Below are positions 1 through 47,304 of a stretch of 47,304 bases of DNA, one piece after another (position 1 is the first letter of the stretch; each line of letters begins with the position of its first letter). This DNA comes from Candidatus Zixiibacteriota bacterium (GTDB lineage: Bacteria; Zixibacteria; MSB-5A5; GN15; FEB-12). The DNA lies in contig CP070824.1 of assembly GCA_020344395.1 (NCBI GenBank), positions 2,549,720 through 2,597,023 on the forward strand, in the 5' to 3' direction. The position numbers were made by a program, and so were the translations under genes. Below the pieces are notes generated by a model. The model searched no databases. It saw only the letters and a program-made list of their open reading frames with translations, and was not told the origin of the DNA.

Positions 1-33
1 TGAAAGTAGTCCAAGCAACATCGGAGATTTGAC

Positions 34-2316
34 ATGGATAACAAGATAATTCGAGTTCTCTGGATAATAGTGGGTTTTCTTCTGACAGGATTGTGCAGCG
101 TTGTCAGCGCGCAGGAAACCGGGTTCACGCCGACGTACAATCCGGAACTGACTCTATCAAAGACAATAAATCATATCAAGATAGATGGACGCTTAGACGA
201 TGCAGAATGGGCCGGAGCCTCCAGGGCAGACAACTTCGCCGAACACTATCCCGGCGATCAAACCAGGCCTCCGGTGGAGACAGAGGCCTACATCACGTAT
301 GACGAGGACAACCTCTATGTTGCCTTTGTCTGCCATGATGCCCCGGGCACCATTCGAGCATCAATCTGCGAACGAGACAAGATACCGAATGACGATTATG
401 TCAGGCTGTGCCTGGACACTTATGGCGATGCCGCCTGGGCATACGTTTTTTACGTAAATCCCTATGGCATTCAGAACGATGCAATGTGGGCGAGCCTCGG
501 TGGTGAAGATATCGGATATGATCTAATCTGGGAATCGGCCGGTATTATCACTGACTCCGGCTACCAGGTCGAAATGGCCATACCTTTTGCATCTCTTCGC
601 TTCTCTCGCGAGGGGAACCAGATCTGGAAAGTCGATTTCTGGCGGAATCACCCGAGAGACGTGCAGTCAGAATACTCCTGGGCCGCCTATGACCGTGATG
701 AGAACTGCTGGCCGTGCCAATGGGGCACCATGAGCGGGATATCGGGAGTTACGCCGGGTCGGGGTATTGAGATCACGCCGGCTGTAGTCGGTTACCAGTC
801 TGGAGCCCTCGGAGAAGGCTCGTCCCAGGGCGACTTTGTTAATGATGATGCTAAAGGAGACATGTCATTGTGGGCAAAGTACGGGATATCCACTAATGCG
901 ACGGTTGAGATGACACTCAATCCGGATTTCAGCCAGATCGAAGCAGATGCCGGACAAATAGATGTCAATACCACATTTGCCCTCTTTTACCCGGAGCGGC
1001 GACCGTTTTTTCAGGAGGGTAACGATATTTTCCGTACACCTATGAGGACCTTGTACACGCGCGCCATCAATGATCCTGAGTTTGCCGGCAAGGCAACGGT
1101 GCGTTTGGGTCGTGCCAGTATTGGCTATCTTATAGCACAGGATCGGCGGTCAGATATCTACTTACCATCTGGGGAGAGGAGTTTCCGTGTACCATCCGGC
1201 CGGAGCACTTCGAATATTCTTCGAATCGTACAGACGGTAGCCAATGGTTCGCAGATTGGCCTGGTTGTCACCGACCAGAGATTCGAGGGCGGCCGGTCAA
1301 ATTCCACGATTACAAGCGACGGTCGGTTTCGTATTGCTCCAAGCCTGCGTGCGGTATATCAGGTATCGGTGAGCCATGTATCGGAATCATTCGATACTGA
1401 ACTAACGGGTTTTATCCCGAATCCCGATTCGCTTTGGGACGGCAAACACACCAGGGCCTTTGATGGCGAATCATTTTGGGGAAGCCGGAATTACGCCTTA
1501 ATCAGGTGGTGGACAAGTGACTGGAACGTATCGATCGATTATATGGCAGCGCACCCTGCCTTTCACGACTATATTGCTCTTGTCCGCCAGAACGATTATC
1601 ACAACACCCAGACCGTGATTGGCCACTTCATTCGCCCTGAGACCGGGTTGTTTGAGACGATTAATCCCCATATTAGAGCCGATGCCGAGTGGGACTGGGA
1701 TGGCAAGCGGAAACATACAACCTACGAGTTATGCTTGTGGACCCGTCTTAGAAAAGCCCAGGCGTCATTCTATTCACAGTTCGTGGGAACATCGGAGAAC
1801 TTCGGTGGCAAGCAGTACGACGATACCTGGTACGTATACCAGGATGCGACGTTTTCTATCAGTGATCCGGTGCAATTCTATGCTGCGGTGACATACGGGC
1901 ACAGAATTGCCAGAAGGCAAGAAACCCTGGGCAGGATTCTTGACCTGAATCTATCGCTCGACCTTAAGTTGAACGATCGCATTCTTGTGCAGCAATGGAT
2001 GGATTATGCTCATGCCAATGATATAGAAAGCGGCGATGAGTTGTTTGACGGGTTCATCTGGCGTACTCGCCTCAATTATCAGGTGTCAAAGCCCCTCGCG
2101 GTGCGCCTGGTGGTCGAACAGGACGGCTTTTATGAAACATGGCGTGTGGATCCGCTCTTGACCTATCGCCTGAACCCATTCTCGGTCCTTTATGCCGGGA
2201 TAACATGTAACTACCAGAGGCTGGAGACTACTGTGCTCAACGAAAGCAGCTCATATTCCACGCGATTGGCGTCCAGACAATTTTTTGTGAAGCTGCAGTA
2301 TCTCTTCCGCCTGTAG
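34..2316 (+). CDS. CBM9-like / DUF5916 outer-membrane beta-barrel protein
   Basis: 760 aa. The N-terminus has a signal peptide (hydrophobic stretch about residues 8-24, SAQ cleavage site near 26). Residues about 40-210 look like a family-9 carbohydrate-binding-type domain (DGRLDDAEW motif, then YDEDNLYVAF). The rest matches the DUF5916 barrel family, with alternating beta-strand character and an aromatic-rich end (VKLQYLFRL) as in outer-membrane barrels. The family is common in FCB bacteria and its substrate is generally unknown; the CBM9-like part suggests glycan or surface binding, which is inference. The start is supported by a CGGAG Shine-Dalgarno about 8 nt before the ATG. The gene sits alone, followed by a repeat-bearing spacer. 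Confidence 0.85.
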   Translation: MDNKIIRVLWIIVGFLLTGLCSVVSAQETGFTPTYNPELTLSKTINHIKIDGRLDDAEWAGASRADNFAEHYPGDQTRPPVETEAYITYDEDNLYVAFVCHDAPGTIRASICERDKIPNDDYVRLCLDTYGDAAWAYVFYVNPYGIQNDAMWASLGGEDIGYDLIWESAGIITDSGYQVEMAIPFASLRFSREGNQIWKVDFWRNHPRDVQSEYSWAAYDRDENCWPCQWGTMSGISGVTPGRGIEITPAVVGYQSGALGEGSSQGDFVNDDAKGDMSLWAKYGISTNATVEMTLNPDFSQIEADAGQIDVNTTFALFYPERRPFFQEGNDIFRTPMRTLYTRAINDPEFAGKATVRLGRASIGYLIAQDRRSDIYLPSGERSFRVPSGRSTSNILRIVQTVANGSQIGLVVTDQRFEGGRSNSTITSDGRFRIAPSLRAVYQVSVSHVSESFDTELTGFIPNPDSLWDGKHTRAFDGESFWGSRNYALIRWWTSDWNVSIDYMAAHPAFHDYIALVRQNDYHNTQTVIGHFIRPETGLFETINPHIRADAEWDWDGKRKHTTYELCLWTRLRKAQASFYSQFVGTSENFGGKQYDDTWYVYQDATFSISDPVQFYAAVTYGHRIARRQETLGRILDLNLSLDLKLNDRILVQQWMDYAHANDIESGDELFDGFIWRTRLNYQVSKPLAVRLVVEQDGFYETWRVDPLLTYRLNPFSVLYAGITCNYQRLETTVLNESSSYSTRLASRQFFVKLQYLFRL

Positions 2317-2631
2317 ATTACATTCGTTGGGTGCCCCACCGTTTGCATGATGGGCCTCTCGTCCGGTGGGCCACCATTCCATGGTGGGTTTCCCTTTCGA
2401 GGGGTGAAGCCAACTATCATAGCTGACAAAGCTTGAGGTGCTATGCAGGGGTGCAACGAGAAACCCACCCGCACGTGGATGGGCAACCGGGGAAACCCTT
2501 GTGGATTCGACATTCGATTTCGACTTGAGTTTGAACCGTTGGCTTCTTACGTTACTTCTGAGCGAAGGGTGTGGTCGTGTGATGCGGTTCGATCATGGGG
2601 AGGAGGGTCGGCAAACAGAAGGAGCAGTGTC
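2317..2631. other. intergenic spacer carrying repeat copy 1
   Basis: This 315-bp gap between two plus-strand genes is mostly a ~130-bp repeat (2361-2490). I see no convincing gene: open frames through it are produced by the repeat and are not conserved in phase with the YcxB-like coding start at 2632. Confidence 0.6.
2361..2490 (+). repeat. MITE-like repeat, copy 1
   Basis: About 130 bp, roughly 93% identical by eye to 3190-3319, in the same orientation. The two ends form imperfect terminal inverted repeats: the left end begins GGTGG(G/C)CCAC and continues to GGTGGGTTTC, and the right end is close to the reverse complement. No clear target-site duplication. Such short non-coding elements with inverted ends resemble MITEs or REP/BIME sequences; mobility is inference. 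Confidence 0.7.
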
Positions 2632-3186
2632 ATGACTGAAGCAGAATTCGCGATCAAGTTTGAGACAACGGAGGACGATAATCTCGCCTTCGCCATGCAC
2701 TACTGGGAGAATTCTCCTTCGCTTCGCAAACGAGTACTTACGGGACGCCTGGGCTGGACCCTGGCCTTTGTTCTATTAGCGGTAGTGAATATCGTTCTCG
2801 AACTCTGGTACTGGGCTGCGCTCATGTTGGTCGCAGCGCTCGTGTATGTCGTCTTCTATGACCGATGGTGCCGCAGAACCTTCCTGAGGCGATTCAAACG
2901 TCTCCAAAGCGAGGCCAAAAACAGGTCCGCTCTTGGAAACAAAGAAATGTCAGTTGGTGAGGATGGAGTTAACCTTTATGCTGAGACAGGCAGAAGTCTC
3001 ACCAAATGGCTGGGCATTGAACGTATAGCAAGCACCGCTGATCACACATTTCTCTACGTTGGGGCTGGTCACGCGCTTGTTATTCCGAAGAACAGGGTCA
3101 CAGAAGGTGATTATGAGACTTTTGTGGTTGAGTTGAAGAGGAGATTTGAGGAGTATAAGGGACACCAAGCGAAGGACTCCGGATAA
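2632..3186 (+). CDS. YcxB-like membrane protein
   Basis: 184 aa. I place the start at the ATG at 2632, preceded by GGAG. The open frame runs further upstream to 2443 but that part lies in the repeat. Residues about 38-75 are two closely spaced hydrophobic helices (around WTLAFVLLAVVNIVL and WAALMLVAALVYVVFY). They are followed by a basic linker and a compact C-terminal domain (about 98-170) with the pattern seen in YcxB-like proteins: a TKWLGIERI segment, then FLYVGAGHALVIPKNRV. The role of this family is poorly known. The gene is bracketed by two direct copies of the ~130-bp repeat, so it may have moved or been duplicated with them; base composition is otherwise like its neighbours. Confidence 0.75.
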   Translation: MTEAEFAIKFETTEDDNLAFAMHYWENSPSLRKRVLTGRLGWTLAFVLLAVVNIVLELWYWAALMLVAALVYVVFYDRWCRRTFLRRFKRLQSEAKNRSALGNKEMSVGEDGVNLYAETGRSLTKWLGIERIASTADHTFLYVGAGHALVIPKNRVTEGDYETFVVELKRRFEEYKGHQAKDSG

Positions 3187-3189
3187 TAC

Positions 3190-3319
3190 GTCCGGTGGCC
3201 CACCATTCCATGGTGGGTTTCTCTTTCGAGGGGTGAAGTCAACTATCATTGCTGACAAAGCTTAAGGTACTATGCAGGGGTGCAAAGAGAAACCCACCCG
3301 CACGTGGATGGGCCACCCG
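3190..3319 (+). repeat. MITE-like repeat, copy 2
   Basis: Begins 3 nt after the stop codon of the YcxB-like gene. The left arm (3194-3226) and right arm (3284-3317) pair as imperfect terminal inverted repeats: 9 bp at the tip (GGTGGCCCA / TGGGCCACC) and 15 bp inside (GGTGGGTTTCTCTTT / AAAGAGAAACCCACC), with an unpaired middle. The element can therefore fold into a long hairpin in RNA and may act as a 3' end for both converging genes. Confidence 0.75.
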
Positions 3320-3329
3320 TCGACAGACC

Positions 3330-4769
3330 TTACTTCACCAGGACCATTTTCTTCATGATGGCGGCGTCATCAGTCTGCAGGCGGTAAAGGTAGATGCCGC
3401 TGGCTTTGTCTGCTGCATCCCAGACCACCGTGTGTTCGCCCGCCCCTAGCCGCCCGTCAACCAGTGTCGATATCTTACGGCCGAGAACGTTGTAGATATC
3501 AAGTCTGACGGCAGCAGTCACCGGGAGTATGAAGCTAATCTCGGTGGTCGGATTAAAGGGGTTCGGATGGTTCTGGAACAAATGCGGATGAGCGGGCAGC
3601 GAATGATCGGCGGTGCCTTCCTCAATGCCGGTCGGAGTATTAGTCGTGTTAAGAAGAATCGAGACAGTGTGGGATATGAAGTTTGCTATCGCCAGATCGG
3701 TGTCGCTGTCACCATCGAAATCAGCGGCACACACCGAAGTTGGCAACTCTCCGGTCGGGTAGACTTCAGCCGAGGCAAAGGTACCGTCACTGTTGTTTCG
3801 GAGAATGGCAACACCTTCTTCAGCCGCGATTGTCACAGCCAGGTCGCTGTCGCCATCACCATCCAGGTCGGCAGTCGTAATAGACGAGGGTGCGTGCCCG
3901 GCCGAGTAATTGATCGTAGGTGCAAACGTCCCGTCGCCGTTATTAAGCAGGATTGAAACATTGTCGAGGCCGTCGTTCAGTGTCAAGTCGGAGTTTTGCA
4001 CAGCCAGGTCGTTGTCACCATCACCGTCAAGATCCACCGATCTGATCTCTCCAGGCATATCGGCAGCAGCATAGCCAACAGCCGGTCCGAAGATACCGTC
4101 ACCGTCGTTTTTCATGATCGAGATACTGTCGGAATTCCGATTTGTCACAGCCAGATCAAGATCGCCGTCACTGTCAAAATCGCTCAAGACCATTAATCGA
4201 GGCCGGTATCCGGCGGCATAGTATGTGGCTGGAGAAAACGTCCCATCTCCGTTGTTTTTAAGAACCTTTACGTGATCGGCCTGAGGGTCTGATACGACCA
4301 GATCGTTGTCTTCATCCCCATCCACATCACCGGCAAATACGTATGACGGATGGCCGTCGGTTATGTAATCCGCGGGTGAACCAAAGGTTGCATCGCCGTT
4401 GTTGGTCAGGACCGCCATACTGCAGGAATCCATGTAGCTTGTGAATTTGGTCACCGCTAGATCCGGGTAGTTATCGCCATCCAGACGGGCCGGAAAGAAG
4501 GACGCCAAGCAGCACCCGCCGTAATCGTCGGTCAAGTGGAATGTCCCGTCACCCTGGTTAAGCATAAGCGTGAAGCGACAGGTAGGCGTGGGGCCAGCCA
4601 ACACCACCAGGTCGTTGTCACCGTCCTGGTCGAAGTCGGCTACGCCCACCAGTGATGGTCCATGTCCGGCGGAGTAGTCAACCGGGGCTTGAAACAACGG
4701 ATCCTGCGCTGCGGCCATTCCGACCGTAGAATAGATGGCCGCTGCCAATAGTGTCGGTGTTGCTCGCAT
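3330..4769 (-). CDS. secreted FG-GAP/VCBS repeat protein with type IX-like sorting tail
   Basis: 479 aa. The start is the ATG at 4769: it has AGGA upstream, opens directly into a signal peptide (MRATPTLLAAAIYSTVGMAAA), and a consensus promoter at 4827-4856 covers the beginning of the longer open frame, ruling out a start at 4856. Residues about 30-395 are some seven repeats of 50-60 aa carrying calcium-binding-like DxDGDxDLAV motifs and NNGDGTF turns, typical of FG-GAP/VCBS propeller blades. The last ~80 residues hold the sorting/FlgD-like tail (HPNPFNPTTEISF, then a GIYLYRL strand and terminal KKMVLVK). It is expected to be exported and surface-attached or released by a type IX-type system; the ligand is unknown. 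Confidence 0.85.
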   Translation of the reverse strand: MRATPTLLAAAIYSTVGMAAAQDPLFQAPVDYSAGHGPSLVGVADFDQDGDNDLVVLAGPTPTCRFTLMLNQGDGTFHLTDDYGGCCLASFFPARLDGDNYPDLAVTKFTSYMDSCSMAVLTNNGDATFGSPADYITDGHPSYVFAGDVDGDEDNDLVVSDPQADHVKVLKNNGDGTFSPATYYAAGYRPRLMVLSDFDSDGDLDLAVTNRNSDSISIMKNDGDGIFGPAVGYAAADMPGEIRSVDLDGDGDNDLAVQNSDLTLNDGLDNVSILLNNGDGTFAPTINYSAGHAPSSITTADLDGDGDSDLAVTIAAEEGVAILRNNSDGTFASAEVYPTGELPTSVCAADFDGDSDTDLAIANFISHTVSILLNTTNTPTGIEEGTADHSLPAHPHLFQNHPNPFNPTTEISFILPVTAAVRLDIYNVLGRKISTLVDGRLGAGEHTVVWDAADKASGIYLYRLQTDDAAIMKKMVLVK

Positions 4770-4826
4770 ATCGTTCCTGCCGCCTGTGACGCAATTCGGT
4801 GACAGTGGAGATCGAGGCGTGTTCCT

Positions 4827-4856
4827 ATAATATACTGCCTGGTCGATTTCTGTCAA
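4827..4856 (-). promoter_or_regulatory. sigma-70-type promoter of the 479-aa FG-GAP gene
   Basis: Read on the minus strand: TTGACA (4856-4851), 18-nt spacer, TATTAT (4832-4827). Transcription would begin near 4820, leaving a leader of about 50 nt with an AGGA ribosome-binding site before the ATG at 4769. Confidence 0.7.
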
Positions 4857-4887
4857 TACGAAAGGGGTGGGGGATCTGCTGTTTTAT

Positions 4888-4942
4888 CGTCCCTTGGTCC
4901 AACGAGAAACCCTCCGGCACGCGGATGGGCCACCAAGGGACG
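4888..4942. repeat. degenerate repeat end inside an 11-bp inverted repeat
   Basis: The core 4901-4934 resembles only the right end of the ~130-bp repeat (GAGAAACCC...GGATGGGCCACC). It is flanked by a perfect 11-bp inverted repeat, CGTCCCTTGGT (4888-4898) and ACCAAGGGACG (4932-4942). It lies just past the stop codon of the minus-strand gene at 4969, so it may also serve as a transcript-end hairpin. Confidence 0.5.
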
Positions 4943-4968
4943 GTGCACTGACGCGTCTGCCGCACTGA

Positions 4969-5466
4969 TTAGTCTACAACAAGCGTTAACGTGAGTGTCT
5001 TTACAGAACGCAGACCCGTGTCATCGGTCAAGTCCTGTTTGATTATCAAGCTGCCCGGTGAGGACACCTGATCCAGACCGAAGAAACCGCGCGGGTTGTG
5101 CTCTGAATCGCAGGAGTCTTGGGCCAGGTTAGATTCTTCCTCGAAAAACTCGACGCCGTTCAAAACTTCGTACTCACCGGATGAGCTGCAGAAGAAGAGA
5201 ATATCTGCAGAGTCCGTCACTTTGATAACGTAGGTTTCCGCGCCAAACCTGACGTCGACGTGATTAAGTGTGTCAGTAAGGGTGTCGGAGCCCTCATGAG
5301 TCATTAAGTGATAGGTACCTGTATATTGTCCGGCCAAGGTTGGGGTTGGAGGTGAGTCGCCATTAGGACATTCGATTCCCATTGTCATACACATCATGAA
5401 GATCAAGACAGCGCCACCTAAGAGTGCCTGTCGGGCGTTTATCGGATTCCTGTTTTGAGAAGTCAT
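4969..5466 (-). CDS. small exported protein, unknown function
   Basis: 165 aa from the ATG at 5466. I do not recognise the family. The N-terminus has a polar start and then a hydrophobic stretch (about residues 13-27, ALLGGAVLIFMMCMTMG) followed by a Cys in GIEC. That does not fit a good lipobox (L-A/S-G-C), so lipoprotein status is doubtful; export or anchoring is likely. The rest is acidic and beta-rich, with Cys pairs that could form disulphides. The open frame extends to 5490, but a promoter (-35 at 5498-5503, -10 at 5476-5481) overlaps that part, so the transcript probably starts a few nt before 5466 and is leaderless. Confidence 0.6.
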   Translation of the reverse strand: MTSQNRNPINARQALLGGAVLIFMMCMTMGIECPNGDSPPTPTLAGQYTGTYHLMTHEGSDTLTDTLNHVDVRFGAETYVIKVTDSADILFFCSSSGEYEVLNGVEFFEEESNLAQDSCDSEHNPRGFFGLDQVSSPGSLIIKQDLTDDTGLRSVKTLTLTLVVD

Positions 5467-5475
5467 CTCACGAGC

Positions 5476-5503
5476 AATATAGTCTAACATGTCTATTTGT
5501 CAA
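5476..5503 (-). promoter_or_regulatory. promoter of the 165-aa exported protein (leaderless start)
   Basis: Minus strand: TTGACA (5503-5498), 16-nt spacer, TATATT (5481-5476). Only 9 nt separate the -10 box from the ATG at 5466, so the mRNA would have a leader of roughly 0-4 nt. Confidence 0.55.
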
Positions 5504-5511
5504 GGCAGGTG

Positions 5512-5559
5512 GGCGGCATTCGCCGTCACAGGATTCCGGCTCGGAGCCCCGAATGACGA
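5512..5559 (+). repeat. short dispersed repeat, family 2, copy 1
   Basis: About 48 bp matching 8571-8617 at most positions (shared blocks TTCGCCGTCA, GGATTCCGGC and GAATGAC). The second half is a near-palindrome (ATTCCGGC...GCCCCGAAT), so it can form a hairpin. Located between the divergent genes at 5466 and 5789. Confidence 0.6.
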
Positions 5560-5673
5560 CCGAATAGAATGTCCTGTGAAGGGCTATTCCCCACGCTTGC
5601 TGAGCCTGACCGGTGGGCGCGGTATGGAGATCTACAGAACCAGGGGTCGCGGGTTACCACGCATCAGAAAAAC

Positions 5674-5702
5674 TTGACATGTGTATCCTGTATGTCTATA
5701 AT
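5674..5702 (+). promoter_or_regulatory. perfect-consensus promoter plus 5' UTR hairpin
   Basis: TTGACA (5674-5679), exactly 17 nt, TATAAT (5697-5702). Transcription near 5709 gives a leader of ~80 nt. That leader has a stem-loop at 5750-5765 (GCCCTC-GACG-GAGGGC) and an AGGGG ribosome-binding site before the ATG at 5789. It is the strongest promoter visible in the window. Confidence 0.8.
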
Positions 5703-5788
5703 TAGAACGGAGCGGAAGGTCAGTGATATGTGAGTGAGACCGGGTTGCGGCCCTCGACGGAGGGCCAGGGAAGATAGGGGATGATGCT

Positions 5789-8512
5789 ATGCGACAGATA
5801 TTTATCCGACTGGTGTTGGTGCTATGTGGTGTCTGCTCTGGTGTTTACGGTCAGGACATCGGCATAAAGGATACAGTTCGTCTGGAGGGACAAGCCGTCA
5901 AGGTGGGGCAATCAAGTCCCATAAGCTTGTACCTGATCAATGACGGAGATATTGAGGCAATCAGCTTTGGGCTTATGACAAGGCAGGTTGATTCCGGAAT
6001 GATCACTTTCGACTCCGTCGTGTTTATAAACCGTATGGCCGATCCATCAGTGTTACTTCTGCGGATAGTCCGATTTTACTCAGACGACGGCATTCATCCA
6101 GACACGTTGCTGATTGCTGGATTCCGCATGGGGGCCAACGATATTCCAGTCGGAAACGATGCGATCTGCCATATCTATGTGACCGGGGTGAATCCAGGAA
6201 AGATACGTATTGATAGCACTTTTGTGCCTCCCGGCAGTCCATTTTCTCTGATCGGGGCCTCGAGTAATTCAACCAAGCACTATCCGGAGTTTGGTGACCT
6301 TGTGCTTGACGTGCTGACAGGTCTCAGCCCTCCCGTAATCGTCGTTCCTGAGGAGATACAACCTGTGGCAGTGGCCTCGCTGGTATCGTTTGAAATCGAC
6401 GGTGGTTCGCCAGAGGGCTTTCCTGTGACCACGGAACTGGTTTCACTTCGGGGTCTTGAAGACACCACGTTATTGCCTCAGAATCAGCCGGTTCTGTCTC
6501 AGGAGATCCCGGCTCTATTTGAATGGACGCCGAGCAATCAGGACATTGGCTTGTGGCGGGCCGAGTTCAGGCTCTGCGATTCTACAGGTAACTGTGACAC
6601 CGGCGAGGTACTGATTCAGGTTGTGGCGGACGAAAGCTTCCTCGTGGTGTTTTCATGCATCGATGTGCCGGACACATTGGTGTCTATGGATATCAAGACA
6701 GGGAATTTCGATGACGATCCATATTCGGAGATATTCGTAACGGGCCTTGGAGCGCTCGGCTCTCCGAGTCTTGAGCTATTTGATTACCAGGACGGGACCA
6801 TCGCTCAAGTCTACTCTTACGATGATGGATATCCGAAGTGGGTAGCGCAGCCGGGCTATCTGGATACCGACGATATTTTGGATATAGCTGTGAGAGACTG
6901 GGCCCCGATGGCAGGCCAGGTTCTAATCCTCAAAGGGAACGGAGACAACACATTTTCGGTAGCCAATGAACATGGCCCCATCCCCTCTTTCCGTAGCACT
7001 ACCCTGGGAGAGTTTACTGGCGACAACCGGCTCGATTTGATCACGGTTGGCTCGAATGACGTGACCGTTCTGGCCGGGCAGGCGGCTTACTCTTTTCAGC
7101 AGGTCAACACCTTTGAAGTGGCCGACGTGGCGATAACCGTCAACGCTGCTGACTTCAATCTTGACGGGTGCCGTGATCTGGCTATCGGCACTGCGTCGGG
7201 CCTGGAAGTCCATCTGGGTGATGGGACCGGCGGATTCTCTTTCGCTCAGTTTTATGATCAGGTATATGGTGCTCTGGATATCGATGTCACCAACCAGGGT
7301 TCCGATTTCAATCACGACGGACTTTTTGACCTTGTGCTGGCGACTCCCTCAATCGGTGGAACATCCAGCCAGATCATGGCATACCTTGGGAACGGTGACG
7401 GGTCGTTTGATCAGGTCCTGGTACGCAATGTCAGGGGCCAGGTATTCTCTACCCGCGCCGGGGACTTCAACGGGGACAAGAACCTTGATATTGCTTTCAT
7501 GAATGGAGCCGGCCGATATCTTGGGATTCTATTCGGCGACGGATCAGGTGCATTCCCCAATGAGTTGAGATACGACGTGCCGAATTATGAGCCCCATCAA
7601 CTCGCCGCGACTGATATAGATCTTGACGGAGACTTAGATCTGGTTACTCCTTCTTTTCAGGTGGATATTGGAGCTTCTCTGTTTGTCTTTTTCAATGAGA
7701 ATGACCCTGAAGGCTTACAGCAGTTACCGTTACTGGTCCAAGGATGCGACAACGCGGCTGTAGAACTCGTTTCAAGCACAGGGCGTACCGTTAGCAGTAT
7801 CAGCAATAGCATGGCAGCGGCAGGATTCTACTTCAGAGACATTAATGACAACGACTATATTGATAACCAGGCTGAAGCTGGCGTTCTTGAAGCTGGCCCC
7901 TATTCTATTAACGTTTCCCCGAGACCGGATATAGTCGACGGTGAGACCTATAATCTGGAGTACTTCATTGATGGTCTGAGGTATCGTCTGGCCGGCAATT
8001 TGGCGATGAGCCAGGATGGCTACAGTTTCACGATATATCCCACCAACTCCGAAGTGGCGCCGGCCTCAGGGAGGTTCATTTACAACGCCAAGACATGTTT
8101 CCGCTGGCCTGGATCCGGTGCGTTTGAGTTCCAGCTAGCCCAAGATATAGATTTTCAGAATCTGCTCGTCGAGGCGGTCACAGCAGAGGCCAACCTGGAA
8201 CTGGATACGCCGCTGGTTGTGACTGACACCATTGCTTTCTTCTGGAGAGTGAAGCCAATCGGTCAACAGGATTACGCGCACTTCTACGTTTTCAATTTGA
8301 TTCCATCTGACGGCAGCCAGGGAGATCTCAATGGAGATGCGGTCCTCGACATCGGCGATCTTACCTTGCTGATAGCCTACTTGTTCATCGATGGGGAGCC
8401 ACCTTCGCCGGTGGAAGCAGCCAATTACGATCAGACCGGCATTGTGGATATAAGTGATCTGACTTTTCTGATAGCGTATCTATTCTTGGGTGGTGAGCCG
8501 CCCTTTAACTGA
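5789..8512 (+). CDS. secreted FG-GAP/VCBS protein with C-terminal dockerin
   Basis: 907 aa. A signal peptide covers residues 1-21 ([19 protein letters not shown]). Residues about 22-170 look like an Ig-fold or cohesin-like beta domain, a loose resemblance only. Residues about 285-640 form a propeller of VCBS/FG-GAP repeats (repeated DFNxDGxxDL and GDGTGGFSF-type motifs). A beta-sandwich region follows, and the last ~60 residues are a paired dockerin-type-I module: [20 protein letters not shown] and a second copy with [13 protein letters not shown], each with a calcium-loop pattern. Dockerins classically bind cohesins in surface complexes, but in this lineage they are widespread on secreted proteins and may be a retention signal (inference). 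It has the strongest visible promoter in the window. Confidence 0.85.
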
Positions 8513-8570
8513 GCCCGACCGTTTGCGTAGCCCACCCGCGGATGGGCACCCGGGGACTTGTTGTAGTAGA

Positions 8571-8617
8571 GCGGCGTTCGCCGTCAATGGATTCCGGCGC
8601 GTGGGCCGGAATGACAG
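8571..8617 (+). repeat. short dispersed repeat, family 2, copy 2
   Basis: Matches 5512-5559 and contains the hairpin-forming block ATTCCGGCGCGTGGGCCGGAAT. It lies between the stop of the 907-aa protein and the dCMP deaminase promoter. Just upstream, 8530-8552 (CCCACCCGCGGATGGGCACC) also resembles the tip of the ~130-bp repeat. Confidence 0.6.
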
Positions 8618-8645
8618 AGGGAGGGGGGCGTGGGCCCTTTTCCCC

Positions 8646-8674
8646 TTGAACCTGCATCCGAAAAGTTATATAAT
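8646..8674 (+). promoter_or_regulatory. promoter of the dCMP deaminase gene (leaderless start)
   Basis: TTGAAC (8646-8651), 17 nt, TATAAT (8669-8674). The ATG follows 7 nt after the -10 box and the interval (CCCCCGC) has no Shine-Dalgarno, so the mRNA should begin at or next to the start codon. Confidence 0.65.
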
Positions 8675-8681
8675 CCCCCGC

Positions 8682-9179
8682 ATGGCAAACAAGAGAACAG
8701 ACTACATAAGCTGGGATGATTACTTCATGGCCGTGGCCCAACTGTCGGCCCATCGGTCCAAAGACCCCAACACCCAGGTCGGGGCGTGTATCGTCAACGA
8801 GCACATGCGAATCATAGGCATCGGCTACAACGGGTTTCCCATGGGATGTTCCGATGACGTTCTTCCGTGGAGCCGGGAGGGTGATTTCCTCGACACCAAG
8901 TACCCGTTTGTCTGCCACGCCGAGATGAACGCTATCACCAACGCCGCCAACAAGCAGGGCCTCGACGGGGCCAGACTGTATGTCTCACTTTTTCCTTGCA
9001 ATGAATGCGCCAAGTTGATGGTGCAGGTGGGGATAAAGGAGGTGGTCTACCTGTCGGACAAGTATGGCGACGACCCCGTGTTTGTAGCCGCCCGGAAGAT
9101 TTTCAAGCTGGCCGGGGTCAGACTCAGGCAGCTTGAGCCCTCGACACGGGAGATCAACCTGCTTCTGGATGTCGAGTGA
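8682..9179 (+). CDS. deoxycytidylate (dCMP) deaminase, ComEB-like
   Basis: 165 aa, typical for the family. It converts dCMP to dUMP, feeding dTMP synthesis. The zinc-dependent deaminase signature is intact: CHAEMNAI (His79, catalytic Glu81) and PCNECAK (Cys106, Cys109). [12 protein letters not shown] earlier is a family hallmark. The open frame continues upstream to 8490, but the TATAAT box ends 7 nt before this ATG and conserved sequence starts here ([16 protein letters not shown]), so the upstream part is not coding. The gene stands alone between repeats and glnA. Confidence 0.92.
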
Positions 9180-9303
9180 CGCCGGGGTAATACCCTGAGT
9201 GCAGCAAAATGGGGACTGAACCTGCCGTTTTTTATTTGCGCTCGCCGGGGGCGTCGATTAACTAGGGATTTTGCGGGCAAAGCCTTTTGCAGGAGAAATC
9301 AAA

Positions 9304-10629
9304 TTGACCAAGACCAAGGAAGATGTACTAAGACAGATCGATGAAGCCGAGGTGCGATATATCCGGCTCTGTTTCACGGATGTTCTGGGCAAGATCAAGG
9401 GGATGTCGATAAGCCGCTCCGAGATCGAACAGGTGCTGAGCGAGGGGCAGGGTTTTGACGGTTCATCTATAGAAGGGTTTGCCCGAATCGAGGAGTCGGA
9501 CCTGATGGCTATGCCCGACCCGGTGACGTTCCGCGTCATTCCCTGGGAGGTGGCTGGGGAGAGGGTCGCCCAGATGTTCTGCGACATCACCAACCCCGAC
9601 GGATCGCCGTACGATGGTGACCCGAGGTGGATTTTCAAGCGGACGTTATCGAAGATCGCCGAGCGGGGCTGGACGTTCTATGTCGGCCCAGAGATGGAGT
9701 ATTTCTACTTCAAGAGCGACCGCCGACCGGAGTTTCTGGATCACGCCGGGTACTTTGACTATGGTACGGTCGATATCGGCACGCAGATTCGCAAGAAGAC
9801 CGTCGCCGCCCTTGAATTGATCAACGTGCCGGTGGAGTGTTCTCACCACGAGGTAGCCCCCAGCCAGCACGAGATTGATCTGAAATACCAGGAAGCGCTG
9901 GTGATGGCTGATTTCGCACAGATATACAGGTTCGTGGTTAAAGAGATCGCGATGGAGAACGATGTCTACGCGACCTTTATGCCCAAGCCGGTGTTCGCCG
10001 AGAACGGCTCCGGGATGCATTGCCACATGTCGCTGTTTGAGAACAGCCGGAACCTTTTCTTCGATCCGGACGATGAGTACAATCTGTCCAATACAGCGCG
10101 AGGTTTTGTGGCCGGTATCCTGCGTCACGTTCAGGAGATCACGCTGGTACTCAACCAGTGGGTGAATTCGTACAAGCGGCTGGTGCCCGGTTTTGAGGCG
10201 CCGGTCTATATTAGCTGGGGTCGGCGTAACCGATCCAGCCTGGTGCGTGTTCCGACCTACCGTTTGGGCAAGGAGAAAGCAACGCGGGTGGAGCTGCGTT
10301 CTCCCGACCCGGGTACGAATCCTTACCTGGCCTTTGCCTGCATGCTGGCCGCTGGTCTGAAAGGGATCGAGGGAAATTACGAACTGCCCGAACCGATCGA
10401 GGAGAACATCTACGGCATGTCAGATAGCCAGATGAACGATCTGAATATAGAAACGCTTCCGAATTCCCTGGAAAACGCTATCCGCGCGGCCGAGGAGGGC
10501 GGCCTGGTTCACGAGGTGGTAGGTGACCATATCTGGAACAAACTGGTGGCCAGCAAGCGGATCGAGTGGGACGACTACCGTGTGCACGTGAGCAGGTTCG
10601 AGATCGACCGGTATATGACCATGCTTTAG
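9304..10629 (+). CDS. glnA: glutamine synthetase type I
   Basis: 441 aa from a TTG at 9304. AGGAG ends 8 nt before it, and the alternative TTG at 9271 has no ribosome-binding site and adds 11 unconserved residues. It makes glutamine from glutamate, ammonia and ATP. Visible motifs: DGSSIEGF (N-terminal loop), GPEMEYF metal-binding Glu, HHEVAPSQHEID, GSGMHCHMSL with the ammonia-site His, and the RNRSSLVRVP ATP-binding loop. The ~440-aa length without the long insertion points to the GSI-alpha group (Bacillus/Thermotoga type), which is normally controlled by feedback rather than adenylylation; the Tyr in ENIYGMS aligns with the E. coli adenylylation site but the flanks differ. A strong terminator follows. 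Confidence 0.95.
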   Translation: MTKTKEDVLRQIDEAEVRYIRLCFTDVLGKIKGMSISRSEIEQVLSEGQGFDGSSIEGFARIEESDLMAMPDPVTFRVIPWEVAGERVAQMFCDITNPDGSPYDGDPRWIFKRTLSKIAERGWTFYVGPEMEYFYFKSDRRPEFLDHAGYFDYGTVDIGTQIRKKTVAALELINVPVECSHHEVAPSQHEIDLKYQEALVMADFAQIYRFVVKEIAMENDVYATFMPKPVFAENGSGMHCHMSLFENSRNLFFDPDDEYNLSNTARGFVAGILRHVQEITLVLNQWVNSYKRLVPGFEAPVYISWGRRNRSSLVRVPTYRLGKEKATRVELRSPDPGTNPYLAFACMLAAGLKGIEGNYELPEPIEENIYGMSDSQMNDLNIETLPNSLENAIRAAEEGGLVHEVVGDHIWNKLVASKRIEWDDYRVHVSRFEIDRYMTML

Positions 10630-10658
10630 AACACACACTCTGAAGGTTCGACGTTGCG

Positions 10659-10684
10659 AGGGTCCCGGCATGGGACCCTTTTTT
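10659..10684 (+). terminator. rho-independent terminator of glnA
   Basis: Stem AGGGTCCC (10659-10666) and GGGACCCT (10672-10679), loop GGCAT, then six T (10679-10684). It ends the glnA transcript cleanly. Confidence 0.9.
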
Positions 10685-10740
10685 CTTCCGGATCGAGGCT
10701 AAACTCCTGTGCGACCCCGACCGATGATTTGATTATGATG

Positions 10741-10785
10741 TGTGACAGTCGCACGGCCGGACGGGCGCTACGTGTGACTGTCACA
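10741..10785. repeat. inverted repeat upstream of the methyltransferase gene
   Basis: TGTGACAGTCGCACG (10741-10755) and CGTGTGACTGTCACA (10771-10785) are complementary at 14 of 15 positions around a 15-nt spacer. It lies between the glnA terminator and the ATG at 10823. It could be a hairpin in the leader or a two-site operator; the half-sites TGTGA/TCACA recall CRP/FNR-type boxes, but the spacing is not theirs. Confidence 0.6.
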
Positions 10786-10822
10786 TCAATCGGAATGACC
10801 GGAAGAACAGGATGGTTCTCTC

Positions 10823-11692
10823 ATGTACAATCGCGCCGAAGTAATTCAGAAAATCATTGATCATACTGGAGCCAAACGATACCTCGAGATCGGGGTGGCT
10901 CACGCGGAGACGTTTCTCAAAGTTAAAGTTGATCATCGCATCGGGGTGGACCCGGAACGTCCCTCCCAGCATCTGGTAAATGCGTTCGCGCAGGTGATGG
11001 CGCAGAGCCTCAACCATACGCCGGCCATTCACCTGGGCTGTAATATCGATCGCACGGATATCTCAATCGAGGTGAAGAATTGCAGTCAGCCCGGGCAAAG
11101 CGCGGATATGAATGCGGAGGCCGAGGGCACATCTCTGCAGAATTCGACCCAGTATTACCAGATGACCTCCGATGATTTCTTCACGCAGGCCGACACTATC
11201 GTTGGACCTCTGGGGATTGACGTTGCTTTTGTCGACGGCCTTCACGAGTGGAAGCAAGCGGTGCGGGATGTCGAGAACTGTCTGCGATATCTCAACAACG
11301 GGGGTGTAATTGTGATGCACGATTGCAGCCCGATATCGGAGCTGATTGCCACACCGTTCGACCGACTTGAAGAGGCAAAGAAGGACCCGAAATGGGACGG
11401 CGCCTGGACCGGTGATGTCTGGAAAGCTGTGGCCTGGTTGCGTTCGGCTCACCACGACCTGAGATTCACAGCCTTCAATTGTGACTGGGGGGTCGGTGTC
11501 ATTACTCGCGGAAGGCCGGACAGTGTGCTCAGGTACACCCGTGACGAAGTAGCAGAACTGCCGTACGAGAAACTCGATCAGAACCGTTCCCGGATTCTCA
11601 ACCTGAAGGACCCATCCAATCTCGACGATTTCGTAGCAGCCCTCCCGGTTTTGGGCCAGCCGAAGGAAGAGGTCGAGCCGGCAGGCGCCTGA
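10823..11692 (+). CDS. class I SAM-dependent methyltransferase (Methyltransf_24-like)
   Basis: 289 aa. The SAM-binding motif I is YLEIGVAHAET (about residues 20-30), followed by IGVDPE. The second half of the Rossmann fold is IDVAFVDGLHEWKQAVRDV...LNNGGVIVMHDC (about 132-170), the pattern of the methyltransferases found next to glycosyltransferases and in natural-product modification. The substrate cannot be told from sequence. Residues about 60-105 look like an insertion relative to the core fold. AGGA lies upstream of the ATG at a usable distance. The gene is monocistronic between two terminators, with a conspicuous inverted repeat in its upstream region. Confidence 0.8.
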   Translation: MYNRAEVIQKIIDHTGAKRYLEIGVAHAETFLKVKVDHRIGVDPERPSQHLVNAFAQVMAQSLNHTPAIHLGCNIDRTDISIEVKNCSQPGQSADMNAEAEGTSLQNSTQYYQMTSDDFFTQADTIVGPLGIDVAFVDGLHEWKQAVRDVENCLRYLNNGGVIVMHDCSPISELIATPFDRLEEAKKDPKWDGAWTGDVWKAVAWLRSAHHDLRFTAFNCDWGVGVITRGRPDSVLRYTRDEVAELPYEKLDQNRSRILNLKDPSNLDDFVAALPVLGQPKEEVEPAGA

Positions 11693-11728
11693 CCGGTGCG
11701 TTTCTAATTGCTCTCATCAGATTGATAG

Positions 11729-11760
11729 AACCCTGACTGTTGCCGTCAGGGTTGTTTTGT
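11729..11760 (+). terminator. rho-independent terminator before gatA
   Basis: Perfect 9-bp stem AACCCTGAC (11729-11737) / GTCAGGGTT (11745-11753) with a 7-nt loop and a T-rich tail (11752-11760). It overlaps the -35 region of the following gatA promoter. Confidence 0.85.
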
Positions 11761-11767
11761 CTATATT
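11740..11767 (+). promoter_or_regulatory. promoter of gatA (leaderless start)
   Basis: TTGCCG (11740-11745), 16 nt, TATATT (11762-11767). The gatA ATG at 11774 lies 6 nt after the -10 box with CCCCAC between, so there is no Shine-Dalgarno and the mRNA should start at the ATG. Confidence 0.5.
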
Positions 11768-11773
11768 CCCCAC

Positions 11774-13210
11774 ATGCCGGATTATCAGCAACTCACGGCA
11801 GTTGAGATAGTGAGTCTTGTCTCACAGGGTGAGGTCTCAGCCGTTGAAATCACCAGGGAAGCGTTGCAGTTGGCCGAGGCTGAAGGGGAACCGCTTAATG
11901 CCTTTATTACGCTGTGCAAAGATAGAGCGCTGGAGCAGGCGGTGGCTATTGACAAACGGGTAAGGGATGACATGGCCGACGGTCTTCCGTTGCTGGGTGT
12001 ACCGGTGTCAATCAAGGACAATCTGTGTTATCGGGATTATCCTACAACGTGCGGTTCTCACATCCTCGAGGATTATAACCCGCCGTATGATGCGACGGCG
12101 GTCAGTCGCTTGATAAAGGCCGGGGCGGTCATAATCGGCAAGACCAATATGGATGAGTTTGCCATGGGGTCGTCCAGTGAGACATCGTACTTCGGAGTCG
12201 TAAAGAATCCACTTGATCAGTCTCTCACGGCAGGGGGTTCATCAGGCGGTTCGGCGGCGGTCGTGGCGCAGGGTATCGTGCCGGTGGCACTTGGATCAGA
12301 GACAGGCGGATCAGTTCGGCAGCCGGCATCATTCTGCGGCCTCTATGGTCTGAAGCCGACCTACGGATCGGTATCTCGATATGGTCTGGTGGCATACTGT
12401 TCGTCGACCGATGTTGTTTCGCCCTTCGCGCGGGATGTTTATGATCTGGCGCTAATCTTCGACGTCATATGCGGCGAGGATAACAACGATGCGACTTCCA
12501 TTTCATTCGACCGGGTTGATTATGTGAAAGATGCAGAATCCAACCGGAAGTACCGCATTGGGATGGTGAAGGAGCATTATGTTGAAGGCTTGGACCCGCA
12601 AGTTGAGTCCGTGGTGCGAGAGGCTGCCAGTAAGCTCGAAAGAGACGGCCACACCATTGTAGAAATCTCCCTGCCCTCCGGCAAGTATGCGGTGGCGATG
12701 CATTACATCATCGCCCCGGCCGAGGCTTCGACCAACCTGGCCCGGTATGACGGTGTCCGATATGGTCTGCGTGAGGCAGGGGACCGGGAACTCGATGAGA
12801 TGTATGCCGCCACCCGCGAGGCCGGTTTCGGTCGCGAGGTCAAGCGGAGGATAATGCTGGGCACTTATGTTCTTGCGAGCGGTTATTATGATCGGTATTA
12901 CGTTAAGGCTATGGAGGTTCGTGAGCTGATGCGGCGTGAGTTCGAGGAAGTATTCAAAGAGGTGGACCTGTTGATTTCACCGACCGCCCCAACCCCGGCT
13001 TTCAAGCTTGGTGAGAAGACACATGATCCGCTGGCCATGTACCTGTCGGACATTTACACTATCCCGGCCTCGCAGACCGGTGTACCGGCGTTATCGGTGC
13101 CATTTGGTCAAGCAGAGGACGGCCGCCCCATCGGGGTGCAGTTTACCGCTCCGTGGCTCGACGAGCTTTCACTTTTTCGAATCGCCCACCGGTTGGACCA
13201 TCTCGGATAA
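11774..13210 (+). CDS. gatA: Asp-tRNA(Asn)/Glu-tRNA(Gln) amidotransferase subunit A
   Basis: 478 aa, the usual GatA length. This amidase subunit releases ammonia from glutamine and, with GatB and GatC, amidates mischarged Glu-tRNA(Gln) or Asp-tRNA(Asn). The amidase-signature triad is complete: Lys81 (VSIKDN), Ser156 ([10 protein letters not shown]) and Ser180 ([11 protein letters not shown]). The [11 protein letters not shown] segment favours GatA over other amidases. gatB lies 1.4 kb downstream, separated by a hydrolase and a small membrane protein; gatC is not visible in the window and must be elsewhere. The start codon is set by the promoter just before it. Confidence 0.93.
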
Positions 13211-13213
13211 GAC

Positions 13214-14002
13214 ATGCCGTTCGCTGAAGTCGCAGATCTTCGTATTCACTATACTGACGCTGGAGAGGGAGAGCCGCTGGTTTTTCTTCACGGATTTACC
13301 CTCGATCATCGCATGTGGAAGCGCCAGATCGATCATTTCAGGGGCAATTACCGGGTGGTATGTCCTGACTCACGCGGGCATGGCCTGTCGGCGGTTCCCC
13401 CGACCGGTTACAGCCGTGACCACCGGGTCGAAGAACTACGAGAGCTTGCCGATAAAATAGAACTAGAGCGGTTCCATCTGATCGGACTGTCGATGGGCGG
13501 CTCCACGGCTATCGGGTTTGCGCTGAAACACCAGGAGCGGCTCCGATCGCTGATTTTGGTATCGTCGGGAGCGGCCGGCTATTCGGTCGGGAAAAAGATT
13601 TCCAAGATTGACCAGCTGGCCATCGAGAAGGGACTGGAAGCAGCCCGGGCAAGATGGATGCACTGGAGTTTGCGGTATTATCGTAATCGCAACGAGGATC
13701 TGGGACGTGAGCTTGAGATTATGATGCGTGAACACCCGGGTGCTGTCTGGCTGGACAAAATGCGTGGGAAATATCCGAGAACATACGACCTGGATCATAT
13801 TCATCGGATAGGAGTACCGACGCTGATCATGGCAGGACAATCTGATACGATGTTCATCGAACTGGCCAGGCAACTGCATGCGGGGATCGCGGGTTCGAGC
13901 ATGGTCATCTATAAGAAGACAGGCCACATGATCAACCTGGAGATTCCTGAAAGATTCAACTCGGATATCGAGCGGTTCATAGAATCGGTGAGCAGCGCCT
14001 AA
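13214..14002 (+). CDS. alpha/beta hydrolase
   Basis: 262 aa. Standard alpha/beta-hydrolase fold: oxyanion-hole HGFTLDHRMW (about residue 26), nucleophile elbow GLSMGG with Ser93, acid Asp211 (GQSDT) and His238 (KTGHMINLE). A lid region spans about 125-185. Substrate unknown; relatives include esterases, C-C bond hydrolases and lactonases. It starts 3 nt after gatA and its stop overlaps the next start (TAATG), so it is transcribed and probably translationally coupled with both neighbours. No signal peptide, so cytoplasmic. Confidence 0.85.
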   Translation: MPFAEVADLRIHYTDAGEGEPLVFLHGFTLDHRMWKRQIDHFRGNYRVVCPDSRGHGLSAVPPTGYSRDHRVEELRELADKIELERFHLIGLSMGGSTAIGFALKHQERLRSLILVSSGAAGYSVGKKISKIDQLAIEKGLEAARARWMHWSLRYYRNRNEDLGRELEIMMREHPGAVWLDKMRGKYPRTYDLDHIHRIGVPTLIMAGQSDTMFIELARQLHAGIAGSSMVIYKKTGHMINLEIPERFNSDIERFIESVSSA

Positions 14003-14574
14003 TGCTGTATTTCGAAGTTAAAGATCGATTGGCCCGGCTGCTGGAGTTTCGCAATCTCTACAGCCAATATCTTGGCTTCACCAACCGGGACAACAATGTT
14101 CCAGCTCAGTTGGTTCGAGAGAAGATGCAACCCATGACCGCTGAGATAGTCGACTCGCTGAGGCGGGTCGGTATGGGTGGTCTGGTCACGCGTGACGCCC
14201 CTGTGAAGGGCAATCGCAGGGTACGTATAAACGTCATCAGGGCTATCTTCCGTGATCACGTCACCCGTCACTACAATCTTGACGATAAGGAACCGTTGAA
14301 AGTTCTGGACAAGGGGATCATTGCCTACCGTCGATTAAAATGGAGACAGGCCATTCAGCTGGTGAACCCTCTTTTCTGGGTGTTTAACTTCATCGCCTTT
14401 GCGGCCAGACTGCCCATTCACATTTGCCGTAAGGCAGGTTACGATACCAGCCACGCAGAGAGTCTTACATCCGTGCGATTGTACATTATACTGTTTCAAT
14501 TCGGGGCCTTTTACGTACTGGCCAAATGGACCGGTCTGATCGACTGGTTATGGATTGACATCATAGCCCTCTAG
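14002..14574 (+). CDS. small membrane protein, unknown function
   Basis: 190 aa, not recognised. The first ~130 residues are soluble and basic, with helical character. The C-terminal third has two likely membrane segments: about 126-142 (FWVFNFIAFAARLPIHI) and about 158-185 (VRLYIILFQFGAFYVLAKW followed by IDWLWIDIIAL). The start overlaps the stop of the alpha/beta hydrolase by one base. Its position between gatA and gatB with tight spacing on one side suggests co-transcription but no shared function is evident. Confidence 0.7.
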   Translation: MLYFEVKDRLARLLEFRNLYSQYLGFTNRDNNVPAQLVREKMQPMTAEIVDSLRRVGMGGLVTRDAPVKGNRRVRINVIRAIFRDHVTRHYNLDDKEPLKVLDKGIIAYRRLKWRQAIQLVNPLFWVFNFIAFAARLPIHICRKAGYDTSHAESLTSVRLYIILFQFGAFYVLAKWTGLIDWLWIDIIAL

Positions 14575-14657
14575 TATTTATTTCCGTCCCATGTGGTTGG
14601 AGGAATGCGGCTCAGCACTGCCGCAATAGGAGCACGCGCCTGTGCCCTGTAATTGCA

Positions 14658-16109
14658 ATGACCGGTGCAAACGGATACGAGACGGTAATCGGGCTGGAAG
14701 TACACGCTCAACTGAAAACAGAAACCAAGATCTTCTGTGGCTGCAGGTCCGCCTACGGAGCTGAGCCCAACAGCCTCACCTGTCCGACATGCCTCGGGCT
14801 GCCGGGGGCACTTCCGGTTCTGAACCAGCAGGCGGTTGTCTGTGCCGCTCGCGCTGTGCTTGCCCTCGATGGAACGGTTAACCCGGAGAGCAGGTTTGCC
14901 CGCAAGAGCTACTTCTACCCGGATCTTCCCAAGGGATATCAGATCACCCAGTACGAACATCCGCTGGCTGTCGGCGGAGAAGTCCGGTACCCCGGTCGGA
15001 ACGGGACCCGGAAGAGCTGCCGGCTGACTCGAATTCATCTGGAAGAAGACGCCGGCAAGTCTATTCACCCGGAACGCGGGCAGTTACACACGCGCCTCGA
15101 TTTCAATCGTTGCGGGGTTCCTTTAATCGAGATTGTCTCCGAGTCTGATATCCGATCCCCCGAAGATGCGTATGGTTATCTACTGACACTTAAACAAATA
15201 CTTCAATATGCGGATGTATGTGCGGGGGATATGGAGAAGGGGCAGCTTCGGGTTGATGCCAATGTGTCGGTCCGAGTTGCCGGTGCCGATGCGACGGCGA
15301 CTCGAACGGAGATCAAAAATCTTAATTCCTTCAAAGCGGTTCGGAGGGCAATCGCTTTCGAGGTGCGGCGACAGATCGGAGTGACAGAGTCCGGAGGCAA
15401 GGTGGACCGGGCCACGCTATTCTGGGACGAATCCGCGCAGGCGGCGAAGATCATGCGGACCAAGGAACAATCGCCTGATTATCGGTATCTGGCCGAACCA
15501 GACCTGGCGCCCCTGGTACTGTCAGAGGAGTGGATTGAGGAAATCCGCCGACAGTTGCCGGAATTGCCTGAGGTTCGGGCAGGTCGTTTTGTTAAGCAGT
15601 ATGGCATAGGGGATCATGATGCTGCTGTATTGACGCAGAGCCGCGGGTTGGCCGATTATTTCGAGGCAGTAGTGAGAGATTTCCCCGACGGCCGCACCGC
15701 CTCTAACTGGATCCAAACTCGCCTCCTGGGCTACTTGAACGATTCGAGGGTTGAGATCGAGAACTGCCCTGTCACGCCGGACCAGATGGCCGGGTTGCTT
15801 TCAGCCGTCAGGACCGGCCGTATCTCCGCAGCGACAGCCGTGGATGTATTCCGGCAGATGCTGACCACGGGGAACGATTTTCAGTCGATAATTGAAGAAC
15901 AGGGACTTGTCTTGATCGAGGATGAGAGCGTAATTGGGAGGATTATTGATGAGGTTCTTGCCGGGAATCCGGAGAATGTGGCAGCCTTCAAAGCCGGCAA
16001 GTCTGCTTTGCTGACTTTCTTTGTCGGACAGGTAATGCGCAACTCCGGTGGTCAGGCGGATCCTCAGGTGGTCAGGAGAATACTAATAGAGAAACTTGAA
16101 GCAGGTTAG
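14658..16109 (+). CDS. gatB: Asp-tRNA(Asn)/Glu-tRNA(Gln) amidotransferase subunit B
   Basis: 483 aa, normal length. GatB binds the mischarged tRNA, activates the carboxylate with ATP and receives ammonia from GatA. Visible: VIGLEVHAQL at the N-terminus, the zinc-site Cys pairs in FCGC and CPTC, the KSYFYPDLPKGYQITQ kinase-like segment, HLEEDAGKSIH, and a C-terminal YqeY-type tRNA-binding domain (about 335-483). No good Shine-Dalgarno precedes the ATG. A TGTAAT lies 4 nt before it, but no convincing -35 accompanies it. purN follows with no gap. Confidence 0.95.
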   Translation: MTGANGYETVIGLEVHAQLKTETKIFCGCRSAYGAEPNSLTCPTCLGLPGALPVLNQQAVVCAARAVLALDGTVNPESRFARKSYFYPDLPKGYQITQYEHPLAVGGEVRYPGRNGTRKSCRLTRIHLEEDAGKSIHPERGQLHTRLDFNRCGVPLIEIVSESDIRSPEDAYGYLLTLKQILQYADVCAGDMEKGQLRVDANVSVRVAGADATATRTEIKNLNSFKAVRRAIAFEVRRQIGVTESGGKVDRATLFWDESAQAAKIMRTKEQSPDYRYLAEPDLAPLVLSEEWIEEIRRQLPELPEVRAGRFVKQYGIGDHDAAVLTQSRGLADYFEAVVRDFPDGRTASNWIQTRLLGYLNDSRVEIENCPVTPDQMAGLLSAVRTGRISAATAVDVFRQMLTTGNDFQSIIEEQGLVLIEDESVIGRIIDEVLAGNPENVAAFKAGKSALLTFFVGQVMRNSGGQADPQVVRRILIEKLEAG

Positions 16110-16727
16110 ATGATTTCAGAGAAAAGACCGAGAGTGGCTGTCTTTATCTCCGGCCGGGGCTCCGGATTTGAGAACCTTCACCGGGCGAGCCGGGAGAACA
16201 GACTGGCGGCCGAGATCGTGTGGGTGGTATCCAGCACTCGCAAGGCTGCCGGTTTGGAAATTGCCCGCGGGCTGGGAATCGAAGTATCAGTGTTCCGTCC
16301 GAAGAAGGATGCACCGAAAGAGGCAGCCGCCGAGGATCTGTTGTCTAGGCTCAGAGAACGTTCAATCGACTATATTGCACTGGCTGGCTATCTGAAACTT
16401 CTACCCGATTTGATTGTGAGAGAGTACCCCGGCAGAATTCTGAATATCCACCCGGCTCTGCTGCCTAGGTACGGGGGCAAGGGTATGTACGGTCATCATG
16501 TCCATGAGGCCGTTCTGGCGTCGGGCGACAGGGAATCCGGGGCTACTGTCCATCTTGTTGACGCTATCTATGACCATGGCAGAATACTGGAGCAGCGGAA
16601 GGTGGAGGTTCGTGAGGATGACACGCCGGAAAGCCTGGCCGCCCGTGTGCTCAAGGTCGAGCATGAACTTTATCCCATAGTGCTTCAAAAACTCATTGAC
16701 GGAGAATACGAGATATCTGATGGATGA
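16110..16727 (+). CDS. purN: phosphoribosylglycinamide formyltransferase
   Basis: 205 aa. Transfers formyl from 10-formyl-THF to GAR in purine synthesis. Catalytic residues are in place: Asn112 and His114 (ILNIHPALLP) and Asp155 (DAIYDHGRI). The phosphate-binding loop reads SGRGSGFENL where many family members have SGxGSNLQAL, a mild variation. It starts directly after the gatB stop and overlaps purC by 8 nt, so gatB-purN-purC-purH look like one transcription unit. Confidence 0.93.
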   Translation: MISEKRPRVAVFISGRGSGFENLHRASRENRLAAEIVWVVSSTRKAAGLEIARGLGIEVSVFRPKKDAPKEAAAEDLLSRLRERSIDYIALAGYLKLLPDLIVREYPGRILNIHPALLPRYGGKGMYGHHVHEAVLASGDRESGATVHLVDAIYDHGRILEQRKVEVREDDTPESLAARVLKVEHELYPIVLQKLIDGEYEISDG

Positions 16728-17619
16728 AATACTGCTAACAACCGACATCAAGGAATTTCCTCTCAGCCGAAGGGGCAAAGTGCGGGACATTTATGACCTG
16801 GGTGATAATCTGCTGTTTATTGCCAGCGACAGGATATCGGTTTTTGATGTCGTCATGCCCAACGGGATTCCAGGGAAAGGCAAAGTTCTTACCCAGATGT
16901 CACTATTCTGGTTTGACTTGCTGAAGGATGTGGTTGACAATCACCTGGTTACGGCGGATGTGGACGAGTACCCCAAGGAACTTCGCGCTTATCGAACTCA
17001 ACTCGACGGACGCTCAATGATAGTGACCAAGGCCGACCGAATTGATGTGGAGTGTATTGTGCGCGGATATATTTCGGGGTCCATGTGGAAAGAACTGCTG
17101 AAAGCCCGGCAGAACGACTCCAATGAAGTGCACGGGTTCAGCTTTCCGCCCGGTCTCCAGGAATCCGAAAAACTGCCGGAGTCGCTCTTCACACCTTCAA
17201 CCAAGAGCGATGACGGGCACGACGAGAATATCAGTTTTGCGGCGATGGTCGAGCAGGTGGGATCTGAGACCGCCGAACTTTGCCGCGAGAAGTCGATTGC
17301 AGTGTATACCAGGGCTGCGGATTATGCTCTAACCAAAGGTATCATAATAGCCGACACCAAGTTCGAGTTCGGTTTCAAGGATGGGAAGTTCATTCTCATC
17401 GACGAAGTACTCTCGCCTGATTCAAGCCGTTTCTGGCCCGTGGACAAATACGAGATAGGCAAATCTCAGCCGTCTTTTGACAAACAACCGATCCGCGATT
17501 ACCTGGATGAAACCGGTTGGGACAAAGCACCGCCCGCTCCCGAGCTTCCGGCGGAGGTGGTGGCTGCGTCCGCGGAGAGGTACCGTACAGCACAGAGGCT
17601 CCTTACAGGAAAGGTCTGA
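16720..17619 (+). CDS. purC: SAICAR synthase
   Basis: 299 aa from the ATG at 16720, which overlaps the end of purN. An alternative TTG at 16696 would add eight residues and is less likely. The enzyme condenses CAIR with aspartate using ATP. Motifs: RRGKVRDIYDLGDNLLFIASDRISVFDVV at the N-terminus (nucleotide site, given here in part), ECIVRGYISGSMWKE, STKSDDGHDENI, and IADTKFEFGFKDGKFILIDE with SPDSSRFW. It is the longer single-domain form seen in many bacteria and yeast (about 300 aa) rather than the ~237-aa E. coli form. Confidence 0.95.
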   Translation: MDEILLTTDIKEFPLSRRGKVRDIYDLGDNLLFIASDRISVFDVVMPNGIPGKGKVLTQMSLFWFDLLKDVVDNHLVTADVDEYPKELRAYRTQLDGRSMIVTKADRIDVECIVRGYISGSMWKELLKARQNDSNEVHGFSFPPGLQESEKLPESLFTPSTKSDDGHDENISFAAMVEQVGSETAELCREKSIAVYTRAADYALTKGIIIADTKFEFGFKDGKFILIDEVLSPDSSRFWPVDKYEIGKSQPSFDKQPIRDYLDETGWDKAPPAPELPAEVVAASAERYRTAQRLLTGKV

Positions 17620-17621
17620 CA

Positions 17622-19193
17622 ATGAGTGGGAAGGTGAAGATAAGACGTGCGTTGCTTTCGGTGTCCGATAAACAAGGGATTGTCGAACTGGCGGCTGCCC
17701 TGAAGGACGCCGGAGTGGAGATTCTCTCGACCGGGGGTACGATGAAATTATTGCGAGACGAAGGGATTCCGGTGGTGGGCGTGTCGACTTTTACAGGTTC
17801 GCCGGAGGTCATGGCAGGACGGGTAAAAACACTCCACCCGAAGATACATGCGGGATTGCTCTTTCGTCGTGACAATCCGGACGACGTGCAGCAACTGGCG
17901 GAGCTTGATTCCAAGGCAATTGATTTGCTGGTGGTCAACCTGTACCCGTTCGAAAAGACCGTTGCGCGCGACGATGCAACTCATGATGAAATCATCGAAA
18001 ACATTGATATTGGTGGCCCGGCTATGATTCGATCAGCCTCGAAGAATCACATCAGCGTGACAGTCGTGGTAGACCCTTCTGATTACCCTTCGCTGCTTAA
18101 GGAACTGGAAGAAAACGGGGGAGCGACTTCACTTGAATTCAGACAGCGCTGCGCGACGAGGGCGTTCCAGATGACATCGGCTTATGACACGGCCATTGCC
18201 GGCTACTTTGCCGGGCACGGAGAACAGGACGCAAGTACTTTTCCTGACTCGCTGATTATGACCTACAGGAAAGGGTCTTCACTTCGATACGGTGAGAACC
18301 CGCACCAGTCTGCCTCTGTTTATGCTGCGAACCAATACAGTGGACCGACACTGGTAAGGGCGGAAGTGCTGAGCGGCAAGGAACTTTCATACAACAACTA
18401 TGGTGACCTCGATGCCACTTTAGATATGCTTCTTGATTTTTCGGAGCCGTTTGCATGTGTGGTCAAACACGCCAATCCGTGTGGAGCGGCAACAGCGGAC
18501 AGTCTGGCCGAGGCGTACCGACTGGCTTTCGAGAGTGATCCATTGTCCGCGTTCGGTTCGATCATCGGCTTGAACCGGGAGGTAGATATGGATACTGCGC
18601 GACTGCTGCACGATACTCAATTCGTTGAGTGCATCCTGGCACCCGGCTTTTCCGATGAGGTCTTCAAGCTTCTCAAGAAGAAGAAAAGCCGACGGCTTCT
18701 GGCTCTTCCGGAGATTGCCGGCGGCCGTCCGCTCGGCCGGATGGTACAGAAGCATATTCAGGGAGGGCTGCTGCTGCAAACCGAAGATACTCATGAAATC
18801 AGCCCCGGCGATCTGAAAGTTGTGTCGCAACGAGAACCGACGCCGGACGAGATTCGATCGATGTTGTTCGCATGGAAAGTGGTCAAGCACACTAAGTCGA
18901 ATGCGATTGTGCTGGCGAAGGGGACGGCCACAGTCGGGATCGGGATGGGTCAGACATCAAGAGTTGACTCCGGATTTATGGCCGTCAAGCGGGCGAGCGA
19001 GCGCGCCAAAGGAGCGGTGATGGCATCCGATGCGTTCTTCCCGATGCCTGACGGTGTTGAAGTCGGGACGGATGCCGGCGTGACGGCCATCATTCAACCC
19101 GGCGGGTCAAAGGGTGACGAGAAAGCGATAGCCGCCGCCGATAAAGCAGGGGCTGCCATGGTGTTTACAGGTGTAAGGCACTTCAAGCATTGA
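17622..19193 (+). CDS. purH: bifunctional AICAR formyltransferase / IMP cyclohydrolase
   Basis: 523 aa from the ATG at 17622, preceded by GGAAAGG. Upstream codons in the same frame lie inside purC. It carries out the last two steps of IMP synthesis. The N-terminal MGS-like cyclohydrolase domain (1-200) has the STGGTMKLL and KTLHPKIHAGLL motifs. The C-terminal transformylase has LRYGENPHQSA, ELSYNNYGDLDA and the catalytic Lys-His in VVKHANPCGAA. It ends the purN-purC-purH run. Confidence 0.96.
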   Translation: MSGKVKIRRALLSVSDKQGIVELAAALKDAGVEILSTGGTMKLLRDEGIPVVGVSTFTGSPEVMAGRVKTLHPKIHAGLLFRRDNPDDVQQLAELDSKAIDLLVVNLYPFEKTVARDDATHDEIIENIDIGGPAMIRSASKNHISVTVVVDPSDYPSLLKELEENGGATSLEFRQRCATRAFQMTSAYDTAIAGYFAGHGEQDASTFPDSLIMTYRKGSSLRYGENPHQSASVYAANQYSGPTLVRAEVLSGKELSYNNYGDLDATLDMLLDFSEPFACVVKHANPCGAATADSLAEAYRLAFESDPLSAFGSIIGLNREVDMDTARLLHDTQFVECILAPGFSDEVFKLLKKKKSRRLLALPEIAGGRPLGRMVQKHIQGGLLLQTEDTHEISPGDLKVVSQREPTPDEIRSMLFAWKVVKHTKSNAIVLAKGTATVGIGMGQTSRVDSGFMAVKRASERAKGAVMASDAFFPMPDGVEVGTDAGVTAIIQPGGSKGDEKAIAAADKAGAAMVFTGVRHFKH

Positions 19194-19231
19194 TGTGCGC
19201 CGGAGGAATCGTTTTCGGTATGGTACGTTGC

Positions 19232-19261
19232 TTGCTGACAGGTCGAGACGTATGGTATAAC
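19232..19261 (+). promoter_or_regulatory. promoter of the Calx-beta lipoprotein (leaderless start)
   Basis: TTGCTG (19232-19237), 18 nt, TATAAC (19256-19261), then 6 nt (AGAGCG) to the ATG at 19268. The same geometry is seen before 8682 and 11774. Confidence 0.45.
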
Positions 19262-19267
19262 AGAGCG

Positions 19268-19996
19268 ATGGCTGTGCCCATCGTCGCTCTGACTCTTGGG
19301 CTGACCGGCTGTTCGGGACAAGATGAAGCTCCGACCGAGCCCGGAGACGGAACCACACCCACTCTGACTGTTGTCGATCAAACAGGCGTGGAGGGATACG
19401 GGGCTATCTTCGTGGTCCGGCTGAGCGAAGCCTGTGATTCGCCCGTCATCTATCAGTTCAAGACCGTAGACAGTTCAGCTGTCGGCGGGCAGGACTTCAC
19501 CCCGATCACCGACTCCCTTGACACCATTCCTATCGGAGGTATTTCCACCTTCATTACGGTTCAGACAACCGATGATGCGGAGTGGGAGCAGACTGAGCAT
19601 TTCCTGCTGGTGATCAGTAATCTGGCAGGTGCGACGTCTTCTGATTCAACTGCCACGGGCACCATCCTGGACAACGATGCAACGTGGTCTGGTGCTTCTG
19701 GTATCAAGACGATTCTAGATGGCAATTGTGCTCTGACCGGTTGTCACGGCCTGGTGACCAGCGGAGGCTTCACCATGGGTCAGGTCGGCAATGCTGTTTA
19801 CGATTCTGTGCGGACCGCCGTCGGCTGGCATGGGCAGGTGGTCATCGTGGGAGCGAGCAATTCAAGTTCACTCTACGTAAAGGCGACGGCTGATTACGGG
19901 TATGGCAGTCGTATGCCGCCAGCAATGGATACGCTGCCGATGACCGATCAGTTAAAGATCCGAGACTGGATTGACCAGGGGGCGGAGGACAATTAG
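19268..19996 (+). CDS. lipoprotein with Calx-beta domain and cytochrome-c-like C-terminus
   Basis: 242 aa. The chosen start gives a short lipoprotein signal (MAVPIVALTLGLTGC with lipobox LTGC); the open frame extends 78 nt upstream but a promoter lies there. Residues about 30-140 match a Calx-beta domain (VVRLSEACDSPVIYQF..., AVGGQDFTPI, GTILDND). Residues about 145-242 resemble the c-type cytochrome-like domains of planctomycete/FCB proteins: NCALTGCHG, a CX4CH rather than CXXCH haem motif, and later GSRMPPAMDTLP, where Met could be the axial ligand, ending in IRDWIDQGAEDN. Haem binding is uncertain because of the unusual spacing. Likely anchored on the periplasmic or outer face. Confidence 0.75.
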   Translation: MAVPIVALTLGLTGCSGQDEAPTEPGDGTTPTLTVVDQTGVEGYGAIFVVRLSEACDSPVIYQFKTVDSSAVGGQDFTPITDSLDTIPIGGISTFITVQTTDDAEWEQTEHFLLVISNLAGATSSDSTATGTILDNDATWSGASGIKTILDGNCALTGCHGLVTSGGFTMGQVGNAVYDSVRTAVGWHGQVVIVGASNSSSLYVKATADYGYGSRMPPAMDTLPMTDQLKIRDWIDQGAEDN

Positions 19997-20098
19997 TCGT
20001 TCCTACTATCTTCATTCGGTGCATTGACTTAGCCCGCCCGGCGAGGTGATGGCGGCTCACGCGGGCTGCAAAATGGTTTGCAGAGCGGTCGATTCGTC

Positions 20099-20127
20099 TT
20101 GCCAAAAACGCACCTTCTCGATATCTT
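20099..20127 (+). promoter_or_regulatory. promoter of smg
   Basis: TTGCCA (20099-20104), 17 nt, TATCTT (20122-20127). Transcription near 20134 leaves a ~23-nt leader with TGAGGA before the GTG. Upstream, AGCCCGC (20031-20037) and GCGGGCT (20061-20067) form an inverted repeat that could end the previous transcript. Confidence 0.5.
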
Positions 20128-20156
20128 TTCATAGATGACATAGATGAGGACTGACT

Positions 20157-20630
20157 GTGGACAACCGTGTGCTCGAAATACTGTTCTACCTCATGGACCG
20201 CCTCCACGAGACGCATGGCCAAATGGCTGCGCTGACCGAAGTTTCAGGTGATCTCAAGGGGCTTGGATATTCCGATGAAGAAATATCGTCGGCTTATGCT
20301 TACATTCTCGATCACCTGCAGGCTGGCGGAGACCGTCTGTATGATGATCTCGGTGGTTCAGACGGTTCGGTGAGAATCCTGTCCGACCTGGAGAGATCCC
20401 GGTTCGAGCCGGACGCATACAGTTTCCTCGTCAAGGCTTCAACGGTCGGTCTGATAGACTCGCGTCAGCTCGAGTTGATTCTGGGTCGTGTCGGTGTTCT
20501 GGGCCAGAAACCGGTCACGCTCGGGCAGTTGAAGATGCTGGTCGCCCTAGTAGCATTCGAGGACCAGCAAATGCCGGGAAGCCCTTCTCCGTTTGAGGAG
20601 GGGTCTGATTTCCCGCACGGCATTAATTGA
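20157..20630 (+). CDS. smg: Smg/DUF494 family protein
   Basis: 157 aa from a GTG with GAGG 7 nt upstream. The sequence follows the DUF494/Smg pattern: VLEILFYLMDRL at the start, a LGYSDEEISSAYAYILDHL helix segment, then DLERSRFEPDAYSFLVKAS and LGQLKMLVALVAFE at the end. Function is unclear; in proteobacteria the gene sits near dprA/smf and topA, neither of which is here. The stop is 1 nt before coaC, so it starts the coaC-coaB-udg-dnaB-mlaEF-tgt run. Confidence 0.8.
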   Translation: MDNRVLEILFYLMDRLHETHGQMAALTEVSGDLKGLGYSDEEISSAYAYILDHLQAGGDRLYDDLGGSDGSVRILSDLERSRFEPDAYSFLVKASTVGLIDSRQLELILGRVGVLGQKPVTLGQLKMLVALVAFEDQQMPGSPSPFEEGSDFPHGIN

Positions 20631-20631
20631 G

Positions 20632-21207
20632 ATGTCTCTCAGGAACAGAAAAATCCTGATCGGGCTTACGGGCGGAATCGCCTGCTACAAGGTCCCCAAT
20701 CTGGTGCGACTTCTTGTAAAGGATGGTGCCGAGGTCCGCGTGGTTATGACTGAGAGCGCCACCCGGTTCATCACCCCGCTTACCCTGGAGACGGTATCGG
20801 GTCATCCGGTGGCGGTCGAGATGTTCCCCCCGCAGGAGTTTGTGGCCGTGCGACACATAGAACTGGCGAACTGGCCTGATCTTACCGTTATCGCTCCCGC
20901 TACGGCAAACTTTCTCGGCAAGGCTGCGTCAGGGATATCCGACGATTTGCTGTCAACGATCATGTGTGCCGCTACCGGGCCGGTGCTGATGGCTCCGGCC
21001 ATGAATCCCAACATGTGGCACAATCGTACGACTCAGCGGAACTTTAAGTATCTGGTTGAAGAGCTTGGCTGGCAGACGGTTGGACCGTTCGAGGGTGAGA
21101 CGGCAGAGGGCGTGGTTGGGGTCGGTCGCATGGCTGAACCGGAAGAACTGTTTGAAGCTGTCAAGAAATCTCTGCGCCGAAAACCTCCTCAAAAAAAAAA
21201 GTCCTGA
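20632..21207 (+). CDS. coaBC: phosphopantothenoylcysteine decarboxylase part of CoaBC (frame 1)
   Basis: 191 aa in the unshifted frame. This flavoprotein domain decarboxylates 4'-phosphopantothenoylcysteine in CoA synthesis. His75 (RHIELANW) and Asn125 (APAMNPNMW) match the E. coli catalytic residues in number and context. The third, E. coli Cys158 in ACGxxGxGRM, is Glu159 here (AEGVVGVGRM). The frame runs into a TGA four nt after a run of ten A (21191-21200), while the CoaB domain continues in the -1 frame. A -1 shift on A AAA AAG would join 190 residues from here to 214 from the next frame, giving 404 aa, close to E. coli Dfp. Start at 20632 from conserved sequence; coupled to smg. Confidence 0.88.
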   Translation: MSLRNRKILIGLTGGIACYKVPNLVRLLVKDGAEVRVVMTESATRFITPLTLETVSGHPVAVEMFPPQEFVAVRHIELANWPDLTVIAPATANFLGKAASGISDDLLSTIMCAATGPVLMAPAMNPNMWHNRTTQRNFKYLVEELGWQTVGPFEGETAEGVVGVGRMAEPEELFEAVKKSLRRKPPQKKKS

Positions 21208-21237
21208 CCGGTCGTAGGGTGCTTGTAACAGCCGGTC
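21190..21237 (+). promoter_or_regulatory. putative -1 frameshift signal in coaBC
   Basis: C followed by ten A and G (21190-21201). In the upstream frame the codons read CAA AAA AAA AAG, which contains the canonical bacterial slippery heptamer A AAA AAG. TGA follows one codon later (21205-21207). A stem-loop begins 4 nt past the heptamer: GACCGG (21206-21211) pairs with CCGGTC (21232-21237), extended by a T-G pair. The A10 run could also allow transcriptional slippage. Confidence 0.6.
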
Positions 21238-21845
21238 CGTGCCGCGAGCCGGTCGATCCCGTCAGATACATATCCAATCGTTCATCGGGGAAAATGGGAT
21301 ACGCCCTGGCTGAGGCGGCTGTGGCGATGGGAGGCAAGGTGACGCTTGTATCCGGGCCGACATCACTAAACCCGCCGTTGGCCGCAGATGTTGTTGTCGT
21401 GGAGACGACTGACCAGATGCATCGGGCGGTGAGCAAGAGGTTCAGGCGCACTGATCTTCTCATCATGGCGGCTGCACCTGCGGATTTCAGACCGGCGCGC
21501 GTGGCTGAGCAGAAGATCAAGAAACATGCCGCCGCCCAGAACCTTACCCTCAAACCGACTACTGACATATTGCTTTCTCTGGCGGCAAAGAAACATTCGG
21601 GCCAGTTGGTGGTCGGTTTCGCGGTCGAAACCGAAAACGGCCCGGCCAACGCCCGGCGCAAGCTGAAAGAGAAGAACCTGGACATGGTGGTGCTGAACGA
21701 TCCCACTGAGACCGGTGCAGGCTTTGATCACGATACCAATCGAGTCACCATTATCAGGCCCGGCCGAAGGGCTGAAGTGTGGCCGCTGATGGCCAAATCT
21801 GAAATCGCTTACAAACTGCTTGAAAAACTGTCCGGCATGCTTTAG
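21219..21845 (+). CDS. coaBC: phosphopantothenate-cysteine ligase part of CoaBC (frame -1)
   Basis: 208 aa if read from the GTG at 21219; the homologous frame is open from the A10 run (…VLTGRR then VLVTAGPCREPVDPVR). This domain joins cysteine to phosphopantothenate using a nucleotide triphosphate. Intact motifs are SNRSSGKMGYALAEAA, AAPADFRP, VGFAVETEN with the downstream Lys, and LNDPTETGAGF. It is normally fused C-terminal to the decarboxylase. Either it is fused by frameshifting, or made separately from the GTG by re-initiation 11 nt after the upstream stop, or the split is an indel artefact. No strong ribosome-binding site precedes the GTG. Confidence 0.85.
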   Translation: MLVTAGPCREPVDPVRYISNRSSGKMGYALAEAAVAMGGKVTLVSGPTSLNPPLAADVVVVETTDQMHRAVSKRFRRTDLLIMAAAPADFRPARVAEQKIKKHAAAQNLTLKPTTDILLSLAAKKHSGQLVVGFAVETENGPANARRKLKEKNLDMVVLNDPTETGAGFDHDTNRVTIIRPGRRAEVWPLMAKSEIAYKLLEKLSGML

Positions 21846-21875
21846 AATGGAATTCCACCTTTCGGTCGAGGATTC

Positions 21876-22682
21876 ATGCGAGACAAGCCGGTTGACTTAC
21901 AGAAACTGTTCAGACGCGCCCTGCTTTCTCAGGTGAGCATCGGACTGGATGAAGCCGTGCTGGGTGATCCTCCGGGAGACTTGCCAAACCCGGCTGAGTC
22001 GATCGATGGGCCTCGCCCGGAGTTGGTGACAGTCAAGTCCGCCCTCAAAGCCGGCCTGCCTGACTACCCCGAATTTCCCATGGATCAGGACGGACCTTCT
22101 TCGATGGAATTGTCGTTTGATTCCGAGTTTGCATCGATAGATGAACACCTGGCTGCAATCTCGGACTGTCAACTCTGTCCGCTGGGAGAACACCGCAACA
22201 AGTTTGTGTATGGTGTGGGTAACCCGGATGCGGATATCATGTTCATCGGAGAAGCGCCGGGGGCCGAAGAGGATCGGCTCGGTGAGCCGTTTGTCGGGCG
22301 TGCCGGCAGGCTGCTGGATCGAATCCTGGCCGCTATGGAATTGTCTCGCGACCAGGTTTATATCGGCAATGTTCTTAAGTGTCGCCCTCCTGCCAACAGG
22401 GATCCGCAGCCGGTCGAAATGGCCAAATGTATGCCGTACCTCAGGGAGCAGATTCGTCTGATCAGACCGAAACTGCTCTGTCTGCTTGGGCGGGTGGCGG
22501 CTCATGCGATCCTGAATACTACCACGCCGCTGGGTCGGCTGCGCAACCGGTGGCATCAGTTTGAAGGTATACCGACCCTGGTGACCTATCATCCGGCGGC
22601 GCTGCTGCGATTCCCGGCCTACAAGAAAGATACCTGGGCCGACATGCAGGAGTTGATGCGTCGCCACGCGCAATTGGGTTGA
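21876..22682 (+). CDS. uracil-DNA glycosylase, family 4 (Fe-S)
   Basis: 268 aa. Removes uracil from DNA. The catalytic region is in about 90-268: Fe-S cysteines Cys98 and Cys101 (CQLC), Cys169 ([11 protein letters not shown]) and Cys185 (AKCMPYL); motif [20 protein letters not shown]; and HPAALLR with His239. The first ~85 residues are an acidic, proline-rich extension longer than in the minimal Thermus/archaeal enzymes, as in some bacterial members. GAGGA precedes the ATG. dnaB follows by 13 nt; the pairing with a replicative helicase suits a replication/repair role but is no proof. Confidence 0.92.
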
Positions 22683-22695
22683 GGTAAGTTAGCAG

Positions 22696-24126
22696 ATGGC
22701 CTACCGTGCCAAAGCCGAACGAAAAGTCGAGCGCCTGGAACCACCCCAGGCACTTGATGCCGAGCGTGATGTTCTGGGATCGATTCTCAAGGATCCGGAG
22801 GCGATCAACCGGGTCATTGAGGTCTTCGACGACCCCAGCCATTTCTATTCTCCAGCCCACCGGACTGTCTTCGAGGCAATACTGGAACTGTACGGCCGCA
22901 ACCAGCCCTGCGATATAACCATGGTTGCCAACGAATTGGTCAGAAAGGGTGTGCTGGACAAGATTGGCGGCCGAACCTACCTCGTCGATCTGATTGAGCA
23001 GGTAGCATCCACCGGAAACGTTGCGAGCTACGCCGAACTTGTACTGGAGAAGTCAGTCCTTCGCTCCCTGATCTCGACTTCGAATGAGATCATACACAGT
23101 TGTTATGTTCAGGAGAAGCAAGTTGATGATCTGCTCGATGATGCCGAATCGAACATTTTTTTTATTTCCGAGAAACGTCTTCGCAAGGGGTTCGTTCCGA
23201 TCAAGGACTTAGTGGGTCAGACCTATGAGACGATTCACGAGTACCGAGACGAGGGCACGGGTTTTGGGCTCAGTACCGGATTCGACGATCTGGATGCTCT
23301 CACCAATGGTTTGCACAACGGTGATCTGATCATAGTGGCCGGGCGACCGTCGATGGGCAAGACCTCGCTGGCTCTGAATATTGTTCAGAACGTGGCTGTT
23401 GATTTGAAGAAGCCGGTCGGTTTCTTCTCGGTGGAGATGTCCAATGAGGCACTCATCCTGCGCATGATGAGTACAGCAGCGCGGGTAAACCAGCAGCGCA
23501 TTCGCAAGGGCAAGGTATCTGACAGAGACATGGGGGCTCTCTCCGCTGCAATGAATCGTCTCGGGAAGGCCGAAGTATTTCTGGATGATTCTCCTGTTCT
23601 CTCAGTGCTTGAGATGAGAGCCAAGGCCCGGCGTCTGAAGGCACAGCATGACGTGGCACTGATCGTTGTGGATTACATACAGTTGATGCATGCCAGCGGC
23701 AGAGCCGAGAACCGCCAGCAGGAGATAGCGCAGATCAGTATGGGTCTCAAATCCCTGGCCAAGGAGCTGGACATTCCGGTGATCGCGATCTCGCAATTAT
23801 CCCGTCTGGTCGAGCAGCGCGGGGGTGAAAAGCGGCCGCAACTGTCGGACCTGCGCGAGTCGGGGGCGATAGAGCAGGATGCCGATCTGGTCATGTTCGT
23901 ATATCGGCCCGAGGCATATCTGAGTGCCGATGAGCGAAGGGATCCGAAGAATCAGCCGATATTAACGAAGGCAGAGATTATCGTTGCGAAGCAGCGTAAT
24001 GGTGAAACAGGATCCGTGAATTTGATTTTCCTCAAAGAGATCACCCGTTTTGAAAATCTTGAACGCACTCACCGTGAACTACCTCCCGGTGCTCAACCGG
24101 TTGACGACGGTGATGTTCCCTTCTAG
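22696..24126 (+). CDS. dnaB: replicative DNA helicase
   Basis: 476 aa, standard size. Hexameric helicase that unwinds at the replication fork and recruits primase. The N-terminal DnaB domain (about 15-120) starts PPQALDAERDVLGSIL. The RecA-like domain has Walker A GRPSMGKTS (216-224), Walker B-type ALIVVDYIQLM, the QEIAQISMGLKSLAKEL helix, VIAISQLSR, and arginine-finger region RPQLSDLRESGAIEQDAD. No intein. The start has a TTGAGGT ribosome-binding site overlapping the end of the glycosylase gene. Confidence 0.96.
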   Translation: MAYRAKAERKVERLEPPQALDAERDVLGSILKDPEAINRVIEVFDDPSHFYSPAHRTVFEAILELYGRNQPCDITMVANELVRKGVLDKIGGRTYLVDLIEQVASTGNVASYAELVLEKSVLRSLISTSNEIIHSCYVQEKQVDDLLDDAESNIFFISEKRLRKGFVPIKDLVGQTYETIHEYRDEGTGFGLSTGFDDLDALTNGLHNGDLIIVAGRPSMGKTSLALNIVQNVAVDLKKPVGFFSVEMSNEALILRMMSTAARVNQQRIRKGKVSDRDMGALSAAMNRLGKAEVFLDDSPVLSVLEMRAKARRLKAQHDVALIVVDYIQLMHASGRAENRQQEIAQISMGLKSLAKELDIPVIAISQLSRLVEQRGGEKRPQLSDLRESGAIEQDADLVMFVYRPEAYLSADERRDPKNQPILTKAEIIVAKQRNGETGSVNLIFLKEITRFENLERTHRELPPGAQPVDDGDVPF

Positions 24127-24134
24127 GAGCTAGA

Positions 24135-24914
24135 ATGGATTACGGGCTGACGGTTCTGGGTCGACGTGGTGTGAGTTTCATCAATCGACTTGGTGGGCTC
24201 TCCATAATGCTTCTGAGGTTTCTTGGTTCACTCAGGGAGATACCTCGTTCGTTCGGGCTGATCATGGAGCAGTTCTATCTCATCGGCGTCAAATCTCTGC
24301 CGCTGATCGTGGTTATTTCAATTTTCATAGGGGCTGTCGCTGCCTGGCAGGCCGCCTACCAGTTCAAGTTCATAGGCGCCCCGCTTCGGTTGCTGGGGCA
24401 CGCCGTGGGTAAGGCAGTAGTCATTGAACTGGCCCCGGTGCTATCAGCCCTGGTTTTTTCCGGCCGGGTCGGAGCCGGAATTGCGGCCGAGTTGGGCACG
24501 ATGCGTGTGACCGAGCAGATCGACGCCCTGGATGCGCTCGGAATAAACCCGGTCCGCTATCTGGTTCTGCCGCGGGTACTGGCCTGCTTACTGATGGTGC
24601 CGATGCTCGTGCTGTTCTCAAATTTCGTGGCTATCATGGGCGGGCTGATTGTCTCGGTTCTGGGTGTTAACGTATCTCCTGAGACTTTCCTGCTCGGCTT
24701 CAAGGACTCCTTCAAGGTGGGTGACTTTATAAACGGCTTGATCAAGGCCGGCGTGTTCGGCCTGCTGATTGGACTGGTTGGCTGTTATGAGGGCTTTCGC
24801 GCCGAAGGCGGTGCCCAGGGTGTGGGTATGGCTACGACCAGTTCGGTGGTTATATCGTCAGTTCTGGTCCTGGTGTTCAATTTCATATTCGCGATGTTGC
24901 TCTTTCGAATCTGA
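24135..24914 (+). CDS. mlaE: MlaE-type ABC transporter permease
   Basis: 259 aa with five to six membrane segments. Inner-membrane permease of the Mla phospholipid/lipid transport family. Family features: the amphipathic N-terminal helix, VKSLPLIVVISIFIGAVAAWQ, GKAVVIELAPVLSALVFSGRVGAGIAAELGTMRVTEQIDALDALGINP (hallmark, partly quoted by parts), and the C-terminal CYEGFRAEGGAQGVG. TAGGAGC lies upstream. It is followed by its ATPase; the substrate-binding MCE/MlaD subunit that usually comes next is absent from this locus. Confidence 0.93.
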   Translation: MDYGLTVLGRRGVSFINRLGGLSIMLLRFLGSLREIPRSFGLIMEQFYLIGVKSLPLIVVISIFIGAVAAWQAAYQFKFIGAPLRLLGHAVGKAVVIELAPVLSALVFSGRVGAGIAAELGTMRVTEQIDALDALGINPVRYLVLPRVLACLLMVPMLVLFSNFVAIMGGLIVSVLGVNVSPETFLLGFKDSFKVGDFINGLIKAGVFGLLIGLVGCYEGFRAEGGAQGVGMATTSSVVISSVLVLVFNFIFAMLLFRI

Positions 24915-24923
24915 GGCAGACCG

Positions 24924-25676
24924 GTGTCTTATATCCAGTTCGACAACGTTCATAAGAGCTTCAACGGACAATCGGTCCTCAGTGGCGTCGATATCAGGAT
25001 CGACAAAGGCGAGACAGTTGTTGTCATCGGGCAATCCGGATGCGGCAAGTCTGTCCTGATCAAGCACCTGATGCGTCTCATCGAACCTGACCGGGGCGCG
25101 GTGAGGTTCGATGATCAGGACATCGCTTTGCTGCACTCCCGGGAGTTGATCCGGATGCGACGTCGCATCGGTCTCCTGTTCCAGAGTGCCGCCCTGTTTG
25201 ACTCGCTGACGGTGGCCGAGAACGTAGGCCTTGGCCTGCGGGAGTCTCGACAGTACGATCGGGAACAGATTCGTGAAATAGTGATGAGTAAGCTGGAGCT
25301 GGTGGGTCTGGTCTCGGCGGCGGACAAGCACCCGTCTGAATTGTCCGGCGGTATGAGAAAACGGGTGGGCCTGGCACGTGCTATTGCCACTGACCCTGAG
25401 GTTCTGTTATATGACGAACCAACCACCGGCCTTGACCCTATTACGGCTGACATGATCAACGAGCTTATCGTTCAACTCAACATGCGTCTTCACGTGACAT
25501 CGATTGCCGTGACGCATGATATGGTTTCGGCCTACAAGGTGGCCAGCCGGATTATCATGCTCTATGACGGCCGGGTGGAATTTGACGGCAGTCCCGAGCA
25601 GGTGCGGTCAGCGTCCAATCCGATTGTCCAGCAGTTTATAACCGGTCAGGCCCAGGGTCCGATTCAGGTGAGATGA
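24924..25676 (+). CDS. mlaF: MlaF-type ABC transporter ATP-binding protein
   Basis: 250 aa from a GTG. Powers the MlaE permease. Walker A GQSGCGKS (36-43), Q-loop LFQSAALFDSLTVAENV, signature LSGGMRKRVGLARAI, Walker B VLLYDEPTTGLDP and switch His in VTHDM are all present. LSGGM(R/Q)KR and LFQSGALFDSLTV are typical for the Mla/Ttg2A subfamily. The gap to mlaE is 9 nt and to tgt 16 nt. Confidence 0.93.
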   Translation: MSYIQFDNVHKSFNGQSVLSGVDIRIDKGETVVVIGQSGCGKSVLIKHLMRLIEPDRGAVRFDDQDIALLHSRELIRMRRRIGLLFQSAALFDSLTVAENVGLGLRESRQYDREQIREIVMSKLELVGLVSAADKHPSELSGGMRKRVGLARAIATDPEVLLYDEPTTGLDPITADMINELIVQLNMRLHVTSIAVTHDMVSAYKVASRIIMLYDGRVEFDGSPEQVRSASNPIVQQFITGQAQGPIQVR

Positions 25677-25692
25677 TAACACGCTCGGTCGG

Positions 25693-26838
25693 GTGACTGT
25701 CTTGACGAACGATACTATCTACCATGAAAAAGCGAAAGACGGAGCCGCCCGACGGGGAGAGGTAACAACACCGCACGGTACCTTCCAGACTCCGGCCTTT
25801 ATGCCGGTGGGGACCTCCGGTACCGTCAAAGGGCTGTCATTCGAGGATGTGGTCGAAATCGGTGGCGAGATTGTGCTTGGCAACACTTACCACCTGTATC
25901 TGCAACCGGGGCACAAATTGATCGAATCCCTGGGTGGTCTGGCCGTGTTTACGGGCTGGAACGGTCCGACTCTAACCGACAGCGGCGGGTACCAGGTTTT
26001 TTCGCTCCGCAATATAAACAGGATCAACGATGACGGGGTCGAGTTCCAGTCGCACCACGATGGATCGCGGCACTTCTTTACCCCCGAGATCGTGACAGAC
26101 ATCCAGCACGCCATTGGCGCCGACATCATCATGGCCTTCGATCAATGTGTGCCCTATCCGGCCGATCACACTCAGGCAGCGGAGGGAGTGCGACGGACCT
26201 TCGAATGGGCCGGGCGGTGTCTTGATCGGCATACGGTGCTAGCCGGGATGAGAAAAGACACACCTCGTATGTTTGGGATAGTGCAGGGGTCGGTGTTCAA
26301 GGAGTTGAGGACGCAATCGGCCGAGCAGATAGTCGGGCTGGATTTCCCGGGCAACGCAATCGGCGGCCTTTCGGTCGGCGAGCCTCCAGACGTTATGGAA
26401 GAGATGCTGGCCCACACAATAGAGTATCTGCCCAGCGGGAATCCGCGCTATCTGATGGGTATCGGGTATCCCGAGGATATTCTGATGGCTGTCTCGTACG
26501 GTGTCGATATGTTCGATTGTATCCTGCCCACCCGTAGCGCGCGGACCGGGCTGGTCTTCACCTCCATCGGTCCCCTCGTATTCCGTAATGCACCATATGC
26601 ACAGGATGAGCGGCCTCTCGATCCCAATTGTGACTGCCGGGTCTGTCGTCGGTATAGCCGAGCCTACCTGCGGCATCTGTACAACCAGTCAGAGATAACC
26701 GGTCTGGCCCTGGCTTCATATCATTCGTGTTTCTTCTATCAGCAATTGATGAGGAATATTCGAAGATCGATTGAAGAAGAGCGGTTTGAGTCTTTCCGTG
26801 ACAGTTTTCTGGAGCGCTATCGGGGAGGAGACGAGTAG
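25693..26838 (+). CDS. tgt: tRNA-guanine transglycosylase
   Basis: 381 aa from a GTG. Exchanges guanine 34 for preQ1 in tRNAs with GUN anticodons (queuosine pathway). Asp96 in DSGGYQVFSL, the nucleophile Asp275 in FDCILPTRSARTG, and the zinc site Cys313, Cys315, Cys318 (CDCRVC) and His344 (ASYHSCFF) are visible. GGLSVGEP is another hallmark. It is often next to yajC-secDF; here the run ends and a minus-strand gene converges 12 nt away. Confidence 0.95.
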   Translation: MTVLTNDTIYHEKAKDGAARRGEVTTPHGTFQTPAFMPVGTSGTVKGLSFEDVVEIGGEIVLGNTYHLYLQPGHKLIESLGGLAVFTGWNGPTLTDSGGYQVFSLRNINRINDDGVEFQSHHDGSRHFFTPEIVTDIQHAIGADIIMAFDQCVPYPADHTQAAEGVRRTFEWAGRCLDRHTVLAGMRKDTPRMFGIVQGSVFKELRTQSAEQIVGLDFPGNAIGGLSVGEPPDVMEEMLAHTIEYLPSGNPRYLMGIGYPEDILMAVSYGVDMFDCILPTRSARTGLVFTSIGPLVFRNAPYAQDERPLDPNCDCRVCRRYSRAYLRHLYNQSEITGLALASYHSCFFYQQLMRNIRRSIEEERFESFRDSFLERYRGGDE

Positions 26839-26850
26839 CAGAAGCGACGC

Positions 26851-27459
26851 TCACAGGGGGATGATGTATCCCAGGGTGAGTCTGAACCCGCCGGTTTTGA
26901 TCTGCTTGTATTTGCTGATAGTTTGATTGCTGGTCGCGAGGCTCTCCTTGATGAAGTCGGGGTAGAGTTCGGTCACACCTATTTCAAGCGAATACAGTTG
27001 GCGATACCTCAGACCCAGCGTGAAACGATATCCCACCTGATCTGTCAGCCTGACATCGGCCACCGCCTCCTTGGCCCACAGAGAATCAGAGGCGGCCTGC
27101 CTGGGGCTGAAGAACTGCTTGCCGTAAACCACACCTCCACCAACATAACCGATGAGGCCATTGGTGCCCTTGTAATACAGTACTTCAAGAGTCGCCAGGC
27201 CGGTGTGCAGGTTACCGGCAGGGTAACGAAGTGATGTCACTTCACCGTAAGAGTAGTCTATTCCGCCTCGTATAAGGATCGGGTGCACCGCCAGCATCTC
27301 ATAATGTACGGCGAATTCTGGACCGGCCGTGAGAACGCCATTCGGTCCGATGGCCCCTACAGAGAAGTGCACCGAAAAATCCGACAGAGTATCCTGCTCA
27401 ACAGGGTTCAACGGTGCCGCCGGCAGACAGAGCCATATGGCAGTAAGAAGTGAGTACAT
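26851..27459 (-). CDS. small outer-membrane beta-barrel protein, unknown function
   Basis: 202 aa from the ATG at 27459 (AGGA upstream; the open frame goes to 27504 but the signal peptide MYSLLTAIWLCLPAAP begins here). The mature part alternates hydrophobic and polar residues with many Gly/Tyr (GGIDYSYGEV, LIGYVGGGVVYGKQFF, GYRFTLGLRYRQLYSLEIGV) and ends FRLTLGYIIPL, typical of an 8-stranded outer-membrane barrel. No specific family recognised. Convergent with tgt. Confidence 0.7.
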   Translation of the reverse strand: MYSLLTAIWLCLPAAPLNPVEQDTLSDFSVHFSVGAIGPNGVLTAGPEFAVHYEMLAVHPILIRGGIDYSYGEVTSLRYPAGNLHTGLATLEVLYYKGTNGLIGYVGGGVVYGKQFFSPRQAASDSLWAKEAVADVRLTDQVGYRFTLGLRYRQLYSLEIGVTELYPDFIKESLATSNQTISKYKQIKTGGFRLTLGYIIPL

Positions 27460-27761
27460 AGTTGGAATCCTAGATCCTAATAGAAGAACGTATGAAAACA
27501 GCAAAAGTCAAAATGTTTCTGCAAGTTACGCCGAATAAACGGGTTTTTATTGATGCTGCCCATGACCTTCTACGAGACCTCGTTCAAGCCGGTGTAATCC
27601 GTTGTGCTTCAAGGGAAAAATGGCTGCCCGAGCGACCGAAACCGGTTGACAGGATTCAATTAAGGTGTATATTGCGCGCTTGTATCGGCTTTGTGTGAAT
27701 AGATTCACAACCGCCGAAGAGAGCGAGAAGACGGAACCTATTGACATATAGGGAGTTAACT
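27460..27761. other. divergent intergenic region
   Basis: 302 bp between the minus-strand barrel gene and the aldehyde dehydrogenase. It holds the dehydrogenase promoter (27646-27673) and its ~80-nt leader. An open frame 27492-27698 (68 aa) runs into that promoter and has no clear ribosome-binding site; I cannot support it as a gene. Nothing else recognised. Confidence 0.5.
27646..27673 (+). promoter_or_regulatory. promoter of the aldehyde dehydrogenase gene
   Basis: TTGACA (27646-27651), 16 nt, TATATT (27668-27673). The leader of about 80 nt ends in GGGAG 7 nt before the ATG at 27762. Confidence 0.65.
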
Positions 27762-29255
27762 ATGAGTTCCGACCCGGTATTTAAGAACTTTATTAACGGA
27801 GAATGGGTCGAGTCACGGTCCGGAGAGACGTTTGAAAACAGAAACCCGGCCAACATCGACGAACTTGTCGGCGTGTTTCAGAAATCCAATGCCGACGATG
27901 TAAAAGACGCGGTCGAGGCCGCGGCCCAGGCATACAAATCCTGGAGACTCTATCCTGCACCCAAACGCGGTGAAATACTCTACCGCGTTGGCGAGCGTCT
28001 GCTTGGCCAGAAGGAGCGCTGCTCTCAAGAGATGACGCGAGAGATGGGCAAGATACTCGCTGAGACGCGCGGCGATGTTCAGGAAGCAATCGACATGACA
28101 TATTACATGGCCGGAGAGGGACGTCGCCTTCTTGGGACCACCACGCCGTCCGAGTTGCATAACAAGTTCTGTATGACGGTCCGTCAACCTCTGGGTGTAT
28201 GCGGTTTCATCACGCCGTGGAATTTCCCAATGGCTATACCGGCCTGGAAAACGATGCCCGCCCTTATATCCGGTAACACGGTCGTAATAAAGCCGGCCAC
28301 GGATACGCCGCTGTCGGTGGCTAATATGGTGAAAGTGTGTCACGAGGAAGGCATTCCGCCCGGCGTCATCAATATGGTTACCGGCTCGGGCGGTCAGGTG
28401 GGTCAGCCCCTTATCAAAGACGAGCGCGTGCGCGTGATATCATTCACCGGCTCGACAGAAGTTGGCCGCAAAGTCTCCGAAGCATGTGCGCCGGACTTCA
28501 AACATTGCTGTCTCGAGATGGGAGGCAAGAACGTCCAGATCGTAATGGATGATGCGGATCTCGAACTGGCCGTTCATGGAGCCACCTGGGGCGCGTTCGG
28601 AACCACCGGACAGCGTTGCACCGCAACAAGCCGTCTGATCTGCCATGTCGATGTGGCGGATAAGGTCATCCAGATGATGGTTAAGCGAGCCGAGAGCCTG
28701 AAGATCGGCAACGGACTGGACGAGTCGATCGAAATGGGGCCATGCATAAACCAGGACCAGCTTGACACCGTTCTCAAGTACATCGAGATAGGCAAGAAAG
28801 ATGGTGGCCGGCTCATGACCGGAGGGGAGCGGCTGACCGGCGGTACTTATGACAAGGGTTACTTTGTGCAGCCGACTATCTTCTCGGAAGTTTCACAGAA
28901 GATGCGCATATGGAAAGAGGAGATCTTCGGCCCGGTGCTCTCAATCGGTACTTTCAGGACATTTGACGAGGCCATCGAAATGGCCAATGATACGGCCTAC
29001 GGGTTGTCGGCGTCCATTTACACAAGAGACGTCAACAGGGCCTACGCGGCAATGCGTGATGTCAACACCGGCCTTTTCTACGTTAATGCTCCTACGATTG
29101 GTGCTGAGACGCACCTTCCTTTCGGAGGCACCAAGGAGACGGGGAACGGTCATCGCGAGGCAGCCACGGCCGCGCTGGATGTCTTCAATGAATGGAAGTC
29201 GGTATATGTTGATTTTTCAGGCACCATGCAACGCGCCCAGATAGATAACCAGTGA
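27762..29255 (+). CDS. NAD(P)-dependent aldehyde dehydrogenase family protein
   Basis: 497 aa from the ATG at 27762 (GGGAG upstream; an in-frame start at 27741 is less likely). Oxidises an aldehyde to the acid. The cofactor-binding ITPWNFPMA segment, [16 protein letters not shown] with the general-base Glu, and nucleophile Cys286 in [12 protein letters not shown] are intact, as is EEIFGPVL. The C-terminus ([29 protein letters not shown]) recalls dehydrogenases annotated as succinate-semialdehyde, alpha-aminoadipic-semialdehyde or ketoglutarate-semialdehyde types; I cannot decide the substrate. The following genes are a cyclic 2,3-diphosphoglycerate synthase-like protein and carbamate kinase, possibly one functional group. 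Confidence 0.88.
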
Positions 29256-29350
29256 TCCAATGAAATCAGGCGATAGAACAATGAGGTGTTGCAGTCTGAT
29301 CCATGGTTTTCAAGAACGACACCGCTTGCAGTACATGATTCTTCATATCT

Positions 29351-29379
29351 GGCGGGCGTCATCGATATGACGATCCGCC
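29351..29379 (+). other. stem-loop in the spacer before the cDPG synthase-like gene
   Basis: GGCGG (29351-29355) and GTCAT (29358-29362) pair with ATGAC (29367-29371) and CCGCC (29375-29379) around a CGAT loop with a small internal bulge. No T-run follows, so it is more likely an RNA-processing or leader structure than a terminator. Confidence 0.45.
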
Positions 29380-29431
29380 CGGCATCGAGGTAAGTGAATT
29401 GGAGAAGAATCTGCAAGTTTAGGAGTTTACA

Positions 29432-30805
29432 ATGGCTAAGGTGAACAAGAAAAACGTCATTATCATGGGCGCGGCCGGGCGCGACTTTCACAATTTCAAC
29501 GTACTATATCGAAACAATGCCAACGTTCGGGTTGTAGCTTTCACCGCCACCCAGATTCCCGACATCGAAGGCCGAAGGTATCCGGCCTCGCTGGCCGGCA
29601 GGCGTTACCCGAAGGGTATTCCCATAGTAGATGAGAGCGAACTGCTGGACCTGATATCAAAACACAAAGTCGACGAAGTGGTCTTCTCATATTCTGATGT
29701 TTCTTACCAGTATATCATGGAACAGGCTGCCGAGGTAATGGCGGCCGGGGCACGGTTTGCCGTCGAAGGTGGCAGACCGACCATGATTAAAGCGAAAAAG
29801 CCGGTTGTTTCTGTTTGTGCGGTCCGTACCGGCTGCGGCAAGTCCCAGACTACTCGGCGAGTGGCGGAAATCCTGCAGGAAATGGGCAAGAAGGTCGTTG
29901 CCATTCGACATCCCATGCCCTACGGAAACCTTGCCAGGCAGGCATGCCAGCGGTTTGCGACACTCGAGGACATGGACAGGCACAAATGCACCATCGAGGA
30001 GCGCGAGGAGTACGAGCCTCATATCGTCTCGGGGGTAACAGTGTTCGCCGGGGTAGACTACGAAAAAATCGTTCGGGAAGCAGAGAAAGAGGCAGATGTG
30101 CTTCTATGGGATGGCGGCAACAATGACATGTCGTTCTACGAGTCTGATCTGCTGATAACGGTTGTCGATCCGCACCGGCCCGGTCACGAGTTGACATATT
30201 ATCCGGGTCTGGTCAATCTGCTTCTGGCCGATGCAGTGGTGATCAACAAGGTCGACTCGGCTGACCCCGAGGGCGTTGCAACGGTCAGGGCGAATATTGC
30301 TGCGTACAACCCGGAGGCGGTGGTCATCGACGCCGCATCTCCGATTTCTGTTGACAAGCCTGAATTGATCACCGGAAAAAGAGTGCTGGTTGTGGAAGAT
30401 GGTCCAACCCTCACTCACGGCGAGATGCCCTATGGGGCAGGTGTGGTAGCGGCTGAGAAGTTCGGTGCCGCTGAACTCGTTGATCCCAGACCGTACACGG
30501 TCAATTCAATAACTGAAACGTTTGAGAAGTATCCTGATATCGGCATCCTGCTCCCGGCCATGGGCTACGGTGACGAACAGGTTAAGGACCTTGAAACAAC
30601 TATCAACAAGACAAAGTGCGACTCTGTAATCATAGCGACACCCATAGACCTCAAACGGATCATAAAGATCCGCAGGCCGGCCACCCGCCTGTCTTATCGA
30701 TTACAGGAGATTGGCACACCTGATCTCACGGGAGTTCTGGAGAGCTTCCTGGCAAAGAAGCCCCACAAGGCCGGAAAATCCGGGAGAACCGGAAGTAAGA
30801 AGTGA
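29432..30805 (+). CDS. cyclic 2,3-diphosphoglycerate synthase-like protein
   Basis: 457 aa, preceded by AGGAG. The N-terminus is a Rossmann-like domain (KNVIIMGAAGRDFHNFN) and the centre a P-loop NTPase (VRTGCGKSQTTRR, about 132-144) with LLWDGGNNDMSF and VVINKVDSAD, all as in proteins annotated cyclic 2,3-diphosphoglycerate synthase. In methanogens that enzyme makes the thermoprotective solute cDPG from 2,3-bisphosphoglycerate. The role of bacterial homologues is not settled. The last ~20 residues are Lys-rich (KKPHKAGKSGRTGSKK). The neighbours, aldehyde dehydrogenase and carbamate kinase, offer another context than thermoprotection. Confidence 0.8.
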   Translation: MAKVNKKNVIIMGAAGRDFHNFNVLYRNNANVRVVAFTATQIPDIEGRRYPASLAGRRYPKGIPIVDESELLDLISKHKVDEVVFSYSDVSYQYIMEQAAEVMAAGARFAVEGGRPTMIKAKKPVVSVCAVRTGCGKSQTTRRVAEILQEMGKKVVAIRHPMPYGNLARQACQRFATLEDMDRHKCTIEEREEYEPHIVSGVTVFAGVDYEKIVREAEKEADVLLWDGGNNDMSFYESDLLITVVDPHRPGHELTYYPGLVNLLLADAVVINKVDSADPEGVATVRANIAAYNPEAVVIDAASPISVDKPELITGKRVLVVEDGPTLTHGEMPYGAGVVAAEKFGAAELVDPRPYTVNSITETFEKYPDIGILLPAMGYGDEQVKDLETTINKTKCDSVIIATPIDLKRIIKIRRPATRLSYRLQEIGTPDLTGVLESFLAKKPHKAGKSGRTGSKK

Positions 30806-30882
30806 TATGTGACGGTCGAGCCCGGGTCGGCATGGTCGATCCCGGCTGGCCACAGGACTGAGTTTTCAAAGCGCGTGCTGAA

Positions 30883-31833
30883 ATGGCAATTCCAAAGACA
30901 GCGGTTGTGGCCCTTGGCGGCAATGCTATTACTGTCCCCGGGCAGGAGGATACCATCGCAAACCAGTTTGCCAACACGCGCAGTTCACTGGACGGGATCG
31001 TCGAGTTGGTTCGCGAAGGTTACAACCTGGTCGTCACGCACGGCAACGGTCCGCAGGTCGGCAACGCCCTGTTGCGGATTGAGTCGGCTCGCGGGAAAGC
31101 TCCGATCCTGCCGCTCGGAGTATTGGTGGCTGACACCGAAGGTGGTATGGGCTACATGATCGAGCAATCTCTGCAGAATCGGCTTCGTGCCGAGGGGATC
31201 GACCGGCCGATCGTCACTATAATCACACAGATGCTGGTGAGGAAAGACGACCCGGCGGTTTCCAACCCCACCAAGTTTGTCGGGCAGTTTTATACTGAAG
31301 AGGAAGCCAGGATCTTCTCGGAGACCCGTGGCTGGCAAATGAGAAAGGATGCAGACCGCGGTTGGCGCCGGGTGGTGCCGTCGCCGGCGCCCTATGAAGC
31401 TGTTGAAGCCGATATCATCGGGCGGCTGGTGAAAGATGGAACGATTGTCATTGCCGGCGGCGGCGGTGGCATTCCGGTATATGTGGAAGATAACGGTGAC
31501 CTGGAAGGGATGGACGCGGTCATCGATAAGGACCTAGCTTCGGCCGTAATCGGCAGCCAGATAAATGCCGAGATACTCTCAATCCTGACCTCGGTTGACC
31601 AGGTTGTAATCAACTTCGGCCGCTCGGACCAGACGGCTCTTGAAGAGTGTACGGTTACTCAGATGAAAGAGTACCAGGAGCAGGGTCATTTCCCTGCCGG
31701 TTCCATGGGGCCAAAGGTTCAGGCCGCAGTCAGCTTTCTCGAGAGCGGGGGCAGCATGGTCGCAATCAGCAACTTCAAGGATGCCGGCAAAGCGCTGAGC
31801 GGTGAGGCCGGCACGCGGATTGTCCCGGACTGA
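30883..31833 (+). CDS. arcC: carbamate kinase
   Basis: 316 aa. Interconverts carbamoyl phosphate + ADP with carbamate + ATP, usually the last step of arginine, citrulline or purine fermentation. Family motifs: VVALGGNAI at the start, VTHGNGPQVGN, VPSPAP, IAGGGGGIPV, DKDLAS and FPAGSMGPKVQAA. No arginine deiminase or ornithine carbamoyltransferase is in the window. No clear ribosome-binding site precedes the ATG. The stop overlaps the next start by one base (TGATG). Confidence 0.92.
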   Translation: MAIPKTAVVALGGNAITVPGQEDTIANQFANTRSSLDGIVELVREGYNLVVTHGNGPQVGNALLRIESARGKAPILPLGVLVADTEGGMGYMIEQSLQNRLRAEGIDRPIVTIITQMLVRKDDPAVSNPTKFVGQFYTEEEARIFSETRGWQMRKDADRGWRRVVPSPAPYEAVEADIIGRLVKDGTIVIAGGGGGIPVYVEDNGDLEGMDAVIDKDLASAVIGSQINAEILSILTSVDQVVINFGRSDQTALEECTVTQMKEYQEQGHFPAGSMGPKVQAAVSFLESGGSMVAISNFKDAGKALSGEAGTRIVPD

Positions 31834-33230
31834 TGATGTGTAGCCTGTCACAGGAAACCATTAAGGATATTCTCCACCTGGGGAAGATATATGAGGTGGG
31901 AGGTGCTGTAAGAGACCGTTTGCTGAGCATCGACGCCCCTGTCAAGGATCGAGATTATCTGGTGACGGGGATCACTTACGATGATCTTTCCAGGCTGCTG
32001 AAGAAACATGGTCGAGTAGATCTGGTCGGGCGTAGTTTTGGAGTGATCAAATTTACCCAGTACCGGGCAGAGAAGTCGTTCACATTCGACATAACCCTGC
32101 CTCGAAAAGAGCACTCCACCGGCAGCGGGCACCGTGACTTCGCAGTAGATTTTGACCCGGATCTGAGCGTCGAGGATGATCTAATCCGACGTGACTTTAC
32201 GGTAAACGCCATGGCGCTGGCTCTTGACAGCGAGGATATAATCGATCCTCTGGGCGGGCGGCTTGACCTTGAAAACAAGCAACTGCGTATGACTTCCGAG
32301 GATTCCTTCAAGGAGGATCCGCTTCGCATGCTGCGCGCGGTGCAGTTTGCGGCACGATTTGGTTTTTCAATTGAGGTGACTACGCTGGAGTCGATGACAC
32401 GTCACGCCGCCTCGATCGTCACTGTCACTCCCGAACGGATATCAGAAGAGCTGACCAAGCTGCTAACAAGGTCTGAAAGTCCGTCGGCAGGATTTCGTCT
32501 GATGCAGCAAACCGGGTTGCTTAAGGAAATACTGCCTGAACTTGAGGATTGCGTGGGCGTAGATCAGCCCGGTGGTTATCACAAGTATGATGTTTTTGAG
32601 CATTCCCTGCGAACCATGGATGCTGCACAGGGTTCTCTCAGGCTGAGATTGGCCGCACTTTTTCACGACGTCCGTAAGCCACAGACTAAACGCCCCGTCA
32701 AAGACGGTGCTACGTTTTATGGTCACGAAGTGGTAGGGGCTCGAACAACACGTCAGATATTGACCCGGCTGCGGGTATCCAATGATCTCATCAAGGATAT
32801 CGAGACCCTTATTGAGCGACATATGTTCACGACAGAGGTGACGGATAAGGGGCTGCGGAGACTTCTGAGGCGTGTCGGACCGGATCTCATCTTTGACCTG
32901 CTCGATCTACGTCGCGCCGATGTCGAGGCGCAGGGGATGGGCGGAACAACTGATGACGTTGACAGGTTTGAAACAGATATAAGGGAAGAACTCGAACGTA
33001 AACCTCCTCTGAGTGTGAAAGACCTTGCTATTGACGGACATGATGTTATGGACTTGCTGGGGTTGGACCCCGGCCCTTCGGTCGGCAGGGTCATGGATTA
33101 TCTTTTTGAGCGGGTGCTGGACGATCCATCCAGGAACACCAGGGATGCCCTGATCGATCTGGCCAGAGAATATGATTTGAACAAAGCAGATATTGAGAAT
33201 AAGGATAGCAACGAGGAAAGTGATCGATGA
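31833..33230 (+). CDS. cca: CCA tRNA nucleotidyltransferase with HD domain
   Basis: 465 aa (start 31833 or the adjacent ATG at 31836). Class II nucleotidyltransferase that adds or repairs the tRNA 3' CCA. Motifs: VGGAVRDRLL, the metal-binding DRDYLV pair, RRDFTVNAMAL, and DPLGGRLDLENKQLR with EDPLRMLRAVQFAARF (basic neck). From about 250 on there is an HD phosphohydrolase-type domain (FEHSLRTMD, LAALFHDVRKP, YGHEVVGARTTRQIL). It could instead be a poly(A) polymerase or an A-adding enzyme, since these share the fold; no second homologue is in the window. It overlaps sucC by four bases (ATGA). Confidence 0.85.
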   Translation: MMCSLSQETIKDILHLGKIYEVGGAVRDRLLSIDAPVKDRDYLVTGITYDDLSRLLKKHGRVDLVGRSFGVIKFTQYRAEKSFTFDITLPRKEHSTGSGHRDFAVDFDPDLSVEDDLIRRDFTVNAMALALDSEDIIDPLGGRLDLENKQLRMTSEDSFKEDPLRMLRAVQFAARFGFSIEVTTLESMTRHAASIVTVTPERISEELTKLLTRSESPSAGFRLMQQTGLLKEILPELEDCVGVDQPGGYHKYDVFEHSLRTMDAAQGSLRLRLAALFHDVRKPQTKRPVKDGATFYGHEVVGARTTRQILTRLRVSNDLIKDIETLIERHMFTTEVTDKGLRRLLRRVGPDLIFDLLDLRRADVEAQGMGGTTDDVDRFETDIREELERKPPLSVKDLAIDGHDVMDLLGLDPGPSVGRVMDYLFERVLDDPSRNTRDALIDLAREYDLNKADIENKDSNEESDR

Positions 33231-34366
33231 AGATTCACGAGTATCAGGCCAAGCAGTTGTTTGCAGCGGCCGGAATCCCCGTACCGGACGGTGACGTAGC
33301 CAACGATTCTGGCACAGTCCAGGGAATTGCCGAGCGGTACAACAAACCGGTGATGGTGAAGGCCCAGGTGCACGTAGGCGGTCGCGGCAAAGCGGGTGGT
33401 GTCAAGTATGCCGAGACGCCTGAAGCAGCGCGAATTCTGGGCCAGCAGATTCTCGGCATGAACATCAAAGGCCTAACCGTAAACACCGTGCTGGTTACGG
33501 TGGCTGAGGAAATCCTTTCTGAGGCATATGTGGGGATCATCCTTGATCGGGCCAGCCAGCGGCCGGTGATCATGGTTTCGGCGTCCGGCGGCGTTGACAT
33601 CGAGGAAGTTGCAGCCAAGACGCCCGAGAAGATACACAAGCTGGCGGTCGATCCTGCCGTTGGCCTCCGGGCATACCAGGCTCGCGATTTGGCCTTCAGT
33701 CTCTATCGTGACATCGGACAGGTGCGTCAGGCTGCTGATATCATCATGAAGCTTTACAGTGTATTCTGGAAGGTTGATGCCTCGCTGGTTGAGATCAATC
33801 CGCTGGTGACCACTCCCGGCGGTCGTGTGATTGCTCTGGATGCCAAGATCAACATCGATGATAATGCGCTCTACCGGCAGAAAGACGTTGCGGCCATGCG
33901 GGACATAGATGCCGAAGAGCCATCAGAGGTAAAAGCCCGCGAAGCTGATTTGTCATTCGTGAAACTGGACGGCAATATCGGGTGTATTGTCAACGGTGCC
34001 GGTCTGGCCATGACGACCATGGACCTGGTAAAGCGGTATGGTGGGGAACCGGCGAACGTCCTCGACATAGGTGGTTCATCCAATCCCAAGAAGGTCGTGA
34101 GCGCAATGGAGATCATTCTCGAGGATCCGAACGTGCGAGCCATCCTGATAAATATCTTCGGCGGCATAACGAGGTGCGATGATGTGGCCAACGGTCTGGT
34201 CGACGCCTTCAACCAGCTTGACCTGTCGGTACCCGTGGTGGTACGTCTCACCGGCACCAACGAAGCCGAGGCCCAGAGAATCCTGGCCAGCCGTAAACTT
34301 CCCACCGCCGACACGCTGGATGGCGGCGTGAAAAAGGCGATAGAGTTAGCCGGAGTTGATCAATAA
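33227..34366 (+). CDS. sucC: succinyl-CoA synthetase beta subunit (ADP-forming type)
   Basis: 379 aa. ATP-grasp subunit that with SucD interconverts succinyl-CoA and succinate with substrate-level phosphorylation. MKIHEYQAKQLF at the start, KAQVHVGGRGKAGGVK (nucleotide loop), VEINPLV, DAKINIDDNALYRQ, NGAGLAMTTMD and NIFGGITRCDDVA are family signatures. It opens the central-metabolism run and is translationally coupled to cca. Confidence 0.96.
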   Translation: MKIHEYQAKQLFAAAGIPVPDGDVANDSGTVQGIAERYNKPVMVKAQVHVGGRGKAGGVKYAETPEAARILGQQILGMNIKGLTVNTVLVTVAEEILSEAYVGIILDRASQRPVIMVSASGGVDIEEVAAKTPEKIHKLAVDPAVGLRAYQARDLAFSLYRDIGQVRQAADIIMKLYSVFWKVDASLVEINPLVTTPGGRVIALDAKINIDDNALYRQKDVAAMRDIDAEEPSEVKAREADLSFVKLDGNIGCIVNGAGLAMTTMDLVKRYGGEPANVLDIGGSSNPKKVVSAMEIILEDPNVRAILINIFGGITRCDDVANGLVDAFNQLDLSVPVVVRLTGTNEAEAQRILASRKLPTADTLDGGVKKAIELAGVDQ

Positions 34367-34394
34367 GACGACTGAGTATTGAGGGAGACAGATT

Positions 34395-35453
34395 ATGTCC
34401 GTTTTCATAGACAAGAAAACCAAGCTGATTGTGCAGGGAATTACCGGGCGCGATGGTTCGTTTCACGCCCAGCAGATGAAAGAGTACGGCACTAATGTTG
34501 TCGGTGGCGTGACACCGGGCAAGGGTGGCACGAAGATCAACGGTATCCCGGTGTTCAATAGTATGGCCGAGGCGGTCAAGAAGACAAAGGCAAACACGTC
34601 GGTGGTCTATGTGCCGCCGGCTTTCGCCGTCGACGCCATATATGAAGCGGTCGACGCCGGCATCAAGCTGGTTGTGTGCGTTACCGAGGGGGTGCCGGCC
34701 AATGATATGATGAAGGCGGTGCCTTACGCTAAATCAAAGGGTGCCCGCGTGATCGGACCCAACTGCCCGGGCCTGATTTCGCCAGACAAGTCGAAGGTCG
34801 GTATCCTGCCGGGTAACATTGTGAAAAAGGGCCCGGTCGGGGTCGTTTCTCGGTCGGGCACTCTGACCTATGAGGCTATCTGGGCGTTAACCTGTGCCGG
34901 GATGGGTCAAACCACCTGTATCGGGATCGGTGGCGACCAGGTTGCGGGGACGACTTTCATCGACTGCCTCAGCGCGTTTGAAGGCGACAGTGCTACCAAG
35001 GCTATCGTAATGCTGGGTGAAATCGGCGGCTCCGACGAGGAGGACGCGGCGAAGTTTATAAAGAAAAATGTGACCAAGCCGGTGGTAGCCTTCATTGCCG
35101 GTCAGACCGCTCCTCCGGGGAAGCGGATGGGCCATGCCGGCGCGATTATATCCGGTGGGTCGGGGACGGCGGTAGAGAAGATCAAGGCGCTGAACGCGGT
35201 CGGTATTCCGGTCGCCGGATCGCCTACTGAGCTTCCCGAACTGCTCACCGAGCAGATAAAGAAATCCAGGAAGAAATCGACTTCATCGAAACCCGCATCC
35301 CGCAGGCCAGCTAAGAAGAAAGCGGCGGCCAGGAAAAAGGCAGCCAGGCGACCCGCGTCAAAGAAGATGGTGAAGAAGAAGGCAGCGAAAAAGAAAACAG
35401 CAAAGAAGAAAACGACCGCCCGCAAGAAGAGCGGTGCTAAACGTAAGAGATAG
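34395..35453 (+). CDS. sucD: succinyl-CoA synthetase alpha subunit with basic C-terminal tail
   Basis: 352 aa, about 60 longer than usual. The catalytic part (1-288) is complete: [16 protein letters not shown] (CoA site), [29 protein letters not shown] and phospho-His247 (KRMGHAGAI; His246 in E. coli). From about residue 289 the protein becomes a low-complexity Lys/Arg/Ala tail (34 of 64 residues basic, repeats of the type [11 protein letters not shown]) ending KSGAKRKR. It resembles histone-H1-like C-terminal tails (AlgP, HctB type). The tail follows directly on the conserved LPELLTEQI end, so it is an extension, not an insertion. It might bind nucleic acid or polyphosphate; this is inference. 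GAGGGAG precedes the ATG. Confidence 0.92.
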
Positions 35454-35505
35454 ATCCTGTATACTTGACCAGTTAGCTACGCACTTGTCGATCAAAGGAG
35501 ACGAC

Positions 35506-35769
35506 ATGACTGATGCCAGCCCGGCGGGTCCCAGCGCGTCCAAGCCGGCCGCGAAGAACAAATACGACTACACCAACGGCCCGCCTCCATTGAGTATCAA
35601 CATGGCCTGGTGCAAAGCCTGCAATATCTGTATCGCGCTCTGCCCCAAGCAAGTATTTGAACCCGATCGTGACGGCAAACCGATTCAGGCTCGCGCCGAG
35701 GACTGTAACCAGTGCACCATATGCTGGGTACACTGTCCGGATCTGGCCATCACCTCTAATTACAAGTAG
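35506..35769 (+). CDS. korD: 2-oxoacid:ferredoxin oxidoreductase ferredoxin-like subunit
   Basis: 87 aa from the ATG at 35506 (AAAGGAG 5 nt upstream; the frame extends to 35434 without a ribosome-binding site). Two [4Fe-4S] motifs: CKACNICIALCPKQVF and CNQCTICWVHCPDLAI. The first ~30 residues are Ala/Pro/Ser-rich. It passes electrons from the KorAB core. It starts the kor D-A-B-C order common in FCB bacteria and archaea. Confidence 0.9.
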   Translation: MTDASPAGPSASKPAAKNKYDYTNGPPPLSINMAWCKACNICIALCPKQVFEPDRDGKPIQARAEDCNQCTICWVHCPDLAITSNYK

Positions 35770-35780
35770 GAAGGGACTCA

Positions 35781-36917
35781 ATGCCAGATAAGAAACGAGT
35801 GTTGATGCAGGGTAACCACGCCTGTGTGGCCGGCGCCATTTATGCCGGCATGCGCTTCTACGCCGGTTACCCGATTACCCCGTCTACTGAGGTGGCCGAA
35901 GGATGCGCGCGGAGACTTCCGGAAATCGGAGGACGTTTCATCCAGATGGAAGACGAGATCGGCTCCATCGCTGCGGTAATAGGTGCCTCGGTGGCAGGAC
36001 TCAAATCAATGACGGCAACCTCCGGTCCCGGTTACTCGCTGATGGTGGAAAACATCGGGTATGCCTATATGACTGAAACACCCTGTGTGATCATCAACGT
36101 GCAGCGCGGCGGACCTTCGACCGGACTCCCGACCAAGGTCAGCCAGTCGGACACCATGCAGGCTCGCTGGGGAACCCACGGTGATTATACGGCCATCGCA
36201 GTAGCGCCGTCGTCAGTGGCTGAGACGGTGACCGAGACAATCAGAGCGTTCAATCTATCAGAGAGATTCAGAACACCCGTGACCCTTCTGCTCGATGAGG
36301 TTATCGGTCACATGCGTGAGATTATCACATTGCCCGAACCGGGTGAGTGTGAGGTGGTCGAGCGTGTCAAACCCACCTGCCCGCCGGAACAGTTCATTCC
36401 ATTCGAAATGACGGAAAGCCTGGTTAATCCCATGCCTGCATACGGAGAGGGATACCGAAATGTCATTACCGGCTTGACTCACGATACGATGGGGTTCACG
36501 ACCAACAAACCCGTGGAAATTGCTCCCAAGCTGGATAAGCTGAGGAACAAAATCATGCGTCATGTTGACGAAATAACCAGGCTCAGGACCGAGTTCATTG
36601 ACGACGCAGAGATCCTTTTCATTTCATACGGTTCAGTTGCCCGGGCCGCTTTCCAGGCGGCCAAGATCGCGCGTGAAGCCGGAGCCAAAGTGGGTGCTAT
36701 CCAGCTTCAGTCCATCTGGCCGTTTCCTGACAAGGAACTGATGGAGCTGTGCGCCCGGTGCCGGAAGGTGATCGTGGGCGAATTGAACATGGGTCAGGTC
36801 GCTATTGAAGTGGAGCGTGTACTCCCTCGGGATACCGAAGTGCATACACTGTTGCGATATGACGGCGAGATACTTACTCCAATGCAGCTACTTGAAAAAC
36901 TTGATGAGGTGCTATGA
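35781..36917 (+). CDS. korA: 2-oxoacid:ferredoxin oxidoreductase subunit alpha
   Basis: 378 aa. With KorB binds thiamine pyrophosphate and converts 2-oxoglutarate + CoA to succinyl-CoA, CO2 and reduced ferredoxin, or the reverse. Motifs: RFYAGYPITPSTE, EDEIGSIAAVIGASVAG, TSGPGYSLM, NVQRGGPSTGLPTKVSQSD and the C-terminal SYGSVARAA and ELNMGQVAIEV. The 2-oxoglutarate assignment is from the sucCD neighbourhood; other 2-oxoacids are possible. AAGGGA is upstream. Confidence 0.92.
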   Translation: MPDKKRVLMQGNHACVAGAIYAGMRFYAGYPITPSTEVAEGCARRLPEIGGRFIQMEDEIGSIAAVIGASVAGLKSMTATSGPGYSLMVENIGYAYMTETPCVIINVQRGGPSTGLPTKVSQSDTMQARWGTHGDYTAIAVAPSSVAETVTETIRAFNLSERFRTPVTLLLDEVIGHMREIITLPEPGECEVVERVKPTCPPEQFIPFEMTESLVNPMPAYGEGYRNVITGLTHDTMGFTTNKPVEIAPKLDKLRNKIMRHVDEITRLRTEFIDDAEILFISYGSVARAAFQAAKIAREAGAKVGAIQLQSIWPFPDKELMELCARCRKVIVGELNMGQVAIEVERVLPRDTEVHTLLRYDGEILTPMQLLEKLDEVL

Positions 36918-37759
36918 TGGCCACCGCAGTCAAACAACGATCAGATGTAATTCTCGATTACATTCGTCCCCGCAAAAAATTCCCCAGCGTCTGGTGCGCC
37001 GGATGCGGGAACGGCATAGTCATGAGCGCTCTCATTCGTGCCATCGAGAAGGCGGGCTATTCGAAGGACGGGATCGCCATGCTCTCAGGCATCGGGTGTT
37101 CCAGTCGGATGCCGATTTATTTCGATGTTAGTGCTCTGCACACCACGCATGGCCGGGCGCTGGGGTTCGCCACCGGTGTGAAATTTGCACGGCCCGAGCT
37201 AAAGGTGATCGTCATTACCGGCGACGGAGACGCACTTGCCATCGGCGGCAACCACTTCATCCACGCCTGTCGGCGCAATATTGACATCACGGCAATTCTT
37301 CTCAACAACTACATTTATGGTATGACGGGAGGGCAGGGTTCTCCGACAACGCCATCGGAGGCTTTTTCCACGACCACGCCATACGGAAATGTGGAGAAAC
37401 ATTTTGAGCCGTGTGACCTGGCGGCAGCCGCCGGGGCCACTTTTGTAGGCCGGACCACAGTCTATCATGCCCCTCAGATGGAGAAACTGCTGGGGGACGC
37501 AATGGCTCACCGTGGATTCTCACTGGTGGAAGTCGTGTCCAATTGCCACACCTATTTCGGACGACTCAATCGTCAGGGTGATGCTGTTTCAATGATAAAT
37601 CATTTCAAGGAGCAATCGGTGCCGGTAGCCAAGTCGCGCAAGATGTCCCCGGAAGAACTTGAGGGTAAGATTGTCACCGGCAAGCTCCACGAGGTCGATA
37701 AGACTGAATTCTGTGACGAGTATCAGCGTGTTGTTGATGCCGTACAGGGGAGGAACTGA
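36914..37759 (+). CDS. korB: 2-oxoacid:ferredoxin oxidoreductase subunit beta
   Basis: 281 aa, overlapping korA by ATGA. TPP-binding subunit: WCAGCGNGIV, GIGCSSRMP, HTTHGRALGFATGVK, and the GDGDALAIGGNHFIH...LNNYIYGMTGGQ TPP motif region. The Cys pair in WCAGCGN is shared with the [4Fe-4S]-linked beta subunits of this family. Confidence 0.93.
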   Translation: MMATAVKQRSDVILDYIRPRKKFPSVWCAGCGNGIVMSALIRAIEKAGYSKDGIAMLSGIGCSSRMPIYFDVSALHTTHGRALGFATGVKFARPELKVIVITGDGDALAIGGNHFIHACRRNIDITAILLNNYIYGMTGGQGSPTTPSEAFSTTTPYGNVEKHFEPCDLAAAAGATFVGRTTVYHAPQMEKLLGDAMAHRGFSLVEVVSNCHTYFGRLNRQGDAVSMINHFKEQSVPVAKSRKMSPEELEGKIVTGKLHEVDKTEFCDEYQRVVDAVQGRN

Positions 37760-37761
37760 CC

Positions 37762-38343
37762 ATGGGTGCCCTGCTGGAGAAAATAAAGATCCCGCACGAT
37801 CGTTTCGAGATGCGTCTCTCCGGATCGGGCGGTCAGGGGATGATCCTGGCTGCCGTCATCATGGGGGAGGCCATCGGCATAGGCGGGAAGAAGAACGTTG
37901 TCCAGTCCCAGTCGTATGGCCCCGAGGCCCGCGGCGGAGCCTCGAAGTCCGATGTGGTAGTTTCTCCGAACGAGATATTTTACCCCAAGGCAATGAGGCT
38001 CGATCTGCTTCTGGCCATGACTCAGGAATCACTTGACAGTTACTACCCCGACCTGAAAGAAGATGGCGTATTGATTGTCGATGACGTGCTTGTTACGGAT
38101 TTTCCCACTGACAAGTACTACGGACTGCCTTTCACGCGCCTGGCGCGCGAGGAGGCCGGACATGTCATGGTTGCAAACGTGATTGCGCTGGCTGCCATCG
38201 CTGAATTGACCGGTATTGTTGATCGCGAGGCCCTGACGAACGCGGTTTTGAACAGGGCGCCCAGGGGCACGGCTGATAAGAACAAGAAGGCTATCGAGAT
38301 CGGCTTCCGCGAGGCTGCCAGGCTGAAGGAGAAGAAAGGTTGA
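37762..38343 (+). CDS. korC: 2-oxoacid:ferredoxin oxidoreductase subunit gamma
   Basis: 193 aa, 2 nt after korB. Family motifs: FEMRLSGSGGQGMILAAVI at the N-terminus (nucleotide-binding-like loop), QSYGPEARGGASKSDVVVS, and RAPRGTADKNKKAIEIGF at the end. It completes the four-subunit enzyme. ndk follows after one base. Confidence 0.92.
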   Translation: MGALLEKIKIPHDRFEMRLSGSGGQGMILAAVIMGEAIGIGGKKNVVQSQSYGPEARGGASKSDVVVSPNEIFYPKAMRLDLLLAMTQESLDSYYPDLKEDGVLIVDDVLVTDFPTDKYYGLPFTRLAREEAGHVMVANVIALAAIAELTGIVDREALTNAVLNRAPRGTADKNKKAIEIGFREAARLKEKKG

Positions 38344-38344
38344 G

Positions 38345-38743
38345 ATGAGCCGGACGCTCCTTATCATCAAGCCGGATGCTGTGGAACGAAACCTGATCGG
38401 CCATATTATTGCGCGTTTAGAGCGCGCCGGGTTCAGGGTACTGGCGATGCAGATGATAAAGATGTCGGTCGATGGAGCGCGGGAGTTTTATGCCGTGCAC
38501 AGGGGGAAACCGTTCTATGACAACCTGGTTGCATTCATGACGTCCGGCCCTGTCGTCCCGGTATTGCTGGAGAAAGAGAACGCGGTGGCGGATCTCAGGG
38601 CACTGGTTGGTGCCACTAACCCGGAGGAAGCAGCGTGCGGGACCATCCGATCCGACATCGCCCGGAGCACCGAGCGGAACTCTGTTCATGCCTCGGATTC
38701 CGATGAAAACGCAGCCCGGGAAATAGCCTTTTTCTTCCCGTGA
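38345..38743 (+). CDS. ndk: nucleoside diphosphate kinase
   Basis: 132 aa, slightly short of the usual ~140. Equilibrates nucleoside tri- and diphosphates. IIKPDAVERNLIGHII, ARSTERNSVHASDSDENAAREI with phospho-His115, and FYAVHRGKPFYDNLV are intact. It lies inside the TCA cluster next to kor and downstream of sucCD; NDK enzymes are known to work with GTP-forming succinyl-CoA synthetases, which fits but does not prove a functional link. Confidence 0.95.
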   Translation: MSRTLLIIKPDAVERNLIGHIIARLERAGFRVLAMQMIKMSVDGAREFYAVHRGKPFYDNLVAFMTSGPVVPVLLEKENAVADLRALVGATNPEEAACGTIRSDIARSTERNSVHASDSDENAAREIAFFFP

Positions 38744-38753
38744 TAGGCAAGCC

Positions 38754-39992
38754 ATGAAGGTAGATTTGACATATGGTACCGGCCAGCTCACGGTGGATAT
38801 TCCATCCGGCACAAAGGTGGATTTCTACGAGCCGGGACGCTCCTCAAACCCGGTGGAGTCGCACGGGTTTCTGGTGCAGGCCCGGAAGGAGGGGCTGAGC
38901 GATTTTCTGGCTGAGGACACTCCTCTCATTATTGTCAATGATGCCAATCGCAACACTCCCACGGCCAGGTTGCTGGGCTGGCTGAAGGTCGGGTACCCTG
39001 ACCTGCTGGAGAAGGCCGGATTTCTAGTTGCGTGCGGTACCCACGCACCTCCCACCGAACCGCAGCTTCAGAAGATTTTCGGAGAACATCTTGAGACGGT
39101 TCGCCCGCGGGTTGCCTTTCACGATGCCCGTAATCAGGATAGTATGACCATGATCGGTGAGGATCGGTATGGTGGATCGGTCTATGTGGACACATTGCTT
39201 CATAAGGCGCGCCGCACGCTTGTCCTGACCTCGAGCGAGCCTCATTACTTTGCCGGTTTCACCGGTGGTCGGAAATCGATCCTGCCGGGCCTGTCTGATA
39301 TTGCCACGATTGAACGCAACCATAACATGGCCAACTCTCTCGCGGCGGCCCCATTGAAGCTGAAAGGCAACCCGGTGGCGGAACACATGGGAGAAGTCGC
39401 TCAGATGGCCGGAGCCCACGGAATATTCTCTGTGCAGGTGGTGCTCGATGCCGCCGGAGAAATCGCGGGGGCATTCTTCGGTCCCCTCGATGATGCCTTC
39501 GCTAAAGCGGTTGATGCAGCCGAAGGGCTTTATGCCAAGAGTGTCACGGAACCTTATGATGTTGTTCTGTGTGAGGTGAGGTCGCCCTTTGATCGTAGTC
39601 TGTATCAGGTGCAGAAGGCCCTCGAGAACAGCCAGACGGCTGTTGCCGATGGCGGGGCGGATATTCTGGTTTCAGCCTGTTCCGAAGGAATAGGCCCTGA
39701 CAGATTCTTCAAGCTGGCAGATGAGTGGGATCGTGAGAAGAACGAGCACCAGGAAGGCAAAACCGTGTTCGGTTCACACAAGCTGTCGCGGGTGAACGGG
39801 ATTTCGCGACGCATTGAGGTACTGCTGCACTCAGGGCTGCCTGACGAGACGGTGCGCAAGGTGTTTTACGAGCCAATGGCCGATGTGGACAAATTCTTAA
39901 AACAGAAAGCAAATGGGAGGCCGGGCCTCCGTCGGATGGCCGTCGTTCACGACGCCTCCAATACAGTGTTAACAATGGCCACAAATAAGTAA
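38754..39992 (+). CDS. larA: LarA-family (nickel-pincer) racemase/epimerase
   Basis: 412 aa. The residues that bind the nickel-pincer cofactor in lactate racemase LarA have clear equivalents with matching spacing: His97 (CGTHAPP), His164 (EPHYFAGFTGG), Lys174 (GGRKSILPGL) and His190 (IERNH). The lysine is the one that attaches the cofactor in LarA. The family racemises or epimerises various 2-hydroxyacids, so malate, lactate or another substrate are all possible; the neighbouring mdh makes a hydroxyacid substrate plausible (inference). The cofactor genes larB, larC and larE are not in the window. Confidence 0.85.
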   Translation: MKVDLTYGTGQLTVDIPSGTKVDFYEPGRSSNPVESHGFLVQARKEGLSDFLAEDTPLIIVNDANRNTPTARLLGWLKVGYPDLLEKAGFLVACGTHAPPTEPQLQKIFGEHLETVRPRVAFHDARNQDSMTMIGEDRYGGSVYVDTLLHKARRTLVLTSSEPHYFAGFTGGRKSILPGLSDIATIERNHNMANSLAAAPLKLKGNPVAEHMGEVAQMAGAHGIFSVQVVLDAAGEIAGAFFGPLDDAFAKAVDAAEGLYAKSVTEPYDVVLCEVRSPFDRSLYQVQKALENSQTAVADGGADILVSACSEGIGPDRFFKLADEWDREKNEHQEGKTVFGSHKLSRVNGISRRIEVLLHSGLPDETVRKVFYEPMADVDKFLKQKANGRPGLRRMAVVHDASNTVLTMATNK

Positions 39993-40016
39993 ACAGCCCG
40001 ATCGGGCACAGGAGGA

Positions 40017-40946
40017 ATGATGAACAAGAAGATAGCAGTCATCGGAGCAGGGAACGTGGGAGCCACCACGGCTATGTACCTGGCGGAGGCGAACTTCGCC
40101 GATGTCGTGCTGGTAGACATCGTTGAAGGCATGCCGGTAGGTAAAGGTCTGGATCTGACTCAGGCCGGACCGGTACGCGGATACAATGCCATGATTACCG
40201 GTACCAATAAGTACAGCGATATCAAAGGATCTGATATTGTCATTATGACTGCCGGTCTGCCCCGAAAGCCGGGTATGTCGCGTGAAGATCTGCTCAACAT
40301 GAACGCCGATATTGTCGGGTCGGCCGCCAAGAACATCAAGAAATATGCTCCCAAGTCGACTGTCATCGTGGTGTCAAATCCGCTTGACCTGATGACGTAT
40401 CACATGCGTCATGTGACCGGATTTCCGAAAAACCGGGTACTGGGTCAGGCGGGCGTACTCGACAGCATCCGATTCAGAGCCTTCATCGCCATGGAACTCA
40501 ACGTCGCGATGACCGACACTCAGGCCATGGTGCTCGGCGGACATGGCGACACGATGGTACCGCTGCCGCGCTATACAACTGTTGCCGGTATTCCGATTGG
40601 CGAATTGATTCCAAAGGATCGCATCAAGGCTATCTGTCAGCGCACGGCCGTCGGCGGCGGTGAGATTGTCAAGCTGCTCAAGACCGGTTCGGCTTACTAC
40701 GCGCCGGCTGCAGCGTCGGTGGACATGTGTCGCGCCATCTTCAATGATGAAAAGAAGCTGCTCCCGGCTTCCGCTTACCTGACCGGGCAGTACGGAATCA
40801 AGGATATCTACATCGGCGTGCCGGTGGTTCTTGGCGCTAACGGCGTTGAGAAGATCCTCGAACTCAAATTGAACAAGGGAGAGCTGGGTTCGCTGCAGAA
40901 GTCAGCCAAAACTTACAAAGAACACCTGAAAATCATGGGTTACTAA
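40017..40946 (+). CDS. mdh: malate dehydrogenase (LDH-like type)
   Basis: 309 aa. Interconverts malate and oxaloacetate. Glycine-rich [11 protein letters not shown], Asp34 (VLVDIVEG) indicating NAD, substrate Arg in [22 protein letters not shown], and catalytic His176 in GGHGDTMVP. The Arg/Lys pattern after AGLPR is that of malate rather than lactate enzymes. GGAGGA directly abuts the first ATG (40017), so the second ATG (40020) may be used. Confidence 0.94.
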
Positions 40947-40956
40947 GAGGACATCT

Positions 40957-42204
<1,248 letters not shown>

Positions 42205-42253
42205 TAAGCCATAGAACGCCCTCAGCGGCTGTTTCACATTGACCTCTTTTCAG

Positions 42254-42284
42254 AAGGGCAGGAGCCTGGTGCTTCTGCCCTTTG
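42254..42284 (+). terminator. rho-independent terminator after icd
   Basis: 12-bp stem AAGGGCAGGAGC (42254-42265) / GCTTCTGCCCTT (42271-42282) with one G-T pair and loop CTGGT, then a short T-rich stretch. Confidence 0.8.
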
Positions 42285-42342
42285 CTTGTGATTGTAGCCG
42301 GCAGATGCGCTGATCGGCGGGTTCTCGCAGCACGGCGGACAT

Positions 42343-42375
42343 AAAACAGCCCGGCGATGCAAGCACATCGCCGGG
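42343..42375 (-). terminator. rho-independent terminator of the 1161-aa gene
   Basis: Perfect 10-bp inverted repeat CCCGGCGATG (42350-42359) / CATCGCCGGG (42366-42375), loop CAAGCA. On the minus strand it is followed by CTGTTTT. It lies 26 nt past the stop of the minus-strand gene. Confidence 0.85.
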
Positions 42376-42400
42376 TCTGATTCAAACCTGTTGTGAACTG

Positions 42401-45400
42401 CTAGCAGGGTGCGGGCGGGTTATAACTGATGAAGAGGAAGTCAATCAACTTCGTCAGGTCACCCATGTCTACCACACCGTCGCTGGAACCGTCACAATTG
42501 GCCTCCTCCATGCACACAGGAGGGGTGTAGCTGATGAACAGGAAGTCTATCAGCTTTGTCAGGTCTCCAATGTCGCAAATGTCTTCCGGATCATTGTCGA
42601 CATTACCCGTCAGATTTACACAACAGCCGCACAACGATGTGCAACCCGGACGCAGGTTGTCGTTATACCACTTGAAGGCAGCGTCGAGATTGGCTTTCAA
42701 ATCGTCAAGCGTGCCGTCTCTGACCGATGTAACCACCAGATACGTGGTCAGTTTTTCTCCGGGTTCCATGGTATAGTCATAAACCGCGGTCACGACGGAG
42801 AACAGGTCGTCTTCGTCATCAGCCTCAGCATTCAAGCCGGAGTAAGTGCCCATTTTTTCCCAGAAAAACCGTCCCAGCGAATCGGTTTCCACCGGGATTG
42901 CGAACAGGCTGTCATTGCGCATGGTGTAAGCACCATACGGTTCGCACGTACCGGCACACTCATTTCCACCGGCCGTGTCGGCGGCCGTGTGCATTCCGAG
43001 GAAACCGGTTGCGCCGAAGCGGGCACTGTCATCCTGGCAAGAAGCTGCTGTTGCTGTGTCTATGCCCCGCTGGTAGACAGCCTGGTAACCTTCCACGATA
43101 GCCGTGGTGTTGTTGGCGCCGTCATCAGCCGGTATATCCCAGTCCGTCCCTTCACCGATTGCCAGGGCGCTATGGGCGACGCCGTCATTGGACCAGAAAT
43201 CGGTCTTGACGATCATGAAGTCCGTGCTGTCGCCGCCACCGGTTGGTGCATAGACTGTTCTCTCAAAGGCAATGCTGCTGTCCGGGTTTACTGACGTTCC
43301 CGTGAAGAACGCTTCGTAGTTGCTGGCCACGATATGGGCGGAGTCAGAAGCTCCCGTCAGCCGCCGGCTGCTTATATCCAGCGGCTGCGCTGGTGAGCCT
43401 TCCCACATACCCTGCATCGTAGCGTAACTGCCGCCACCGTCATTGCGAACGAGCAACGGGCCGCTGCTGAACATGTACACATTTGTACCCGGACTGGCCA
43501 CGCTCGGGTTACACTCGCCGCCGTAAGTGGTAAAGTCAAGATTTACCTCTCCCAGGCCGCTGTACCCAAGCTCGCCTCCCGTAGAGACGACGAGGACCGT
43601 GAAATCACCTTCGGTCGCTATATCCCGACGGGTCCCGTTGTAAGTCGTCACCGTATCATACACCGGGGGCCACATCGTGTCGATCACCAGGAAATCGATG
43701 ATCAGAATAGTGTCGAACGGAATATTGGTCGCATTGGATGCCAGTTCAACAAAGCCGTTGAGGGCTTCAACTGTCCCCGGGGCACCGATCACCGTTCCGT
43801 CGATGGTCAAGTCAAACGTGCGCTGGTTGTCCACACCGGCCGGGACGGACAACGACGTCTCGCTGACCGACAGCCAATCACTTGTGGGACTGGTTTCAAC
43901 GTCGGTGATGGCCGTTACGTTAAGCGGGACATTGCCGTCATTGGTGACGTTGATAGTCTCCACGTATTGAGCGGTATGCTTGACCCACTGCGGATAGCCA
44001 AGCGAGGACGGCGAGCTCGAAAGCCATGCCGCCGGGATAGGATCAACGCACGGGATTCTCATCCATTTCAGAGGATTGAGTGTCACCATGTTGTAGTCGG
44101 CCGGAGTCTCGCTCATCAGAGACCGCCAGCCCGGAGCCGGGTAGTGGTCTTCCGTGTAGAACAGGTGCAGATAGTACGGATCAGGCCACGTTCCGTTGTC
44201 CGGCACCACCAACTCGCCGCCCGGCCAGTATAGATCGGCGCCATAGGCGGCACTGTCCTGTCCGAACCGCGAGACCGTTGCGCGCCCGTCGTTCATGCAC
44301 ACGCCACCGTAACCGGCCGAGTCGCAGTCCGGTGTGTAACTCTTAGTCAGGTTCCGGGCCGCATCCCAGAGGAGGCCGTCGAGAGTTGTTGACACGGTAA
44401 CGAATACTTCGCCGTTGGCGGCAAACAACTGATCGGAAAAGCCACTGGCACAGTCATCGGTCTGTGCTACGCCCCACAGACCCCAGGCATCCAGATACTG
44501 AGAGGCAAAGCAATACAGTCTTCCGTTGCACTCTGCAATAGACTCGTAACCAATCCAACTGAGTCCGGGAGAAGGATAGCCACAAACATTGACTCTACCC
44601 CACTCGGCATTGTGCGCCCGGGTGATAGTACCACCGGCGTTAGGGCCGGCCACGCGGTCAGTCCAATGCATAAGAGCGGCTGTGAAGTCGCCGAAATCCG
44701 CGGTCGGATCTTCGTACGCGTTTGCAACCATCGGACAGGCAGTCCAGATAATGTGCAGGCCGTCTTCGGAGTCGATCAACGAATGTGTGTTGATGAAAGC
44801 AATGTAGGAAGCTTCGATGCGTGAGTAATTGGTCATATTGACGGGCGGTCCCCATGTCAGGCCGGCGTCGTCAGAGACTCTGAAGTATACCTCGACATCA
44901 TACCGCTGATTATTGACCCAGGCCAGCTCGTGAAAATGCGTGTAAGCTACGAGCAACTTGTCTGAGACCCTCGAAGCGGCGATGGAGCCGTTGGATAGAT
45001 CCTGCGAAAATGATGACCGGTTAATGGAATCAAGAGTGGTCGGCCCGGTCCAGGTACCGGCCTGTGACCAACTGGCTTTGCGGAAGTAGTGCAGTGATAT
45101 CAGGTCCAGATCGCCCTGAACATTAGTCGATGCACTCTCCACCGCAAGACAGTGAACTACTGTATCACTGCCGACCTCCTGTACCTCGACTCGCAACTGT
45201 GCCAGGTAGTGTGATGGGGTCAGGAAGTTCACGTTGTACTGCGACGGTGGGATCTGGGAACCGGTACCCCAGAAACAGCCGTGGGTCATCGTCTGATAAA
45301 AGAAATGGTTGTCGAGGGTCCCGGAAGCGTCGTCATTTCCCGCGATGATGATGTAGCCCTGGGGCCCCATATCCATATTATTCCACCAGCCCTCAGCATC

Positions 45401-45886
45401 CGCCGCCTGAATCTCGCAGCCTACGCCGGCCCCGCGAGGCCACACCGCGCCTATGGGATCATACACGTTGTAGCCGAACTTGCCCGGCTGGGTGGTCGAC
45501 TTGGCCGAACCATAGGTAAAGTGTACTGACGGTGAGGATCCCCGAAAATCGACCTGGCGGTTGCCGCCGGGGAACATCTGATCGTCATTGTAACTTTCGA
45601 TAACCGAGAAGCCGGGGGAGGAGATTCCCGACGGAGACAGGGCCGTTCCGAGTCCGACGCGGGTCGGTTGGTTGGTGGTCCTGACGGTACCTTCAGGGCT
45701 GGCAATATCTCCCCATTTGGGCAACTTGGATATCGTTGACGGAAGGCTGTACGTAATAACGCTATTGGAGCGCTCCGCGGCTACCCTTTCGTGATGCTCG
45801 TACTTGCCTTTCGAGAAGGCCGGCACAGCTACGAGGGCAACCAGTAGCACCGCCAATAGCGCCAATGTTACTAGATTTCTTGTCAT
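42401..45886 (-). CDS. large secreted protein with sialidase-type repeat and C-terminal dockerin
   Basis: 1161 aa. Signal peptide 1-25 (LVTLALLAVLLVALVAVPAFS). The first ~600 residues have the look of a beta-propeller, including an Asp-box-like motif SDDAGLTWGPPV near residue 340, as in sialidase/BNR proteins, but I cannot show catalytic residues. A stretch near 640-730 (YVETINVTNDGNVPLNVTAI, SVPAGVDNQRTFDLTIDG) is like an Ig-like/CARDB-type spacer. The last ~75 residues are a dockerin pair (CDIGDLTKLIDFLFISYTPP and VDMGDLTKLIDFLFISYNPP) with Cys residues. AAAAGGAG lies 6 nt before the ATG. A promoter ~510 nt upstream implies a long structured leader. Confidence 0.85.
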   Translation of the reverse strand: MTRNLVTLALLAVLLVALVAVPAFSKGKYEHHERVAAERSNSVITYSLPSTISKLPKWGDIASPEGTVRTTNQPTRVGLGTALSPSGISSPGFSVIESYNDDQMFPGGNRQVDFRGSSPSVHFTYGSAKSTTQPGKFGYNVYDPIGAVWPRGAGVGCEIQAADAEGWWNNMDMGPQGYIIIAGNDDASGTLDNHFFYQTMTHGCFWGTGSQIPPSQYNVNFLTPSHYLAQLRVEVQEVGSDTVVHCLAVESASTNVQGDLDLISLHYFRKASWSQAGTWTGPTTLDSINRSSFSQDLSNGSIAASRVSDKLLVAYTHFHELAWVNNQRYDVEVYFRVSDDAGLTWGPPVNMTNYSRIEASYIAFINTHSLIDSEDGLHIIWTACPMVANAYEDPTADFGDFTAALMHWTDRVAGPNAGGTITRAHNAEWGRVNVCGYPSPGLSWIGYESIAECNGRLYCFASQYLDAWGLWGVAQTDDCASGFSDQLFAANGEVFVTVSTTLDGLLWDAARNLTKSYTPDCDSAGYGGVCMNDGRATVSRFGQDSAAYGADLYWPGGELVVPDNGTWPDPYYLHLFYTEDHYPAPGWRSLMSETPADYNMVTLNPLKWMRIPCVDPIPAAWLSSSPSSLGYPQWVKHTAQYVETINVTNDGNVPLNVTAITDVETSPTSDWLSVSETSLSVPAGVDNQRTFDLTIDGTVIGAPGTVEALNGFVELASNATNIPFDTILIIDFLVIDTMWPPVYDTVTTYNGTRRDIATEGDFTVLVVSTGGELGYSGLGEVNLDFTTYGGECNPSVASPGTNVYMFSSGPLLVRNDGGGSYATMQGMWEGSPAQPLDISSRRLTGASDSAHIVASNYEAFFTGTSVNPDSSIAFERTVYAPTGGGDSTDFMIVKTDFWSNDGVAHSALAIGEGTDWDIPADDGANNTTAIVEGYQAVYQRGIDTATAASCQDDSARFGATGFLGMHTAADTAGGNECAGTCEPYGAYTMRNDSLFAIPVETDSLGRFFWEKMGTYSGLNAEADDEDDLFSVVTAVYDYTMEPGEKLTTYLVVTSVRDGTLDDLKANLDAAFKWYNDNLRPGCTSLCGCCVNLTGNVDNDPEDICDIGDLTKLIDFLFISYTPPVCMEEANCDGSSDGVVDMGDLTKLIDFLFISYNPPAPC

Positions 45887-46045
45887 TTACTGCTCCTTTT
45901 GAAACCGATCTCCCATAACCCGCCGTTACAAAGCTGCCCTTCCCGGCTGTCCTGGGCAGAATCGATGGAAGCATTAGCTTAGTTCCGATTACATCGTCTG
46001 TGTGTTACTCCAGTTCTGTAAGACCACCTCCTCTCGGCACGGTCT

Positions 46046-46098
46046 GTCTTCGGCAAACCGGCAGACATTGTCGGGCCTGTGTTCGGTCAGCCGAAGAC
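46046..46098 (-). repeat. 9-bp inverted repeat in the long leader
   Basis: GTCTTCGGC (46046-46054) and GCCGAAGAC (46090-46098), perfectly complementary around 35 nt. It forms a stem in the predicted leader RNA of the 1161-aa gene. Confidence 0.6.
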
Positions 46099-46181
46099 CG
46101 GTAATGTTGCTGTTCTTGCGTCCAATAAGGTCCTTGTCCGTAATCCTGAAGGGCCAGGTATCGACGCCTGCCACCAACGAC

Positions 46182-46205
46182 GGAGTTCACCCGTACGGGG
46201 ACTCC
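46182..46205 (-). repeat. compact hairpin in the long leader
   Basis: GGAGT (46182-46186) pairs with ACTCC (46201-46205) around the palindrome CCCGTACGGG (46190-46199). The in-frame TGA of the interrupted reading frame lies within this hairpin. Confidence 0.55.
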
Positions 46206-46399
46206 AAGTCCATTAGTAGAAGCAGGTTATACTCTTGATGCGATACGGGACGGGTCTTGTGGTAAGAACTGTCCGTAGAAGGGTGCTCTATTACGGGACC
46301 GCGGAAAGCGAACCCTCCCTTCTCCCTGTTGCCTGCCAACCTGGCGTAAAATGCTTTGGGCGAGCCAAACGGGCCAGACCTACGCACTTTCCTACGCCT

Positions 46400-46429
46400 G
46401 TAATATCTATTTAATAGAGGGATTGTCAA
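46400..46429 (-). promoter_or_regulatory. candidate promoter of the 1161-aa gene leader
   Basis: Minus strand: TTGACA (46429-46424) with GATATT (46407-46402) at 16 nt or TATTAC (46405-46400) at 18 nt. No better promoter is seen nearer the ATG at 45886, giving a leader of about 510 nt, unless an intermediate promoter was missed. Confidence 0.5.
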
Positions 46430-46610
46430 GAACTTAATGTGCTGGCGTGTAGGGACATGCGGGCGTCAAAAAGACAATCCACACGACGACAAGCACTTAT
46501 GGTGCGGGAGGATCTTTGGGGGGATTGTGCCCGCTGCCTTGGCACGTCAGTCCGACCGGGGCAGTTTAGGCAGTTGTTATGTACCGTATCGCAGTCAGGT
46601 GATTGAGTAC

Positions 46611-46639
46611 TTGCAGATGTGGACCCACCAGCATATATT
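46611..46639 (+). promoter_or_regulatory. promoter of the 125-aa membrane protein
   Basis: TTGCAG (46611-46616), 17 nt, TATATT (46634-46639). It overlaps the upstream part of the open frame and so supports the start at 46661; the leader would be ~15 nt with AGGGA. Confidence 0.5.
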
Positions 46640-46660
46640 TGCAGTTCAGGGATTCAGTTA

Positions 46661-47038
46661 ATGCCAGTGTTTTTACACATCATGGCGGTCCTGGGAGTAT
46701 CGTTCTTCCTTACGATTTCTGTGATCGCGGCCGTCCGGAAAGCCCTAGCTACCGTCTTATCTTCAGTCCTTAGTGAGAAGGTTCTGGCTTCCTGGCTGAA
46801 GCTAGTAAGTTATGTGCTATTTCTGGCTGGTTTTTCAGCAGGCGTGCAGCGTATAATGTTCCACAATACTGGTTTGTATGAAGGAGGCACGGACGCAGTG
46901 GTGGGTGCCGCTATTGAGGCTGGTGTGATGGCGGCCTCTGGGCTGATATGGCCGCTGGTTGTTGTTGCCGTGGCTGTCGTGATTGCGAGAGTGATTGGAA
47001 GCCTCATTCACGGTGAGGATTGGAATGTTGAGAGATGA
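46661..47038 (+). CDS. small integral membrane protein, unknown function
   Basis: 125 aa from the ATG at 46661 (AGGGA 8 nt upstream; the frame extends to 46619 but a promoter lies there). Three hydrophobic segments: about 4-24 (FLHIMAVLGVSFFLTISVIAA), 43-58 (VSYVLFLAGFSAGVQ) and 90-112 (SGLIWPLVVVAVAVVIARVIG). Not recognised. The next open frame, starting 41 nt after its stop, has a similar pattern, so the two may be a paralogous or interacting pair. Confidence 0.55.
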   Translation: MPVFLHIMAVLGVSFFLTISVIAAVRKALATVLSSVLSEKVLASWLKLVSYVLFLAGFSAGVQRIMFHNTGLYEGGTDAVVGAAIEAGVMAASGLIWPLVVVAVAVVIARVIGSLIHGEDWNVER

Positions 47039-47078
47039 TCGGTCGTGAGGGTCAACCATGAGTATCTGGAATGTATAG

Positions 47079-47304
47079 ATGGAATCGCTAGCTAAATACG
47101 TCGCCCTCTCTGTAAGCGTGCTGGCCATCTCGCTAGTGATAGTCTATGGGTTGAGGGGACTCCTCTCAGAAGTTATGGAGCCGGTATTCGGAAGACACGG
47201 AGCGGTTCCGTATGTGAGACTTGCCATGCTGGCGCTGCTCGTGTACGGTGTCGCCAGTGGTTTCAAGACCGACTATGGCAGAGTCATTTCGGCGGGCCAT
47301 TTGG
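47079..47304 (+). CDS. small membrane protein, cut by the window end
   Basis: 75 codons without a stop from the ATG at 47079 to the edge. The N-terminus is a membrane helix (about 7-25, YVALSVSVLAISLVIVYG), followed by LRGLLSEVMEPVFGRH and a second helix (LAMLALLVYGVASGFK). The order helix, short amphipathic part with L-x-x-L-L-S-E/V-L-S, helix with F/YG-x-x-A/S-G parallels the preceding 125-aa protein. No strong ribosome-binding site is visible. Function unknown. Confidence 0.5.
   Translation, partial: MESLAKYVALSVSVLAISLVIVYGLRGLLSEVMEPVFGRHGAVPYVRLAMLALLVYGVASGFKTDYGRVISAGHL

Follow-up and report, generated by a model that had tools for sequence, protein, structure and literature searches.

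Among the systems closest to the locus described here, the dnaX gene of Thermus thermophilus carries a run of nine A's on its coding strand, with stops nearby in the other frames, and makes two products, for which length variants of the mRNA suffice (PMC1088944, PMC5009743). Nine A's slip efficiently in vivo at RNA polymerase, and many genomes select against runs this long (PMC1088944, PMC5009743). In Blochmannia and Buchnera, AT-rich endosymbionts with more than 100 long coding A-tracts, frameshifts caused by indels within the tracts have long been retained and the product is restored by transcriptional slippage (PMC3017870). A short and a long product are also made from E. coli dnaX, by a ribosomal -1 frameshift at A AAA AAG with a stimulatory stem-loop, and from frameshifted chlD chelatase genes, which supply a short and a long subunit from one gene and have been called ribosomal, with AT-rich slippery sites and downstream structure (PMC9227772).

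The coaBC genes of Zixibacteria share with Thermus dnaX a coding-strand A-run, nearby stops in the other frames and, we propose, two products, but their target is a coenzyme A enzyme. Whereas the Thermus gene is in frame, coaBC is in frame or -1 around its A10 depending on the species. As in the endosymbionts, A-tract frameshifts appear long retained; unlike theirs, the Zixibacteria loci are mostly of 37-64% GC, A10 tracts number 2-5 per genome (11 genomes), tract length is near-constant and the indels lie outside the tract. The likeness to E. coli dnaX extends to an in-phase A AAA AAG at the locus studied and to a short and a long product, yet what coaBC conserves is ten A's, and neither the phase of the heptamer nor a stem. 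With regard to chlD, coaBC is a different gene, although an A10 also splits a similar AAA/VWA gene in two Zixibacteria relatives. Our reading, which we consider probable, is that the A10 in the CoaC-CoaB linker is a selected slippage tract at which stuttering of the polymerase would yield both CoaC and CoaBC.

The window, the whole stretch of 47,304 nucleotides that was analysed, belongs to a genome of 3.44 Mb in one contig with an estimated completeness of 84.8%. As the original prediction held, its CoaC and CoaB regions lie in different frames (-1) and meet at C-A10-G. The CoaC half matches positions 1-185 of the 392 of the NCBIfam profile TIGR00521 (coaBC_dfp; 3.6e-61, 207.4 bits) and the CoaB half positions 184-391 (1.1e-60, 205.7 bits), each slightly below the full-length cut-off of 219.7 bits, so that the two frames are adjacent halves of a bifunctional CoaBC/Dfp, a flavoprotein decarboxylase followed by a ligase. 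The CoaB part also matches the CoaB/CoaBC structures PDB 5int, 1u7u and 6tgv, and since the genome has a single DFP match, this is its sole CoaB gene. The A10 is the sole run of A or T of at least nine in the window. Across it, the coaC frame reads CAA AAA AAA AAG TCC TGA, which bears out the prediction of an in-phase A AAA AAG with TGA soon after, and the coaB frame reads TCA AAA AAA AAA GTC CTG ACC GGT and continues to the end of coaB. The two frames are joined by one added or two removed A's, and one added A reproduces the predicted CoaBC of 404 residues. Coordinates are collected in the table.

Features of the coaBC junction (positions in the window) and A-tracts in other genes of the window genome and its relatives
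Feature	Position	Strand	Remark
coaC, phosphopantothenoylcysteine decarboxylase	20632..21207	+	ORF frame 0, ATG to TGA, 191 aa; free short product
coaB, phosphopantothenate-cysteine ligase	21201..21845	+	-1 frame, open from 21156
A10 tract, proposed RNA-polymerase slippage site	21191..21200	+	junction C-A10-G
A AAA AAG heptamer	21195..21201	+	in phase in the window; phase not conserved
TGA stop of the unslipped frame	21205..21207	+	within CTGACC (Leu-Thr of the coaB frame)
6-bp stem GACCGG/CCGGTC	21206-21211 / 21232-21237	+	judged incidental
dnaX A10	L201 1501-1510 (G000:C1:875016)		gamma/tau boundary, in frame
mnmE A9/A10	L204 (G000:C1:1298544)	reverse	mnmE in -1
STAS-domain protein A10	L209 (G000:C1:2106705), L305-L334	reverse (L209)	-1 C-terminal extension in window genome

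The run is a property of a clade. We compared coaBC junctions over 132 Zixibacteria genomes, 118 of which gave a match. Within f1, the family of the window, and f4, 51 of 58 junctions carry A9-A11 and 46 carry exactly A10, whereas in the 37 scorable junctions from other families of the phylum runs reach A8 at most and none attains A9, species not being independent data points in these counts. Lys codons elsewhere in the f1 and f4 coaBC genes are AAA in 56% of cases, so that the three kept AAA codons are not codon bias, which we rule out as the cause of the run; a coding run of at least nine A's is therefore conserved beyond chance and codon bias. The A10 genes comprise 30 that are fused in frame (19 in f1, 11 in f4) and 16, all in f1, that are split in -1. 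One further split gene bears a run, that of the f1 species G061, in which A11 goes with a +1 relation, the sole such gene not in -1. In G026 the run lies about five codons further downstream, abutting the first core strand, so this tract appears to have moved or to have newly arisen. Losses in several lineages (G017, G062, G063, G031 and G021/G069) show that the run is not indispensable.

The frame varies around the run. In a maximum-likelihood protein tree of the CoaC and CoaB domains, with the linker excluded, run-bearing genes have changed between fused and split at least nine times. All four sister groups compared have changed frame through an indel that is not in the run: it lies upstream of the run in G018/G036, G004/G032-G075 and G009/G022 and, in G065/G064-G030, one base downstream. 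The 16 split A10 genes divide evenly, eight and eight, between two classes of phase. These observations bear on the main alternative named in the original prediction, that the split is a sequencing or assembly error in a homopolymer and the true gene is fused. A one-contig genome of this estimated completeness is of an assembly type in which homopolymer undercalling can occur, but A10 recurs in -1 in 15 other species, many of them assembled in hundreds of contigs and on that account assumed to be of short-read origin. Most unbroken close relatives share the A10, so that the refuting pattern named with the original prediction, intact relatives without the run, does not hold, and, with states that switch through indels outside the run, an error in homopolymer length cannot explain the pattern; we regard such an error as highly improbable. 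Much the same can be said of a contingency locus, at which replication slippage on the run would toggle coaB within a population. Long homopolymers drive phase variation in some bacteria, but here the length is nearly always exactly 10 across genera, the state changes by indels outside the run and the gene affected is the genome's sole CoaB gene, all of which makes phase variation a most implausible account.

Beyond the run, one frame is long and the others stop nearby. Among the 51 run genes, 45 have stops in both non-coaB frames within nine codons of the run; at the same position this holds for 7 of 37 genes of the other families (Fisher p 3e-11, an optimistic value since species are counted as independent). 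Many of these shifted-frame stops are provided by CTGACC and GGTAAG/GGTAGG, codons for Leu-Thr-Gly-Lys/Arg. A scan for starts after the run found no ATG for CoaB in 16 of 17 run-bearing split genes, and no ATG, GTG or TTG before the first core motif in 14 of the 17. The exceptions are the window genome (G000), with one weak GTG at 21219 that lacks a good ribosome-binding site and no ATG or TTG, G002, with weak TTGs, and G011, with an ATG that overlaps the coaC stop (ATGA); some separate CoaB synthesis is possible in these three. They, together with the run-less split genes of G021, G069 and G031, all three of which are separate genes with an ATG for CoaB, are what speaks for two genes with a start of CoaB's own, internal or coupled, and an incidental A10. 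We hold this to be very unlikely, as it leaves unexplained the general lack of starts, the conservation of A10 and the way in which stops cluster in the two shifted frames. Early stops in both other frames and absent CoaB starts argue instead for one gene, and a shift at the A-run that gives free CoaC and fused CoaBC is the most likely way in which it is expressed. Two products from one gene had been part of the original prediction, and conservation, frames, stops and starts now give it strong comparative support.

As for the mechanism, the original prediction was that the ribosome shifts to -1 at A AAA AAG, a heptamer followed by a 6-7 bp stem-loop as in dnaX. The heptamer is in coaC phase in 8 of the 17 run-bearing split species, the window included, and out of phase in 9. 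The predicted stem is present in the window as six base pairs, but is complete in just 2 of the 17 split species; it arises from codons of conserved LTG and AGP residues, and its stability is not above that of shuffles. Folding of the 60 nt downstream of the run gave no structure signal in split genes (mean z -0.16, controls -0.19) or in fused genes (mean z -0.48, controls -0.04). Judged by shuffles and control windows, there is no sign of the stimulatory stem-loop of a dnaX-type -1 frameshift. A signal made of heptamer and stem, in which the phase is not conserved and neither pairing nor folding shows a signal, is probably not what operates here.

Slippage of the ribosome to -1 on the A-run is a rival account that we hold to be unlikely. 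Ribosomes slide on iterated AAA, on as few as three codons, and robustly at A11 (PMC4363877); A10 offers A AAA AAA in any phase, besides the in-phase heptamer of the window. The split is in -1 in 16 of 17 run-bearing genes, a direction favoured by polymerase and ribosome slippage alike. A heptamer does not need ten A's, however, downstream structure gives no signal, the heptamer is as often out of phase as stated above, and a -1 ribosomal shift would not rescue the A11 gene of G061 with its +1 relation. A search for the single tRNA-Lys (UUU) reading AAG that goes with E. coli dnaX-type shifting found 34 tRNA loci, and none of the 30 that were checked is a tRNA-Lys; the set is incomplete, and the result is uninformative on ribosomal slippage. 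We favor transcriptional slippage, the second option of the original prediction, because ten A's rather than seven are kept, the phase of the heptamer varies, structure is lacking and nine A's suffice; RNA-polymerase slippage appears to fit best at the coaBC A10.

In the mechanism that we propose, RNA polymerase would stutter at the A10 and produce mRNAs with 9, 10, 11 or more A's. One class of mRNA would encode full CoaBC and the remaining classes free CoaC with a short tail. Where the DNA is fused in frame, slippage would supply the free CoaC; where it is in -1, as in the window, one added A would supply the fused CoaBC. Since all classes would be made regardless, the genomic frame would matter little, and evolution could then have switched between the two states while retaining the A10. 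We infer each of the three elements from comparison of genes: that slippage occurs, that RNA polymerase is its agent and that both products are used. In the dodecameric CoaBC of Mycobacterium smegmatis, CoaC forms the core and CoaB dimers lie on the outside (PMC7794376), an architecture that makes mixed CoaC/CoaBC assemblies conceivable, and we speculate that such oligomers are the purpose of slippage.

The class of mechanism is already known; the coaBC target and the clade-wide set of genes appear new, as searches of titles and abstracts and by terms, with subscription journals outside their coverage, found no literature on frameshifting or slippage in coaBC or in Zixibacteria. If our reading is right, a core metabolic gene is routinely expressed through RNA-polymerase slippage in dozens of bacterial species, with a genomic reading frame that is free to vary around a fixed signal, and programmed slippage extends past single cases and AT-rich endosymbionts. 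The clade would then offer natural replicates for testing the determinants of slippage efficiency, mixed CoaC/CoaBC complexes would be predicted for coenzyme A biology, and automatic annotation would miscall such genes as broken, truncated or separate.

Pattern searches for A10 in the window genome and ten others (11 genomes) found 4 and 34 runs respectively, 38 in total and 2-5 per genome, of which 33 lie in six recurring genes: coaBC (11), a STAS protein (10), dnaX (6), mnmE (3), a ChlI-like/VWA chelatase-like pair (2) and PP2C (1). The four of the window genome are in coaBC, in dnaX, at the N-terminus of mnmE and in the STAS-domain protein. The A10 of dnaX, at codon 401, comes directly behind domain III; it is in frame, and the shifted frames stop 4 and 7 codons past it. 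Among the f1 genomes, 15 of the 17 that were examined have an A9 or A10 at the dnaX gamma/tau boundary, as do some genomes of f2 and f3, which looks like slippage of the Thermus type. The STAS gene, like coaBC, mixes in-frame and -1 forms around the A10. The recurrence of A10 in six genes, the gamma/tau boundary of dnaX included, indicates a clade-wide use and points to slippage as a regular means of expression, a separate and internally consistent sign. A broader proposal, which we judge evenly balanced between right and wrong, is a transcription-level recoding programme in which an A10 at domain borders (coaBC, dnaX, STAS, ChlI/VWA) or after the start (mnmE) would set a fixed ratio of short to long product, while the downstream frame, being near-neutral, would drift between in-frame and -1. 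That the tracts have ten A's suggests a length tuned to the RNA polymerase of the clade.

Further features of these genes were seen along the way. The STAS protein is followed by a conserved C-terminal stretch of about 100 residues without a Pfam match, which in most relatives examined is joined to it or split from it (-1) at the A10. In the window genome, a GTG start overlapping the stop codon of yidC has a frame other than that of mnmE, which is in -1; mnmE has no start in its own frame, with an other-frame GTG or ATG just upstream of the A9/A10, an arrangement also found in G009, G029, G055, G058 and G065. Several f4 mnmE genes (L224, L227, L228 and L234) have an apparent ATT, ATA or ATC start after a good Shine-Dalgarno sequence and no ATG, GTG or TTG nearby, and weak initiation of mnmE may be under selection. 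The pair split in -1 at A10 in G018 and G020 (L275 and L300) consists of a ChlI-like AAA ATPase and a VWA protein and resembles frameshifted chlD. A PP2C phosphatase has an A10 near its C-terminus in G008 (L290), and one in the window genome (L200) has an A9 ahead of a C-terminal hydrophobic, membrane-like segment.
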